This document shows, piece by piece, positions 1 through 54,316 of a stretch of 54,316 nucleotides of DNA (positions are counted from its first letter, which is position 1; every line of letters starts with the position of its first letter). Under the pieces are notes generated by a model. It ran no database searches, was not told the origin of the DNA, and was given only the letters and a program-made list of their open reading frames with translations. This DNA is from Candidatus Omnitrophota bacterium. Lineage in GTDB: Bacteria > Omnitrophota > Gorgyraeia > Zapsychrales > Zapsychraceae. The position numbers and the translations under genes are program-made. Location of the stretch: contig JACROV010000044.1 of NCBI GenBank assembly GCA_016214285.1, positions 1-54,316 of the forward strand. Reading direction: 5' to 3'.

Positions 1-114
1 ATTTTGAGCGTGACCATTTTCGAGAAAACGCCTATATCTCAAGCACTTACGAAAACTAATATCAACAAACAAAATGCTCAAAACGCTAACCAATTGACTA
101 TGTTCAACTTATAA
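1..114 (+). CDS. IS4-like transposase, C-terminal fragment
   Basis: An open frame runs from the first base of the window to a TAA at 112-114 (37 codons, 5' end outside the window). The encoded tail begins ILSVTIFEKTPISQAL and ends NQLTMFNL. This resembles the C-terminus of IS4-type DDE transposases, which often end in a similar FEKTP...NQL.LFDL pattern. That match is from memory and was not searched. The stop is followed within about 15 bases by sequence interrupting mgtC, as expected for the right end of an insertion sequence. The catalytic DDE region lies outside the window. Confidence 0.6.
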   Translation: MLSVTIFEKTPISQALTKTNINKQNAQNANQLTMFNL

Positions 115-295
115 TGGGACAGTCGTGATCAAAAATATAAAGGGAAGTCAATACGATCAGCGTTGAACCCAATCCGACCAGGATATGGGTCCGCAACCCC
201 GCGCCCTTTTGGCGGAATTCCCGCTCGATCCCGATGATCCCGCTGAGAACGACCGACAGGACAATACGCCCTAATGTCTCCCAATCACTAAGCAT
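104..295 (-). pseudogene. mgtC: MgtC/SapB-family membrane protein, truncated by an insertion
   Basis: The first 56 codons match the MgtC/SapB N-terminus: a membrane segment (LGRIVLSVVLSGIIGIER), then the family signature GIEREFRQKGAGLRTHILVG and a second membrane segment to LTSLYIFD. After codon 56 (about position 128) the match stops, and seven unrelated codons lead to a stop. Family members are usually about 140-230 residues. The break coincides with the end of the IS4-like element at the left edge, so the gene is probably cut by that insertion. The ATG at 293-295 has a good ribosome binding site (AAGGAG). MgtC proteins are inner-membrane proteins linked to magnesium limitation; this fragment is unlikely to function. 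Confidence 0.75.
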
Positions 296-323
296 AATAT
301 TTTCTCCTTCCGCGAGAAAATCG

Positions 324-1268
324 TTAATTCAGAGAATGGAATCCCAACCCGGCGATCATCGCGGCATTGTCCATGCACAGCGCCATGGCCGGAAAATAAA
401 CTTTGACCCCCGCCTCTTTGGCTTGCGCCGATAAATGCTGCCGCAGGGCTGAATTGGCCGCGACGCCGCCGCCGACTAAAAGCGTGCGGACGTCCAGTTT
501 CCGGCAGGCGCGCAACGCCTTTATCACCAGGATCGCCACGACACTTTCCTGGAACGCGCGGGCGACTTCAGCGACCGGATAGTGATTATTGTTCCCGTAT
601 TTTTGCCGGTGATATAAAACAGCCGTTTTGACGCCGCTGAAACTGAAATCCAAGGTCCCTTCCAATGCGGCGTATTTAAATGTTATCTCTGTGCCGGGAA
701 CGCTTTTGGCCAGGCGATCGATGACCGGCCCGCCCGGGTATCCCAGCCCCAGGACACGCGCCACTTTGTCAAAAGCTTCCCCGGCGGCGTCATCGCGCGT
801 TTTTCCGATCCGCCGGAACGTCTGGATGTCCCGCACGCTGTAGAGGTCCGTGTGTCCGCCGGAGACGACCAGCCCGACCGCCGGCAACCGCGGCTGTTCG
901 TCCGCCAGGAAATTGGCATACACGTGCGCCTTGATGTGGTCGATTTCAACCAATGGTTTGTCCAGCGCGGCGCTCAAGGCCCGGGCAAAGGATATACCGA
1001 CTAAAAGTGAACCGATCAATCCCGGCCCTTTGGTCACAGCGACCGCGTCGATCTCCTTCAGGGAAAGTCCCGCCTTCTCCAGGGCTTCGTCCACGACCGG
1101 CTGAATATATTCCAACTGCCGTCGGGAGGCGACCTCGGGGATCACGCCGCCGTAGCGCTGATGCTCCTTGAGGCTCGAGGCGACCACATTGGAAAGTATT
1201 TTTCTTCCGTCACGGACAACGGCCGCGGCGGTTTCATCACACGAGGTTTCAATGCCCAGGACATTCAT
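324..1268 (-). CDS. tsaD: tRNA N6-adenosine threonylcarbamoyltransferase TsaD
   Basis: TsaD transfers the threonylcarbamoyl group from TC-AMP to A37 of ANN-decoding tRNAs, acting with TsaB and TsaE in the cytoplasm. The 314-residue product opens with the ASKHA nucleotide-binding motif (MNVLGIETSCDET). It carries the metal-binding pair His111/His115 in HIKAHVYAN, then LVVSGGHT, and LVGGGVAANSALR near the C-terminus. I chose the ATG at 1268 because the family begins at this Met; longer in-frame starts would run into ctpA. It is the last gene of the gat-ctpA-tsaD run, 16 bases after ctpA. TsaB and TsaE are not in the window. Confidence 0.95.
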   Translation of the reverse strand: MNVLGIETSCDETAAAVVRDGRKILSNVVASSLKEHQRYGGVIPEVASRRQLEYIQPVVDEALEKAGLSLKEIDAVAVTKGPGLIGSLLVGISFARALSAALDKPLVEIDHIKAHVYANFLADEQPRLPAVGLVVSGGHTDLYSVRDIQTFRRIGKTRDDAAGEAFDKVARVLGLGYPGGPVIDRLAKSVPGTEITFKYAALEGTLDFSFSGVKTAVLYHRQKYGNNNHYPVAEVARAFQESVVAILVIKALRACRKLDVRTLLVGGGVAANSALRQHLSAQAKEAGVKVYFPAMALCMDNAAMIAGLGFHSLN

Positions 1269-1284
1269 CGCGTAAAAATTCCTG

Positions 1285-2664
1285 TTATTTTTGCGGAGCG
1301 GCCTCTGTTGGCTGAACCGAATTATCCGCGCCGGCTGGCGCATCAGCCGCTGGCGCGAGCGCGCCTTGCGTAAAATCCGCGTAGACCTTGATCCCTTTTA
1401 AAACGCTGATCGCGCTCTGCACCTGATTATCTTTAAGCAGCCGTCCCCGGATTTCCGCTTCTTTATCAGGCAGCTTCGGCTCCTCCGGCTCCGGCGCCTT
1501 CTGCGCCGGGACATTCTCAAAAATCTTATCCACATTATTTTTTTCTTTCTCAGCTTTATCTTCTTCGGGCGGCGCCTGCGGCTCAACGACGATGTCCGGC
1601 TCAATGCCTATGCCGTGGATGGAACGCCCCGATGGCGTAAAATATTTGCTGGTCGTCAAACGCAACCCCGAACCATCCGGCAACGGAATGACCGACTGCA
1701 CTGACCCCTTGCCGAACGATTTCGTCCCCAGGGTGATCGCCCGTTTGTTGTCCTGCAAAGCGCCGGCTAGAATTTCACTTCCTGAAGCGCTTCCTTCATT
1801 AATAAGAACAACCATCGGCCAGTGGATCAGGTGCGTCTTATTGGCGGAACGCGTGATCGTGTTCTGTGAAAGCCGCCGTCCTTTGGTCGAAACGATCGTT
1901 TTGCCCTGGGCCAGGAATTCTTCAGTGATGTTAATGGCGACGTTCAAGAGCCCGCCGGGATTATTGCGCAGATCCAGAATAAGACTCTCCGCCCCCTGCC
2001 GCGTCAGTTCATCGAGCGCCTTGCGAAAAGAGATCGCAGAATCCTCGCGGAACTCCGTCAACCGGATGTACCCGATATGATCCTCAAGAATTTGCGTGTT
2101 CTTCACATCCTGGATCTGGATGATCTCCCGGACGATCGTAAAATCGATAAGTTTATCCGCGCCTTCGCGTAAAACGGTGATCTTGACCTCGGAGCCCGGT
2201 TTGCCGCGTAATTTCTTAACGGCATCATTGAGCGTCAAGTCTCTGGTCAATTCATTTTCGATCTTGACGATATGATCACCCGCCTTGATGCCCGCGCGCC
2301 AGGCCGGAGTGTCGTCGAGCGGCGTGATGATCGTCAAAAGTCCATCGCGAATGGCGATCTCGATGCCGAGCCCGCCGAATTTTCCCTGGGTCTCGGTCTT
2401 GAGCTCCGCATATTCGTCGGGGTCAAGGAACTGGCTGTGCGGATCCAGTGAACTCAACATCCCGCGCAACGAACCGTAGATCAGATCCTTAGGCGTTTTC
2501 TCTTCCACATAATCCGCCTGGATGGTCGTCAGGGCGTAACTGTACAGCTCGATCTGCGCGTAAAGGTCGTCTTTGACTTTCCGGTCGATCTGGCAAATGG
2601 CCACGGTGGCCACCGATAAAAACGCCAAAATACCGACAACAACAAAAAGGAATCGTTTGCCCAT
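1285..2664 (-). CDS. ctpA: S41-family carboxy-terminal processing protease
   Basis: This is a periplasmic serine protease of the CtpA/Prc family that trims or degrades exported proteins. An N-terminal hydrophobic signal or anchor (residues 4-24) is followed by a PDZ domain (about 93-170) and the S41 core. The likely nucleophile is Ser294 in GSASGSE and the general base is Lys319 in TKSFGKGSVQ. After residue 360 a charged, Ala/Pro-rich tail (low complexity, ending in EAAPQK) replaces conserved sequence. The start at 2664 has a strong AAGGAGGA site. It follows gatB by 11 bases, so it is probably in the same transcript. Confidence 0.93.
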   Translation of the reverse strand: MGKRFLFVVVGILAFLSVATVAICQIDRKVKDDLYAQIELYSYALTTIQADYVEEKTPKDLIYGSLRGMLSSLDPHSQFLDPDEYAELKTETQGKFGGLGIEIAIRDGLLTIITPLDDTPAWRAGIKAGDHIVKIENELTRDLTLNDAVKKLRGKPGSEVKITVLREGADKLIDFTIVREIIQIQDVKNTQILEDHIGYIRLTEFREDSAISFRKALDELTRQGAESLILDLRNNPGGLLNVAINITEEFLAQGKTIVSTKGRRLSQNTITRSANKTHLIHWPMVVLINEGSASGSEILAGALQDNKRAITLGTKSFGKGSVQSVIPLPDGSGLRLTTSKYFTPSGRSIHGIGIEPDIVVEPQAPPEEDKAEKEKNNVDKIFENVPAQKAPEPEEPKLPDKEAEIRGRLLKDNQVQSAISVLKGIKVYADFTQGALAPAADAPAGADNSVQPTEAAPQK

Positions 2665-2675
2665 TAAAGTCCTCC

Positions 2676-4139
2676 TTAAGCGTTACTTTTGCCCGACAGT
2701 TTACGTTGGATGATCTCACCGATCATTTTCGGATTGGCTTTTCCCTGGCTCTTGCGCATGGCCTGCCCGACCAAGAATCCAATGGCGCTCGCCTTACCCT
2801 CGCGGATCTGGCCCACGACAGTCTGGTGTTCGTGGATCAGTTCATCGACGATCCCCTCCAAAGCCGGGCTGTCGGAAACCTGCGCCAGCCCCGCGTCGCG
2901 GATGACCGAAGCCACGTCCTTGCCGGTGTCCAAAACCTGTTTTAACGTTTCCTTGGCCGCCAGATTGCTCAACTCGCTTTGGTCGACCTTGCGCATAATG
3001 GCGATGAGGTCCTCCGGCGTTATCTTGATGCCGCTAAAACCCATTTTACGCGCGTTGAGTTCCTGAAGCAACGGCCCGTTGAGCCAATTGCAGATCTTTT
3101 TCGTGTCCGCGTAAAGTTTGGCGCAGGCCTCAAAAAAATGCGCGATGTGCTGGTCCGCGACGATGATCCGCGCGTCATATCCGGAAAGCCTGTACTCACC
3201 CGTGAAGCGTTCGAATTTCTGCCGGGGAAGTTCAGGGATGGACCGGCGGAGTTCTTCGATGAGCGCTTCGTCGATATCGAACGGAACCAGGTCCGGCTCC
3301 GGGAAATAGCGGTAATCGTGCGCTTCTTCTTTGCTGCGCATGGCGATGGTGATCCCCTTTTCCTCGCTCCACAGCCGCGTTTCCTGGATAACGCGCCCGC
3401 CGGAGGCCGCTGCTTCGCGCTGACGTTTTTCCTCGAATTCCAACGCGGTACGCACCGCCTTGAACGAATTCATGTTCTTTAATTCCGTCTTGGTCCCGAA
3501 CGTTTTCGCTCCCGCCTCGCGGATGGAGACATTGGCGTCGCAGCGCAAGCTTCCTTTTTCCATATCGCAGTCGGAGACGCGCAAATATTCCAGCGTCAAT
3601 TTAAGCGCCTGCAGATAATCGTAGGCCTCCTGGGGCGAGCGCAATTCCGGTTCGGAAACGATCTCCAGCAACGGCGTGCCCGTGCGGTTATAATCGACCA
3701 AACTGCAGTTGGCGCGCTCGTCATGGATCAGCTTGCCCGCGTCCTCTTCGAGATGCGCGCGTTTGATATTGATCTTCCGCTCCTGACCATCCGCGCCCGT
3801 CATCCACACGTGCCCGTCATAAGCGACCGGTTTATCATATTGCGAAATCTGATATCCTTTGGGCAGATCCGGATAATAATAATTTTTCCGGTCGAACTTG
3901 ATGACGGAATTGATCTGACAATCCAGGGCGATGGCGATCTTCAAGGCATATTCCAGAGCCATCTTGTTCAAAACGGGCAGTGTCCCGGGCAACCCGAGGC
4001 ATACCGGACACGTTTGCGTGTTCGGTTCGCGGCCGAACACGTTGGCGCAGCCGCAAAAGATCTTCGTGCGCGTGCTTAATTGCAAATGCACTTCAAGGCC
4101 GATGACGGTCTCGTATTTTTGCTGCACAGTTTGGCTCAT
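2676..4139 (-). CDS. gatB: Asp-tRNA(Asn)/Glu-tRNA(Gln) amidotransferase subunit B
   Basis: GatB is the tRNA-binding kinase subunit of GatCAB, which converts misacylated Glu-tRNA(Gln) or Asp-tRNA(Asn) to the amide form. The 487-residue protein has the N-terminal signature [13 protein letters not shown], cysteines consistent with a zinc site (CGCANVFG and CPVCLGLPG), and a C-terminal YqeY-like helical domain with GxxxGxxM-type helices. I chose the ATG at 4139: it overlaps the gatA stop as ATGA, indicating translational coupling, and the eight longer N-terminal residues are not conserved. Together with gatA and gatC the whole enzyme is encoded here. Confidence 0.96.
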
Positions 4140-5575
4140 AACGACACCCGTTCTTTGTGCCACGGGGTATTCTGCTCATAGGTGTAGGCGATCCGAAAAA
4201 GCATCGCTTCATCAAAAGGTTTGGCCAGGATCTGCAACCCGATCGGAAGGCGCTCTTTGGAAAATCCGCAGGGGATCGAGATCGCCGGGATACCGCTCAA
4301 ATTCGCCGAGATCGTGTAAACGTCCGACAAATACATGCTCAAAGGGTTGTCGGCCTTCTCCCCGATCTTGAAGGCCGTTGTCGGCGCCGTTGGCGTGATG
4401 ATCGCGTCAAGCTTTAAAAAAGCTTTATCAAAATCCTGTTTGATAAGAGTGCGGACCTTCAATCCCTTCAAATAATAATCGTCATAATAGCCGGAAGAAA
4501 GCGAATATGTCCCTAACATGATCCGCCGCTTGGCCTCATTGCCCAACCCGGCGTCGCGCGTTTCTTCGTACATATCGACGAGCGGGGTTTTGCGCGTGCC
4601 CGCCGGCTGGCGGCGCAGTCCGTACTGGACGCCGTCGTAACGCGCCAGATTCGAGCTGGCCTCGGCCGTTGCCACGATGTAATACGCCGCGATCGCGTAT
4701 TCGGTGTGCGGGAGAGAAATTTCGTGAAACGTCGCCCCGCGTTGCTTGAGAACTTCGATCGCCGCGCCGATCGCCGCGCGCACCTGCGGGTCGATCCCTT
4801 CCACAAAATATTCCCCGGGGATCCCGATCTTCAATCCCTTAACGTCGTTGACCAAAGCCCTGGTGTAATCAGGCACGGGCAGATCCGCCGAAGTGGAATC
4901 GCGTTCGTCGTAGCCGGCAATGATGCCCAAAAGCAGCGCGCAATCTTCCACGTCCCTGGTGATGGGCCCGATCTGGTCCAGGCTCGAGGCAAAAGCGATC
5001 AATCCATACCGGGACACCCGGCCGTAAGTTGGTTTTAATCCGACCACGCCGCAAAATGACGCCGGCTGACGGATCGACCCGCCGGTGTCGGAACCCAGCG
5101 CCCAGATCGCTTCGCGCGCGGCCACGGCCGCGGCCGAGCCTCCGCTGGAGCCGCCGGGCACGCAGTCTTTGTTCCAGGGATTGCGCGTCGGACCGTAACA
5201 GGAATTTTCCGTGGAAGAACCGAACGCGAACTCGTCCATGTTCGTGCTGCCGATCAGATAAGCCCCGGACTCTTTTAACTTTTGGATGACCGTGGCGTCA
5301 TACGGCGGCTTGAACCCTTCCAGAATACGCGAACAGCACGTGGCCGGTTCCCCGGTCACGCAGATATTATCTTTAATGCCGATGGGAATAGGCGTCGCGG
5401 AACCGTTGGAAAATTCTTGCGCGGCGGCATTCGATCTCAAGCGCACGTACGCCCTGATCTGCGCGTCGGTCGCCTGAATGCGGGCAAGCACGGCGTCGAG
5501 GATCTCCCGCGGGGTGGTCTTCTTCTCCTTCAAGAGATCAAGGAGCTCATGCGCTGTCAATTCATTCAATTTCAT
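4136..5575 (-). CDS. gatA: Glutamyl-tRNA(Gln) amidotransferase subunit A
   Basis: GatA hydrolyses glutamine and channels ammonia to GatB. The 479-residue product has the amidase-signature triad: Lys68 in GIKDN, a serine in the [13 protein letters not shown] stretch, and the nucleophilic serine in [12 protein letters not shown]. The start at 5575 is preceded by GAAGGATG, which overlaps a dispersed repeat (5581-5640). The final codons overlap gatB by four bases. Length and order of motifs are normal for the family. Confidence 0.96.
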
Positions 5576-5580
5576 CCTTC

Positions 5581-5640
5581 GACACACTCCTCATTTTATT
5601 CGTCGTTTGCTCAGGATGACCCTGAGCGTAGTCGAATGGG
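5581..5640. repeat. CTTCGA...GCTCAGG-type intergenic palindromic repeat
   Basis: The 68-base gap between gatC and gatA holds a hairpin GCTCAGG/CCTGAGC (5609-5615 and 5621-5627). Inverted TTCGA words flank it on both sides (GTCGAA at 5631-5636, TTCGAC at 5579-5584). Read on the minus strand, its outer end supplies the GTCGAAGGATG just upstream of gatA. Words of this kind recur between genes in many environmental genomes. No second copy was found in this window. Confidence 0.5.
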
Positions 5641-5643
5641 TCA

Positions 5644-5943
5644 TTAGATGACTTTAGGCACTTTGAAAAAACCGTTATGCGCCGCCGCGGCGACCTTCAT
5701 GACCTCGGCCTGCGCCAGTGAAGGCTTGGCCTCATCTTCCCGGTAGACGTTCGTCAAAGGCAGGACATGGCTTGTGGGTTCGACCGCGCGGACGTCGAGC
5801 TTCTCCAGCTTGTGGACGTACTGCAAGATGCCTTCCAGGTCCTTCGTGAGGCGCTCAACCTCTTCACCCCGCAGATGGATGCGGGAAAGGCTCGCGATAT
5901 ACAAGACGTCTTCTTTAGTAATATTTCTGGCGCTTTTTGTCAT
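5644..5943 (-). CDS. gatC: Asp/Glu-tRNA amidotransferase subunit C
   Basis: GatC is the small linker subunit that stabilises the GatA-GatB complex. The roughly 99-residue product has the family pattern: N-terminal ITKEDVLYIASLSRIHL, a middle helix LEGILQYVHKLEKLDV, the conserved VEPTSHVLPLTNVYREDE, and a C-terminal FFKVPKVI. The start could be the ATG at 5943 or five codons upstream at 5958; neither has a clear ribosome binding site. I prefer 5943 from family length. It is the first gene of the gatCAB run. Confidence 0.93.
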   Translation of the reverse strand: MTKSARNITKEDVLYIASLSRIHLRGEEVERLTKDLEGILQYVHKLEKLDVRAVEPTSHVLPLTNVYREDEAKPSLAQAEVMKVAAAAHNGFFKVPKVI

Positions 5944-5995
5944 AAATTTTATTCTCAAAATATTAACATCAAACCTGAACCGTTACAAGGTAAAA

Positions 5996-6376
5996 CTATT
6001 GCAATTTGGCTTTAATGGCCTCGGGGATCGCCGTTGGTTTAAAGTCTTTGGTAAGGCTGACCAGATTGACCTGCGCCTCCACCAGCAAGCGGCCGCTCGC
6101 TTTATCGTGGATGGTTTGTTCAAAGATCAACTGCGCCGCCGTCACTTCTTTGAGCCGGGCGTCGCAAACGATCGTGTCCCCGTAACGCGCTGGACTCCGG
6201 TAGGTTAGGGAACATTTGCGCACGGCGTAGAAAAAACCCGACCGGTGGAGCTGCGCGACGCTTAAACCCTTCTTCTCCAGAAATTCCGTGCGGGATTCTT
6301 CCAAATATTTTAAATAATTGCCGTAATAAACGACCCCGCCGGCGTCCGTGTCATGATAATAGATCCGTTTTTCCAT
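5996..6376 (-). CDS. ybgC: YbgC/4HBT-family acyl-CoA thioesterase
   Basis: A 126-residue hotdog-fold protein with the 4-hydroxybenzoyl-CoA thioesterase active-site motif HDTDAGGVVYYGNYLKYLEESRTEFL at its N-terminus. The Asp in this motif is the catalytic residue in the family. YbgC proteins hydrolyse short acyl-CoAs and often accompany the Tol-Pal system, but no tol genes are beside it here. The start at 6376 has an AAGGAGGAGCG site. It is separated from gatC by about 50 bases and divergent from the PilZ gene. Confidence 0.85.
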   Translation of the reverse strand: MEKRIYYHDTDAGGVVYYGNYLKYLEESRTEFLEKKGLSVAQLHRSGFFYAVRKCSLTYRSPARYGDTIVCDARLKEVTAAQLIFEQTIHDKASGRLLVEAQVNLVSLTKDFKPTAIPEAIKAKLQ

Positions 6377-6418
6377 TAACGCTCCTCCTTACGTGTCCCC
6401 TGGGAAGTCCTCTATTTT

Positions 6419-6448
6419 GAGCCCCAGAACAAAAGAGTCCGGGGGCTC
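6419..6448. repeat. GC-rich hairpin in the ybgC-pilZ divergent region
   Basis: GAGCCCC at 6419-6425 pairs with GGGGCTC at 6442-6448, and on the plus strand it is followed by ATATTTTT. It could stop plus-strand read-through or fold in the ybgC leader. No plus-strand gene lies upstream, so its role is unclear. Confidence 0.3.
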
Positions 6449-6524
6449 ATATTTTTAGCATTCCGGCGGCGCCGTGTCAATGCTTCCCTTGGGAACGACT
6501 CATCCGATTTTTTGGGATTAATTC

Positions 6525-6553
6525 TTGCGCAACCATAAGGCCTATGTTAGATT
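6525..6553 (+). promoter_or_regulatory. Possible promoter of the PilZ gene
   Basis: TTGCGC (6525-6530) and TAGATT (6548-6553) are separated by 17 bases, about 50 bases before the PilZ start. The -35 match is partial. This is the only plus-strand gene of the window, so it must have its own promoter. Confidence 0.35.
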
Positions 6554-6602
6554 AACGATAAGCCACGGGGATAAAATATAACCAGCAGATGGAGTCCCAT
6601 TG

Positions 6603-6962
6603 ATGGGTTCCGAAGCTTCAGAACAAAAACAAAATCCCCCTTCCGATCAACGGTATTTCCCCCGTTGGAACGTCAACAACCGTGTTATCTACCGCACTGA
6701 ACCCAGCCCCGAGCACCAACTCAGTCACGGACATACCAAAGATATAAGCTGCGCCGGCGCTTGCCTTTATCTCAAAGAATTCCTGGCCCCGCAACAGAAG
6801 ATCACGTTAAATGTTTTTCTTTCCCCAAAGACCGGTATTGACCTGCGCGCGACGGTGGTCTGGCAAAAAGCGGAAGATATGGCCTATTTAACGGGGATCG
6901 CTTTTTACGAAACAAGCGACGAAGCCCAGCAACAGATCCTGGAACACGCCTTTCAACTGTAG
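6603..6962 (+). CDS. PilZ-domain protein, likely c-di-GMP receptor
   Basis: A 119-residue stand-alone PilZ domain. It has the two c-di-GMP-binding motifs: an RxxxR (RYFPR) near residue 20 and D/NxSxxG (DISCAGA) about 30 residues later, followed by the beta-barrel pattern ending in TGIAFYETSDE. I chose ATG 6603 rather than the TTG just before it because GGAG lies eight bases upstream. It is the only full plus-strand gene in the window and is far from the pilus cluster. Its target is not evident from its neighbours. Confidence 0.8.
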   Translation: MGSEASEQKQNPPSDQRYFPRWNVNNRVIYRTEPSPEHQLSHGHTKDISCAGACLYLKEFLAPQQKITLNVFLSPKTGIDLRATVVWQKAEDMAYLTGIAFYETSDEAQQQILEHAFQL

Positions 6963-7038
6963 CGCCCGAAAATCCTCGAACACTGGTACAAAGACTGGGA
7001 CGGCGGGACAACTTGAAACCTCATCCCTTAACCCGCAT

Positions 7039-7283
7039 TCACCGAGGTCTGTGAGGCAATTGCCGTGCTCAAACAGTCCTCGCTGTCGAGATAGTCCTGA
7101 ATTGGTTTAGCCATATTATCACCGAGCGAGTTCCGCAGCCGACACTTTTTCCTGCAAGTTAGTTTTGGAAAAAAGTGTCGTGCGAGGATGTTTGAGCGAA
7201 TGATAATATGGCTAAACCAAAATCGAAGAAATCTCTCCGCTGCGGAACTGCGCGCGGCAGATGCCTCACAGGCCCCGGTTAGC
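7039..7283. repeat. Complex inverted-repeat element overlapping the rsmA stop
   Basis: This fills the ~300-base gap between pilZ and rsmA. It has a 20-bp perfect inverted pair (TTGGTTTAGCCATATTATCA at 7102-7121 and its complement at 7201-7220). An inner pair CGACACTTTTTCC (7140-7152)/GGAAAAAAGTGTCG (7167-7180) differs by one base. Outer imperfect arms CTGTGAGGCA...TGCCG lie near 7045-7064 and 7252-7275. Two further blocks, GCTCAAACA-TCCTCGC (7066 and 7182) and GAGTTCCGCAGC (7128 and 7239), are each inverted but not nested. The right outer arm contains the rsmA stop codon. It may be a degenerate MITE. No convincing gene lies here. Confidence 0.6.
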
Positions 7284-8069
7284 CAAACGCACATAATCTT
7301 CCAAACCCAAATCCTCCGCCCGCACCATCGGATCGATATTCAAATTCCGTAAAAGTTCCTCCCCTTCTTCCTTGCCATAGATCACCGCCAGGGAATTTTT
7401 CAACATCTTGCGCCGCTGGCTAAAGCAGGCGCGGATCAGTTTGAAGAGGAATTCCTCGTCATGGGCCTTGCGCGCCGGCTCCGGCCTCATGCGCAGCGAC
7501 AAAAAACAGGAATCGACCTTTGGGGAGGGACGAAACGCCGACGGCGGGATCTTGAATAATTTCTGCGCCCGCGCGTAATACTGAACAAAACAGGACAACG
7601 AACCGTACTCTTTCGAATGCGGCCGGGCCACGATCCGGTTGCCGTATTCGAGCTGGACGGTCATATAAAACACGGAGAATTTGTGACGGAAGACCAGAAC
7701 TTTTTCGATGATCGGCGTGGCAATATTGTAGGGCAGATTCCCCACGACCTTCATCGGCGCGGGTAATTGCTCGAAAGGATATTTCAGCACATCGGCATGC
7801 TCGATGGTGACGTTCGTTCCCGCGAACTCTTTTTCCAGCTGCGGGGCAAGATAATTGTCTTTCTCAATGGCGAGGACTTTTTTGACCCTGTCCGCGAGCG
7901 GCCGCGTCAAGACCCCCTTGCCCGGCCCGATCTCAAGCACGATATCATCGGGCTGCAGTGCGCAGGCCTCAATGATTTCTTGCTCAACGCGGGGATTGAC
8001 CAGGAAATTCTGGCCGAGGGATCTTTTAGGAAAAAATACTTCTGAAGATCGCGGCCGGCCTTTACTCAT
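7266..8069 (-). CDS. rsmA: 16S rRNA dimethyladenosine transferase RsmA (KsgA)
   Basis: RsmA dimethylates two adjacent adenines at the 3' end of 16S rRNA during 30S maturation. The 267-residue product shows RSLGQNFLVNP, the SAM-binding loop EIGPGKGVLT (46-55), the acidic motif AIEKDN and the catalytic NLPYN (111-115), followed by the C-terminal helical domain. The start overlaps the end of the upstream nuclease gene by eight bases. The last codons and stop lie inside the inverted-repeat element, so the exact C-terminus may have been shaped by that insertion. Confidence 0.95.
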   Translation of the reverse strand: MSKGRPRSSEVFFPKRSLGQNFLVNPRVEQEIIEACALQPDDIVLEIGPGKGVLTRPLADRVKKVLAIEKDNYLAPQLEKEFAGTNVTIEHADVLKYPFEQLPAPMKVVGNLPYNIATPIIEKVLVFRHKFSVFYMTVQLEYGNRIVARPHSKEYGSLSCFVQYYARAQKLFKIPPSAFRPSPKVDSCFLSLRMRPEPARKAHDEEFLFKLIRACFSQRRKMLKNSLAVIYGKEEGEELLRNLNIDPMVRAEDLGLEDYVRLANRGL

Positions 8070-9108
8070 ACACGACGGCCAGGTGTTCGTTTAAAAGTTC
8101 CTGGTTCAAATAAATCAAGTCGTCGGTCTTCAGTCTTCTGTCATCAGTCTCTGACGACTGACGTCTGATGTCTGACGACTCATAAAATACATCCGCCAGA
8201 TACCGGTCAAACCTGTCCGTGCGGTCCTTGTACGTTTTAACGACGATAAAACCACAGCCCTTAAGGCGCGATTCGACAAACCGCTTGGCTCTTCGACCTT
8301 CTTCGGTGTCGAGTTCCGGGCAATCGATGCCCCGCAGGCGCAGTTTCTGACTGATGGACATCGGGCAATTAAAATCAAGGGAAACCAAAAGCGTGTCGCC
8401 GTCAATGACCTTTTCGACTTCGGCTTTGTAGGTAAACAGTTCATCCTTGGGGACCTCGACCTTCCTGGCCCCGGCAAGCGTCCCCTTCCTAAAGACAAGT
8501 TCAACCGTCTCGGTTTCCTTTAATTTGGGAGCGCCCTTGGGAATCTCATATTGCTCGCGAAAGCCCAGGTCCAGGGCCAAAGGACCCCGGTGGACCAAAG
8601 CCTTGTTCGCCGGGACGATTTGGCAGGTGTGCAGCCGTCCGCGGGTGAATGTTAACCGCGCGATCGGTTTGTCGTCATCAGCCGGCGCGGCGAGCCTGCG
8701 TTTGGTGTTTAAATATTTTTGAAACTTATGCGTGTCCCATTTCTTTCGGAGGATTTGCTCTTCAAGCTTTTTTCGCTCGCCCGGATCTTTAACGGTAATA
8801 AGTCTCCGGTAATGGCCCCAGGTCAATTCGTGTCCCGGGACACGAATTGGGTAGGCCCGGTAGAACCGGACTGAACACTGCAGTGTTGTTCTGTCCCGGC
8901 CGACGTCTTCGGCCAATTCCTCGTAAAAACCCGACGCGTACTCCGGCTTGTCCTTGTTCTCCAGAAGATGCTCATCGATGTATTTGCCGACGTTCCAATA
9001 CCCCTTCGCCACGCGGTTCTTGACGAACAACTCCAGCTCCGCGAATTCCTGCGTGATTCTTTTGACGAGGGTTTTATAACCGTCAATTTTGGCTAGTGCT
9101 TTAGGCAT
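8062..9108 (-). CDS. DUF1016-type N-terminal domain fused to an SNase-like nuclease domain
   Basis: A 348-residue two-part protein. Residues about 5-135 resemble the helical N-terminal domain of DUF1016/YhcG-type proteins (VAKGYWNVGKYI, then LTWGHYRRLI). Residues about 228-348 form a staphylococcal-nuclease-like domain: DGD at 236-238 and RLRGIDCPE, with Arg257, Asp262 and Glu265 in the places of R35, D40 and E43, and Arg302 in the place of R87. All key residues are present, so it may be active. In YhcG the second part is a PDDEXK nuclease; here a different nuclease fold takes that place. Residues 311-330 come from a repeat-like insert. It overlaps rsmA and follows the adenine methylase. Confidence 0.75.
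   Translation of the reverse strand: MPKALAKIDGYKTLVKRITQEFAELELFVKNRVAKGYWNVGKYIDEHLLENKDKPEYASGFYEELAEDVGRDRTTLQCSVRFYRAYPIRVPGHELTWGHYRRLITVKDPGERKKLEEQILRKKWDTHKFQKYLNTKRRLAAPADDDKPIARLTFTRGRLHTCQIVPANKALVHRGPLALDLGFREQYEIPKGAPKLKETETVELVFRKGTLAGARKVEVPKDELFTYKAEVEKVIDGDTLLVSLDFNCPMSISQKLRLRGIDCPELDTEEGRRAKRFVESRLKGCGFIVVKTYKDRTDRFDRYLADVFYESSDIRRQSSETDDRRLKTDDLIYLNQELLNEHLAVVYE
8119..8178. repeat. In-frame quasi-repeat insert in the SNase domain
   Basis: Sixty bases built of degenerate words such as GACGACTGACGTCTGATG, encoding residues 311-330 (SSDIRRQSSETDDRRLKTDD). The segment splits the normally continuous SNase stretch between YLADVFY and YLNQELL, without shifting the frame. Similar tandem words otherwise occur between genes in this window. 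Confidence 0.65.
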
Positions 9109-9163
9109 TTTTTATGCGCGTGTCATGTGCTCTTGTGCTCATGTGGCATGTGACCTTAGGGCT

Positions 9164-9209
9164 ATTCCGGGGACACGTATCGATTTAATTAGATACGTGT
9201 CCCCGGAAT
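9164..9209. repeat. Perfect 18-bp-arm palindrome between dam and the nuclease gene
   Basis: ATTCCGGGGACACGTATC (9164-9181) is followed by a 10-base AT-rich loop and its exact complement at 9192-9209. It lies ten bases after the methylase stop. It could act as a hairpin on either strand. GGGGACACGTATC-type palindromes are a recurrent intergenic repeat in environmental genomes. There is no T-run, so it is not a standard terminator. The adjoining 9112-9160 holds degenerate GTGTCATGTGCTC words. Confidence 0.7.
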
Positions 9210-9218
9210 TTCGTCAGA

Positions 9219-10178
9219 TTAATCCTTTAACGCGTAATTTCTGACGAGGATTTCTTTGATCACGCCGCGTTTCTCGGCATTGCAATTGATCATGCGGGTG
9301 GCCGCTAATCTCCTGATTTCATAATTGCGCTTAAAAAGATCGTCCAAAAAATGGTCATGGGGGTCAATATTCTTGGGATCGGAATTGCTCAAGATGACTT
9401 TCGCGCCGATTTCCGTTAACCTATCACAAACCTCTTTGAGACGGATTTGTTCTCCATCCGCAAAACCATTCTTAATATACCCTGTGAAACTGGCTGTCCT
9501 GGAAATGGGGCGGTAAGGTGGGTCAAAGTAAACCAGAGACTGATTGTCCGCCTTCTTTAAACAATGAGCAAAATCCCGACATTCAATTTCGGCGCAACCC
9601 AAGGCCGCATGAACGGCCAACAGATTCTCCGTGTCACATATCGCAGGGTTTTCATACCGGCCAGAAGGCACATTAAACAATCCCCTGGAATTAACGCGGA
9701 AGAGTCCATTAAAGCAGGTTTTGTTCAAGAAAATCATCAACGCCGTCCTGAGGATAAAACCATTACTCCCCTTTTTGTTTAGCAATTCGTTGTATTCTTC
9801 CCTTTTGGAATAATAGAAATTCTCCCGTGCCGGTTTATGCAAACTCGAATATTCCGACTCTAAACCCTTTAAATTCTTGATAAGCTTAGGAACGGAATCG
9901 CGAATCGTTTGATAGGCGATGACAACCTCGGGATTAATATCGTAGAGATATGCCTTCTTTATCTGATAGTGTTGCGAAAGCCAGAAAAATACCGCCCCGC
10001 CTCCAACAAACGGCTCAAAATATTTTTCAATGCGCCCGGCCTTGACGAATTCCGGAGGAAGAAACTCTTTGATCTGGTTGATGAGCTGGCCCTTGCCCCC
10101 GGCCCACTTGAGGAATGGCTTTGCTTCGCGCTTCGCCGGGCAGGCTCCCCGGAGGGGAGAAGAAATCGGGACTTTCAT
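9219..10178 (-). CDS. dam: DNA adenine methylase (Dam/D12 class)
   Basis: An N6-adenine methyltransferase of the Dam/DpnM type. Motif I region is PFLKWAGGKGQL (21-32) with EPFVGGGAVFF (55-65), and the catalytic DPPY is at 219-222. The 319-residue length is slightly above the usual 270-300. The first 20 residues (from ISSPLRGACPAKREAKP) are encoded by a GC-rich dispersed repeat also seen in hisF and near 41.9 kb, so the native start is unclear, and no ribosome binding site is visible. No cognate restriction endonuclease of known type is adjacent; the next gene is the DUF1016-SNase fusion. Confidence 0.9.
   Translation of the reverse strand: MKVPISSPLRGACPAKREAKPFLKWAGGKGQLINQIKEFLPPEFVKAGRIEKYFEPFVGGGAVFFWLSQHYQIKKAYLYDINPEVVIAYQTIRDSVPKLIKNLKGLESEYSSLHKPARENFYYSKREEYNELLNKKGSNGFILRTALMIFLNKTCFNGLFRVNSRGLFNVPSGRYENPAICDTENLLAVHAALGCAEIECRDFAHCLKKADNQSLVYFDPPYRPISRTASFTGYIKNGFADGEQIRLKEVCDRLTEIGAKVILSNSDPKNIDPHDHFLDDLFKRNYEIRRLAATRMINCNAEKRGVIKEILVRNYALKD
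10136..10160. repeat. CCTGCCCGG/GGGGAGCC dispersed repeat in the dam 5' end
   Basis: CCGGGCAGGCTCCCCGGAGG begins at 10136 and encodes the PLRGACP part of the methylase N-terminus. The same core (GGGGAGCCTGCCCGGC) is found reverse-oriented at 19726-19742 in hisF, and split words of it are found at 41909-41966. Confidence 0.55.
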
Positions 10179-10298
10179 AGTTAAGATTAAACCACAGATT
10201 AACAGTTAATTCAACAGGGGGATGATAAGTTTTTGGTGAGGGGGAATTGACTGAATATGCCAATACCTTTTAAGTTCGTCAATTAATTTCTTGATTCC

Positions 10299-10553
10299 TT
10301 AATCTCTATTAACCCAGCTGCTTAAGGTACGCACCAGGATCTGCGGCAGCCAGGTGTCTTCGCCGGGCTGGTGTTTGACGCGCCGCTCGTTAATCTCCAG
10401 AAAAATGGAAAAAATCACGACATACAAAAGCAAAATGACCAGTTTGTGATCGAACCGCCGGCCCGTCAATCGATACAGCGCGTAGACCAGCGCCGGCACC
10501 GACAAAATCACCACAACGAGCACTGCCGTTTCCTCCCAAAACATCCCGCTCAC
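10299..10553 (-). CDS. Small membrane protein of unknown function
   Basis: An 84-residue protein with two predicted membrane segments: TAVLVVVILSVPALVYALY at about 9-27 and LVILLLYVVIFSIFLEI at about 38-54. A short polar tail follows. The GTG start overlaps the pdxA stop by four bases (GTGA); an ATG three codons later (10544) is the alternative. The coupling makes it a real gene at the end of the pdxA operon. I do not recognise the family. Confidence 0.6.
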   Translation of the reverse strand: MSGMFWEETAVLVVVILSVPALVYALYRLTGRRFDHKLVILLLYVVIFSIFLEINERRVKHQPGEDTWLPQILVRTLSSWVNRD

Positions 10554-11503
10554 GCGCGGCCCCTGGCCAGTTGAACGGCCAGTTTGACGGCCTCGACCAT
10601 CGAGGAGGCATCCGCCTTGTTTTTCCCGGCGATGTCGAAGGCGGTGCCGTGCGCGGGCGAGGTGCGGACAAACGGCAGTCCGATGGTGAGATTCACTAAT
10701 TTCCGGAAATACAAGGTCTTCACCGGAATCAGCCCCTGGTCGTGGTACATGGCCAGAAGCGCGTCAAAATGCCTGGAATTGTGCGGATAAAAGATCGTGT
10801 CCGCCGGGAAAGGCCCTTGCACGCGCATCCCGTGTGAGCGCGCGCGCTTGATGGCGGGAATGATGCGGCGTATCTCTTCCCGGCCGAGCGTGCCTCCTTC
10901 ACCGGCGTGGGGGTTCAACCCGCAGACACCAATGAGCGGCTTTTTGAGACAGAAATGTTTTTTCAACGCGGTATCGGTCGAGCGGATCGCCCGGAAAACA
11001 ACCTCGGCATTGATCGCCCGGCTCACCTGCTCCAACGGAATGTGGCGCGTCACCAAAAGGACGCGCAGCGGCCCGGAAACGAACATCATGCCGATGTCCT
11101 TCGCGCCAAACGCCTCGGCCAGGAATTCCGTGTGCCCGTGAAACGATGGGATCGTTTTGCCAATCGCCTCTTTGCACACCGGGGCGGTGACCAGCGCCGA
11201 CAATTGCCCGCGTTTGACCAGATCAATGGCTGTTTGCAGATACGCTACCGAGGCTTTGCCGGTCAGGCGGCTGGGCCGGCCGATTCGAAACTCTCCGGCC
11301 CGAAGACAACCGACATCGATAAACACGCAATTTTTGTAGCGGACGGGGAAATATTTGCGGAAAAGACACCCGTCGCCGATGATCGTAATGCGCGCGGCAC
11401 GGCGCAGGGAAGGGTTCGCGAGCGCCTTGGCCGTGACCTCGGCACCGATGCCTGCGGGATCGCCCAGCGTGATGCCGATCGCCTTATTGCTTGATCTCGA
11501 CAT
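10550..11503 (-). CDS. pdxA: 4-hydroxythreonine-4-phosphate dehydrogenase PdxA
   Basis: PdxA oxidises 4-phosphohydroxy-L-threonine in DXP-dependent pyridoxal phosphate synthesis. The 317-residue protein has ITLGDPAGIGAE at the N-terminus, the metal-binding His pattern in FHGHTEFLAE, GLNPHAGEGG, and the YHDQGLIPVKTL and GTAFDIAGKNKAD blocks. The start at 11503 lies inside the end of the surA-like gene (20-base overlap). PdxJ is not in the window. Confidence 0.95.
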   Translation of the reverse strand: MSRSSNKAIGITLGDPAGIGAEVTAKALANPSLRRAARITIIGDGCLFRKYFPVRYKNCVFIDVGCLRAGEFRIGRPSRLTGKASVAYLQTAIDLVKRGQLSALVTAPVCKEAIGKTIPSFHGHTEFLAEAFGAKDIGMMFVSGPLRVLLVTRHIPLEQVSRAINAEVVFRAIRSTDTALKKHFCLKKPLIGVCGLNPHAGEGGTLGREEIRRIIPAIKRARSHGMRVQGPFPADTIFYPHNSRHFDALLAMYHDQGLIPVKTLYFRKLVNLTIGLPFVRTSPAHGTAFDIAGKNKADASSMVEAVKLAVQLARGRA

Positions 11504-12428
11504 AGGCCTTTTTGTGCAGATTGCCCAGCCACTGCTCAAAACGTTCCTGGAATTTCTTGCGGTAGAGCAGATCGTAGACCTGGTCCTTGACCTCTTTAAG
11601 TTCAGCCACCTGGGCGGGGGTCTCTCCCTTGAGCTTGAAAATAAATATGCCTTTATCCGTCTCGACGGAATCGGAAACCTGGCCCAGCGTCAGGCTAAAA
11701 ACGACCTTTTCGATATCGGGAAGGAACTGCCCTTCTTCGACGACACCAATGGAGGAGGAATCGGAATATTTTTTGGCCACTTCTTCAAAATCCCTGCCTT
11801 CCCTGATCAAGGCCAGGGCTTCCTTCGCGCGCGCGCGGGCCGCCTCCTTATCGTCGATAAAAGTAATGTGGATCGAGTCTAAATTGACGCGCCGGCTTTT
11901 TAAGAAACTGTCCTTGTTCTGCTCGTAAAATTCCGTGACCTCCTGCGGATTAACGAACACCTTGGACTTGACCTCATGGTCGATCACGTACTTGATCTTG
12001 AGCTGGTCCAGGATCTTGCCGCGCAGATCCGTGACGTTCGCGCCGTTGTTGACCAGGGCGTCGAGAAAAACTTGCTCGGAAGGATACCTGGCCTTGATCT
12101 CCTCGACGCGCTGGTCGACGAGTTTATCGCGCACCTCGATGCCGATTGCGTTGGCGCGGCTAAGAATCAACTTGTCTTCGATGAGCTGTTTGAGGCCGTT
12201 GGTCTGGAGCCCGGCCATCATTTGCTTGACCTGATCTTCAGGGAGGCCTTGCGCGGCCAGACTGGCATAGGTCTGACGGATATAATCCTGCAGATCTTTG
12301 AAGGTGATCACCTCGTCATTGACCACGGCAATAATACCGTCCTCGACGCTGTTGGCGATGCCGGGCATGGCGCCGATAAAAATTATCGCCGCGATCGCAA
12401 AAGATAAAAACCTAATTGAGCGTTCCAT
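11484..12428 (-). CDS. SurA-like periplasmic peptidyl-prolyl isomerase/chaperone
   Basis: A 314-residue exported protein. It has an N-terminal signal (residues 4-26, ending near IANSVEDG), a SurA-type N-terminal chaperone domain opening IIAVVNDEVITFKDL, and one parvulin domain (about 170-270: REGRDFEEVAKKYSDSSS, LTLGQVSDSVETDKGIFIFKL). SurA guides outer-membrane proteins. Only one parvulin domain is present where E. coli SurA has two. It overlaps mfd by 17 bases and pdxA by 20; the pairing with pdxA resembles the surA-pdxA order of other bacteria. Confidence 0.85.
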   Translation of the reverse strand: MERSIRFLSFAIAAIIFIGAMPGIANSVEDGIIAVVNDEVITFKDLQDYIRQTYASLAAQGLPEDQVKQMMAGLQTNGLKQLIEDKLILSRANAIGIEVRDKLVDQRVEEIKARYPSEQVFLDALVNNGANVTDLRGKILDQLKIKYVIDHEVKSKVFVNPQEVTEFYEQNKDSFLKSRRVNLDSIHITFIDDKEAARARAKEALALIREGRDFEEVAKKYSDSSSIGVVEEGQFLPDIEKVVFSLTLGQVSDSVETDKGIFIFKLKGETPAQVAELKEVKDQVYDLLYRKKFQERFEQWLGNLHKKAYVEIKQ

Positions 12429-14349
12429 GAGATGTCCCTGCCATTTCGTGTTTAAGATGTTCGACGGATTCTTTCAGGAGGCGGCAGTACAGATCGAAGC
12501 CGATCGTGGCGATGTATCCGTGCTGTTCCTGCCCCAGGATATTCCCCGCGCCGCGGATCTGCAGGTCCTCGAAGGCGATCTGAAACCCCGCCCCGAGCCC
12601 GCTGTGTTTCTCGACCGCGTCGACGCGCGCCTTCGCCTGCGCGGAAAGCTGCCCGCGCGGCGGAATGATAAAATACGCGTACGCCTTGCGCGTAAAACGG
12701 CCCACGCGCCCGCGCAGTTGGTGCAGATCGGAGAGCCCGAAACGGTCCGCGCGGTTGACGATCAGCGTATTGGCGTTGGGCACATCAATGCCGGATTCGA
12801 TGATCGTGGTGCACACCAAAACATCGATCATCCCTTTAAGGAATTTAAGCATCGTGTCTTCCAGTTCATGCGCCAACATCTGGCCGTGCGCGATACCGGT
12901 GCGCGCCCGCGGCACCAGCCGCGTTATTATTTTAACGATCCGTTCGATATCTTCAACCCGGTTGTGCAAAAAGAATATCTGGCCTTTTCTTTTCAATTCG
13001 CGGTCGATGGCCGTCTGGATCAGTTCCTCGTCGAATTCCACGATTGCGGTCTTGACCGCGATCCGGCTCTGCGGGGGTGTGGCAATGACCGACATGTCCC
13101 GCACGCCGGTTAACGCCATATAAAGGGTGCGCGGGATCGGGGTGGCGGTCAACATCAACACGTCCGTCAAAAGGCGGAATTGTTTTAAACGCTCTTTGGC
13201 GCGCACGCCAAAACGCTGTTCTTCGTCAATAATGATCAACCCGATGTCCTTAAAGGCGATGTCCCTGGAAAGCAGGCGATGTGTTCCGATGACGATGTCT
13301 ACCCCGCCTTCCCGCAGTTCTTTAAGGGTCGCCGTTTGTTCCCCCCGGGCACGAAAGCGGCTCAACATGGCCACCTTCACGGGGAAATCTTTGAGCCGAT
13401 TGCTGAAATTGTAATAATGCTGTTCGGCCAGGATGGTCGTTGGAACAAGCACGACCACCTGTTTGTTATCCATGACCGCTTTAAACGCCGCCCGCAAGGC
13501 CACCTCCGTCTTGCCGTAGCCAACGTCCCCGCACAAGAGGCGGTCCATCGGTCTTACGGATTCCATATCTTTTTTGACCTCGAGCGTGGCTTTGGTCTGA
13601 TCGGGCGTTTCTTCGAACGGAAATTTCTTCTCGAATTCCTTCTGCCAATCCACGTCCGGCGAGAAGGCGAACCCTTTTAAACTCGCGCGCGCGGCCTGGG
13701 CGTGCAGCAGTTCTCCCGCCAGGCGCTGCAGGCGCTTCTGGATTAACGCGCGGACCCGTTTCCATTCCTTGCTGCCCAACGGATACAACCGCGGAGGTTT
13801 TTTGTGAAACCCCACGTATTTCTGGACCAGATGCATGTCATGGACCGGGACAAAGAGCTTGTCATCGCCCTTATACTCGATGACCATGTGCTCTTTTTCC
13901 CCGCGGGCGGCGTCCACGGGCGCGATGCCCAGATATCTGCCGATGCCGTGGTTGTTATGGACGACATAATCGCCTTTCTGGAGTTCAAGAAAATTGTTGA
14001 GCGGCACATCGGCGTTAAAGACGCTGCGCGCCGGGGGCCTGTTGGGCCCGCCTGCCGCTCGCCTGAGACACGGGCGGGCGGGCAGGATGATGACGATCTT
14101 GTGCTGCCAGATCGGTCTGCCGGTTTGGCTGTTGATCGTGGCGATGGAACGGACGTGGTCATTTTCCAGGTCAACGCGCAACGGCGCGTCGAAATCGACC
14201 GGATAAATGTCCACGATACTGCCGCGCTGGCTGAACTCTCCTTGCTCCATGACCCTGTTGACCCGGCGATAACGCAAATCCGCTATGCTGCGGACCAGTT
14301 CATCCGGCCTCAGTGTTTTGTCAATGAAGAGCTCAACAGACTGGAACAT
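12412..14349 (-). CDS. mfd: Mfd-like transcription-repair coupling translocase, short form
   Basis: A 645-residue protein with only the middle of Mfd. It starts in the latter part of the N-terminal module (YRRVNRVMEQGEFSQRGSIVDIYP at about 27-50). It then has the CarD-like RNA polymerase-interaction domain (QKGDYVVHNNHGIGRYLGI at about 124-142) and the RecG-like SF2 translocase with GDVGYGKTEVAL, DEEQRFG and QLRGRVGR. It ends at LYCRLLKESVEHLKHE, just where full Mfd (about 1100 residues) continues into its C-terminal regulatory domain. The UvrB-homology domain that binds UvrA and the C-terminal domain are therefore missing. secDF ends five bases upstream and the surA-like gene overlaps the end, so no lost exon is nearby. 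Confidence 0.85.
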   Translation of the reverse strand: MFQSVELFIDKTLRPDELVRSIADLRYRRVNRVMEQGEFSQRGSIVDIYPVDFDAPLRVDLENDHVRSIATINSQTGRPIWQHKIVIILPARPCLRRAAGGPNRPPARSVFNADVPLNNFLELQKGDYVVHNNHGIGRYLGIAPVDAARGEKEHMVIEYKGDDKLFVPVHDMHLVQKYVGFHKKPPRLYPLGSKEWKRVRALIQKRLQRLAGELLHAQAARASLKGFAFSPDVDWQKEFEKKFPFEETPDQTKATLEVKKDMESVRPMDRLLCGDVGYGKTEVALRAAFKAVMDNKQVVVLVPTTILAEQHYYNFSNRLKDFPVKVAMLSRFRARGEQTATLKELREGGVDIVIGTHRLLSRDIAFKDIGLIIIDEEQRFGVRAKERLKQFRLLTDVLMLTATPIPRTLYMALTGVRDMSVIATPPQSRIAVKTAIVEFDEELIQTAIDRELKRKGQIFFLHNRVEDIERIVKIITRLVPRARTGIAHGQMLAHELEDTMLKFLKGMIDVLVCTTIIESGIDVPNANTLIVNRADRFGLSDLHQLRGRVGRFTRKAYAYFIIPPRGQLSAQAKARVDAVEKHSGLGAGFQIAFEDLQIRGAGNILGQEQHGYIATIGFDLYCRLLKESVEHLKHEMAGTSHGTLN

Positions 14350-14354
14350 AACAT

Positions 14355-16556
14355 TTATTTTTTCCTTTGCAGCGCCAGCACGATGGGCGAGACGATAAAC
14401 ACGGTCGAATACGTCCCCACCACGAACCCGATCATCAGACACAAGGCAAAGGTGTTGAGGACCTCGCCGCCGTAAAAATAAAGCGCCACAACGACCAGCG
14501 CGGTGGCAAAGGTCGTCAGAATGGTCCGGCTTAACGTCTGGTTGATGCTTTCGTTAATGATCTCGCGCAGGCTTTTGCGCCCGAGCTTGAGCATGTTCTC
14601 GCGCACGCGATCATAAATGACGATCGTGTCATTGATGGAGTAGCCCGCGATCGTCAAAAGCGCGGTCACAACCAAAAGATCCAATTGACGGCCCAGCATG
14701 ACCAGGATCCCCATCGTGACAAAGACGTCATGCAAGATGGCCACGACCCCGCCGGTGGCAAAATCAAAGTGTTTGAATCGAAACCCGACATAGATCAGAA
14801 TGCCGCCCAGCGCGAAAACGATGGCCAGCATGGCGGCCTTGCGCAAGGCCTTGCCCACGACCGGGCCGACGTTCTCGATGCGCAGGATCTCAAATTTATT
14901 GTCAGGAAAAAGCGCCTGGAACTCCCTGGAAACTTTTTCATAAGTGTCCGCGGAACTGCGGATCATCACGACCTCCGGCGACTGGTCGAACTGCTGGATG
15001 ATCGCGTCCACCCCCGCCTTCTGCAATCCTTCCCTTAACCGGTCAACTTCCACCGGTTTGGCAAATTTATACTCCTGGACCTGTCCGCCGACAAAGTCGA
15101 TACCGTAAGCGTCATTCTTTTTCAGATTCAATACCACGACCGTGGCGAGGATCAGGCCGATGGAGAGAGTAAACGCGATAATTCTCTTGGGCACGGAAAG
15201 AAAATCGATCTTTGAATTTGACCAGAGGCTCAACATGGGAAGCTTTTGCATCCATCCCAGATTGTAAAAAAGAGTGAACAACGTACGGCTGACGAAGAGT
15301 GCCGTAAACAAGCTCGTCACCAGACCGATCGTTAACGTGACCGCGAAGCCTTTGATGGGACCGGACCCGAATTGAAAAAGCATGAACGCGGCGATCAAGG
15401 TCGTCGCGTTGGAATCGATGATCGCCGACAAGGCACGGCTGAACCCGCTGTTGATGGCCGCCTGGATGGCGCGTCCGTTTTTGATCTCTTCACGGATACG
15501 TTCATTGATAAGCACGTTGGCATCGACCGCCATCCCCAAGGTCAACACGATACCGGCGATGCCGGGCAGGGTCAGCGTCAGTTGGCTATCAGGCAACATC
15601 AGGTTCAAAAATCCCATCGTGCCGAAGATCAAAAGCAGGTTCAACAAAAGCGCGATGTCGGCAATGAATCCGGCTTTCATGTAATAGACCAGCATGAAAA
15701 TAAAAACCGCCGCCGCGCCGATCTTTGTCGCGTCAATCCCGGCCAGAATGGAATCTTGCCCCAGTAGCGGGCCGATGGTCCGCTCCTCTTCCACGTGCAT
15801 CGGTGCCGGAAGCGCGCCGGAACGCAGCGCCAGGGCCAACAAAGACGCTTCATCCAGAGTGAATTGGCCCGAGATCTGGGCGCTACCCCCTAAGATCGCT
15901 TCTTTGATATTCGGGGCGGAAAGGACCTCCCCATCAAGCAAAATGGCAAGCCTGCGGCCCACATTCAATCGGGTCAGATTGGCAAATTCGGTGGTTCCCT
16001 GATTGTTAAGCGTAATGGAAATATACGGCTGGCCAAATCCCCGTGTATCAAAATCCACCCGGGCGTCGCTGATCCGCTCTCCGCTTAAGGCGACCTGGTC
16101 CTCCAGCAATACAGGTTCACGTTCCTTCTCTTTGACATATTTCAAAACAAATCCTTGCGGGACATTCCCCCCAAGGGCCGATTTTAAACGGCTGGGGTCG
16201 TCATCGACTAAACGAAATTCCAACTGGGCGACTTTGCCGACCATGGCGAGCGCCGCCTCGCGGTCGGTCACGCCGGGCAGCTGGACCAAGATCTCAGTTT
16301 CTCCCTGGCGCTGGATGATCGTTTCGGCGACCCCCATGCCGTCGATACGGTTGCGCAAGATCTCGATGGCGCGCGAGACCGCGTCCTGGCGGACCTTTTC
16401 GGGCAACTGCTCCGTCTCCACCTTCAGGACCAGATGCATCCCGCCCTTAAGGTCCAACCCCATGTTGATATGCTTTTCTAACGGAAACGTAAAATAAACG
16501 GCGGCGGCAATGACGCCCAGGATTATCAATATTCTGTTACGAAGGCTTTTGTTCAT
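14355..16556 (-). CDS. secDF: SecD-SecF fusion protein
   Basis: SecDF is the proton-driven accessory pump of the Sec translocon. The single 733-residue protein joins SecD (first membrane segment at about 8-25, DLKGGMHLVL, the P1 domain with IEILRNRIDGMGV, then five membrane segments) to SecF, which starts near residue 450 (SIGLILATVVVLN, IDFVGGQVQEY). The C-terminal membrane block holds the YSINDTIVIYDRVREN signature. The start at 16556 has an AGGGAG site. yajC lies upstream, the usual order. Confidence 0.95.
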   Translation of the reverse strand: MNKSLRNRILIILGVIAAAVYFTFPLEKHINMGLDLKGGMHLVLKVETEQLPEKVRQDAVSRAIEILRNRIDGMGVAETIIQRQGETEILVQLPGVTDREAALAMVGKVAQLEFRLVDDDPSRLKSALGGNVPQGFVLKYVKEKEREPVLLEDQVALSGERISDARVDFDTRGFGQPYISITLNNQGTTEFANLTRLNVGRRLAILLDGEVLSAPNIKEAILGGSAQISGQFTLDEASLLALALRSGALPAPMHVEEERTIGPLLGQDSILAGIDATKIGAAAVFIFMLVYYMKAGFIADIALLLNLLLIFGTMGFLNLMLPDSQLTLTLPGIAGIVLTLGMAVDANVLINERIREEIKNGRAIQAAINSGFSRALSAIIDSNATTLIAAFMLFQFGSGPIKGFAVTLTIGLVTSLFTALFVSRTLFTLFYNLGWMQKLPMLSLWSNSKIDFLSVPKRIIAFTLSIGLILATVVVLNLKKNDAYGIDFVGGQVQEYKFAKPVEVDRLREGLQKAGVDAIIQQFDQSPEVVMIRSSADTYEKVSREFQALFPDNKFEILRIENVGPVVGKALRKAAMLAIVFALGGILIYVGFRFKHFDFATGGVVAILHDVFVTMGILVMLGRQLDLLVVTALLTIAGYSINDTIVIYDRVRENMLKLGRKSLREIINESINQTLSRTILTTFATALVVVALYFYGGEVLNTFALCLMIGFVVGTYSTVFIVSPIVLALQRKK

Positions 16557-16580
16557 CCTTGTCTCCCTCTAATGAGTACA

Positions 16581-16610
16581 CCCTTGACAAAATGTTCATT
16601 TTGTCAAGGG
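16581..16610 (-). repeat. Hairpin between yajC and secDF
   Basis: CCCTTGACAAAATG (16581-16594) and its exact complement (16597-16610) form a 14-bp stem with almost no loop. It starts 30 bases before secDF and ends just after the yajC stop (16615). No T-run follows, so it may adjust mRNA stability or yajC/secDF ratio rather than end transcription. Confidence 0.6.
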
Positions 16611-16614
16611 TATG

Positions 16615-16905
16615 TTACGAATTGGCACTGCTAATTTTTGTGATGGACTCCTTGTCGAACTCAATCTTCACGTTATCATCCACGCGCACGACCACGGTCT
16701 TGTCCTTGACCAGGACAACGGTCCCGTGGATGCCCCCGGCAGTGACCACTTCGTCGTTTTTTTTGACATTCTTGAGCATATCAGCCTGCTCTTTTTGTTT
16801 GTCCTTTTGCGGCTTGATGACCAAAAACCAGAAGACCAGAAAAATGAGGATATACGGAATGATCGGCAACGAAACGAGCGGATTAACGGCTCCTTCAGCG
16901 GGCAT
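16615..16905 (-). CDS. yajC: Preprotein translocase subunit YajC
   Basis: YajC is a small partner of SecDF in the inner membrane. The 96-residue product has one membrane helix (LPIIPYILIFLVFWFLVIKPQ at about 13-33), a basic segment and the conserved KNDEVVTAGGIHGTVV block. An AAAGGAAC site precedes the start. It sits between rpsP and secDF. Confidence 0.93.
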   Translation of the reverse strand: MPAEGAVNPLVSLPIIPYILIFLVFWFLVIKPQKDKQKEQADMLKNVKKNDEVVTAGGIHGTVVLVKDKTVVVRVDDNVKIEFDKESITKISSANS

Positions 16906-16936
16906 TGTTTGTTCCTTTCGACATTTGTATCTCGTC

Positions 16937-16992
16937 GTTCGTATTTCGTATCTCGCCGATAATTAACGAAATACGATATACGAGATACGAAC
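16937..16992. repeat. Inverted CGTATTTCGTATCTCG quasi-repeat
   Basis: GTTCGTATTTCGTATCTCG (16937-16955) is answered by an imperfect complement at 16967-16992 built from CGAAATACGA, ATACGA and GATACGAAC words. It fills the rpsP-yajC gap. The same word family appears at 46388-46506. Confidence 0.55.
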
Positions 16993-17000
16993 AGTTTATT

Positions 17001-17240
17001 TTATATTTTCGCGACGAGCGAGCGAACGGTATCGCTCATGCGGGCGCCGCGTTTGATCCATTGCTCGAGCTTCTCTTTGTTGATGGACACGGCCGCCGGT
17101 TTCTTGGACGGATCATAATGCCCGAGGATCTCCAGGTTCCTTCCCTGACGGGCAATGTTCCGCCCGATGGCGACCACCCTGTAATTGTAATGCTTGTTCG
17201 CGGACTTCCCTACTCTTTGCAACCTGATACGTACTTCCAT
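17001..17240 (-). CDS. rpsP: 30S ribosomal protein bS16
   Basis: A 79-residue bS16 with the family start VRIRLQRVGKSANKHYNYRVVA and the ILGHYDPSKKP and WIKRGARMSDTV blocks. The ATG at 17240 is preceded by CAGGAGACG. The common partners rimM, trmD and rplS are not adjacent; instead rpsP follows trpE and precedes yajC-secDF. Confidence 0.96.
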   Translation of the reverse strand: MEVRIRLQRVGKSANKHYNYRVVAIGRNIARQGRNLEILGHYDPSKKPAAVSINKEKLEQWIKRGARMSDTVRSLVAKI

Positions 17241-17274
17241 GTTTGTCGTCTCCTGTTTTTTACGATAATTAACC

Positions 17275-17397
17275 GATAACCATTCCGGTGATTCAACCTT
17301 TTTTGCCCAGATTCGCCATCGTTGTCACTACCAATCCTTCGTTCGCTAGAACGCTCCCTCCGGATTGGTATTGACCAGTAACCTTTTCTTCGGGACA
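17275..17397 (-). ncRNA. Structured intergenic element, copy 1 (trpE-rpsP)
   Basis: A 123-base element starts a few bases after the trpE stop and ends about 35 bases before rpsP. It is about 89 percent identical (hand count) to 21594-21715. On the minus strand it folds as a 14-bp stem, GTCAATACCAATCC with GGATTGGTAGTGAC (one A-G mismatch), capped by CGTTC-TAGC-GAACG. Between the two copies several stem changes are compatible with G-U pairing on this strand. A structured RNA or a MITE are both possible. Confidence 0.55.
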
Positions 17398-17400
17398 CTC

Positions 17401-18933
17401 TTAACACTGCGCCGCCAGTTCGATGGCCTTGAGCTGCGCTTTTGCTTTATTGACTGTTTCCTGGTATTCCCTGTTCGGCACCGAATCAGCCACGATGCCG
17501 GCCCCGGCCTGGACGTAAGCCTTCTTTCCCTTCACAATGATCGTCCTTATGGTGATACACGTATCCAGATTTCCCGAGAAACTGAAATACCCGATGCATC
17601 CCGCGTACGGGCCGCGGTCAACCCTTTCCAGTTCATCGATAATTTCCATCGCCCGGATCTTCGGGGCGCCGGAAACCGTCCCCGCCGGGAACGCGGCCTG
17701 CAACACGTCCAGCCCGTCCTTATCCTTGCGGAGCTTTCCCCGCACGTTGGAAACGATGTGCATGACGTGCGAATATTTCTCGATATTCATGAACTCCGTG
17801 ATCTGCACCGTGCCCTGCTCGCACACGCGGCCCAGATCATTGCGTCCCAGGTCGACGAGCATGATGTGCTCGACCTTCTCTTTGGGGTCGGCCAAAAGAT
17901 CCCTGGCAAGCGCCGCGTCCTGGGCCTCGTCCTTGCCCCGGGGACGCGTGCCGGCGATCGGCCGCGTTTCCACCACCCCATCCTCGCAACGGATCAGCAA
18001 TTCCGGCGAAGAGCCTGCGATGCAAACGTCGGCAAAATTCAGGTAATACATGTACGGCGACGGATTAAGCGAGCGCAACTTTCTATATATATTAAACGGT
18101 TCTGTCGTCAAGTCAACCGCAAATCTCTGGGAAAGCACCACCTGGATAATGTCCCCGGCCTGGATCCTCTCTTTCGCTTTTTCCACGATTTTTTCGAACT
18201 GGGGCGAGGTGAAATTCGACTTGACCTTCAAGGAAGCCGCCTTTTTGTCCCGGGCCGGTTTTACATTCACCACAAGCGGTTTGTTCAATTCGCGCACAAG
18301 CGTGTCGATGCGGGCAACGGACTTCTTATATTCCTGTAGTTTTTTCCGCGCTGAGCTTTTGGGGTCGACATAAGCGCAGCTGATCACCTTCATCTTATGA
18401 TTGATGTGATCGAAGATGACCAGGTCTTTGGCCAAAACAAGATAAGTGTCGGGCAGTTTCAGATCATCCTTGGTCGTATGAGGAAGTTTCTCGAAAAAGC
18501 GGACGATGTCGTAACCCAAATATCCCACCAGCCCGCCGCAAAAACGGGGCAGGCCCGCCGATAGGCTCCCTTCGGGAGGAGGCAAGGCAACGAATTTGTA
18601 TTGCCGAAGAATATCGCGGATGAACGACAGCGGCGTGTCTTTGACCTTCGCCGTCTGAACGGACGGCTTCTTGCCCGGCGCATAGCGGATAACCTTCACG
18701 GCGCCGTCCTTCGTCTGGATAACGACCTCCGGATCCCTGGCCAGGAATGAAAACCGGGCGACCTTCTCTTCCCCTTCGACGGATTCCAGCAGGAACGAAT
18801 ATTTGCTCTTACCCGCGATCTTGAAATACGCGGAGACCGGCGTTTCCAGGTCCCCCGATATTTCCCTGTACACGGGGATCAGGTTGCCCCGCTTCGTCAG
18901 ATTCAAGAATTCTTTTTCAGATGGAAAATACAT
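17401..18933 (-). CDS. trpE: Anthranilate synthase component I
   Basis: TrpE makes anthranilate from chorismate in tryptophan synthesis. The 510-residue protein has the N-terminal allosteric-domain pattern (LETPVSAYFKIA...SFLLESVEGEE) and LPRFCGGLVGYLGYDIVRFFE. The chorismate-binding core follows with NPSPYMYYLNF, GSSPELLIRCEDG, PIAGTRPRG and GAPKIRAMEIIDELE. The amidotransferase partner trpG is not adjacent. PabB is the main alternative, but the N-terminal pattern favours TrpE. The segment EGSLSAGLP, before FCGG, overlaps a GC-rich palindromic repeat. It is preceded by a 76-base gap with no clear ribosome binding site. Confidence 0.9.
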   Translation of the reverse strand: MYFPSEKEFLNLTKRGNLIPVYREISGDLETPVSAYFKIAGKSKYSFLLESVEGEEKVARFSFLARDPEVVIQTKDGAVKVIRYAPGKKPSVQTAKVKDTPLSFIRDILRQYKFVALPPPEGSLSAGLPRFCGGLVGYLGYDIVRFFEKLPHTTKDDLKLPDTYLVLAKDLVIFDHINHKMKVISCAYVDPKSSARKKLQEYKKSVARIDTLVRELNKPLVVNVKPARDKKAASLKVKSNFTSPQFEKIVEKAKERIQAGDIIQVVLSQRFAVDLTTEPFNIYRKLRSLNPSPYMYYLNFADVCIAGSSPELLIRCEDGVVETRPIAGTRPRGKDEAQDAALARDLLADPKEKVEHIMLVDLGRNDLGRVCEQGTVQITEFMNIEKYSHVMHIVSNVRGKLRKDKDGLDVLQAAFPAGTVSGAPKIRAMEIIDELERVDRGPYAGCIGYFSFSGNLDTCITIRTIIVKGKKAYVQAGAGIVADSVPNREYQETVNKAKAQLKAIELAAQC

Positions 18934-18949
18934 ATGGTAAAAAATGTTA

Positions 18950-19008
18950 ATGGTTAACAGTGAATAGTAATTAATGTTTTACTATTTACCATTTACCATT
19001 TACCATTA
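18950..19008. repeat. TTTACCAT tandem quasi-repeat before trpE
   Basis: The short hisI-trpE gap holds three consecutive TTTACCA(T/C) words and their loose inverted partners (TGGTTAACAGTGAATAGTAA). This is low-complexity AT-rich sequence with no gene. Confidence 0.45.
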
Positions 19009-19009
19009 A

Positions 19010-19369
19010 CTACTTTATCTTTCTATAAAAACAGCTCTTGCGGAATGTATGGCACGCCGCGCCGACCTGGCGCACCTTGATCAAAAGCGTATCGCAATCG
19101 CAATCGTAATAAACGGACTTTACATACTGGAAATGTCCCGAAGTCATGCCCTTGACCCAATATTCCTTGCGTGAGCGCGACCAGAAGCAGGTCTTGCCGA
19201 TCTTCAGGGTCTGACGCAGCGAATCGATATTCATGTACGCCATCATCAGCACTTCATTGGATTTATAATCCTGCACAACGGCCGGGATCAGGCCGTCGGC
19301 GCTGAATTTCAATTTGTTCAAATTCCGCGCCGTGATCTGTATCGTTTCGCTGGATTTTTCCTTACTCAC
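19010..19369 (-). CDS. hisI: Phosphoribosyl-AMP cyclohydrolase HisI
   Basis: HisI opens the adenine ring of PR-AMP in histidine synthesis. The 119-residue protein has [31 protein letters not shown], then the metal-binding cluster [11 protein letters not shown] and [13 protein letters not shown] with the conserved cysteines. There is no C-terminal HisE (PR-ATP pyrophosphatase) domain. The start is GTG at 19369, overlapping the hisF stop as GTGA. Confidence 0.94.
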
Positions 19370-20148
19370 AACCGGACCTCGACTTTCTTTTCTTTAAGAT
19401 AACTTTTCACTTCACCGACGGAAAATTCCCGGTAATGGAATACCGAAGCGGCCAGGGCCGCGTCCGCGCCGGTTTTTTGAAACACGGCATAAAAATCTGC
19501 CAATTTTCCCGCCCCTCCGGAGGCAATAACCGGTATTCTCACCGCTTTACAGACCGCGGATGTCAGGGGAATATCATACCCGTCTTTGGTCCCGTCCGCG
19601 TCCATGCTGGTCAACAGGATCTCCCCGGCGCCCAATCTTTCGGCCTGCTTGACCCAGGTAATCGCGTCTTTGCCGGTTGCCGTGCGGCCGCCGTGGGTAT
19701 ACACTTCCCATTTGCTCCCCCCCCTCGGGGAGCCTGCCCGGCCGTTCGTCTTTTTGGCGTCGACCGCGGCCACGATGCACTGGCTGCCGAACTGATCGGC
19801 CGCGCGCCGGATCAGGTCAGGGTCCTCGACCGCGGCGGTATTGATCGAAACCTTGTCCGCGCCGGCGTTCAAAAGCGCGCGAATATCTTCCACGGAATTA
19901 ATCCCGCCGCCGACCGTCAGCGGCATGAACACCTGCTCCGCGGTCTCGCGCACCACGTCGAGCATGATCGAGCGCTTTTCATGGCTGGCCGTGATATCCA
20001 GGAAAACGATCTCATCGGCGCCCTGCTCGTCATAGATCCTGGCAATGGCGACCGGATCGCCGGCGTCGCGCAAATTGATGAAATTGGTCCCCTTGACCAC
20101 CCGTCCGGCCTTGACGTCGAGACAGGGAATTATTCTTTTCGTAAGCAT
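19366..20148 (-). CDS. hisF: Imidazole glycerol phosphate synthase subunit HisF
   Basis: HisF is the cyclase subunit that joins HisH-derived ammonia to PRFAR. The 260-residue TIM barrel starts [20 protein letters not shown], with catalytic Asp in [44 protein letters not shown] and ASGGAGKL. Compared with other HisF proteins there are about nine extra residues (RAGSPRGGS) between DAKKTNG and KWEVYTHGG. They are encoded by a GC-rich dispersed repeat at 19715-19744. The start at 20148 overlaps hisA by 19 bases; longer in-frame sequence upstream is the antisense-free shadow of hisA. Confidence 0.95.
19715..19744. repeat. In-frame GGGGAGCCTGCCCGGC repeat inside hisF
   Basis: About 27 extra bases (CTCGGGGAGCCTGCCCGGCC core) lie in a loop of the HisF barrel and encode RAGSPRGGS. 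The same words occur at 10136-10160 (dam). The insert length is a multiple of three. Confidence 0.6.
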
Positions 20149-20861
20149 ACGCGGATCGCCTCTTCCAGATTCACCCTGCCCTCGTAGATCGCCTTTCCGA
20201 CGATCACGCCCAGAAGCCCTTCGGGTTCCAAATCCATCAATTTTCTCAAATCTTCTATACTCGCCACACCGCCCGAAGCGATGATGGGGATATTCGTCAT
20301 GCTCAACAACCCCCGTAATCCCAGAACGTCGGGACCGGTCAACATGCCGTCGCGCGCGATGTCCGTATAGATCAAACACGCGATGTTCAAGCCCTCCAAA
20401 CCCTTCACAAAATCCACGGCCCTGACATTTGAACTTTCCGTCCACCCGTGCCGGGCCACGAACCCCTGGCTGCAATCCAGGCTGATGGCGATCTTTTTCT
20501 TCCAGAGCCCCAGCACCCCGAGAAGGAACTCGCGGTCACTGATAACCCTCGTGCCCAGGATAACGCGCTTGACACCGCCGTCGATGAGCCGCTGGACATC
20601 TTCGCGGCTGCGGATCCCGCCCCCGGCCTGAATGGGGACAGAAACCTTTTTCGCGATCTCAATGATGGCGTCGCGATTTTGCATCGTTCCGGTCCTGGCG
20701 CCGTCTAAATCGACGACATGCAGCCATTGGGCGCCCTGTTGCTGCCATTTCTGCGCCACCACCAGCGGATCGCCGGAATACTCGGTGACTTCGTCAAATT
20801 TTCCCTGGAACAAACGGACGACCTTGCCGTCTTTGATATCAATCGCGGGAAAGATGATCAT
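20130..20861 (-). CDS. hisA: ProFAR isomerase HisA
   Basis: HisA isomerises ProFAR to PRFAR. The 243-residue TIM-barrel protein begins [22 protein letters not shown] and has the phosphate-binding loops [12 protein letters not shown] and [11 protein letters not shown], plus the [14 protein letters not shown] block. It overlaps hisF by 19 bases. An 80-base gap to hisH holds a bulged stem (GCCACG...CGTGGC, 20901-20942). Confidence 0.95.
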
Positions 20862-20943
20862 TGAGCCCTCGTAAAACTTTCTGCGAAAATCCGACGAAGC
20901 GCCACGGATTTTTGTTTTATATCATTAAAAAAAAATCGTGGCA

Positions 20944-21567
20944 TCATGCGGAGGTGGATAATGCGTTAAAATTCCCAAGGATTTTAAGACCGACCGCCTG
21001 GCTTTTCTCCGGGTGGAACTGAACGCCGTAGATATTATCGACAGCGACGGCCGATACAAATTCGCCGCCATAATCCGTCGTTGCCGCGGCTGACCTGGCA
21101 TCCTTCGGCTTGACAAAATAGGAGTGACAAAAATAGACGTAGCTCAACGGCGCGATCCCTTTGAATAAACCATTCTCCGACGGAGCCTTTTTAAATTTAA
21201 GTTGATTCCATCCCATGTGAGGGACTTTCTGCTTCGTCGAAGAAAACCGTTCCACCTTGCCTTTGAGAATTCCCAGACCGTTCACATCCCCGCCTTCATT
21301 GCTCTTTTCAAAAAGCAGCTGCAACCCCAAACAGATCCCCAAAAACGGCTTTCCGGCGCTGATGGCCTGTTTCACGGCGGGGATCAATCCCAGCGCCTCG
21401 AGCTTTTCCATGGCCGGGCGCATCGCCCCTACGCCGGGCAAGATGATCCTGGAAGCCTTCGCGATATCCTCCGGCCTCTGGGTGATCTTTGCCCGGGCGC
21501 CGGCGCGTTCCATCGCTTTCTGGACACTGCGCAAATTCCCCATTCCGTAATCAATGATCGCGATCAT
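20944..21567 (-). CDS. hisH: Imidazole glycerol phosphate synthase subunit HisH
   Basis: HisH is the glutaminase subunit that feeds ammonia to HisF. The 207-residue class I amidotransferase has IDYGMGNLRSV, LPGVGAM, the nucleophile Cys in GICLGLQLLFE, and the His/Glu pair in GVQFHPEKSQ. The start at 21567 is preceded by GAGAG. The hairpin element copy 2 fills the space to hisB. Confidence 0.95.
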   Translation of the reverse strand: MIAIIDYGMGNLRSVQKAMERAGARAKITQRPEDIAKASRIILPGVGAMRPAMEKLEALGLIPAVKQAISAGKPFLGICLGLQLLFEKSNEGGDVNGLGILKGKVERFSSTKQKVPHMGWNQLKFKKAPSENGLFKGIAPLSYVYFCHSYFVKPKDARSAAATTDYGGEFVSAVAVDNIYGVQFHPEKSQAVGLKILGNFNALSTSA

Positions 21568-21593
21568 GTTCTCTCGTTTATATTCAGATAATT

Positions 21594-21715
21594 GATAACC
21601 ATTCCGGTGATTAACCCTTTCAGACCAGATTCGCCATCGTTGTCAATACCAATCCTTCGTTCGCTAAAACGCTCACTCCAGATTGGCATTGACCGGCAAC
21701 CTTTGGTTCGGGACA
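21594..21715 (-). ncRNA. Structured intergenic element, copy 2 (hisB-hisH)
   Basis: The second copy of the element at 17275-17397, in the same orientation, starting just after the hisB stop. The stem is GTCAATGCCAATCT with GGATTGGTATTGAC, capped by CGTTT-TAGC-GAACG. Relative to copy 1, three stem positions become G-U or U-G pairs. These would be mismatches if the other strand were transcribed. This favours folding in the mRNA of the flanking genes. No open frame is shared by the two copies. Confidence 0.55.
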
Positions 21716-21719
21716 ATTT

Positions 21720-22340
21720 CTAATCAATAATCCCTTTAGTGGAAGGCACCGCTCCTTTACGCCGGGGATCGACCTGTGTCGCCTGATCGAGCGCCAAGCC
21801 GAAGGATTTAAAAACTGTCTCCGTAATTGTATGTAAATCAGCAGTGGTTGAAGAATTATTGATCGTAATAATCATATTTGCACCTAACTGCTTCGCGAAA
21901 GAATCCATAAAATGCTCTAAATTTAAAAGATTATAACCTTCTTCTCCCACATGTGCTCCGGGACGGGTACCTTCAAAATTAAATTTACAATGCCCCCTTC
22001 CACTAATATCAACGACAGAATGTCCTAAAGTATCTTCCATCGGTGCAAAAGCAGATCCAAATCGACGAATTCCCTGCATCTCTCCAAGGGCTTTTTTGAA
22101 AATTTTGCCAAGAACAATTCCCACGTCCTCATTTGTGTGGTGAATATCGATCTCTAGATCTGCCTTAACCACTTCAAGATTTAAATCAAAACAACCATGA
22201 AAGGCAAACAGCTCAAGCATATGATCCAATAAACCAATATGCGTCTTGATTTTTGCCTTCCCTTGGCCGTCGATATTCAATTCCGCCTTGATCTCAGTTT
22301 CCTTGCTCTTTCGTTCCAGTTGTGCTTTTCGTTGTTCCAT
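21720..22340 (-). CDS. hisB: Imidazoleglycerol-phosphate dehydratase HisB
   Basis: HisB dehydrates imidazole glycerol phosphate. The 206-residue monofunctional enzyme has the metal-binding motifs FFLDH-type LLDHMLELFAFHG, DIHHTNEDVG, DISGRGHCKFNF and the C-terminal NSSTTADLHTITETVFKSFGLAL. An AAGGACACG site precedes ATG 22340. The gene is visibly richer in A+T than hisD and hisH beside it (for example 37 percent GC in 21841-21900 against 65 percent in 22801-22860, hand counted), suggesting a different history. Confidence 0.94.
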   Translation of the reverse strand: MEQRKAQLERKSKETEIKAELNIDGQGKAKIKTHIGLLDHMLELFAFHGCFDLNLEVVKADLEIDIHHTNEDVGIVLGKIFKKALGEMQGIRRFGSAFAPMEDTLGHSVVDISGRGHCKFNFEGTRPGAHVGEEGYNLLNLEHFMDSFAKQLGANMIITINNSSTTADLHTITETVFKSFGLALDQATQVDPRRKGAVPSTKGIID

Positions 22341-22362
22341 GTCGTGTCCTTGTTTAGATTAA

Positions 22363-23589
22363 TTATCCGAGAAAACGGATGTTGACCGATTCATAGTGTT
22401 TGGGCAAACCTTCCAGCTTGGCGACCCGTTCGATGGGGCCGCGTATTTCTTCCAACGCTTTTTTAGAATACGAAATGACATGATTTTTCTTCATAAAATC
22501 CGACAAGCACAAACCGGAGAAAAACCGCGCGGTGCCCATCGTCGGCAAGGCGTGACTTGGGCCGGCGGCATAATCGCCCAGCGCCGTCGGGCTGTAGGGC
22601 CCCAGAAAGATTGCCGCCGCGTTCTTGATCTTTTTGGCGACGGCGGCCGGAGAGTTCGTCAATATCTGCAAATGCTCCGGCGCGATTTTGTTGACGACAT
22701 ATGCCGCTTCATCCATGTTCTTGACGTGGATCGCGTAACCTTTGGAAACGCGTTTACGCACCTGCCGGATGAGCTGCCGGGAATTCGTCACCAGGACGGC
22801 CAGTCCGCCAACGTGCTCGAGCTGCGCCTCCATATCCGCCACCACATAGTCCGGGTTGCTGTGCCGGTTGGCGATGATGACCAGCTCCGTCGGGCCGGCC
22901 AGCATGTCGATATCGACATAGCCGAACAACTGCCGCTTGGCTTCAGTGACGAACATGTTGCCGGGGCCGATGATCTTGTCAACGCGGGGGATCGTTTTGG
23001 TGCCAAAGGCCATCGCCGCGATCGCCTGGGCACCGCCCATCTTATAGATCTCATTGACCTTCAGCAAATTGGCCACGGCCAGGATATACGGATTGATATT
23101 GCCGTTTTTATCGGGAGGTGTCGCGATGACGATCCGCTTGACGCCGGCGACGCGTGCCGGGACCGCGGTCATATAAACGGTCGAGATCAAGGGCGCCGTT
23201 CCTGCCGGGACATATATGCCCACCGTTTCCAAAGGCAGGATATTTTCTTTCAAAAGAATACCGTCATCGTTACGCACGCGGCAAGCCCTGGGGACCTGTT
23301 TTTTATAAAATGCCGTGACATTGTTCAGGATGATCCTCAGGTCATTGATGAAATCACTGGTGATATTCTGAAACGCCCCGCTGATCTCGTTCTCGGCGAC
23401 CCGCAATTCTTTCGCGGTTAATTTGACCTTATCAAATTTACGGGTATATTTAAGAAGGGCGTCATCCCCATAAAGCCGGACGTCCTCGATGATCCCGCGG
23501 ACCTTTTCCTCAACATGTTTTTTGCGGAACCCCAGGTGCCGGTTATACAGCGCCTGGATGCCCACGCCGGTCTGTGTCAATATTTTCAT
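22363..23589 (-). CDS. hisD: Histidinol dehydrogenase HisD
   Basis: HisD oxidises histidinol to histidine in two NAD-dependent steps. The 408-residue protein shows IYVPAGTAPLISTVYMTAVPA, YKMGGAQAIAAMAFGT, KIIGPGNMFVTEAKRQLFG, DMLAGPTELVIIA, PEHLQI, and the catalytic SHALPTMGTARF. I chose ATG 23589 (MKILTQTG); the longer frame has no family match. It is the first his gene of this run. hisG and hisC are absent. Confidence 0.95.
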   Translation of the reverse strand: MKILTQTGVGIQALYNRHLGFRKKHVEEKVRGIIEDVRLYGDDALLKYTRKFDKVKLTAKELRVAENEISGAFQNITSDFINDLRIILNNVTAFYKKQVPRACRVRNDDGILLKENILPLETVGIYVPAGTAPLISTVYMTAVPARVAGVKRIVIATPPDKNGNINPYILAVANLLKVNEIYKMGGAQAIAAMAFGTKTIPRVDKIIGPGNMFVTEAKRQLFGYVDIDMLAGPTELVIIANRHSNPDYVVADMEAQLEHVGGLAVLVTNSRQLIRQVRKRVSKGYAIHVKNMDEAAYVVNKIAPEHLQILTNSPAAVAKKIKNAAAIFLGPYSPTALGDYAAGPSHALPTMGTARFFSGLCLSDFMKKNHVISYSKKALEEIRGPIERVAKLEGLPKHYESVNIRFLG

Positions 23590-23625
23590 TTCCCGATTTT
23601 CTCCTTGTTGAGCTTTCCTTTTTCC

Positions 23626-23661
23626 AACTTCAAATCTCACATTTTATGGAGATTTGAAGTT
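23626..23661 (-). repeat. Hairpin at the alaS stop
   Basis: AACTTCAAATCTC (23626-23638) and its complement (23649-23661) form a perfect 13-bp stem with a 10-base loop. The alaS stop codon lies in the loop-proximal part. On the minus strand it is followed by GGAAAAAGG, not a T-run. It may partly insulate the recA-recX-alaS transcript from hisD. Confidence 0.55.
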
Positions 23662-26277
23662 ATATTTATTTTGAAGAAGCTCAACAATCAGTTTGCCGGC
23701 CCTCTGGACCGCTTCTTCGATTTTCCCGACACGTTTACTGCCCGCCTGCGCCATTTGCGGCGTCCCGCCGCCGCTGCCCTCGATCAAAGGCGCGATCTCT
23801 TTGACAATGTCCCTGGCGCTGATCCCGCGCCTGACCAGGTCGTCCGTGACGGCAACGACAATGGTCGCGGTCCCGTTCGTTTGGGACCCCAAGATCACCG
23901 CTGATGATTTTGCCGCTTGCTTGACGAAATCGGAAATACTTTTGAGGGTGTCGACCTTGACGTCATTGATGACTTTGTTGAATATCTTTGTTCCCGCGAT
24001 CTCCGGGCTTGATTGGACCTCCGGCCCAAGAGATTGGATGATCGTCTTGCAGCGCGCCTTCTCCTGCCCGGCTTCCAGTTGTTTGGCTTTGGCGAGTTGT
24101 GCGTTCGCGCGCTCCATGCTCTCTTTTTCCTTGATGAAAAGTTCGGCTGCTTTTCCGGTCTTCGCTTCCAGGCGGCGGATCCCCTGCGCGACCGCGCCTT
24201 CGGAGGCGATCTTAAAAGTCCCGATCTCGCCGGTATTATTTAAATGCGTCCCGCCGCAAAATTCCTTTGAAACATCACCGATGGAAACGACGCGGACCTT
24301 GTCACCGTACTTTTCGGCAAAAAAAGCCAGGGCGCCTTTCTTTTTGGCTTCTTCAATACTTAAGACTTCCTTTTGGACTGGGATCCCGGCCGCGACATGT
24401 TCATTCACGCGGTCTTCGATCCTCTTGATCTCTTCCTTGCTGATCGCTTTGGGGTGCGAGAAATCAAACCGCAGCCGGTCCCCGGCAACGAGCGACCCTT
24501 GCTGCTGGACATGTTTTCCCAACACTTCCCGCAACGCCGCCTGCAAAAGATGCGTTGCCGTGTGGTGGCGCATGATGGCCTGGCGCCGCTCGGCGTCGAC
24601 CACTGTTTCAACCAGATCATCGACGCGCAGCAATCCCTCTTCGACCACACCGCGATGGATATAAACATCATTGAACTTCTGCGTATCTTCCACGCGGATT
24701 TTTCCATTCTTACCAACGATATATCCAGTGTCACCAATTTGCCCGCCCGCCTCCGCGTAAAACGGTGTTTTGTCGAGCACCATCTTGACCTGGTCGCCCT
24801 TGGAAACCTCTTTCACGTTCTGATCATCGATAAACAAACGCAAAATTCTTCCGCTACTATAAGTGTGCTCATATCCTTCGAATTTTGTTTTTGGAATATC
24901 GACGTCGATTTCCGTGCCGGTAAAGACATCTCCTGCCATTTTACTTGCAGAGCGCGACTGTGCTTTTTGCTTTTCCATCTGCGCATTATAAATTTCAAAT
25001 ATAGAATCCCGCACAGATGGAACAATCTTCATAGCTGCAAACGCATCGCGAATAGCATCCAAAGGCAATCCGTGAGTATCCCTAAAAAGAAACGCTAATT
25101 CACCATACTTTCTAATTTTCAGATCATCACTAAGCAAAAAACTCTTAATGTCCTTAATTTTTCCCTCTAGCTTTGGAATTTCGACATTTAATAACTCCAC
25201 GTAAGCTTTCTCGCAATCTTTTATGACAGTTACAATCCGCTCTCGATTCGTTAAAAGTTCAGGATACGGTTTGTGCATTATATTAATTACACTATCAACA
25301 AATTTATATATTGATGCCTGCCCCGTATTCCCATAACGCAACGCAATATCGGTAGTCTCGTAAATTAACTTTTTGACAACAGCGCCTCGCTCTTTATTGG
25401 ATGGAATAACCCCGTCATTGATAGCAAAAACAATTGCGCGCACATGATCAGCAATAACATGATACTGTTCTTTCGATAACTCATTTCGCACATTTTTCTT
25501 AATATCTTCTGTAATCGATGCAAAGAGGTCAGTCTCATAATTGCTCTTTTTTCCCTGCACGACGGCAACGAGGCGTTCCAAGCCCATGCCGGTATCGATA
25601 TTCTTGTTGGGCAAGGGCTCCAGGACGCCGCCTTCCTGGCGGTTGAACTGGGTAAAGACCAGGTTCCAGATCTCCGAGAACCGTCCGCAATCACAATCCG
25701 GGTCACATTTCTTATTGGTGCATTTTGGATTGACGCCATAATCGTAAAAAATCTCCGAACACGGGCCGCAGGGGCCGTTGGGGCCTTTTTCCCTGGCCTC
25801 CGCCGGCCAGAAATTACTTTTATCGCCTAAGCGGACAAGTTTTTTGGGGTCGACCTTGATATCCTTGAGCCATATCTGCGCGGCCTCGTCGTCCTCGGTG
25901 TAGACGGAGACCCGGAGCTTCCCGGCCGGGATCTTGAGCTCCTTCGTCAGGAATTCCCACGCCCAGCAAATCGCGTCTTTCTTGAAATAATCGCCGAAGG
26001 AAAAATTCCCCAGCATTTCAAAGAACGTGTGGTGGAAATCCGTCTTTCCGACCTTGTCCAGATCATCCGTGCGCAGGCATTTCTGGCTCGACGCGGCGCG
26101 GGTATAGCCGCCGATATAACCCAGGAACTGGCGTTTAAACTGCTGCATCCCCGCCGTGGTAAAAAGAACCGTCGGGTCGTCTTTCGGGACGACCGAATCG
26201 CTGGCAACGACCGTGTGGCCTTTGGACGCAAAAAAATCCAGGAATCTTTTTCTGATCTCGCAGGAAGTTAACGTCAT
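23644..26277 (-). CDS. alaS: Alanyl-tRNA synthetase
   Basis: A full-length 877-residue AlaRS. The aminoacylation domain begins FLDFFASKGHTVVASDSVVP. It has an unusual cysteine cluster (CTNKKCDPDCDCG) after the FYDYG block, typical of many bacterial AlaRS as a metal-site insertion. The editing domain carries HTATHLLQAALR and CGGTHLNNTGEIG, and a C-Ala region ends in EGSGGGTPQMAQAGSK. The ATG overlaps the recX stop (ATGA). The middle third (about 24830-25555) is much more A+T-rich than the flanks (for example 33 percent GC in 25141-25200), yet the frame and motifs are intact. Confidence 0.96.
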   Translation of the reverse strand: MTLTSCEIRKRFLDFFASKGHTVVASDSVVPKDDPTVLFTTAGMQQFKRQFLGYIGGYTRAASSQKCLRTDDLDKVGKTDFHHTFFEMLGNFSFGDYFKKDAICWAWEFLTKELKIPAGKLRVSVYTEDDEAAQIWLKDIKVDPKKLVRLGDKSNFWPAEAREKGPNGPCGPCSEIFYDYGVNPKCTNKKCDPDCDCGRFSEIWNLVFTQFNRQEGGVLEPLPNKNIDTGMGLERLVAVVQGKKSNYETDLFASITEDIKKNVRNELSKEQYHVIADHVRAIVFAINDGVIPSNKERGAVVKKLIYETTDIALRYGNTGQASIYKFVDSVINIMHKPYPELLTNRERIVTVIKDCEKAYVELLNVEIPKLEGKIKDIKSFLLSDDLKIRKYGELAFLFRDTHGLPLDAIRDAFAAMKIVPSVRDSIFEIYNAQMEKQKAQSRSASKMAGDVFTGTEIDVDIPKTKFEGYEHTYSSGRILRLFIDDQNVKEVSKGDQVKMVLDKTPFYAEAGGQIGDTGYIVGKNGKIRVEDTQKFNDVYIHRGVVEEGLLRVDDLVETVVDAERRQAIMRHHTATHLLQAALREVLGKHVQQQGSLVAGDRLRFDFSHPKAISKEEIKRIEDRVNEHVAAGIPVQKEVLSIEEAKKKGALAFFAEKYGDKVRVVSIGDVSKEFCGGTHLNNTGEIGTFKIASEGAVAQGIRRLEAKTGKAAELFIKEKESMERANAQLAKAKQLEAGQEKARCKTIIQSLGPEVQSSPEIAGTKIFNKVINDVKVDTLKSISDFVKQAAKSSAVILGSQTNGTATIVVAVTDDLVRRGISARDIVKEIAPLIEGSGGGTPQMAQAGSKRVGKIEEAVQRAGKLIVELLQNKYNFKSP

Positions 26278-26747
26278 ATGCCTTGAACAGCTTTCATCAC
26301 GATGGCAGGATTGAATCCGCGGCGTAACAAATACCCATACACTCTCTGTTTAACTTTTTCCCGAGGGATATCGCGATGTTTTAGCGCCTGGTGTTTTGCC
26401 AGGCGAACGGCCACATCCATTTCGGAATACTCCGACATCGCCTGCTCGAGATCTTCTTTCATCAGCTCAGGCGCAATACCTTTTTCCTTTAATTCGAACC
26501 GGATGCGGTGGATGCCGAAGGGCTTGTTCAAACGCGAGGCGATCCACTTGCGCGTGAACTGACGGTCATCGACCAAACCGACCGCTTTAAAATAGCCGAC
26601 GGCCTCATCGGCCGTCGGCTCACTGAATCCCTTCTTGCGCAACTTGTCGCGTACTTCCTTTTCACTGCGAAACCGAATCTTGAGAAGCCGGTAGATATAC
26701 TTCTTCGCCTCGGTTACGGTATCTTTAACCGGGCTACTTCGCTTCAC
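26274..26747 (-). CDS. recX: Recombination regulator RecX
   Basis: RecX binds RecA filaments and modulates them. The 157-residue helical-repeat protein shows [21 protein letters not shown] and [16 protein letters not shown], followed by [14 protein letters not shown]. The GTG start at 26747 lies inside the recA 3' end, and alaS overlaps its stop. The order recA-recX-alaS is well known in many bacteria. Confidence 0.9.
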
Positions 26748-27750
26748 GGATCTTGGCGCGGATCGTTTTCTCGATCTTATCCAGGACTTTCGGGTTTTCC
26801 TTCAGGAACTTACGCGCGTTTTCTTTTCCCTGTCCGAGTTTTTCATTTTCAAACGCAAGCCATGTCCCCGACTTTTCGACGATCTCGTGCAAAACGCCCA
26901 TATCCAGGATATCCGCGGCGCGGGAGATCCCCTCATCAAAATAGATCTCGAATTCCGCTTCTTTAAACGGCGGGGCCACCTTGTTCTTGACGATCTTCGC
27001 CTTGACGCGGTTGCCGATAAATTGCTCGCCTTGCTTGATAGACTCAATACGGCGCAGATCGATACGCGCCGACGCGTAGAATTTCAAGGCGCGGCCGCCG
27101 GTGGTTGTCTCCGGGTTGCCGAACATGACGCCTATTTTCATGCGGATCTGGTTGATGAAAATGATGCATGTTTTGGATTTGCTGATCGCGGCGGTTAATT
27201 TGCGCAGCGCCTGCGACATGAGCCTCGCCTGCAGCCCCATATGCGCGTCGCCCATATCCCCTTCGATCTCCGCCCGTGGTGTTAAGGCCGCCACAGAATC
27301 GATGACCACCAGATCGACCGCGCTGGAACGCACCAGTGTTTCCGCGATCTCGAGCGCCTGCTCTCCGGTATCCGGCTGAGAGATCAAAAGCTCGTCCAGC
27401 TTGACTCCCACTTTACCGGCGTAGGTCGCATCGAACGCGTGTTCCGCGTCGATAAAAGCCGCCGTACCGCCGGCTTTCTGGATCTGGGAAATAATACTCA
27501 AGGTTAACGTCGTTTTCCCAGAGGACTCCGGCCCGTAAATTTCAATAACACGTCCGCGCGGCACCCCGCCCACGCCCAATGCCAGATCGAGCGCCAGACA
27601 TCCCGTCGGGATCACCTCGATATCCATGTGGGTGCTCCCGTCCATCTTCATGATGGACCCCTTGCCGAACTGCTTCTCAATTTGCGCCAATGCCAGTTCC
27701 AGCGCCTTTTTACGATTTTCCAGATCAACAGTCTTCTTCTGCTCTACCAT
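26734..27750 (-). CDS. recA: Recombinase A
   Basis: RecA forms filaments on single-stranded DNA and catalyses strand exchange and SOS co-protease activity. The 338-residue product has the Walker A motif GPESSGKTT (73-81), the [18 protein letters not shown] segment with the MAW-type loop, the L2-region [20 protein letters not shown], and [14 protein letters not shown]. An AGGTTGAG site precedes ATG 27750. Transcription starts from a consensus promoter 165 bases upstream. Confidence 0.97.
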
Positions 27751-27768
27751 CTCAACCTCCCATAAAAT

Positions 27769-27851
27769 CCAAATTTATGGAACCGCTGCGGGGGACGACA
27801 GACATACGTGAACATAAATTTGGGTTGTTATTTTTCCCGACATCCGTCGGG
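27769..27851 (-). repeat. Paired inverted repeats in the recA leader
   Basis: CCAAATTTATG (27769-27779) pairs with CATAAATTTGG (27813-27823). Upstream of this a second hairpin, CCCGAC/GTCGGG, lies at 27836-27851. Both lie in the roughly 150-nt recA leader, the first ending close to the ribosome binding site. No CTGT-N8-ACAG or GAAC-N4-GTTC operator was found. Confidence 0.45.
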
Positions 27852-27914
27852 ATAAAATTTGGCCTTCGTCTTGCCTTCACTGTTCGTAAAGACGAAACCC
27901 CCAAAGGAGACAAA

Positions 27915-27943
27915 ATTATACAAGACTCCCTATTTATTGTCAA
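27915..27943 (-). promoter_or_regulatory. Consensus sigma-70-type promoter of recA
   Basis: On the minus strand TTGACA (27938-27943), a 17-base spacer and TATAAT (27915-27920): an exact match to consensus and spacing. Transcription would start near 27908 and cover recA-recX-alaS. It is the best promoter in the window. Confidence 0.85.
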
Positions 27944-28005
27944 TGAATTATCCGGCGGGTGAAGGCAATAACGCATTGGAATCAATCAAGTTATGTTTCT
28001 GTTCG

Positions 28006-29835
28006 TCAAGGGCGGCAACTATCCATCATCGCACGCAGACCCCGGGTAAAATCCGGTTTGATCCGGATCAACTTTTCAAAATAATTTTTGGCAGAGGCGC
28101 AGTCCCCAAGCTTGGATGCGATCTGCCCCGCCTGAAACAGGACATCGGGGCTGTTGGGTTGCAGATGGACCAGCCGCTGAAGGATCGCGAAACTCCGCGC
28201 GTCGGCTCCTTCCTCACGCAAAACGAATCCCAGGTTGAAAAGGGCATCGACGTGTTCGGGATTCAGGGAAAGGATCTTCTCATAATAGCCTTGGGCCAAC
28301 GCCAACTCGCCGGCCGCCGCGCAGGTATTGCCCAGATTGTACATCGCGTTGGTGTCCCCGGGGCGCAGCTCCAGCGCCCGCGCATATTGCTCTCGCGCCT
28401 TCACAAAGTCTTTCCTTCGTTCATAAACCGCCCCGGATTTTGTAACGCGATAAAACGCGGCCTGCGCTTGCGCCATGTTTTGCGGCCGAAAGATCGCCGC
28501 AAAGACAATGAGCGCTCCGACCGTCGCTAAAACCGGCTTAATCCGCTTTAAACGCGCCTGTCCAACGAGCCAGACAAGCGCGCGGGATTCATAAATGATC
28601 AAAAACGGCAGGATCGTCGCGCGATGACGGTCGGTCAAAAAGAAAATAAGCGTGAAGAGCAACTGGCTCAAGATCATGATGTTCATCGGAACCGTTTCCT
28701 CCCGAAGGCGCGCGAGAAAGATCCCCATTAAGGCCAGCGGGAAAACCAGCGGGAGCGGGTTGATATCCAGATACCGCTTCCAGTCCCGCTGCAGCAGCAT
28801 GTCGATATCGTAGGCGTATTCCGTGTCGGTAAAGAACAGCTTGAATTTGCGGACCAGCAATCGCAAATAATTCATCGGATCATTCGTTATGAAGCACAGC
28901 GCCCGGCCGCGCCAGAATTGAACGACTTGCGCCGGGCTCAACTTTCGTTTCGCGAGCGCTTCGGCCGCGATCACCTGATCCTCGTCCTGTCCCCCATGCG
29001 TGGGGCGGATAAAATCCGGATTCTCGAACACTCCCGCTGCCCTGGGATTGTTCCCGACGTAAAAACTCAACCCGTTTTGCGCGCTGACCCATATCCAGTC
29101 GCCGCCGACAATTTTGTTACGCAAGCCCGTAAGGCCCAAAACAATAAAGACACCCATGACCAGGGGTAAAAATACTTTCACTATTTTCTTCCCCGCCGCA
29201 GGCGAGGCTCGCCCCTGGCGGCCTGCCGCAGGCCGCTCTTTCCAGAACAGATAGATCAACGCCAGGACGGCAAAGATCAGGATTTTGCCGTCGCCAAGCG
29301 CCGTTATCCCGACAAGCAGTCCAACAATACCCCGCGCCTGCCAGGTTTTTATTTTATCTTTGTTCAGGAATGCCAGGACGATCATAAGACCGCAGAAGAT
29401 CAAAAGCGGCACCGGCACCATCAGCCAGTCGTAATGGATCAGGGTGAAACTGGCGGCCGTTAGAAAACCGGATAAAAGCGCGGCCTCTTTTTGGAAAATC
29501 CGGCGGGCGATCAGGTAAACCAGAACACAATTGAGCGACCCAAGAAATATATGCGCCAGACGGATGAAAAATCCGTTGCCCAAGCTCCAGCGTTCCAGGA
29601 CGGCCAGGAAGTACGGATACAACGGCAGCCCCCAGAACGTCTCGCTCCCCAGCCAATCCCCGCGGGCGATGTCCTTGGCCCACTGCTGATAATAGAGAAC
29701 ATCCCCGCCGGGATGCTCATAAAAGAAATAATTGTTCTTCAGAAAAATCCAATAAAAAATGCGCAGCAAAAATGCGGCAAGAAAAATAGTGGCGGGCGGC
29801 GTGAAATCTTTTTGTGAGGGTTTTATTTCCGTCAT
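28006..29835 (-). CDS. Multi-pass GT-C-like glycosyltransferase with C-terminal TPR repeats
   Basis: A 609-residue membrane protein. An N-terminal block resembles the PMT/ArnT (GT-C) superfamily: membrane helix PATIFLAAFLLRIFYWIFL, a periplasmic loop with EHPGGDVLYYQQWAKDIARGDW whose Asp may be catalytic, then about nine more helices to residue ~430. The C-terminal 140 residues hold about four TPR units (YERRKDFVKAREQYARALEL, AMYNLGNTCAAAGELALAQGYYEKIL, ALFNLGFVL). It probably transfers a sugar from a lipid carrier to an envelope acceptor. Substrate unknown. The segment RPAAGRQGRASPAAGKK in a cytoplasmic loop is encoded by a GC-rich palindromic repeat (29195-29235). Confidence 0.7.
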   Translation of the reverse strand: MTEIKPSQKDFTPPATIFLAAFLLRIFYWIFLKNNYFFYEHPGGDVLYYQQWAKDIARGDWLGSETFWGLPLYPYFLAVLERWSLGNGFFIRLAHIFLGSLNCVLVYLIARRIFQKEAALLSGFLTAASFTLIHYDWLMVPVPLLIFCGLMIVLAFLNKDKIKTWQARGIVGLLVGITALGDGKILIFAVLALIYLFWKERPAAGRQGRASPAAGKKIVKVFLPLVMGVFIVLGLTGLRNKIVGGDWIWVSAQNGLSFYVGNNPRAAGVFENPDFIRPTHGGQDEDQVIAAEALAKRKLSPAQVVQFWRGRALCFITNDPMNYLRLLVRKFKLFFTDTEYAYDIDMLLQRDWKRYLDINPLPLVFPLALMGIFLARLREETVPMNIMILSQLLFTLIFFLTDRHRATILPFLIIYESRALVWLVGQARLKRIKPVLATVGALIVFAAIFRPQNMAQAQAAFYRVTKSGAVYERRKDFVKAREQYARALELRPGDTNAMYNLGNTCAAAGELALAQGYYEKILSLNPEHVDALFNLGFVLREEGADARSFAILQRLVHLQPNSPDVLFQAGQIASKLGDCASAKNYFEKLIRIKPDFTRGLRAMMDSCRP

Positions 29836-29868
29836 TTTTTAAAGGTGGTTCGACGCGTTCGCCGCGCT

Positions 29869-30447
29869 TTAGCGTCGGAACCAAAGCTGCGCGCACGCGA
29901 CCGCCACGAGAGCGGCTGTTTCCACTTTGAGCACGGTTTTGCCCAGCGAAACGCCGATGCACCCGCGCGCGCGGGCAAGCCCGTATTCGTGCGGCGTGAA
30001 ATCCCCTTCCGGGCCGATGAGAAAAACGATGCGTGAGGGCGACGGAACATCTTTGAACGCCTCAAATATATTCCTGCGCTCGCCTCCTTCTCCTTCCCCT
30101 TCGGGCAAACTGGGAATAAACAGAGTTGTTTCTTCAGGAAAAAATTTCAAGACCGACGCAAGATCGGCAATTGGATGAATAATCGGCACGCGCGACCGTC
30201 GGGATCGTTTGGCGGCATTGACCGCAACACTTTGGTAACGGGCAATCGTTCGTCGCGAACGATCCCCTTTGGATCCCATTGCGGTGCGCTTTGTTTTAAG
30301 CGGAATGATCTCGTCCACACCCAGTTCCGCCGCCTTCTCAATGATCAATTCAAATTTACTTTTTTCCGGGATCGCGCAGGCCAGGACAATGACGGGAAGA
30401 TCGGGTTTATCTTTACGGACAGATTCGGGGCAAAAGAAGCGGTGCAT
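29869..30447 (-). CDS. rsmE: 16S rRNA m3U1498 methyltransferase-like, lacking the N-terminal PUA-like domain
   Basis: RsmE methylates N3 of U1498 in 16S rRNA. This 192-residue protein is about 50 residues shorter than usual. It starts with the family opening MHRFF, but after about ten residues goes directly to VIVLACAIPEKSKFELIIEKAAELGVDEIIPL, the start of the SPOUT catalytic domain. The knot motifs IGPEGDFTPHE and VSLGKTVLKVETAAL are intact. The PUA-like RNA-binding domain has been deleted in frame. PEGEGEGGERR near residue 117 looks like a small repeat-encoded insert. Catalysis may persist, but rRNA binding is doubtful. Confidence 0.8.
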   Translation of the reverse strand: MHRFFCPESVRKDKPDLPVIVLACAIPEKSKFELIIEKAAELGVDEIIPLKTKRTAMGSKGDRSRRTIARYQSVAVNAAKRSRRSRVPIIHPIADLASVLKFFPEETTLFIPSLPEGEGEGGERRNIFEAFKDVPSPSRIVFLIGPEGDFTPHEYGLARARGCIGVSLGKTVLKVETAALVAVACAQLWFRR

Positions 30448-30660
30448 AGTTTATCCAATGACCAAAAAGCAATAACCAAAAAATATCCAATAAACAAATC
30501 ACAAATTACAAACAATACACAACACCAAAATCCCGAAAATGAAAAACTTTCAAAGCGTATTTGTAATTTTGGTCATTGAAATTTGTAGATTGCTTGTGAT
30601 TTGACGCTTGGTTATTGGGATTTATTTGATTATTGTTTCTTGTATCTTGATTATTTGAAG
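30448..30660. repeat. AT-rich quasi-repeat spacer before rsmE
   Basis: About 210 bases with no gene, made of degenerate words (CCAATAA, ACAAATTAC) and their inverted partners (GTAATTTTGG, GTTATTGGG). It separates tRNA-Ala from rsmE. Confidence 0.45.
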
Positions 30661-30662
30661 GA

Positions 30663-30735
30663 TGGATCGGGGGGGAATTGAACCCCCGGCCTCTTCATTG
30701 CGAACGAAGCGCTCTCCCAGCTGAGCTACCGACCC
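30663..30735 (-). tRNA. tRNA-Ala (anticodon CGC)
   Basis: The minus strand folds as a complete 73-nt cloverleaf. The acceptor stem GGGTCGG/CCGATCC contains the G3-U70 pair that marks alanine tRNAs. The D arm is GCTCAGCTGGGAGAGC. The anticodon stem CTTCG/TGAAG closes the loop TTCGCAA with anticodon CGC. The T arm has GTTCAATTC. A73 is present; no CCA is encoded. It reads GCG codons. Confidence 0.95.
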
Positions 30736-30750
30736 AGGAAATTGGTCATT

Positions 30751-30779
30751 ATGTTATCAAAAGAAGGCGACATTGACAA
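30751..30779 (-). promoter_or_regulatory. Promoter of tRNA-Ala
   Basis: TTGTCA (30774-30779) and TAACAT (30751-30756) are 17 bases apart, placing the start about ten bases before the tRNA 5' end. It lies just downstream of the last prepilin gene. Confidence 0.6.
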
Positions 30780-30798
30780 GATTTTTGCGGGATATACT

Positions 30799-31395
30799 TT
30801 AGCGTCCGTGCGCGGGGGGGCTGACGCGCGTGAACAATTGATACGTTGGATTAGTGATGGTATTGGCCGCCCGCGCCGGATTAGCGATCGTGTTAAGCGT
30901 GATGTCAACATAATTGAATCGGCCGTTCGCGTCATCGACCACTTTAAAATAATTCGCCGCCGCCCGGTCGAGCGTCACCAGTCTGACCTCTCCTGTTCCT
31001 GTTTGGCAACCAGTAAAATTGGCGGGCGGGACAGGCGCGCCCGCGCCTCGATCCGCGCATTTCCACAGGCCGTCCGTTGCCGCGTCATACCAGTAGCATG
31101 CCCAAGTATCGTCCGCGTAGGAGGCAGGGTCACTCACATCATGCCGAAAGCAAATTGATAATTGATCAGCTGGATCAACTGCCACGCCCCGGTTGCTGTT
31201 ATCCCCCACCGCCTTGTTGGCGTCTTCGGCCAAATAATGCATCGCGGTCGCCGTCTGCACGGCGAGGATGGTCCCGGCGCCGGTTGAATCCCGGGCCTGT
31301 TTGACGAAAAGGCTAAAGGCGGCAACGCCCGTCATCACGATGCCAATGAGGATAGTGGCGACCAAAAGCTCCGTGAGCGTTAATCCTTTTCGCAT
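30799..31395 (-). CDS. Prepilin-like protein (minor pseudopilin)
   Basis: A 198-residue protein with a short basic leader and a type IV prepilin cleavage motif: KG before LTLTELLVATILIGIVMTGVAAF, with Glu at +5 of the mature protein. The C-terminal body has several cysteines (CFRHDV, ACYWYD, GCQTG), probably in disulfides outside the inner membrane. It is the fifth and largest of the prepilin series. It could be a minor pilin in tip assembly or a cargo adaptor. Confidence 0.85.
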   Translation of the reverse strand: MRKGLTLTELLVATILIGIVMTGVAAFSLFVKQARDSTGAGTILAVQTATAMHYLAEDANKAVGDNSNRGVAVDPADQLSICFRHDVSDPASYADDTWACYWYDAATDGLWKCADRGAGAPVPPANFTGCQTGTGEVRLVTLDRAAANYFKVVDDANGRFNYVDITLNTIANPARAANTITNPTYQLFTRVSPPAHGR

Positions 31396-31435
31396 TTGAC
31401 CCTTTACCGTTCACCATTTACTATTTCCCGCTGAT

Positions 31436-31801
31436 CTAGTCCGGATAATAAACGTTCATTGACAATTTCCGGGGCGCGAGACCGGCGGGATAATCAGCGG
31501 GATTCACGTCAGTCAGGGACCAATTGATCGTATAATCTCCGATGGCATTGCTGCGCGTGATCCCTGTCGCCAACGGCCCCGTATTGGCCTCCCACGCCGT
31601 GGCGTCCACCTGGCCGCGCAGATAATCCATCATGTTTTTGGCGTGATACGACGCCTCGATCTCGCGGGAAACTTCCAGGTTATGCGGCCTTAACATCGAA
31701 ACGGTCGTCATGATCCCGAAGGCGGCGAGCATAAAGATGACCGCCGTGACAATGACCTCCAGGACCGACGCGAACCCTTTTTCTTTAAGAATTTTAAGCA
31801 T
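31436..31801 (-). CDS. Prepilin-like protein, PilV-type
   Basis: A 121-residue product starting MLKILKEKGFASVLEVIVTAVIFMLAAFGI: leader, cleavage after Gly, Glu at +6 and a hydrophobic helix. The FASVLEV variant resembles PilV-like minor pilins. I chose ATG 31801; longer in-frame sequence overlaps the previous pilin in another frame. The last strands (LAPRKLSMNVYYPD) suggest a complete small pilin. Confidence 0.8.
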   Translation of the reverse strand: MLKILKEKGFASVLEVIVTAVIFMLAAFGIMTTVSMLRPHNLEVSREIEASYHAKNMMDYLRGQVDATAWEANTGPLATGITRSNAIGDYTINWSLTDVNPADYPAGLAPRKLSMNVYYPD

Positions 31802-31818
31802 GTCTTTAATGCCCACTG

Positions 31819-32265
31819 TCACGGCCCCGGACAAGCGGACAATGTCGACAAACATGTGCCACTCGAACGACAAGGGTTGTTTGTACCGTCTATGGGGGCC
31901 TCGGTTACACGCAGGGTACAAGCACCCCAGGCGGCGGTTGCCTGAAAAGTGCTGCCGTCGTCACTTTTATAGTTGTAGGTCGTCCCGCTGTTGGCGATGA
32001 TGTTGATGGACAAAGTGCTGTTGATCGCCGCCAAATCTTGAGACACCCCGACGGTATCCCAATACTTCCCGTCGTAGGAACGATAAAGCAGGTTCGCGGC
32101 GTGAATGGAGGTCAGTTGGGCGAGCATATCGCGCTCGTGGGCCTTTTGAATGGATTTGTTGTAATTGGGTATGGCGAACGCGGCAATGACCCCGATGATG
32201 ATGACCACCACCATTAATTCCAGCAACGTGAATCCCCGCTCAGGCACGCGTCGTATTTTTGTCAT
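31819..32265 (-). CDS. Type IV prepilin / major pseudopilin-like protein
   Basis: A 148-residue prepilin with the cleavage site RG in front of FTLLELMVVVIIIGVIAAFAIPNY, Glu at +5. Beyond the helix is HERDMLAQLTSIHAANLLYRSYDGKYW, common to GspG/PilE-like pilins, and a C-terminal region with three or four cysteines. The MTKIRR start at 32265 is chosen from leader length. Confidence 0.88.
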   Translation of the reverse strand: MTKIRRVPERGFTLLELMVVVIIIGVIAAFAIPNYNKSIQKAHERDMLAQLTSIHAANLLYRSYDGKYWDTVGVSQDLAAINSTLSINIIANSGTTYNYKSDDGSTFQATAAWGACTLRVTEAPIDGTNNPCRSSGTCLSTLSACPGP

Positions 32266-32381
32266 TTTTGTTGTCACCACAATCACCCCTGCCGCTTTAC
32301 TTTCGCAAAGCGAAGCGCGGGGGTTGATTCATCTTTTCTGGTTAATAAATTTCTTGTCCGCGCTTTAAGGATGGAGACGAA

Positions 32382-32798
32382 TCAATTGCACACATCGCCG
32401 GGGCAGCCTAATTTCGCACAGATATTTGCCGGCGCTGTCCCGGCACAGCGGACAGTTCCATCGATGTCAATGGTCAACGTGTAGTCATAACCGGATGCAT
32501 TGCGCCGGATCGAAGCGATCGGGTTCGCCGCGGCCGTCGTCGGTGCCACAAAATTCTTCGACACAGGAATTGTAATGTCTAAATCGCCGATAGTGGCCGT
32601 ATACACGCCATTCTCAAGATTATAAACTGCCTGGGCATTTCTTAACGTTTCAAGGATATTGATGGCTTCCGCGCTCCGGGATTTCTCGACCGTATCGGAA
32701 AACCGCGGGACGGCCAGCGCGGCCAAAATTCCAACGATAACGACCACGAAGATCAATTCAATGAACGTGAACGCTCCGTTTCTCCCGAATATCCGCAT
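32382..32798 (-). CDS. Type IV prepilin-like protein
   Basis: A 138-residue prepilin: leader MRIFGRNG, mature start AFTFIELIFVVVIVGILAALAVPRF with Glu at +5. It resembles the first prepilin (32890-33312): both have VPRF/LPRF-type helix ends, a VEKSRSAEAIN/VEFSKSTEALN helix and Tyr/Cys patterns, so they are likely duplicates. GGGAG six bases before ATG 32798 supports the start. Phe replaces Leu at the position before Ile-Glu. Confidence 0.87.
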   Translation of the reverse strand: MRIFGRNGAFTFIELIFVVVIVGILAALAVPRFSDTVEKSRSAEAINILETLRNAQAVYNLENGVYTATIGDLDITIPVSKNFVAPTTAAANPIASIRRNASGYDYTLTIDIDGTVRCAGTAPANICAKLGCPGDVCN

Positions 32799-32889
32799 GA
32801 CCGACTCCCGAAACAACAACATCGCAGGGAAAGCAAATCAGCATTCCCTGCGATGTTGTCATGTTCTTTTTATTGAAATACGGCACAGA

Positions 32890-33312
32890 TTACTTAATAC
32901 CGACAAACTTTCCGGTCCCCGTACGGGTCACGACACCGGCAGTCTGGGTGATTGTAATCGTACTAACTCCATCACCGCCATCCGTAGCATTGCGTGTTGC
33001 CGTAATGGTATACGCCGTAGCACTTGGTGCACCCACCAGAGCATACGCAAAACGGGTACCCGGTGTGGTACTTGGATCCTCGACATCGAGACTCGCCAGA
33101 GCACAAGTCGCATATGTTCCAGCGGAAGCAAGATAACATCGTTCCATAGACCCCCGCAGGACACCCATCGCATTAAGCGCTTCAGTACTTTTAGAGAATT
33201 CCACCGTCGCGAAAAACCGCGGCAAGGCCAAGCTGGCCAGGACGCCGACGATGATGATAACGATGATAATTTCCAGCAACGTAAAACCGCTTTTGTTCTG
33301 CTTGAGTTTCAT
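32890..33312 (-). CDS. Type IV prepilin, first gene after the riboswitch
   Basis: A 140-residue prepilin: basic leader MKLKQNKSG, mature FTLLEIIIVIIIVGVLASLALPRF with Glu at +5. A CYLASAGTYATC loop and a beta-rich C-terminus follow. A strong GAGGAGAAAG site precedes ATG 33312. Its position directly behind the riboswitch and its similarity to its neighbour suggest that it is a main fibre subunit. Confidence 0.88.
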   Translation of the reverse strand: MKLKQNKSGFTLLEIIIVIIIVGVLASLALPRFFATVEFSKSTEALNAMGVLRGSMERCYLASAGTYATCALASLDVEDPSTTPGTRFAYALVGAPSATAYTITATRNATDGGDGVSTITITQTAGVVTRTGTGKFVGIK

Positions 33313-33493
33313 TCTTTCTCCTCTATTTTCCGCTTTCCGTTTTTTTGTTTGTGTTGTTTTCCCGGTTGCGAAAATACCTAAGTCGCGGTATATCGATCCC
33401 GCCACTCTAATCCGTATATGGCCGAACTAGTTTTCGATATTTCCTGACAACTATGATCCCCTCACCCCTGCCTATTGATACGTATCGCGGGGG

Positions 33494-33525
33494 TTATTTA
33501 CCTGCGCCTCTGCGCAGGTAAATAA
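33494..33525 (-). repeat. Long hairpin just downstream of the riboswitch terminator
   Basis: TTATTTACCTGCGC (33494-33507) and its exact complement (33512-33525) form a 14-bp stem with a four-base loop. It shares bases with the T-tract of the terminator, so the two structures could exclude each other. Confidence 0.6.
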
Positions 33526-33554
33526 AAAAGCCTATTCCACCCTGTAGAATAGGC
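33521..33554 (-). terminator. Intrinsic terminator of the riboswitch
   Basis: On the minus strand GCCTATTC (33547-33554), a 9-base loop, GAATAGGC (33530-33537) and six T's. It follows the aptamer by 11 bases and lies about 210 bases before the first prepilin. This is a textbook expression platform. Confidence 0.8.
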
Positions 33555-33565
33555 ACACTCTGCCT

Positions 33566-33708
33566 GTTATTGGCAACTGGCTATCCTGTACCGTTCTGAT
33601 ACAGGACCCTGCCCCGACGCTCAGCCGGAGTCCCGGCTTCCAACAAAGTTGGAACGTCGGGATAGTTTTGTGCCCTACCCTTACGAGTAGTTTACCCTGA
33701 GCAATAAC
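33566..33708 (-). ncRNA. Probable c-di-GMP-I (GEMM) riboswitch aptamer
   Basis: The closing stem is GTTATTG (33702-33708) with CAATAAC (33566-33572). Inside it are the GEMM landmarks: CAGGGTAAAC (known CAGGGCAAACC), a hairpin CTACTC-GTAA-GGGTAG with a GNRA tetraloop, GGCACAAAAC (known GGACGCAAAGCC), and ATAGCCAGTTGCC near the 3' end (known GGTAGC...GGTTACC). The second arm carries two additional hairpins (TTCCAAC/GTTGGAA and TCCTGTA/TACAGGA) and a CCCGACG/CGTCGGG stem, so it is larger than typical. Placement before prepilin genes fits known GEMM targets. Confidence 0.65.
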
Positions 33709-33731
33709 GCCTGCTGTTATCTTCTACAGAA

Positions 33732-33760
33732 GGTATAACATACGAAAAGACGGTTGTCAA
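33732..33760 (-). promoter_or_regulatory. Promoter of the riboswitch-prepilin operon
   Basis: TTGACA (33755-33760), a 17-base spacer and TATACC (33732-33737). Transcription would start near 33725, just ahead of the aptamer. The rest of the 33761-33851 gap holds only AT-rich sequence and a CAATTGGCAATTG palindrome. Confidence 0.75.
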
Positions 33761-33851
33761 ATATCGGCAATTGCCAATTGCCCTTCTATATCGAGTAATT
33801 TATACTAAAAGCGGACGCGAATAAAGGCAAATTTGATAAATTTTTGTTTCC

Positions 33852-35105
33852 CTAGTTGGGACTGGCGCCACCTAGCTGGGCGATATTAAACATCGGCAGG
33901 AACATAGCAACAATGATGACGCCAATGACTCCCCCCATAAAAACAAGCATGAACGGCTCAATGATGGTGGCGAAACGTTTCATAAAGGTTTCCACACTGT
34001 CCTGGTAATAGGCCGCCACATGCTTGAGCATCTTGCTTAATTCGCCCGTTTCTTCCCCGACCATGATCATCTGGATACACATGGATGGGAAAAAACCGCT
34101 GCGCTCCATAGGAGACACCAAAAGTTCCCCTTGCTTGACCGCTTCCTTGATCTGGTTAACGACCAACGCGCAGGTATTGTTGTCCACAAGACGCTCGGTA
34201 ATATCCAGGGCGTAAAGGATGGGGACCCCGCTGTCAATGAGTATGGACATCTGCGAGGCGAACCGTTCCAGGATAATCTGCTGAAAGACCTCGCCGACCG
34301 TCGGTAACCCGAACAAAAATTTCTCGACCGCCATCTTGCCGTGATACGTCCGCGCATAATTTTTAAACAGCATAATGGCCGCAATGGAGCCGCCCAAAAC
34401 CCAGAAAAATTTGTTCCGAAAGAATTTAAATATCATCAATAATTGGGCGGTGATCCAGGGCAGCTGGGCGTTCATGGACGTGAAGATCTCTTCGAATTTG
34501 GGACCGACAAAAAGCGCGAAGAACACGATCGCGCCGCAGGCGACAACAAACAGGATCGCGGGATAGATAATGCCGGAGATGATCGCCGAACTGAAAGCGG
34601 CCTGCTGTTGAAGATAAAACGAAAGCTTGTGGAGGATCGCAGGGATCGTCCCGGAGGACTCTCCCACCTCCACCAGGCTGACCCAGAACTGATTGAAAAC
34701 CCTTGGATGTTTGGCCAATGCCACGCTAAAAGAACTTCCCTCTTCAACGTCGTGACGAACTCTCTCGAGGACCTTGAAAAAGTCCTCGCTGTCCACCTGC
34801 GTTTCGATGACCGTTAAACTGCGGATAAGCGGCACGCCCGCCTCAAGCATGGTGGCCAGCTGGCGCGAGAACGACAAAAGGTCGTGCAGTTTAACGGACT
34901 TATGACTGAATTTCCTGCGCTGAACAAGAGTTGCAGCCCCAGACTGCTTTTTTTTGATAGGCGCGACCACAACCTCGGTGATATTGACAATAAAATACCC
35001 GTCCTTATGCAGCTTCTCCACAAGGACGTCTTTATTCGCCATATCAACGACGTTTCTATGCGTCTTCCCGGATTTATCTTTGATGGTATAGGAAAATTTT
35101 GCCAT
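33852..35105 (-). CDS. Type II secretion / type IV pilus platform protein (GspF/PilC)
   Basis: The inner-membrane platform that couples the ATPase to pilin assembly. The 417-residue protein begins MAKFSYTIKDKSGK and contains two T2SSF domains (about 75-200 and 275-400). They show FSRQLATMLEAGVPLIRSL and FASQMSILIDSGVPILYALD, each followed by a membrane helix, with a third at the C-terminus (GVIGVIIVAMFLPMF). The start at 35105 is the only one compatible with the family. It is 16 bases after the ATPase gene. Confidence 0.93.
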   Translation of the reverse strand: MAKFSYTIKDKSGKTHRNVVDMANKDVLVEKLHKDGYFIVNITEVVVAPIKKKQSGAATLVQRRKFSHKSVKLHDLLSFSRQLATMLEAGVPLIRSLTVIETQVDSEDFFKVLERVRHDVEEGSSFSVALAKHPRVFNQFWVSLVEVGESSGTIPAILHKLSFYLQQQAAFSSAIISGIIYPAILFVVACGAIVFFALFVGPKFEEIFTSMNAQLPWITAQLLMIFKFFRNKFFWVLGGSIAAIMLFKNYARTYHGKMAVEKFLFGLPTVGEVFQQIILERFASQMSILIDSGVPILYALDITERLVDNNTCALVVNQIKEAVKQGELLVSPMERSGFFPSMCIQMIMVGEETGELSKMLKHVAAYYQDSVETFMKRFATIIEPFMLVFMGGVIGVIIVAMFLPMFNIAQLGGASPN

Positions 35106-35121
35106 AATTATTCCGTAGTCC

Positions 35122-36861
35122 CTACGTATCAACACTGATGCGGCAAATCTCGTCATAGCTTGTAAAGCCCTTCTCAACCAGCCGAAGGCCCGATTCGAAG
35201 ATGGTGGCCATTCCGTTTTTTCTTGCCGCATCCTTGATCTCCGCGTGGCCGGCCCCCCTGGAAACAAGGGCGCGGATGGTATCATCAATGGGCATGACTT
35301 CCGCGATAACCATGCGTCCTTTATAGCCCGATCCCTTGCAGGCCTCACAACCGCTCGATCGGTAAATAAGATCGCTTTTGAATGTGATGCCGCCATGTTG
35401 TTCCGGGGTCGGCTCATAAGGTTCTTTGCATTTCTGGCAAAGACGCCGGGCCAGGCGCTGTCCCATGATCATGACCAAAGACGGCGTCAAGAGATACTGC
35501 GGGACCCCGATGTCGATCAGCCGGGTGATCGCGGAGGCGGCATCGTTGGTGTGCAGCGTGCTTAAAACAAAGTGCCCTGTCAAGGCCGCGCGCACGCAAA
35601 TGGTCGCCGTTTCCTGGTCACGAATTTCACCGACCATGATCACGTCCGGGTCTTGACGCAAGAACGCCCGCAAGGCCGCGGCAAAGGTAAGCCCGATCTC
35701 GGGCTTGATGGCGACCTGGTTGATCCCGTCGATCTTGTATTCGACCGGATCTTCGACCGTAATGATATTTTTAGTCGGGTCGAGCGTTTCATTGACGGCC
35801 GCGTAAAGGGTAGTTGACTTTCCGCTTCCCGTCGGGCCTGTGACAAAGAACAATCCATAAGGGGCCATCAAGGCCTTGCGTAAAACCTCGATCTGTTTGG
35901 CGTCGAATCCCAGGCTGGCCAATTCCAGAGGAACAGCGCCTTTGTCCAGAATACGCATGACAACCTTTTCACCCCAGACAGTCGGGATCGTCGAAACGCG
36001 GATATCCACCGACCGGTTCTCCAGCTTGGCCATGATCGCACCGTCCTGTGGAAGACGCTTTTCAGCGATATCCAGCTTCGCCAGGATCTTGATACGGGAA
36101 ATGATGGGCAAATGCAAATGCGGGGCCGGCGGAGGGATATTATACAACCTGCCGTCAATACGATAACGCAGTGTGATCTTGTTTTCAAACGGTTCGATGT
36201 GAATATCGCTGGCCCGCTCATCGATGGCCTGACGGATGATCAGATCAACGAGCTTGATGACAGGGGCTTCCTCCGCCTTGGCGATCAGCTTGTCCAGACT
36301 AAGCTCGGCGGTATCGCCACCATCGTCCTTCACGAGCGCGGTCAGATCATTATTTTTCGACTGGGTATAGGAGCGCTCCACCGCGCGGTCGAGCATTGAC
36401 GGCGACCCATCGTTGCTTTGCTTAAAATAAAAATCATTGATTGCTCCCTGGATAGCCGTATGAGTGGCGATGACCAAATTGATCTCACATCCGGAGATCC
36501 GTTTAAGGTTGTCCCGCAAAAGAAGGTCCAACGGGTCATGCACAACGCAGGTCAGGGAATTAAGATGCCGCGATAACGGCAGGACACAATGTTTCTTGGC
36601 AAATTCCGCGGGGATCGATTTCTCGAGTCCCTGGTCCGGCTGAGGTTTGAGCAGATCGAGGTTCTTTGAGGAATAATGCTGGATCCCCATCTGGGTCCCC
36701 AGAGCCTCCGCGACGTGTTCCTCGGTGATCATCCCGAGCTTGACTAAGATCTCGCCGATCCGGCCCTTTTCCTTCTTCTGGACCACGATAGCTTCCTGAA
36801 GCTGTTTCTCGGTGATCAACCCCTGAAGAATTAAAATTTCGCCTAGTTTTAGATAAGTCAT
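35122..36861 (-). CDS. Pilus/T2SS assembly ATPase with MshEN domain (GspE/PilB)
   Basis: A 579-residue extension ATPase. The N-terminus has two 24-residue MshEN motifs (residues 5-28, beginning KLGEILILQG; and 34-57, beginning RIGEILVKLG), the module that binds c-di-GMP in MshE-like ATPases. The motor has Walker A GPTGSGKST (342-350), Asp box/Walker B VGEIRDQETA, the His box STLHTND, and a tetracysteine zinc site (CQKCKEPYEP and CEACKGSGYKGR). These features define an assembly, not a retraction, ATPase. Confidence 0.94.
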   Translation of the reverse strand: MTYLKLGEILILQGLITEKQLQEAIVVQKKEKGRIGEILVKLGMITEEHVAEALGTQMGIQHYSSKNLDLLKPQPDQGLEKSIPAEFAKKHCVLPLSRHLNSLTCVVHDPLDLLLRDNLKRISGCEINLVIATHTAIQGAINDFYFKQSNDGSPSMLDRAVERSYTQSKNNDLTALVKDDGGDTAELSLDKLIAKAEEAPVIKLVDLIIRQAIDERASDIHIEPFENKITLRYRIDGRLYNIPPPAPHLHLPIISRIKILAKLDIAEKRLPQDGAIMAKLENRSVDIRVSTIPTVWGEKVVMRILDKGAVPLELASLGFDAKQIEVLRKALMAPYGLFFVTGPTGSGKSTTLYAAVNETLDPTKNIITVEDPVEYKIDGINQVAIKPEIGLTFAAALRAFLRQDPDVIMVGEIRDQETATICVRAALTGHFVLSTLHTNDAASAITRLIDIGVPQYLLTPSLVMIMGQRLARRLCQKCKEPYEPTPEQHGGITFKSDLIYRSSGCEACKGSGYKGRMVIAEVMPIDDTIRALVSRGAGHAEIKDAARKNGMATIFESGLRLVEKGFTSYDEICRISVDT

Positions 36862-36905
36862 GGGACGATTGTGTGGTACGGCACTGGATGGTATTTATTG
36901 CTTGC

Positions 36906-38423
36906 CTAAAATCCTTGCAGCTCAAAGCGCGAAAGTGCTTTATTGATCTCTTCAGCGCGATACGATGATATGTTGGGCTGATATACCATTTCAGGGAATC
37001 CTGTGGAGGGCAACCTGTGCGCATACTCTTCGGGGATGATATGAGGCGTGATGAATATGACCAATTCACGTTGCGATTCGGACTTGTCCTTATGCCGAAA
37101 AGCGGCGCCCAGGATTGGAAGTTTCCCAAGAAGAGGAACACTTGTTTTGGTCTCTTCCACATTGGTGCGCAACAACCCCCCGAGGATGATCGTATCCCCA
37201 TCCGGGACACGCAAAATGGATTTCGTCCCCCGTTCCTCCGGGTCCTTGAACGTCTGGCTCCCAAACGTCTGGCCGCTCCTGGCCTGTATGACCTTTGGCT
37301 CAATGGCCAATGTGATCTCACTATTCTCCACATCAGCTTGAGGGGTGACCCTCAAAAAAACACCGGTTTCCACGCGTTCCGCCTGGCTAATACTGTTGGA
37401 AGTACCATTAGATGAGGTAGTAACACTGGCGATCCCAATGGCTTCATTTGTCTTAATGTTGATCTCCGCCGTTTCGTTATTAAGAGTCATAATACGCGGC
37501 CGCGCCAAATTCTTCGTATCCGATTGCGTCCGTAAAAACTGAAGCGTCAAATTAAGCCCCGCGAACGAAAGCGTACCGACGCGGTATTCATCACCGATCT
37601 CTCCGAACTTAAACCCCTGATTGGCCGATTTGCCGGCGTTGGCCATAGCCTTGTTGCGATCAAAAGGATAAAGCGTGTCGCGTTCAGCACCGTTAAACGT
37701 GAAAGGCGTATCGCCGAATTTCGCCCCAATCAGATCCGCCGTTATTTTGGAAATATCAAGCATTTCCACTTCGATGAGGATCTGCGGGACCCGCACATCC
37801 AGGCGCGCGATCGTCTGCTCGATAAGGGGGAACTGGACTGGAATATCCGTCACGATAAGGCTGTTCGTCCGGCTGTCCTCAATGATTTTGCCATCCGGAG
37901 TGAGCATAGCTTTGACCGCAGCGGCAACACCCTCATCCGCGGAGCTCCCGGAGGCGGGACTCGCGCCTCCTGTCGTCTGGCTCACGGATAAAGTTTTTTT
38001 CAGGCTAGAGGACTTCACGGTTGCATACTTCAACCTGTAGACGCGCGTGATGAGCCGCCGCGCCGGCCTGTCTGAGGGACGCACAACGAATATATTGCTC
38101 CCGGGTTTTAGTTCGTAGGTCAACGCGTTACCGGAAAGGATCCTCTCCATAGCCTCCTCGACAGGGACTTGATCCAAATAAATGCTGATCGTCCTTCCGG
38201 AGGCTTCCTGAGAAGCGATGAAATTCATACCAGATTGCTGGGAAAGGATCTTCAGGACGTCGGTGAGCTGCGCGTCCTTGAAATCCATGGAAATTGTTTT
38301 CACTTCCTGGAGAGAAGTGGTTAAATATTCATCGATATTGGTCAATTCCTGCGCGGTGGAATCTTGCGGAGAACCGGCCAAAAAATACGCACAAGAAATC
38401 AGGAGAATAATTTTCTTAATCAT
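36906..38423 (-). CDS. Secretin (PilQ/GspD-type)
   Basis: A 505-residue outer-membrane secretin. A signal peptide (IILLISCAYFLAG) is followed by an STN-like domain (ISMDFKDAQLTDVLKILSQQSGMNFI), N1-type domains with TNSLIVTDIPVQFPLIEQTIARLD, and the secretin core with VPQILIEVEML, ARPRIMTLNNETAEI, VGVFLRVTP-type VETGVFLRVTPQ and LPDGDTIILGGLLRT-like motifs. It ends with VPLLGKLPILGAAFRHKDKSESQRELVIFITPHI. It is smaller than PilQ with AMIN domains. Confidence 0.93.
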   Translation of the reverse strand: MIKKIILLISCAYFLAGSPQDSTAQELTNIDEYLTTSLQEVKTISMDFKDAQLTDVLKILSQQSGMNFIASQEASGRTISIYLDQVPVEEAMERILSGNALTYELKPGSNIFVVRPSDRPARRLITRVYRLKYATVKSSSLKKTLSVSQTTGGASPASGSSADEGVAAAVKAMLTPDGKIIEDSRTNSLIVTDIPVQFPLIEQTIARLDVRVPQILIEVEMLDISKITADLIGAKFGDTPFTFNGAERDTLYPFDRNKAMANAGKSANQGFKFGEIGDEYRVGTLSFAGLNLTLQFLRTQSDTKNLARPRIMTLNNETAEINIKTNEAIGIASVTTSSNGTSNSISQAERVETGVFLRVTPQADVENSEITLAIEPKVIQARSGQTFGSQTFKDPEERGTKSILRVPDGDTIILGGLLRTNVEETKTSVPLLGKLPILGAAFRHKDKSESQRELVIFITPHIIPEEYAHRLPSTGFPEMVYQPNISSYRAEEINKALSRFELQGF

Positions 38424-38479
38424 ATTTTAAAACAATCCTTCATTTCTCACTCCACCAGATGCGTTACCCGTTGAGGCCG

Positions 38480-38965
38480 TTACTGCTTGATCTCCAGGGT
38501 TTCGGTCCGCCCCTGGAACAAGACGGTAATTCCCATCTTTTTTACATCGAGTATCTTCACTCCGGAGACCGTATCTCCTATCCCGACGATTTGTCCGTTG
38601 ATGATGGCTTGAGGACGATCTGTATTCCATACCACCCCAGCTATATTCATATCGGGCAAAGGATCGAGAATACGCGGCGGCCGGGTGATATCCCCCTGCC
38701 GAGGCATGCTCACCGAAGGCTCTTGAACGGCCGGTGGAGGCGGCAAAACAACCGGTTCGTTGACCACGACGGGCCTGATGGGCTCCACGCGCTGCGCCCG
38801 GACCTCTTCTTGAGGCACCTGCGGCGTAAAAGGATCACGCGCGGAAAGCATCTCGAAAGAAGAACTGTCAACGATCAAACGAACTCCTTGCGCTCCAATA
38901 TCATCCATTATAAGGACAAAAAATAAAACATGCCACAATATTAAGAAGAAAATTATCCTATTCAT
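38480..38965 (-). CDS. PilP/GspC-like periplasmic protein
   Basis: A 161-residue protein with an N-terminal anchor (IIFFLILWHVLFFVLIMD), a proline-rich linker (EEVRAQRVEPIRPVVVNEPVVLPPPPAV), and a compact C-terminal beta domain (MNIAGVVWNTDRPQAIINGQIVGIGDTVSGVKILDVKKMGITVLFQG). That last pattern is the HR/PilP fold, which binds secretin N domains. It overlaps pilO by eight bases. PilP or GspC could both be meant. Confidence 0.75.
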   Translation of the reverse strand: MNRIIFFLILWHVLFFVLIMDDIGAQGVRLIVDSSSFEMLSARDPFTPQVPQEEVRAQRVEPIRPVVVNEPVVLPPPPAVQEPSVSMPRQGDITRPPRILDPLPDMNIAGVVWNTDRPQAIINGQIVGIGDTVSGVKILDVKKMGITVLFQGRTETLEIKQ

Positions 38966-39593
38966 CTTTAAATTGGATCGCGCTGATTTGCATATCGGCT
39001 TCCACGGTCTGTTTTCGAAACTCTTCCGTCCCCTCCTTCACCCTTTGTTCTTTCATCTTGGCGGACCATTGCCCCACGTGCAAGGCATAGTGGGCATCCC
39101 CCACGTCTTTCATGAATAAAACGATATTTTTATAACTGTCCGAGGAGACATTGATCCGCACCCCGGCGACCTTGATATAATTGTCACTTTTTTCTTTAAC
39201 GGGAGAGAACGAGAGGATCTGGATCTGTCGATCCGCGGCGAATTCGGAAAGCTTATTGATCAACTGGTCCGTCAGGATCGGCTCAGGAAAGCTTTTCAGG
39301 AATGCCGAATATTCACCCTTGAGACGTTCCGATTCTTTCACCGCTTCTCCCCTCTCCTCCAGCTGCTTGATCTCCCATGTCAACATTTCTGACCTTTTAC
39401 CAGAACCCTTGACAATGAGAACCGTCGCCACCATCGTGACCAGAACCAACGTGATGTTCAAAACAATATCGACGCGCTGGCGCAACATATCGCCGAGCTG
39501 CTGCGCATCGATATTCTGCAGATCCCTGATGTTGATGTTCCGCAGCGACGCCGCCCAATCCTTGATCTTATCAACGTTCACGTTCATCGGCAT
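38958..39593 (-). CDS. PilO-like inner-membrane assembly protein
   Basis: A 211-residue protein with a cytoplasmic N-terminus, one membrane helix (DIVLNITLVLVTMVATVLIV at about 42-61), a coiled coil and a ferredoxin-like periplasmic domain (LSEFAADRQIQILSFSP, YIKVAGVRINVSSDSYKNIVLFM). It probably pairs with the PilN part of the upstream fusion. It overlaps that gene by ten bases. Confidence 0.8.
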   Translation of the reverse strand: MPMNVNVDKIKDWAASLRNINIRDLQNIDAQQLGDMLRQRVDIVLNITLVLVTMVATVLIVKGSGKRSEMLTWEIKQLEERGEAVKESERLKGEYSAFLKSFPEPILTDQLINKLSEFAADRQIQILSFSPVKEKSDNYIKVAGVRINVSSDSYKNIVLFMKDVGDAHYALHVGQWSAKMKEQRVKEGTEEFRKQTVEADMQISAIQFKDE

Positions 39594-41167
39594 TTTAAAT
39601 GAAAGAATGTTGCCGGATATTTTCCGTAAGGTTTGGCCTGGATCGATTCAAAATCCATGCTGCTAAAAAAAGTGGAAAGTTCTTTATTGCCCTTAAAGTT
39701 CGCCAACAAATCATTGACCAGCTTGAATTGATCTCCGGGATTACTTGAATAAGCGTATCCCTGGATATCGACCGCCGGTTTACCTTTTGTCTTTTTCGTC
39801 ACTGCCTCAGCGTTTGCCGGAGCTTCTTTTTGTTTATCCTTGTCCGATACCAAAACATCCGAATAAACAATATCGATCTGATCCACCCAGACACCATCGG
39901 GCAGAAGCCCGGGAATCGCGGCCAAGAATGCCGCGATATCGCTTTCCATTGGAAGATTTTTGAAATAATCCAGTTTCTTGTTTAAAGTCTCGTTTTCCGA
40001 ACGCAGCTTTTGGGCAGAAACGTCTTTGGCCGTTTTTAACTGCTGGACAAGCGTGGCGCTGCGAAGTTCCTGGTCCTTGACCTTGAAATTTGTCACAAAA
40101 AACGCGGCAACAATGATCGGCACGCAGATCACCGCCGTCATAACAACGCTCTTGTAATTAACTTTCCGCGTGCCCGGCCCGGAAACCAGCTTGAGCGTTT
40201 TAGTCTTCAACTCCAGCAGGTTCAGATCGGATGGAAGGCTTAGCGAGGGATATAATGCCGCGCCATAAGCCTTAAGAAAATTAACGTCTTGAGAAGGCGC
40301 GTTCGCCAAAACGGAATCGGTTGTTATGGAAATAACGGGCAGGTGCAGATCATCTTCCATGCGGCGGAGAATATCCGCTGGATCCGATGATGAAAGAAAC
40401 ACCAATTTCTTGACCTTAAACTGATCTTCCTGACGGTTGAAATAATTCAAAGAGATCCTGACCTCGTTCATCATCCGCGTCATTATTGTCTGGGGATCGG
40501 GGTTTTCTTGCGCCGCCCCGGGGACGCGCAGCTGAAATTCCCGCACGAACTGCGGCATATGATTATCAACGACAATGATGTTCCCCATCTCATCGCCCAT
40601 CTCAATAAGCGCGACGGTCTCTTCTTTAGGCAATAATTCCTTCGCGGCCATGATCCGGATAAGGCTTAACGTCGCTGGTTCAGCAATGTGGATACACAAC
40701 GCCGCCTGCTCCAATATCTGCTTGTAGCTTTCAAGGACGGCTTTTTTGATGGCAACGAATATGATGCGGATACGCCGCAGGTTCCCTTCGGTGACGGTCA
40801 TGGGATGAAACGAATAAGACAGGTCATTCAAAGCGAACGGCACGTATTTACTGGCCTCGAAGTCCACCACCCCCCTGACTTCATTGGGTTGCATCCAGGG
40901 GATAACGAACGAACGGAAGATAATGTCTTTTGTCGGCAGCGAAACATAGGCCGCTCCGGAGCTCATCTTATGCTGACGGAGCGCATTCTGGACGATAGAG
41001 ACGATCTCCATCCCCATTGGGCTAAACGGCCCTGCCTCAATGGAAGCAACGCTGGCCTCGCGAGGCAGCGGCACGCTAAAGATCATACTCGGCTTTCCAG
41101 AGGTCACTCCGACGACAGAAAGACTATTTCTTCCCCAAAATATGCCTGATTGCTTGCTTTCGCCCAT
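39584..41167 (-). CDS. PilM-PilN fusion protein
   Basis: A 527-residue protein. Residues about 10-310 are PilM-like (actin fold: MQPNEVRGVVDFEASKYVPFALNDL, ALIEMGDEMGNIIVVDNH, FLKAYGAALYPSL). Residues about 335-527 are PilN-like: the docking segment SDLNLLEL, membrane helix VVMTAVICVPIIVAAFFVTNF, coiled coil, and a periplasmic ferredoxin-like domain. In most systems PilM is cytosolic and binds the PilN N-terminal tail; here the two are joined covalently. It is the second gene of the pilus operon, 24 bases after the HTH gene. Confidence 0.88.
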   Translation of the reverse strand: MGESKQSGIFWGRNSLSVVGVTSGKPSMIFSVPLPREASVASIEAGPFSPMGMEIVSIVQNALRQHKMSSGAAYVSLPTKDIIFRSFVIPWMQPNEVRGVVDFEASKYVPFALNDLSYSFHPMTVTEGNLRRIRIIFVAIKKAVLESYKQILEQAALCIHIAEPATLSLIRIMAAKELLPKEETVALIEMGDEMGNIIVVDNHMPQFVREFQLRVPGAAQENPDPQTIMTRMMNEVRISLNYFNRQEDQFKVKKLVFLSSSDPADILRRMEDDLHLPVISITTDSVLANAPSQDVNFLKAYGAALYPSLSLPSDLNLLELKTKTLKLVSGPGTRKVNYKSVVMTAVICVPIIVAAFFVTNFKVKDQELRSATLVQQLKTAKDVSAQKLRSENETLNKKLDYFKNLPMESDIAAFLAAIPGLLPDGVWVDQIDIVYSDVLVSDKDKQKEAPANAEAVTKKTKGKPAVDIQGYAYSSNPGDQFKLVNDLLANFKGNKELSTFFSSMDFESIQAKPYGKYPATFFHLKCR

Positions 41168-41191
41168 ATCTCGCCCCGATAGCGCCCCAAA

Positions 41192-41377
41192 TTAACCGAT
41201 CTTGCCAGCTTTCCTGTACTGGGATCGCAACCACTTATCGATCTCTTTTTTATCAAAACGCCAGACGCCTCCCATCTTGATCCCGGCGATCTTTCGCTGA
41301 TTCAGCCAATTATAAATGGTCTGTTTTTGCAGTTTTAAATATTTGGCCAGATCTTCCACATCTAATAAATTTTTCAT
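41192..41377 (-). CDS. Small HTH protein (excisionase/MerR-like helix-turn-helix)
   Basis: A 61-residue winged-helix domain of the excisionase-like HTH_17 type: DVEDLAKYLKLQKQTIYNWLNQRKIAGIKMGGVWRFDKKEIDKWL. It is the first gene behind a good promoter and leads the pilus operon, so it may autoregulate the operon. The family name does not imply a phage; no integrase is nearby. Confidence 0.85.
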   Translation of the reverse strand: MKNLLDVEDLAKYLKLQKQTIYNWLNQRKIAGIKMGGVWRFDKKEIDKWLRSQYRKAGKIG

Positions 41378-41422
41378 AAACTCAGGAACGCCGTTGCGCA
41401 GGTTTAATCTTAACTGGTTTTC

Positions 41423-41451
41423 ATTAGACTATAATGGATTTACTTTGTCAA
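41423..41451 (-). promoter_or_regulatory. Promoter of the HTH-pilus machine operon
   Basis: TTGACA (41446-41451), a 17-base spacer and TCTAAT (41423-41428), about 46 bases before the HTH gene. TATAGT overlapping the spacer end is an alternative -10. Confidence 0.7.
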
Positions 41452-41529
41452 ACGATTTACCAGCAATTTTGCCGCGAGGAATTGGAATTTTCAGGAGGAA
41501 CAATAAGCCGCGGGCCGTTCAAAATGGCT

Positions 41530-41865
41530 TTAATAAGTAACAGTAATATCAAGATTAGTTGTACTATACCCCCCGAGTCCCGGGCCGCTGAGATTCGCGA
41601 TAACCGTGAACGGGATGCCGTCAAGGGTTTCGGTATAGGTGATAACATTATCCGGCGAGGCCGTCCATTGGTTGGCGTACGAAAAGGGGACCGCGCCCAA
41701 GGCGAGATATTCAGCCTGAACATGTTTGACCTCGCCGGCCGTGCGCGTGACTTGGGTCACATTCAAGCTGACGATGCTGACCGTCAGGGCCATCATAACG
41801 ATGATGATCATCAAAACGGTCACAAAAACCACGCCGCGCTCATTTTGTCTCAATTGACGCAACAT
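41530..41865 (-). CDS. PilX/PulK-like pilus assembly protein
   Basis: A 111-residue protein starting MLRQLRQNERGVVFVTVLMIIIVMMALTVSIVSLNVTQ. This opening is like PilX/GspK-type minor pilins: GxVxxTVL helix after a Gly, with no Glu at +5. The later TVIANLSGPGLGGYSTTNLDITVTY is beta-rich. The start at 41865 has GGGGAAAG upstream. It ends the exbB cluster and lies ahead of the pilus promoter. Confidence 0.65.
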   Translation of the reverse strand: MLRQLRQNERGVVFVTVLMIIIVMMALTVSIVSLNVTQVTRTAGEVKHVQAEYLALGAVPFSYANQWTASPDNVITYTETLDGIPFTVIANLSGPGLGGYSTTNLDITVTY

Positions 41866-41935
41866 AATGCTTTCCCCTATCCTTGGGACGGCGTGTCGCC
41901 TCCCCTCAGCCAGAGGCTCCCCGAGGGGAGGGGAC

Positions 41936-42274
41936 CTATGGCCGCGGGGAAGGAGCCTGCCCGGCAATATAACTTTTACATCTCGGACACATAACAACGC
42001 CGCCCTGTTTATCGCTTATAAACACGTAAGTACAATATGGACACTGTTGCACCTGCTCAACGCTGGCGGCCGCGGTCTTTTCTTTGCCCCCATGGAAATT
42101 ATAAAATAGGGTTATGCCTTTGATGAACAGTGCAACAGGATTTCGTGCCCATCGTATGCTGGAAGTGGTAGTCAAGGGCATAACCCTATTATAAAATATC
42201 CATAGCACAAAAACAACGGCTAAAAGAATGGATAAGAAAATCGCTATGGCCAAAACAATGTCGACCTGGATCAT
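41936..42274 (-). CDS. Membrane-anchored zinc-ribbon protein carrying a 30-residue MITE insert
   Basis: A 112-residue protein: one membrane helix (VDIVLAIAIFLSILLAVVFVLWIF, 4-27), then 30 residues encoded by the miniature element and its target duplication (30-59, RVMPLTTTSSIRWARNPV onward, with FYN at 27-29 repeated at 57-59). A linker and a zinc ribbon (CPYC at about 78 and CPRC at about 97) follow. Without the insert the helix would lead directly into the linker. The reading frame is intact. The ATG overlaps the TonB-like gene stop (ATGA). Function unknown; the context is ExbB/ExbD and pilus genes. Confidence 0.7.
   Translation of the reverse strand: MIQVDIVLAIAIFLSILLAVVFVLWIFYNRVMPLTTTSSIRWARNPVALFIKGITLFYNFHGGKEKTAAASVEQVQQCPYCTYVFISDKQGGVVMCPRCKSYIAGQAPSPRP
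42108..42187 (+). mobile_element. 80-bp MITE, copy 1, in frame in the zinc-ribbon gene
   Basis: AGGGTTATGCCTTTGA at the left end and AGGGTTATGCCCTTGA (complement) at the right end: 16-bp inverted repeats with one mismatch. The flanking 10 bases ATTATAAAAT (42098-42107 and 42188-42197) are perfect duplicates. It is identical in sequence to 53975-54054, in opposite orientation. Eighty plus ten bases equals 30 codons, and the frame used has no stop. Confidence 0.92.
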
Positions 42275-42783
42275 CGGAGTTCCCGAGGGAACAGCCCCAA
42301 GGGCTTATAAGGCGCTATCTCGTGATCTGCCTCTAGGGAATCGGCAACGGATCCTGTCTGCTCTTGCTTGACATCCGCCGGGATATCGAAAAGCGACTTC
42401 GTGACGATCTTTTCCCTCGTCCCAACGGATCCGGGAGAAACGGGTTGGCGGGGCGCGCCCTCAATGAACCGGCGCCCGACGCTTTGGGAATGAAAAAAAA
42501 GATCTCCGTCCCCTCTCCCTCCAGCCCCTCTCCCCCCGGGAGAGGGGCTGGAGGGGTCCTCAGAGAAAGACAAGGCTCGGTCTATCTTCTCTTTGGATTG
42601 GGAAATATCTCCAAGATCCTGCGCCTTTAAGATCGGCCCTAAAAAAATAAACGACGGTTTGAAACTCACGCGAAACAATGGCAGGGTAAATATAAAAGTG
42701 TTCAGGACAATAAGATGGATCCCCAATGAAAGAAATAATGCTTTAATGGGAAGGCCTCGCACAGAGACACACAACTGTTTCAT
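42271..42783 (-). CDS. TonB-like / energy-transducer-associated protein, unknown family
   Basis: A 170-residue protein with an N-terminal membrane anchor (IKALFLSLGIHLIVLNTFIF at about 13-32, with the SxxxH pattern seen in TonB/TolA anchors: LSLGIHL). A mostly disordered periplasmic region follows. It directly follows exbD (ATGA overlap), where TonB is often found. Unlike TonB it lacks a Pro-Glu/Pro-Lys stretch and a clear C-terminal domain. Residues SSPSPGGRGAGGRGDGD derive from a perfect 18-bp palindrome. Confidence 0.55.
   Translation of the reverse strand: MKQLCVSVRGLPIKALFLSLGIHLIVLNTFIFTLPLFRVSFKPSFIFLGPILKAQDLGDISQSKEKIDRALSFSEDPSSPSPGGRGAGGRGDGDLFFHSQSVGRRFIEGAPRQPVSPGSVGTREKIVTKSLFDIPADVKQEQTGSVADSLEADHEIAPYKPLGLFPRELR
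42517..42555. repeat. Perfect 18-bp palindrome inside the TonB-like gene
   Basis: CCCTCCAGCCCCTCTCCC (42517-42534) and its complement (42538-42555) with a three-base loop. It is translated as Ser/Pro/Gly/Arg-rich sequence. CCCTCTCCC/GGGAGAGGG palindromes are otherwise intergenic repeats in many genomes. Confidence 0.75.
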
Positions 42784-43184
42784 AGGTCCTGGTTGGTGGC
42801 TATATGGATACGTTCAATTCCCAAATTCCGGCACAGGTCCCACACGTCGACAACGCGCCCGACCGAGGCCCTGCGGTCAGATCTGATCAGCAAGGGTCTG
42901 GTCTGATGATCGGACTCCTGCAATTTCCGGCTCAACTCCTTAAGCGTGACCACTGTTCCGTTGAGGTAAATAACGTTTTCGCCGGTAATCGTCACAACGA
43001 CATTCTGGTCCTGGACCATGTCGCTGGTCACCACCTTGGGCAACTTCACATTGATACTGGACTGGAACGTGAACGATGAAGCGAACATAAAAAAGATAAG
43101 CAACAAAAAAAAACAATCGATCATCGGGGCGATATGGATCGGGCGCAAGCCGTATTCGAGTTCATTGTGTCTTTTAAATTTCAT
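42780..43184 (-). CDS. exbD: ExbD/TolR-family biopolymer transport protein
   Basis: A 134-residue protein with a cytoplasmic N-terminus, a single membrane helix holding the proton-path Asp (IHIAPMIDCFFLLLIFFMFASSF) and the periplasmic ExbD/TolR domain (INVKLPKVV, ENVIYLNGTVVTLKEL, PLLIRSDRRASVGRVVDVWDLCRNLGIERIHIAT). It overlaps exbB by 11 bases. Only one copy is present. Confidence 0.9.
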   Translation of the reverse strand: MKFKRHNELEYGLRPIHIAPMIDCFFLLLIFFMFASSFTFQSSINVKLPKVVTSDMVQDQNVVVTITGENVIYLNGTVVTLKELSRKLQESDHQTRPLLIRSDRRASVGRVVDVWDLCRNLGIERIHIATNQDL

Positions 43185-43878
43185 GCCCCGGCACCCTCTT
43201 TAAGTGGTTTGCCCCTTCTTCGAACAAAACACCGGTCTCGGCCATATGGCACATAAAATTAGCCAGCTCGGTCGCCGCCCTTTCCATTTCCAGGGTCAGT
43301 CGATTAATGCGGCTCACGCAAAAATTATACGCTACAAAAGCAGGGATGGCCACCATCAGTCCGGCCACTGTGGTGATGAGGGCCTCGCCAATTCCCCCTG
43401 CCAGGTCACCGGCGGTAACGGGATTCAAAGATGCCGCCCTCGCCTGGATCGTATGAAAGCAGGTCATCATCCCGGTCACGGTCCCCAAAAATCCCAAAAG
43501 CGGTGAAATATGCGAGATCGTCGCCAGGGCCCCCAGCCGGCTTTCCAGCTTTGGGATCTCCAGAAGACCGGCATCCTCCATACTTTCCTTGATCTCTTCC
43601 CGCGGCGCGCCGAATTTCAGGACGCCCGCCCTCAGGACCTTCGCGACGAGTGAGGGGTCGGCATCGCACAACTGGATAGCTTCTTTGATCTTGTTGTCCC
43701 TAATGAGATCGAACACCTTCGTCTTTAATTGCGATCCGTTGGTCTGGATCGTTGAAAAGTGGAACAATTTCTCAATGACGATCCCCAAGGCGAACAAAGA
43801 ACACAGCAAAATGGGGGCCATCAGCGGACCGCCCGTTTTGATGAGTTCCCACGCGTTCATTCCCCATATGCCTTCCAT
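43174..43878 (-). CDS. exbB: ExbB/TolQ/MotA-family proton channel protein
   Basis: A 234-residue protein with three membrane helices: PLMAPILLCSLFALGIVIEKL, then the pair ISHISPLLGFLGTVTGMMTCF and GEALITTVAGLMVAIPAFVAYNFC. These carry the conserved LGFLGTVTGM and ITTVAGLMVAIPA motifs. A GGAGGGGAAC site precedes the ATG. With ExbD it would form the proton-driven stator complex. Confidence 0.92.
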   Translation of the reverse strand: MEGIWGMNAWELIKTGGPLMAPILLCSLFALGIVIEKLFHFSTIQTNGSQLKTKVFDLIRDNKIKEAIQLCDADPSLVAKVLRAGVLKFGAPREEIKESMEDAGLLEIPKLESRLGALATISHISPLLGFLGTVTGMMTCFHTIQARAASLNPVTAGDLAGGIGEALITTVAGLMVAIPAFVAYNFCVSRINRLTLEMERAATELANFMCHMAETGVLFEEGANHLKRVPGHEI

Positions 43879-43898
43879 GTTCCCCTCCCCAATTCGCG

Positions 43899-46367
43899 TT
43901 ATAGCTTGTGAAAAATATGTTCGTTGATCCAGTCCAACCGCTCCTGGGCGAATTTCAATTCTACGGTCTTATACTGGATGATCTTTTGATAGACCGTCTG
44001 CGCGTCATCCCATTTTTCACCGCCCTCAAAAATGCGCGCCGCCCTTAAATATGCCTTGACGATCCAGGCCGTTTCCTGTGGATATAAATACGCCAGTTTC
44101 AGATATTCTTCAACGGCTTTATCCGGTTGATTGGAGAGTTCGCAGAGATCGCCGATGGCAAATTGCAGCTCGACCTCCTTGACTTCTCCAAATCCCTTGG
44201 GCGCGCTTAAGGCGCTCTGGTAGGCCTCAATGGCTTTCGCATGGTCCTGATTCTTCCGGTAGACCTCGGCCATCTTGAGGAAAGCGTCGCGCCTGAATTC
44301 CGGCGAGGTCCTGATGATCTCCTGATAAGTTTCCAAAGCGGATGTCGGGTCAAGCTCCCGGGAAAGGATATCGGCGATGGCCAGGCGGGCCTTGGCATAT
44401 AATTCTCCATCGCTGCGGTTATTCACCCGTTTGTACGCCCCAATGGCCTGATCATATTGCCCCTTGGCCTGGTAGGCCTGCCCCAGCTCGTATAAGACCA
44501 AACCAAATTTGGGACTCCCGGGAAATCCTTCAATAAATTTCTGATAATAAACAATGGCCGTGTCGTAATCGGCTGATTCGAGATAATGGTCCCCCAGCCA
44601 AACAATCGCTTCCTGGGCGAACACCGTCTGCGGATACGCGGCGATGAGGCTGCTAAACCGTTGAACGGCCTCTTGAATATTACCGGTTTTATAGTAACAT
44701 TTGGCTATGCTCATCTCAACGTTTTTTATCATCGTCGTTTCATTCGGATAATCTTTGATAATGACCTGAAAGGTCTTTAACGCGTTCGCGTGATCCTGCA
44801 GGTTAAAATAGGACATCCCCAGGATATAGTGGGCCTCGGCCGTGAATGGATTTTCTTTGGTAGCGGCGCCGATAAATTGGGTGATCTGGTCCCGGGCGGC
44901 GCTCCAATCGCCCTTTTTAAAATACGCGAGCGCCAGATAATAATCGACATCGGTCAAATATTTGCTTTTGGGGAAATTGGTCTTTAGGCTGCGCAGCGAT
45001 AACGTGGCGGCGTCGATCTTTTCGTTCTTCAATAACGCGATGCCCTGGCGGTACTGGACATAATCCGTGTAAGGGCTCTCCGGATAATCCCGGAGAATTT
45101 CATCATATACTTCCACCGCTTTCTCAAGCTGCCCGATGTCCTGATAAGCGTCGCCAATCTGGGTCAGGGCGCTGATCTTCACGGTCTTGTTGGCCGTCGT
45201 ATTCTTGATAAGCTCAAAATCTTTGATCGATTCATCAATATTGCCTCTTTTAAGATGCGACCAGGCCAGTCCGAAATAGGCCTTTTCCAGGATATCGACA
45301 TTGTCTTTCTGCGCGGTGAACTGGTTGATGATCCCCTGATAGGAATCGATGGCGTTGCCGTAATCTTCCCGCAAATAATAAATATTCGCCTGGCCCAGAT
45401 AAGCGTCGCTTAGTTTTTTGCTGGCAGGAAATTTTTCAATGAGCTCGGCATAGGATTCAAGCGCCTCCGGGTATTCCCCAATTTCAGAGTACAGGTTTGC
45501 CCTGCCGAGGAGAACGTCATCGGAAAGGATCGCTTGCTCGCGGGCGTAAGAGTAGGCCTGGTCGAAATACTGCTGGGCCAGTTTGAATTTTTCCAGTTTC
45601 AGATAACTCCATCCGAGGCTCACCCTGGCCATAAGCGTCAATTTATGATCAAAGGCGAGTTCTTCCGCCTTGGCGTAATAGGTCACCGCCGTCAAAAAAT
45701 CTTCCAGATAATACGCGGACTCGCCCATGTAAAAATAGGCCTCGGCCTGATGGGTCGACTGCGGATAGCGCCCGATATAATCCTTGAAATACCCGGCGCT
45801 GTCTTTATATTGCTGCCGCTGGAACGCGATTTCGCCGATCTTGAAATGGGCCTCTTCCGCCAGCTGATGCGCCGGAAATTTCTGAATGAGCTCCACAAAT
45901 ACTTTTTGCGCTTTCTCCATCTGGTTTTGCTCAAAATAGACCCAGCCAAGCGAATAATACGCTTGCGGTGTATAAATGGAATCCACGTACAGCTTGATCA
46001 ATTGACTATATTGCTCCTCGGCCTGGGCGTAATCGCCGCCTTTAAGGTACGTTTCTCCCAGCCAGAATAACGTGGCATCCTTGAACGCGGATTCCTTGAG
46101 CAGGTCATGAAAAATATTGTAAGCTTTGAGATATTGTCCCTTGAAGAAATAGCATTGACCTAAAAGGAGATTGGATTCCACGCGCCGGTCGGTTTGGGGG
46201 AACTGTTCCTGGAGCTGCTGGATATAGCGCATGGCGACGTCGTAAAAACCGTCTTCGAAGGCTTTTTGCGCGACGAGGAAAAGCTCTTTTTCACCAGGCT
46301 GGGCAAAGCCTGGAGCTGCCATCGCGGATAAAAAAATACCAAAGAAAATAACGACAAAAATACGCAT
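43899..46367 (-). CDS. Large periplasmic TPR-repeat protein
   Basis: An 822-residue exported protein: signal peptide MRIFVVIFFGIFLSAMAAPGFAQ, then TPR units over essentially the whole length (for example AMRYIQQLQEQFPQTDRR, AEEQYSQLIKLYVDS, ALESYAELIEKFPASKKL, AIEAYQSALSAPKG). The repeat style resembles YbgF/CpoB and BamD. It directly precedes exbB, so it is a likely partner of the ExbB/ExbD complex, possibly an envelope scaffold. ATG 46367 is chosen because it gives a proper signal peptide. Confidence 0.8.
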   Translation of the reverse strand: MRIFVVIFFGIFLSAMAAPGFAQPGEKELFLVAQKAFEDGFYDVAMRYIQQLQEQFPQTDRRVESNLLLGQCYFFKGQYLKAYNIFHDLLKESAFKDATLFWLGETYLKGGDYAQAEEQYSQLIKLYVDSIYTPQAYYSLGWVYFEQNQMEKAQKVFVELIQKFPAHQLAEEAHFKIGEIAFQRQQYKDSAGYFKDYIGRYPQSTHQAEAYFYMGESAYYLEDFLTAVTYYAKAEELAFDHKLTLMARVSLGWSYLKLEKFKLAQQYFDQAYSYAREQAILSDDVLLGRANLYSEIGEYPEALESYAELIEKFPASKKLSDAYLGQANIYYLREDYGNAIDSYQGIINQFTAQKDNVDILEKAYFGLAWSHLKRGNIDESIKDFELIKNTTANKTVKISALTQIGDAYQDIGQLEKAVEVYDEILRDYPESPYTDYVQYRQGIALLKNEKIDAATLSLRSLKTNFPKSKYLTDVDYYLALAYFKKGDWSAARDQITQFIGAATKENPFTAEAHYILGMSYFNLQDHANALKTFQVIIKDYPNETTMIKNVEMSIAKCYYKTGNIQEAVQRFSSLIAAYPQTVFAQEAIVWLGDHYLESADYDTAIVYYQKFIEGFPGSPKFGLVLYELGQAYQAKGQYDQAIGAYKRVNNRSDGELYAKARLAIADILSRELDPTSALETYQEIIRTSPEFRRDAFLKMAEVYRKNQDHAKAIEAYQSALSAPKGFGEVKEVELQFAIGDLCELSNQPDKAVEEYLKLAYLYPQETAWIVKAYLRAARIFEGGEKWDDAQTVYQKIIQYKTVELKFAQERLDWINEHIFHKL

Positions 46368-46387
46368 ATGGGTGACAGGATAAGCAC

Positions 46388-46506
46388 GAAATCCGAAGCA
46401 CGAAGCACGAAACAAATTCAAAATCTTAAATTCAAATAGTGAATTGTTTAGAATTTCAGGTGTTTTGAATTTTGTATTTGTTTCGGATTTCGTATTTCGT
46501 GCTTCG
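46388..46506. repeat. Inverted CGAAATCCGAAGCACGAA quasi-repeat
   Basis: The gap between uvrA and the TPR gene has CGAAATCCGAAGCACGAAGC (46388) answered by an inverted run GTTTCGGATTTCGTATTTCG near 46480, around an AT-rich middle with GTTTTGAATTTTG. It resembles 16937-16992. No gene is visible. Confidence 0.5.
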
Positions 46507-46555
46507 AATTTTAAAAATCCCGGATAATGTTCAATTAATCGGCATTATAACAGGT

Positions 46556-49345
46556 TTATTTAAGATATTCTTTCAAATATCTTGCCGTATACGATCCCCT
46601 GTGCCGGATGAGTTCCCCGGGGGCCCCGCCAAAAACCAGAGTCCCGCCTTTATCCCCGCCTTCCGGTCCAAGGTCAATGATGTAATCGGCGTTCTTGATG
46701 ACTTCCATGTTATGCTCGATGACCAGAACGGTGTTGCCCTTTTCCACCAACCGCTGCAGAACCTGCAAAAGCTTATCCACATCGGCGAAGTGCAATCCCG
46801 TGGTCGGTTCATCCAGAATATAAAACGTGTTCCCCGTCGCGACCTTGCATAATTCACTGGCCAGCTTGACCCGCTGCGCCTCTCCGCCGGAAAGTGTCGT
46901 GGCGGACTGCCCCAACCGCACGTAACCGAGGCCGACATCGTTGAGCGTTTGCAGGGTTTTCTGTATCCGGGGAATATTTTCAAACAACTTCATGCTCTCT
47001 TCCACGGACAGGTTCAAGACGTCCGCGATATTTTTTCCTTTGAATTCAATGGCCAGCGTCTGTTCCGTGAACCGCTTGCCCTGGCAGGTTTCACACGTCA
47101 CGTACACATCAGGCAAGAAATGCATCTCGATCTTTAAAATGCCGTCTCCCTGACAGGCCTCGCAACGGCCGCCTTTGACGTTAAAACTAAACCGCCCGGA
47201 TTTATATCCGCGGATCTTCGCCTCGGGCAAACGGCTGAAGATGTCCCGGATATGACTGAACATTCCCGTATAAGTGGCCGGATTCGACCGCGGCGTTCGG
47301 CCGATCGGCGATTGGTCCACAACGATCACCTTGTCGATATGCTCTGTTCCCTCGATCCGCTTGTGTTTCCCCGGTTTCTCCCGGGCGCGATAAATTTTCT
47401 GGGCAAGGGCGTTGAATAAAACATCATTGACCAGCGTGGATTTACCGGACCCGGAAACGCCGGTCACGCAGACAAATCTTCCCAACGGAATGCGCACGTC
47501 GATATTCTTAAGATTGTTTTCCTGCGCCCCCACAACTTTCAGATATTTCGCCCCTTCCAAGCTGCGCCGGCGCGAAGGCGCGTGGATATGAAAACGCCCG
47601 CTTAGATATTGTCCCGTAAGAGATTTCGCGGATTTCAGCAATCCCGTCACAGTCCCCGCGTAAATAACCTCACCGCCGTGTTCCCCCGCCCCCGGCCCGA
47701 GGTCGATAATATAATCGGCGCTGCGGATGGTCGCCTCATCGTGTTCAACGACGATCAAGGTATTCCCGATATCCCGCAAAGCCTGCAAGGTCGATAAAAG
47801 CCGTTCGTTGTCCCGCTGATGAAGTCCGATGCTTGGTTCATCCAGAATGTAAACGACTCCCACCAGCCCTGAGCCGACCTGGGTGGCCAGCCTGATCCGC
47901 TCGGCCTCTCCTCCTGAAAGCGTGGAACTTTTGCGGTCGAGCGTCAGATATTCCAATCCGACATCGATACAAAAATCCAGCCGCCGCCGGATTTCCTTCA
48001 AGATCGCCTCGCTGATCAAAAATTCTTCCTTCGCGAGTTTCAAGGAAGAAAAAAATACTTTCGCCTGCGTGATGGACAATGCCGTTGCCTGGGCGATATT
48101 CTGCCCGTCGATCTTTACAGCCAGGGATTCGTCCTTGAGCCGCGCGCCCTTGCAGGCCGGACACGGCAAAACCGACATGTAACGGGAAATTTCATCTTTG
48201 AGCCAATCGCTGCCGGTTTCGCGGAACATCCGCTCAAGATACCGGACAACACCTTCATAAGGTTTGCCCCAGATCTCGTCGTTCGAACCATAAAATATGA
48301 TATCTCTCATTTTCTTTGCCAGTTGCGCGAAGGGCTCGTAAGCATCGATGCGGTGGCGCGCGGCAAATTCGCGCATGACGGCACGGTAATACATAAGATA
48401 GCCCCGGCGCCCTTTTTGCGCCGGAGCGATCGCGTTGACCCACGGTTTGATCTGGTCCGGCACGAGAAGTTCCACATCGATCTCCATGCGCGTTCCCAAT
48501 CCGTTGCAGGTCGGACACGCTCCATACGGCGAATTAAAAGAAAAATTGCGCGGCTCAATCTCGGGGATGCTGATCCCGCAATCGATGCACGCGTAATTTT
48601 CACTGAATATTCTCTCGGGGTGTTTGTCCTGGAATTCCACGATCAAAAGGCCCTGGCCGATCCCAAGGGCGGTTTCCACGGAATCGGTCAGCCGTTTCTT
48701 GATATCCGCCCGGACGCTCAAGCGGTCGATCACGACTTCAATATTGTGCGCCTTATATTTATCCAGCTTGATCGGATCCTCAACGCCGTAGATCTTCCCA
48801 TCAACACGCAATCGCGCGAATCCCGCCTTCGCCACCTTAGCGCCCATATCGCGGTATTCGCCTTTGCGCCCGCGGATCAGTGGAGCTAAAAGTGTAATGG
48901 ACGTCGCTTCTTCAAGACCCATGATCTGCCCGACGATCTCGGGGGCCGTCTGGCGCTCGATGGGCTTGTCGCATTTATAACAGTACGGGGTGCCCGCGCG
49001 GGCGAAAAGAAGCCGCAGGTAATCGTAAATTTCCGTTTGGGTGGCAACGGTGGAACGCGGATTACGGCTGGTCGTCTTTTGTTCGATAGAAATCGTTGGA
49101 GAAAGTCCGGAGATATGCTCGACGTCGGGTTTCTGGAGCTGCTCGAGGAACTGCCGGGCGTAGGCCGAAAGGCTCTCGACATAACGACGCTGGCCCTCGG
49201 CATAGATCGTGTCAAAGGCCAAAGAAGATTTCCCGGAACCGCTTAATCCTGTGACCACGATAAACTTGTTGCGGGGGATCTTCAGGTCGATGTTCTTGAG
49301 ATTGTGCTCTTTGGCGCCGCGGATGATAATGTAATCTGAATTCAT
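46556..49345 (-). CDS. uvrA: Excinuclease ABC subunit A
   Basis: UvrA is the damage-sensing ATPase of nucleotide excision repair. The 929-residue protein has two ABC modules (Walker [10 protein letters not shown] near residue 32 and GVSGSGKST near 630), two signature sequences ([28 protein letters not shown]), and the zinc modules CYKC, CIDCG...CPTCNGLG and [17 protein letters not shown] 49345 ([21 protein letters not shown]) is the family start; the longer frame runs into hairpins. uvrB and uvrC are not in the window. Note that the mfd here lacks the domain that recruits UvrA. Confidence 0.97.
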
Positions 49346-49397
49346 AGGATGGAATAAAGTAACCCTTCGCCATTTTTCGATATAAACGGAAATGGCG

Positions 49398-49445
49398 AAA
49401 AACCAAAATCGCCATGCCCCGAGGATGTCTTCCCGAGACATGGCG
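49398..49445 (-). terminator. Probable terminator after the small basic protein gene
   Basis: On the minus strand CGCCATG (49439-49445) ... CATGGCG (49410-49416), followed by ATTTTGGTTTTT. It starts about 20 bases after the stop of the 83-residue gene. A second hairpin, TTCGCCATTT/AAATGGCGAA, lies at 49361-49400 ahead of uvrA. Confidence 0.6.
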
Positions 49446-49465
49446 ACGCTGGAGAAAACGTTACG

Positions 49466-49717
49466 CTATTTTCTTTTTGCCGCTTTTTTCTTTTTGCCTC
49501 CACGGACCATCTTGGCGCAAGAAATGTCACCGTGCTTGTCGATGAAGTAGAGGTATCCCCCCACCTTCTTGATGCCGACCTTGGCGACCTTCTTTGTCTG
49601 CCCGCCTTTTTTGCTGCCGCGGGCCATCTTCGCGCAGGACACGTCACCGTGCTTGTCCACAAAATAGAGGTATCCTTTTTCCTTCTTGACGCCTACTTTC
49701 GCTACTTTCTGAGCCAT
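49466..49717 (-). CDS. Small basic protein of two tandem repeats, unknown function
   Basis: An 83-residue lysine-rich protein composed of two near-identical units (residues 4-42 and 43-83). Each reads KVAKVG(V/I)KK, then GYLYF(V/I)DKHGD(V/I)SCAKM, then RG(S/G)KK. Each unit has one Cys, a YLYF strand and an invariant DKHGD. Basic tails suggest nucleic-acid or ribosome binding, which is inference. An ideal AAGGAGGTGA site and a terminator suggest a strongly expressed monocistronic gene. I do not recognise a named family. Confidence 0.8.
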   Translation of the reverse strand: MAQKVAKVGVKKEKGYLYFVDKHGDVSCAKMARGSKKGGQTKKVAKVGIKKVGGYLYFIDKHGDISCAKMVRGGKKKKAAKRK

Positions 49718-49759
49718 TGACTCACCTCCTTATTATTGAACTACGGTTTAATTAGGGGT

Positions 49760-50587
49760 TTAAGTCCCTATACCTGTCCCCTGACAGAATTGTTTCAAAG
49801 TCTGCATGCCGGAGAGGACCGCCAGATAACTTGTCTTGGGGTTTTCCGGAGAGACCACATTGTCGGTACGCGTCACGATGCGTCCAAAATCGCCGATAAT
49901 TTCCACTTCGTGCGAATTGTTTTTGTATTCCGGCGAAGTCATGATGCAAACGGTGATCTTGTCTTTCGCCTGCGAAGCAAGCGCGAGCGTGGCCGCTACG
50001 TTGATATTTTGCGGAAAGAATCTTACCGCGGAGGCCACGTTTCCTTTAAAAAGAATCGTTTCTTTTTTGATGGCGGCAAGATCGACCCCTTTTTTGATAA
50101 GATAGGAATTATTGGCAAATCCGTTCAATGGTTTTCTGGTCGTGAGATTGATCCCGCGGATACGCGCGAGGCTGGCGGATTTGACGGCGTCAATACCGGC
50201 GATGGCGCCGGAGGGGATCAGCAGATGACAGCCGCGCTTGCGGGCCAGATCAAAAAGGTCTTGGGCATCAAGAAGTTTTCCAACGCTCATCGCGATGACA
50301 TTTCGTTTCTGCAGGAGAGCCCCCCGGACGATTTCTCTGGTACTACTGGCGTTGACGGCTTCGATCATCAGGTCACAACTTTTCAAAAGCGCTTGTAACG
50401 AACTCTTTCCTATCGGACCAGCGGAAAATTCTCGTCGTAACCTCTCAACCCTTCCATATTCAATATCATATAGACCCGTCAATTGGCAATCTTTTTTTAA
50501 TTCTTTTAGAATATAGCGCGCGATCCCTCCGCCGATGGCACCGCAGCCTACAATACCGATTTTCAATCTGCGTTTTCGATAAGACAT
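49760..50587 (-). CDS. nadX: L-aspartate dehydrogenase-like protein (NadX)
   Basis: A 275-residue oxidoreductase with an N-terminal Rossmann motif (IGIVGCGAIGGGIARYI) and the aspartate dehydrogenase pattern: IEAVNASSTREIV, LLIPSGAIAGIDAVKSA, NINVAATLALA and the C-terminal SPENPKTSYLAVLS. NadX supplies iminoaspartate for NAD synthesis. nadA and nadC are not adjacent. ATG 50587 overlaps the panC stop (TGATG); the operon dapL-folK-panC-nadX is tightly coupled. Confidence 0.85.
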   Translation of the reverse strand: MSYRKRRLKIGIVGCGAIGGGIARYILKELKKDCQLTGLYDIEYGRVERLRREFSAGPIGKSSLQALLKSCDLMIEAVNASSTREIVRGALLQKRNVIAMSVGKLLDAQDLFDLARKRGCHLLIPSGAIAGIDAVKSASLARIRGINLTTRKPLNGFANNSYLIKKGVDLAAIKKETILFKGNVASAVRFFPQNINVAATLALASQAKDKITVCIMTSPEYKNNSHEVEIIGDFGRIVTRTDNVVSPENPKTSYLAVLSGMQTLKQFCQGTGIGT

Positions 50588-51432
50588 CACGCCTGCACGG
50601 TAATATTGTCGATCAAACGCGTCCTGCCGAACCACACGGCAAGCACGACAATCGCTTTTCCTTGAATTCTTTTAAGCGGCATGAACGTATCCGCGTCCAC
50701 GCATCCAATGTAATCGATCCGTCCTGAACTCTCCCGCGCGATACGCGAACGTATCTTGCCGACGATCACCGTCGCCAAACGATTTCCCGCGGCCACGCTT
50801 TGCCGGGCTTCTTTTAATGAACGGTACAACACGGCGGCTTCCTTGCGCTGACCCGCCGATAAATATTGATTACGTGAACTCATCGCCAGACCGTCGGCCT
50901 CACGGACCGTCGGGCAAATCTTGCAGCGCACGGGAAAATTCAGATCCCGGACCATCCGCGTTACGACCGCCGCCTGCTGGGCATCCTTCTGCCCCAGATA
51001 CAAGACATCAGGCATCACGATATTCAACAACTTTCCGACGACCGTCGTGACCCCTCTGAAATGCCCGGGGCGGAATCTGCCGCACAACCCCTGCGTCATC
51101 CGCTCCACTTCAACATATGTCAAATACCCTGCGGGATACATCTCTTTTGCCGTCGGGATAAATATTATATCAACATTTTCCTTCTTTGCCAGCTTTTTAT
51201 CTGCCGGCTCCCGACGGGGATATTTCGCGAAATCTTCCTTGGGGCCGAATTGCCCGGGGTTGACGAAAAGACTCAATACGACAATGTCATTTTCCCGTCG
51301 GCAACGGCGCAAAAGCGAGCGGTGGCCGTCGTGCAGCGCCCCCATTGTGGGGACAAAACCGACGGTCTTGCCGGCCGCTTTCGCTTTCTTGATGAACTGC
51401 TGGATGGATTTAACGGACTTTATGACACGCAT
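50587..51432 (-). CDS. panC: Pantothenate synthetase
   Basis: PanC joins pantoate and beta-alanine using ATP. The 281-residue protein has VPTMGALHDGHRSLLRRC (HIGH-like), VNPGQFGPKEDFAKYPR, YLGQKDAQQAAVVTRMV and READGLAMSSRNQYLSAGQR. It overlaps folK by one base (TAATG) and nadX at its other end. panB and panD are outside the window. Confidence 0.96.
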   Translation of the reverse strand: MRVIKSVKSIQQFIKKAKAAGKTVGFVPTMGALHDGHRSLLRRCRRENDIVVLSLFVNPGQFGPKEDFAKYPRREPADKKLAKKENVDIIFIPTAKEMYPAGYLTYVEVERMTQGLCGRFRPGHFRGVTTVVGKLLNIVMPDVLYLGQKDAQQAAVVTRMVRDLNFPVRCKICPTVREADGLAMSSRNQYLSAGQRKEAAVLYRSLKEARQSVAAGNRLATVIVGKIRSRIARESSGRIDYIGCVDADTFMPLKRIQGKAIVVLAVWFGRTRLIDNITVQA

Positions 51433-51869
51433 TAGCCGACCGGCTCCCTTCGGGAGAGTTCTTCTGCTAACCCGGGTTCAATTTCCTTTAAAGGTTCCAA
51501 AACAAAAGTCCGCTCAAACATGCGCGGATGCGGGATTTTCAATTGCGGCGTATCGATAGTGAGACGGTCATACAAAAGAATATCCAGATCGATCGTGCGC
51601 GGCCCGTTGATAACATCTCTGACCCGTCCCAGTTCCGTTTCGATGGACTGGCACACTGAGAACAATTCCAATGGAGATAATTCGGTAGAGATCTTTACGA
51701 CCGCGTTCAAGAATTTTCTTTGCGGCGGACCACCGACAGGATCAGTTTCGATGATCGTGGATTGCTTGAGCACCGAAACGCCCTTTTCCTGCAGCAAGGC
51801 GACAGCGTTCTTAATATAGCAAACACGGTCACCCAGATTCGAACCTAATGCGATATAAGCGATAGACAA
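51432..51869 (-). CDS. folK: 6-hydroxymethyl-7,8-dihydropterin pyrophosphokinase
   Basis: FolK transfers pyrophosphate to the pterin in folate synthesis. The 145-residue protein has the conserved AYIALGSNLGDR, ETDPVGGPPQRKFLNAVVKI, GRVRDVINGPRTIDLDILLYD and PHPRMFERTFVLEPL. It begins two bases before the dapL stop. The last residues (SRREPVG) come from a CTCCCTTCGGGAG palindrome. Confidence 0.95.
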   Translation of the reverse strand: MSIAYIALGSNLGDRVCYIKNAVALLQEKGVSVLKQSTIIETDPVGGPPQRKFLNAVVKISTELSPLELFSVCQSIETELGRVRDVINGPRTIDLDILLYDRLTIDTPQLKIPHPRMFERTFVLEPLKEIEPGLAEELSRREPVG

Positions 51870-51871
51870 AG

Positions 51872-53038
51872 TTACAAAACCTTTTTAAGGCGCTCCACGG
51901 CTTCGTGCAGGCGTTCTTTGGGAACGGTTAAAGCCATGCGGATGTACCCTTCACCGGCCTCGCCAAAACCGTTGCCCGGCGTGACCACGATGTCCGCCTT
52001 GTCCAAAAACGCCTTGGCCGTTTCCATCGACGTGGAAAACCCTTTCGGGATTTTCGCCCAGACATAGTACGCGGCCTTCGGCGGCGTGATCTTCCAGCCG
52101 ATGTTGCGCAGGCCGTTAATCAAAAGGTCCCGGCGCTCTTGGTAAAGCGCGCGCATTTCCTCACCCAAATGCGGCGGACTTTTTAACGCCGCGATGGCGG
52201 CGACTTGAATAGCCTGAAAGATCCCGGAATCAAAATTCGTTTTAACTTTGCCGAGCGCGGCGATCAGCGTGGGGTTCCCGCACGCCCAGCCGATGCGCCA
52301 GCCGGTCATATAATATGTTTTCGAGAAGGAATGGAATTCAATGGCCGCGTCCTTCGCCCCTTCGATCTCTAAAATACTTACCGGCTTTTCATTATCGAAA
52401 TACACTTCCGAGTAAGCCATGTCGGAGACGATGATGAATCCCTTGCTGCGCGCCAGAGCGACCAGGCCCTCATAGAACTCCCGGGGGGCGGTGACCGCGG
52501 TCGGATTATTGGGATAATTAACGAGGATCATTTTGAGATCTTTGATCTTTTCAATTTTAGCCAAGTCAGGCACAAACCCCTGGCTGGCCTTCAAGGGCAC
52601 GGGAATGATCCTCGCGCCGGCAAACAGCAGCGATGGACGGTACGCCGGGTACGCGGGGTCGGTCAACGCCACTTTGTCTTTAGGATTGATAATTCCTAAC
52701 GGTAAATGAGCGAGCCCTTCCTTGGAACCGATCAATGGATAAATTTCCGTATCCGAATTGAGCGCGACATTAAATCGCCCCTGAAACCAACGCGCGATCT
52801 CTTGGCGCAGCGCCGGCAATCCGGCATCCAGCGCGTAATGGTGGTTGCTGCCGTCATCGAGCGCCTTTTTCATCGCGTCAATGATCGGCTGATGCGTCGG
52901 GTAATCGGGATCACCAATGCCCAGATTAATGACATCCCGGCCCCGGGCCATTGCCGCTCGTTTGGCTTTATCGATCTCAACAAATAAATACGGCGGCAAT
53001 TCCTTTAACCGGTCGGCAAATTCGATGTTGATGGACAT
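51872..53038 (-). CDS. dapL: LL-diaminopimelate aminotransferase-like class I aminotransferase
   Basis: A 388-residue PLP enzyme. It begins FADRLKELPPYLFVEIDKAKRAA with INLGIGDPDYPTH, then the DapL-type GSKEGLAHLPLGIINPKD, NYPNNPTA, SDMAYSEVYFD, and the PLP lysine in SFSKTYYMTGWRIGWACG. DapL makes LL-DAP in one step for lysine and peptidoglycan. A related class I aminotransferase is the alternative. ATG 53038 has AGGGAG upstream; longer frames overlap the toxin gene. Confidence 0.85.
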   Translation of the reverse strand: MSINIEFADRLKELPPYLFVEIDKAKRAAMARGRDVINLGIGDPDYPTHQPIIDAMKKALDDGSNHHYALDAGLPALRQEIARWFQGRFNVALNSDTEIYPLIGSKEGLAHLPLGIINPKDKVALTDPAYPAYRPSLLFAGARIIPVPLKASQGFVPDLAKIEKIKDLKMILVNYPNNPTAVTAPREFYEGLVALARSKGFIIVSDMAYSEVYFDNEKPVSILEIEGAKDAAIEFHSFSKTYYMTGWRIGWACGNPTLIAALGKVKTNFDSGIFQAIQVAAIAALKSPPHLGEEMRALYQERRDLLINGLRNIGWKITPPKAAYYVWAKIPKGFSTSMETAKAFLDKADIVVTPGNGFGEAGEGYIRMALTVPKERLHEAVERLKKVL

Positions 53039-53082
53039 GCTTACTCCCTTATTTGCGGTATTCAAAAGTTGCGTTGCTGACA

Positions 53083-53400
53083 TTAGAGTTTAACGCGGAT
53101 AATCCCTTTCGGCAAATCCTTCATCACTGTTAAAACCTTTGGGATCAAAGGCGTCAGATCATCCAGACGATTTGTTTTAGCGGACAAAACGATGATCGGA
53201 ATTTTTGCCCGTAATAAATTCACCTGATATTGCAGGTTCTGATCGATCGTGATAAAAACATCAAATTTGCTTTCAGCCAGCTTTAATAATTCTCCATTTT
53301 TCTTCCCTGACCAACCTGCCTCCGCGACCGTTACAACCTTATGGCCGTGCAATTCATGCGCAAGTCTGGCAGGCAGAGATTCGTCGAGAAGTATCTTCAT
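53083..53400 (-). CDS. DUF5615 PIN-like toxin
   Basis: A 105-residue PIN-like domain: MKILLDESLPARLAHEL, GHKVVTVAEAGWSGKKNGELL, FDVFITIDQNLQYQVNL, IPIIVLSAKTNRLDDL. The acidic residues (Asp6, Glu7, Glu in GELL, Asp in TIDQN) are in PIN-like positions. Overlap with the DUF433 gene upstream (ATGA) makes a toxin-antitoxin module, whose likely activity is RNA cleavage. Confidence 0.85.
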   Translation of the reverse strand: MKILLDESLPARLAHELHGHKVVTVAEAGWSGKKNGELLKLAESKFDVFITIDQNLQYQVNLLRAKIPIIVLSAKTNRLDDLTPLIPKVLTVMKDLPKGIIRVKL

Positions 53401-53606
53401 TTGGCCAATGCTTTTTCCTTGAGGAGTTCCAGAACCTGAAGCGCCTGCTTGCGGGTAACCGACGGATAATCTTTAAGGAAATCATTCAATCTGTCTCCCG
53501 CTTCGAGATAATCAATTAACGTGCCTACCGGGACCCGGGTGCCGGAGAAGACAGGTGTTCCACCCAGAACATCCTTGGAACGCTGAATAACCAGTGGTTT
53601 AATCAT
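53397..53606 (-). CDS. DUF433 antitoxin
   Basis: A 69-residue helix-turn-helix-like DUF433 protein: VLGGTPVFSGTRVPVGTLIDYLEAGDRLNDFLKDYPSVTRKQALQVLEL, with the family signature GTPVFxGTRVPV. It is the first gene of the pair and has an AAGGAGGG site. The order antitoxin-toxin is standard for these modules. Confidence 0.88.
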   Translation of the reverse strand: MIKPLVIQRSKDVLGGTPVFSGTRVPVGTLIDYLEAGDRLNDFLKDYPSVTRKQALQVLELLKEKALAK

Positions 53607-53661
53607 AGGGATACCCTCCTTTAAAATATGTGTCCCTCAAAAATTGAGAAAAGCAGTTCCC

Positions 53662-54156
53662 TTATTCTTTCTTATTCCCTTGATATGCTCTTTCTCTAAA
53701 CAAAATTTGCTTTTCTATCGCATCAAAAACATCTTCTGGTGCAGCAGTATCTATTCCATAGCTTTTTCTTGTAACCTTCAATATTATCTTTGTATCTGTA
53801 TCGCTAACCTTGCTCAAATTAAAACCAAAGATCTTTCCCGGGATGTTAAAATTAGGTCCGAAATCCCTCGCTGAAATTATACCTTTATCATAATCTTTTA
53901 TAAAAATTGTCGCACCCCAATCGTGTATCACATCTACAATGGCTAAAAAAGCATCATCGTAAGAATAACTAAATAGGGTTATGCCCTTGACTACCACTTC
54001 CAGCATACGATGGGCACGAAATCCTGTTGCACTGTTCATCAAAGGCATAACCCTATAACTAAATTGCTTTTCATATACATAGCCTGTACCCTCAATGTCT
54101 TTTTGGGAATGTACATTCAAATCATGCAAGTTAGCACAGCCGGCGAGTAATGGCAC
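53662..54156 (-). pseudogene. Lipoprotein gene, 5'-truncated by an IS and carrying an in-frame MITE
   Basis: The frame encodes a lipoprotein-like segment: FQALFIVPLLAGCANL, with the lipobox LAGC, but the part before VPLL has no start codon. The codons upstream run into the terminal repeat of an insertion sequence at 54183 and meet a stop. A GTG at 54154-54156 would leave only six residues before the Cys. Residues 35-64 (30 residues, counted from GTG) come from the MITE plus duplication. The rest (DDAFLAIVDVIHDWGATIFIKDYDKGIISARDFG) resembles small lipoproteins of unknown function. It may be inactive since the IS arrived. Confidence 0.65.
53975..54054 (-). mobile_element. 80-bp MITE, copy 2, in frame in the lipoprotein gene
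   Basis: The same 80 bases as at 42108-42187 in opposite orientation, without any difference. A perfect 10-bp duplication ATAACTAAAT flanks it (53965-53974 and 54055-54064). It duplicates Phe-Ser-Tyr in the host protein. It is read in the opposite direction to copy 1 relative to the host gene, giving a different stop-free peptide. Confidence 0.92.
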
Positions 54157-54182
54157 AATGAATAAAGCCTGAAAAATTTTAT

Positions 54183-54316
54183 AGGGTTATGCCCTTGATG
54201 ACCATTACTACTAAATCTTGTGGATATGATTCAATCTTTACCGCCATGAATATCTTGAGCCGTAACCGGAGCGATATTTACCGCTTGTTGGATAAGGCGG
54301 TAGAACAACAATCCAC
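54183..54316 (+). mobile_element. Left end of an insertion sequence sharing the MITE terminal repeat
   Basis: AGGGTTATGCCCTTGA at 54183-54198 matches the MITE ends, and the similarity extends to ATGACC. The neighbouring AAAATTTTAT (54173-54182) would be its target duplication. The element continues beyond the window. Confidence 0.7.
54198..54316 (+). CDS. Start of a probable transposase, runs off the window
   Basis: An open frame of 39 codons starts at the ATG within the terminal repeat (54198) or at 54246. It includes MNILSRNRSDIYRLLDKA, helical and polar like a transposase N-terminus. The catalytic region is not visible, so the family is not assigned. The 10-bp target duplications of the related MITEs would fit an IS4-type enzyme, but this is inference. 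Confidence 0.45.
   Translation, partial: MTITTKSCGYDSIFTAMNILSRNRSDIYRLLDKAVEQQS

Follow-up and report, generated by a model that had tools for sequence, protein, structure and literature searches.

The window considered here, a 54,316-nt stretch of DNA from an Omnitrophota genome (G000; 1.82 Mb in 104 contigs, 88% complete), carries a ~136-nt element, E1, in two related copies, both read on the minus strand and judged by eye to be non-coding. One copy lies in the his operon and the other beside a ribosomal protein gene; each abuts the stop codon of its upstream gene (hisB or a trpE-like gene), and a co-directional gene (hisH or rpsP) starts 19–27 nt on. An initial annotation of the window had described two ~122-nt copies, 89% identical, in the same orientation and placed after stop codons of co-directional genes, and this description is borne out; BLASTN of 21594–21715 against 17275–17397 gives 89% identity (E = 2.4e-39), and R1, a covariance model made from 15 E1 copies, widens the two to 21587–21721 and 17268–17403. 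The features are as follows.

21587–21721, minus strand: E1 copy C36b, between hisB and hisH (R1 match, 142.4 bits; the gap exceeds the empty site of the relatives G003 and G004 by 142–147 nt)
21642–21694, minus strand: exchangeable hairpin of C36b, with GTC..GAC arms (folding and covariation)
21587–21641, minus strand: conserved right block of C36b, AACGATGGCGAATC..AAAGG..CCGGAATGGTTATC (conserved columns; also kept in another genus with differing stems)
21695–21721, minus strand: conserved left block of C36b, CCCGAACCAAAGGTTGCC (conserved columns)
17268–17403, minus strand: E1 copy C36a, between the trpE-like gene and rpsP (R1 match, 137.1 bits; the gap exceeds the empty site of G002, G004 and G005 by 137 nt)
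17324–17376, minus strand: hairpin of C36a (fold, alignment and covariation)
20944–21567, minus strand: hisH, class-I glutamine amidotransferase (Pfam PF00117; named from its position beside hisB)
21720–22340, minus strand: hisB, imidazoleglycerol-phosphate dehydratase (IGPD domain; Pfam PF00475)
17401–18933, minus strand: trpE-like anthranilate synthase component I (Pfam PF00425 and PF04715)
17001–17240, minus strand: rpsP, ribosomal protein S16 (Pfam PF00886)
7104–7218, minus strand: lone copy of a partner element, E2, a 115-nt near-perfect palindrome

Do the two copies belong to their operons, or did they arrive there? At the trpE/rpsP junction, the unaligned gap is 159 nt in G000, whereas G002, G004 and G005 each have 22 nt; the spacer of G003 is 133 nt long and without E1, and G001 is not alignable on both sides. 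The gap between hisB and hisH is 148 nt in G000; the two relatives comparable on both sides, G004 and G003, have 1 and 6 nt, respectively (the other three are not comparable in this way). Elsewhere in G000, the gap at site C68a is 377 nt compared with 76 nt in G002, 52 nt in G005 and 42 nt in G003; E1 is also missing at site C68b from G004, G001 and G002, and at site C15a from G002, G004 and G003. At all five sites compared, E1 is thus absent from at least two relatives, and at C68b and C15a some relatives hold quite different palindromes in the gap. Site C15a, flanked by ThiF and sulphite-reductase-like genes, carries E1 in G001 as well, between the same two genes and reversed with respect to G000. 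At site C15b (G000 contig C15, 13263–13662), where an E2-E1 unit lies between two genes, G002 (contig C78), G004 (C24) and G005 (C180) have ~3.4–3.7 kb of other sequence, and an R1 search of this region in the three genomes gives no E1. C24 of G000 and C42 of G002 have common folE-like and phosphatase-like neighbours (names taken from protein starts alone) and E1 in the same orientation; because site and orientation are shared, at least one E1 insertion predates the split between G000 and G002. Judged from these sequence comparisons, the window copies are insertions rather than an ancestral leader of the his operon.

E1 is dispersed through its host genome. BLASTN of G000 with E1 yields 18 pieces and R1 finds 19 matches, which make 17 places once split and reverse-read matches have been merged; the two copies annotated initially are two of these. 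The covariance search of related genomes that had been proposed with them was productive, as R1 detects E1 in all six genomes of the genus, in 8 of the 32 family genomes and, under stricter filters, in 7 of 384 genomes sampled evenly across the phylum, among them G367, which belongs to a different family within the order. Matches to a conserved 20-nt E1 pattern occur in Omnitrophota UBA10147, Omnitrophica WOR_2 RIFCSPHIGHO2_01_FULL_52_10 and Omnitrophota OFTM390, and also in a MAG labelled Planctomycetales (Bin_37_8); pattern matches in a viral contig (L071) and in Actinobacteria, Chloroflexota and Thermogemmatispora (L065–L067) have no R1 match and are taken as chance. Searches of phage and plasmid collections returned no E1 match, and we therefore rejected a phage or plasmid origin; no Rfam family scores E1 at or above its gathering threshold, which rules out a known Rfam family. 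Literature searches for small repeats in Omnitrophica/Omnitrophota yielded no description of an E1-type repeat. E1 is a real, hitherto undescribed family of small mobile repeats; its broad type is known, but its host phylum has been little studied.

Other repeats were seen along the way. The window contains another palindromic repeat (ATAGGGTTATGCC..) at 42092–42203 and 53972–54056, which are 100% complementary to each other over 85 nt and have a third, related stretch at 54179–54222, as well as two adjacent 103-nt direct repeats at 49491–49710 (78% identical, spaced 117 nt). On other contigs of G000, a dispersed repeat of ~110–170 nt (C68, ~32333–32500; L097, 15334–15500) has many copies in this genome and some in G004, and a ~97-nt repeat (C15, 198–294; L099) has several copies in G000 and its genus-mates.

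E1 has no fixed relation to any gene. In a context table of 34 copies, in which the weak row G003:C46 (E 0.05) is retained and G004:C92 (E 0.0036) excluded, and for which genes were called by a simple home-made caller, 13 copies are sense to both neighbours, 7 antisense to both, 7 between divergent genes, 1 between convergent genes and 6 unresolved; the 17 places of G000 divide into 7 sense, 4 antisense, 3 divergent, 0 convergent and 3 unresolved. The gene downstream of E1 is sense in 21 cases and antisense in 11 (p ~0.11, our own binomial estimate), and these downstream genes are mutually unrelated. For one pair of loci, L106 (G000, contig C7) and L122 (G027, contig C42), an E1 copy lies close to a bioD/bioA-like fusion gene, which is 79% identical across the two genera, and to a small HTH gene that matches too; shared horizontal transfer is a possible explanation for the common presence of bioD/bioA-like gene, HTH gene and E1 in G000 and G027.

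Many E1 copies have a 5' extension, which is a separate palindrome, E2. The genus has nine E2 copies; eight adjoin E1 immediately on its 5' side and share its orientation, and the ninth is the lone copy in the window. E2 has terminal inverted repeats (score 18, reached in 0 of 2000 shuffles), whereas the ends of E1 have none (score 5, p = 0.70 versus shuffles). Apart from E2 copies, the pattern of the E2 ends turns up at a single site, in G001, and the search, which ran on incomplete genomes, thus shows no autonomous parent of this type; nor is one seen among the E1 loci of these incomplete genomes. At the two window sites, no convincing target duplication was found, just 5-nt matches that differ between the sites. 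The alternative offered in the initial annotation, the transcript of a MITE, was right in kind.

The hairpin of E1 (GTCAATACCAATC..GATTGGTATTGAC) is well supported. When 15 copies are aligned with MAFFT, 98.4% of the cells in the stem are paired, with 16 double-change cells compared with 3.9 in shuffles; in a model-fitted alignment of 32 rows, there are 75 double-change cells compared with 19.3 (0 of 500 shuffles). One of the 32 rows, counted in the latter test, is copy C7a, in which the whole 52-nt stem-loop is inverted and matches the reversed stem-loop of G027 at 96% identity. The stem can also be replaced: in G024 its sequence differs yet still pairs, with the left block (ACCGGTC) and the right block (GACAACGATGGCGAAT..AAAGGTTTAATCGCC) retained, and in G367 the stem differs while pairing and blocks are kept, as judged by eye. 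Some E1 copies have extra palindromes within or beside the hairpin.

Is one strand preferred? The initial annotation had stated that the stem differences give G-U pairs only when the minus strand is folded. For the window pair this is right for several of the differences (17268–17403 also has one plain mismatch), and the folding z scores of the two copies are -2.4 and -3.5 on the minus strand versus -1.4 and -2.9 on the plus strand; for the family at large, the argument is weak. A structure-fitted alignment from which C7a was removed gives 29 G-U versus 10 A-C, mostly in the outer helix; helices 2–4 alone give 12 versus 6 (p = 0.24), and an equal-penalty alignment of the arms gives 17 versus 9 (p = 0.17) for 26 of the 32 copies, the other six having been dropped for missing anchors or odd length. 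The family-wide G-U strand bias is suggestive only.

Several further candidate features within E1 were rejected. A further hairpin proposed for the right block has 0 pairs changed on both sides and is 84.4% paired, compared with 84.8% in shuffles. A candidate mini-ORF (ATG GCG AAT ..) conserved within the right block loses its frame in several copies, and the differences among the four G024 copies fall mainly on its first and second codon positions (both by eye). On the minus strand, sigma-70 promoters or intrinsic terminators are in no excess over chance; the plus strand has one weak promoter-like site at 21689–21717, and the promoter/terminator total is at chance level.

How, then, should strong covariation in a dispersed repeat be read? 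The initial annotation took the G-U-compatible changes as pointing to selection at the RNA level for a cis-regulatory or processing element between operon segments. Such an element could be a riboswitch-like leader or an mRNA-stability hairpin kept for its fold in the transcript. The stem covariation, the better fold of the minus strand, the persistence of pairing and blocks in G024 and G367 and the 7 of 17 G000 places with both flanking genes sense all agree with such an element. It would be hard to square with orthologous sites that are empty in relatives, with the antisense and divergent places, with downstream genes that are unrelated and before which E1 has neither a fixed sense orientation nor a conserved place, and with opposite orientations at the shared C15a site; the G-U bias falls short of significance, and the proposed second hairpin does not covary. 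The data accordingly lend no support to a his-operon regulatory RNA, and we consider operon RNA function quite improbable as an account of the family. Among the outcomes that had been named as speaking against it, mixed gene orientation was found, while absence of covariation and target duplications were not. Moreover, the covariation of E1 is no proof of RNA function because DNA template switching gives the same signal; PMC8604942 and PMC8794818 attribute arm homogenisation and spacer inversion to template switching between inverted repeats, and PMC8794818 adds that loop inversions accompanied by compensatory changes were extremely rare among the RNA genes it studied.

There is also the question of what moves E1. 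An enzyme acting in trans may recognise the conserved blocks and the hairpin and copy E1, and a single-strand, hairpin-reading HUH (Y1/TnpA) enzyme would be our first guess, at rather less than even odds. Y1 transposase genes are present in 26 of the 32 family genomes, namely 5 of 8 E1 carriers (G000, G001, G002, G024 and G027) and 21 of 24 non-carriers, and their occurrence does not follow that of E1; no E1 match adjoins the Y1 gene of G000 (contig C43) or the listed Y1 genes of other carriers. These observations, together with 17 copies instead of >100, make it unlikely that a resident RAYT (TnpA-REP, Y1 family) moves E1 as a REP/REPIN-like repeat, for all that the hairpin, the intergenic placement, the lack of a terminal inverted repeat and the abundance of Y1 genes in the family would fit such a repeat. 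Movement through RNA, as a small reverse-transcribed element, could draw on the better folding of one strand and on reverse transcriptase domains, found in 7 of the 32 family genomes and in 2 of the 8 carriers (a partial one in G000, and G027); the carriers G001–G005 and G024, several of them incomplete genomes, gave none, and we hold this route to be very improbable.

We favour, with a probability of about 82%, the reading of E1 as a non-coding, non-autonomous mobile DNA repeat of ~136 nt, an ERIC- or MITE-like palindrome consisting of left block, hairpin and right block, that has inserted in intergenic gaps, including tight operon junctions. What speaks against a mobile repeat is the lack of a terminal inverted repeat, a convincing target duplication or a known parent, and the excess of sense-oriented downstream genes; the compensatory changes above shuffles count against it as well, since selection on a folded strand gives the same. 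For the mobile repeat, stem pairing may be kept at least partly by DNA template switching, and in the his and trpE operons E1 is probably a tolerated passenger, lengthening the intergenic gap and adding a hairpin to the transcript. A more tentative extension, which we would not bet on, is that two conserved blocks surround a replaceable hairpin whose stems are swapped wholesale between lineages, with pairing restored by template switching, such that a DNA parasite shows strong 'RNA' covariation with no RNA function. In any event, E1 serves as a warning: paired stem changes are usually taken to demonstrate an RNA function, and here they are seen in an element that can insert in both orientations and has an inverted stem-loop in one copy.

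Among known systems, ERIC, also called RU-1, can fold into a hairpin. RU-1 is an enterobacterial intergenic repeat unit of 127 bp (PMC2759123), and E1 resembles it and other bacterial MITEs in length, non-coding nature, intergenic dispersal and hairpin, the likeness to ERIC being one of description. In contrast to these, E1 has no terminal inverted repeat, is hosted by Omnitrophota and has had its hairpin sequence replaced between genera. Of the hallmarks of a MITE, E1 is short, non-coding and dispersed, with empty sites in relatives; the terminal inverted repeats are found in E2. REP, BIME and REPIN sequences with RAYT (PMC2817692 and PMC3116915) are likewise intergenic palindromes in composite arrangements, and the likeness makes a hairpin-reading Y1 mover plausible; they number >100 copies with palindromes of 20–40 nt, whereas E1 has 17 places, ~136 nt and long conserved non-palindromic blocks, and the RAYT gene is flanked by its repeat, whereas no Y1 gene adjoins E1. 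Finally, hairpins maintained by template switching (PMC8794818 and PMC8604942) share with E1 the paired changes in the arms and the inversion of the spacer, which in C7a takes in the 52-nt stem-loop; those papers concern RNA genes and yeast coding DNA, whereas in E1 the process would operate within a mobile repeat.

Follow-up and report, generated by a model that had tools for sequence, protein, structure and literature searches.

The stretch of DNA analysed here (the window; 54,316 nucleotides of contig JACROV010000044.1 from a Candidatus Omnitrophota bacterium) carries two copies of an 82-bp MITE, each lying within an open reading frame on the minus strand (Table 1). A repeat search of the window found arms at 42106-42190 and 53972-54056 that are 100% complementary; the MITE proper reads TAGGG...CCCTA, has no transposase gene and ends in 17-bp terminal inverted repeats that differ by one C/T change. 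A first-pass annotation had described two identical copies in reverse orientation, and 53974-54055 is indeed the exact reverse complement of 42107-42188; its placing of copy 2 at 53975-54054 located a real copy, trimmed of one base at each end. It was also correct that both hosts are on the minus strand and that each is stop-free through 30 codons, giving the peptides RVMPLMNSATGFRAHRMLEVVVKGITL (copy 2) and RVMPLTTTSSIRWARNPVALFIKGITL (copy 1). That the element is a MITE likewise holds, as it is short, has inverted ends, is dispersed in copies flanked by duplications and shares its ends with an insertion sequence (IS). Another terminal repeat, the third in the window, begins 126 bp from copy 2, at 54182, and is cut off by the contig end. 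Next to the ORF that hosts copy 2 lies a gene pair of toxin-antitoxin type (DUF433 and DUF5615/PIN-like; 53083-53606). The window also contains two pairs of 103-nt direct repeats that are unrelated to the MITE, at 17295-17397 and 21613-21715 (87% identical) and at 49491-49593 and 49608-49710 (78% identical).

Table 1. Features around the two insertions in the window, followed by MITE copies inside genes elsewhere in the genome bin (contig:position)
Feature	Position	Strand	Frame through insert	Basis
ORF that hosts copy 1: small membrane + zinc-ribbon protein (82 aa, or 112 aa with the insert)	41936..42274	-	open (supported host)	family conservation
8-bp target duplication TTATAAAA (gene strand TTTTATAA), left of copy 1	42099..42106	+		
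MITE copy 1, identical to copy 2, opposite orientation	42107..42188	-		repeat search and genome-wide copy alignment
8-bp target duplication TTATAAAA, right of copy 1	42189..42196	+		
Host ORF of copy 2: lipoprotein-like orphan, 164 aa with insert, 134 aa without	53662..54156	-	open (doubtful host)	
8-bp target duplication TAACTAAA, left of copy 2	53966..53973	+		
MITE copy 2, 82 bp, ends TAGGGTTATGCCCTTGA / TCAAAGGCATAACCCTA	53974..54055	+		repeat search and genome-wide copy alignment
8-bp target duplication TAACTAAA, right of copy 2	54056..54063	+		
8-bp flank AAATTTTA next to the parent IS, a presumed duplication of the target whose other half is off contig	54174..54181	+		
Parent IS end, terminal repeat TAGGGTTATGCCCTTGA, cut by contig end	54182..54316	+		
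Parent transposase C-terminal end (...GLLFYRLIQQAVNIAPVTAQDIHGGKD*), partial	54231..54316	-		read from sequence; same end in C57
Two copies in giant ORF	C99		open (supported host)	
One copy in giant ORF	C51		open (supported host)	
Beta-barrel porin, insert inside signal peptide	C73:5215		open (supported host)	
HTH_37 gene	C73:8841		open (supported host)	
Gp49-like gene	C82:8047		open (supported host)	
YHS-domain protein	C3:137		open (supported host)	
Enolase-superfamily gene	C3:10722		closed (supported host)	
LysM lipoprotein	C6:3998		closed (supported host)	
Doubtful host	C91:51285		closed	
Doubtful host	C1:14017		closed	
Doubtful host	C4:15792		closed	

We find that insertion of the MITE is accompanied by duplication of 8 bp. 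When copies were aligned genome-wide, the flanks matched exactly over 8 bp in 46 of the 50 that could be evaluated, and the aligned target sites form the palindrome A-TTWWWWAA-T. An A precedes the duplication in 44 of these 46 copies and a T follows it in 44, with both present in 42, so that in 42/46 the flanks resemble a 10-bp duplication because an A and a T are preferred beside the target. The 10-bp duplication ATAACTAAAT that had been proposed at copy 2 is therefore not borne out, and the true duplication there is the 8-bp TAACTAAA: four copies (L011, L021, L047 and L095) carry another base at the flanking A or T and rule out a 10-bp duplication, while the terminal T and A of the element itself never vary among copies. 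Four MITE copies (L009, L076, L097 and L098) have flanks that do not match, which suggests rearrangement or recombination through the repeats, or a mixture of strains.

The spread of the MITE is a recent burst. The genome bin (1.82 Mb in 104 contigs, 88% complete) holds at least 51 full copies, far more than chance would give, and the genome-wide alignment that the first-pass annotation had proposed shows 50 of the 51 to be identical and one to carry a single substitution. Allowing at most one mismatch, the terminal repeat has no match in five same-genus genomes, and the burst is thus young; the claim of very recent transposition is in this way upheld. Within the family a match to the terminal repeat was found only in one genome, G029, where it is one right end of the parent element (sequence L112, identical to L116, from an Omnitrophica WOR_2 bacterium). 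When 84,980 species were scanned for the 17-base pattern of the ends, 21 stretches matched; among those inspected, only L116 has the right end of the parent and the others are lone chance matches, and the rest of the 21 lie in unrelated phyla. A single match turned up in viral contigs, a terminal repeat standing alone between unrelated flanks; in phages there was no match. We note that two copies in the same orientation lie 92 bp apart at C44:3002-3177 (L081), each with its own 8-bp duplication, and that C82:16532 (L183) holds a relic, a truncated copy that has lost one end and has a base changed, where an open frame of 567 codons has its edge.

The third terminal repeat of the window belongs to a longer parent element, which about 14 contigs carry at or close to their ends; C3, among these, displays only 20 bp and could equally carry a MITE. 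Assembly typically stops about 137 bp into this element, which accounts for many contig breaks in the bin. Left ends of the parent number 8 and right ends up to 7; in three left/right pairs the 8-bp flanks on the two sides of a contig break are identical. Of the two ends, one encodes MEDYPKTMLEFKKLFNTEQSCQEYLYKM, the other ...YYLDEFVFRFNRRTSQSRGLLFYRIIQQAVNIAPVTAQDIHGGKD*. The C-terminus of the transposase matches PF12762 (DDE_Tnp_IS1595) at 31-32 bits, against a cut-off of 27, over the C-terminal 36 profile positions, and matches NF033547 (IS1595 family transposase) with an E value of 1.6e-9, below that model's cut-off. On the evidence of these sequences we assign the parent to the IS1595 family of insertion sequences. 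The transposase is known from its two ends alone, its central part being absent from the bin, which is why the catalytic residues are not seen. An ORF at the window edge (54189, plus strand) was considered as the start of the transposase and rejected, since that gene is read from the minus strand.

The MITE and the parent share the first 25 bp at the parent's right end and, at the other end, the 17-bp repeat apart from a C/T change at one position. The interior of the MITE has no match in the present parent, and the MITE is thus not a simple internal deletion of it. On C59, near the contig start, a MITE with the duplication ATGTAATA lies within a parent end (L094), and the MITE therefore moved after that parent copy inserted. 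The flank TTATATTTTTTTATCAAAGAGC follows a MITE at the end of C39 (L076) but the parent IS at the start of C29 (L052), which may reflect strain mixture, recombination between MITE and parent, or an assembly join. The same genome contains a second, diverged element of IS1595 type (L103; C24, from about 20594), with the terminal repeat TAGGCTTATCCAGTTAA and a transposase that matches PF12762 at 81.6 bits.

Since the 82 bp of the element and the 8 bp of the duplication together make 90 bp (30 codons), insertion never shifts the reading frame. In each orientation one of the three phases is stop-free and the remaining two meet a TAG at once or a TGA. Host ORFs, from gene calls made within this analysis, were recovered by joining the flanks, blind to phase; stop-to-stop frames of fewer than 80 codons were excluded as hosts, and small hosts may be missed. 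We took Pfam matches, family conservation or location in a contig-long ORF as outside support for a host. The frame is open in 8 of 10 copies with supported hosts, and in 9/14 when doubtful hosts are added. Target-like coding sites, with occupied sites masked, fall in the open phase in 36-37% of cases at score thresholds of 4-6 and in 29-33% above; these threshold counts replaced a PWM-weighted phase null, discarded for being dominated by a few occupied sites. At a null of 0.36 the binomial tail is about 0.006 for 8/10 and 0.03 for 9/14, on small counts. Three of the nine open copies are in the forward and six in the reverse orientation. The excess of open copies is consistent with selection removing disruptive ones. 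Genic copies make up at most 14 of the 46 with duplications, versus a coding share of 50-80%, depending on the threshold, among the target-like sites of the window; this shortage fits the removal of harmful insertions, the window being a small sample.

Two of the contigs with in-frame copies are each a single ORF over their whole length: C51 (L175-L176; 36,570 bp, about 12,189 codons) with one in-frame MITE, and C99 (L177; 15,309 bp, about 5,102 codons) with two. Their scanned parts contain carbamoyltransferase, radical SAM, kinase and methyltransferase domains, and giant ORFs are already known in Omnitrophota (PMC10066038).

For copy 1 an empty site is available. Its host gene is found in 23/32 family genomes, its own genome counted, and comparison shows, in a same-genus relative (G005), a single TTTTATAA and no insert, the region (GCTATGGATATTTTATAATTTCCATGGGGG / GGATATTTTATAATTTCC) being exactly 90 bp shorter with homology on both sides of the insertion point. 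Three further same-genus sequences keep the target site, or nearly so. The insert falls in the linker from the membrane helix (WIFYN) to a CPYC...CPRC zinc ribbon; as this linker varies among relatives, an insertion there should be tolerated.

Copy 2 is less clear-cut. That it is still in frame, as the first-pass annotation put it, is true to the extent that the frame is open; being in frame is weak evidence of function here, because the host has no relatives among the family and phylum genomes searched and the parent IS lies just upstream of the presumed signal peptide. That the host ORF is non-functional, an orphan or decaying frame whose open reading is accidental, is a possibility to which we give slightly less than an even chance. 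Neither the 31 other genomes of the family nor 284 others of the phylum contain a homologue of the ORF, which also has no Pfam or NCBIfam match in a profile search and a neutral codon score; no empty allele was found for it among those family and phylum genomes. The codons immediately before the apparent signal peptide are taken up by the parent IS with its 8-bp flank, which makes the function of the ORF doubtful; to judge from this position, the IS has probably separated the native start codon from the gene, which may be dead or may be expressed from another start. In favour of a functional gene are its lipoprotein-like start (KIFQALFIVPLLAGCAN), with a lipobox-like LLAGC sequence, and the 134 codons that stay open on both sides of the insert. 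If the host is non-functional, the reading of the MITE as a mobile element stays intact and copy 2 is lost as a tolerated protein insertion.

A separate possibility is that the element is itself built to spare its hosts, its total length of 90 bp and its dual open frames being maintained by selection to lessen harm, which would make it comparable to the in-frame palindromic elements of Rickettsia. The length fits, both orientations are open, as the first-pass annotation had noted, and giant ORFs hold three in-frame copies. Dual openness is nevertheless unremarkable, since 36% of trials in which the 32-bp interior was shuffled between fixed ends left both orientations open, as did 26% with 48 bp shuffled. 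The chance of dual openness given the ends (about 0.26-0.36) is to be multiplied by a factor of one third for a total length that is a multiple of three. A single family cannot show design, most copies lie outside genes, and the copies are too young for a codon-level signal; some other genic copies, those in the enolase-superfamily and LysM genes, break the host frame. We consider such selection on the element very unlikely, although if it did operate the MITE would be a recurrent source of 30-residue insertions, giant Omnitrophota proteins included. We give still less credence, indeed hardly any, to the idea that the element is a coding repeat akin to the Rickettsia palindromic elements and not a MITE derived from an IS: it is short, with palindromic ends, and occurs in frame within unrelated genes, but its exact 8-bp duplications, the co-resident IS with the same ends and the location of most copies outside genes all speak against this.

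The account that we favour, and hold to be very probably right, is that the MITE is moved in trans by an IS1595-family transposase, that its genic insertions add 90 bp in frame and that harmful ones are purged. The transposase would be supplied by the parent, of which there are several copies in the same genome, and would mobilise the non-autonomous 82-bp element into the palindromic A/T-rich site A-TTWWWWAA-T with duplication of 8 bp, each event adding 90 bp. The downstream frame would always be kept, and in the one phase of three that is stop-free, in either orientation, 30 residues would be added; insertions that break useful genes would be purged, leaving the surviving genic copies to lean towards the open phase, and copies 1 and 2 would be two such survivors. 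What we see directly are the element, its duplications, the ends of the parent, the empty site of copy 1 and the open frames; movement in trans, purging by selection, and the production or function of the lengthened proteins are inferences. Of all landings within genes, about a third would add a peptide rather than break the gene. Parent and MITE belong to known kinds, and in-frame insertion of MITEs is essentially known; the case offers a very young and clean example of a mini-transposon spreading in an uncultured phylum, in which an empty site is seen and frame-preserving insertions are in measurable excess, and makes the seeding of short protein insertions by transposons testable while the inserts are still identical.

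Several known systems resemble this one in part. ISApl4, of the IS1595 family, produces 8-bp A/T-rich duplications, and TTTTATAA, the duplication of copy 1, is listed among them; as here, an IS1595-type transposase is accompanied by many copies at mostly non-coding sites (PMC12561309). In contrast to ISApl4, the element copied here is a derivative of 82 bp that lacks a transposase, and the terminal repeats differ (TAGGGTTATGCC... versus GGGGCTGTACTAGA). Rickettsia palindromic elements are also short mobile repeats that add in-frame peptides to unrelated proteins, but they are about 150 bp long and form ten families (PMC10969869), whereas we find one 82-bp family with a parent IS, 8-bp duplications and sites mostly outside recognisable genes; of the 46 copies with duplications, 8-9 lie in frame within ORFs. 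QMITE1 and QMITE2 of Coxiella burnetii are similar in having about 50 copies, some of them in frame in ORFs, and differ in their length (150-400 bp), their duplications and their host (PMC5896051).
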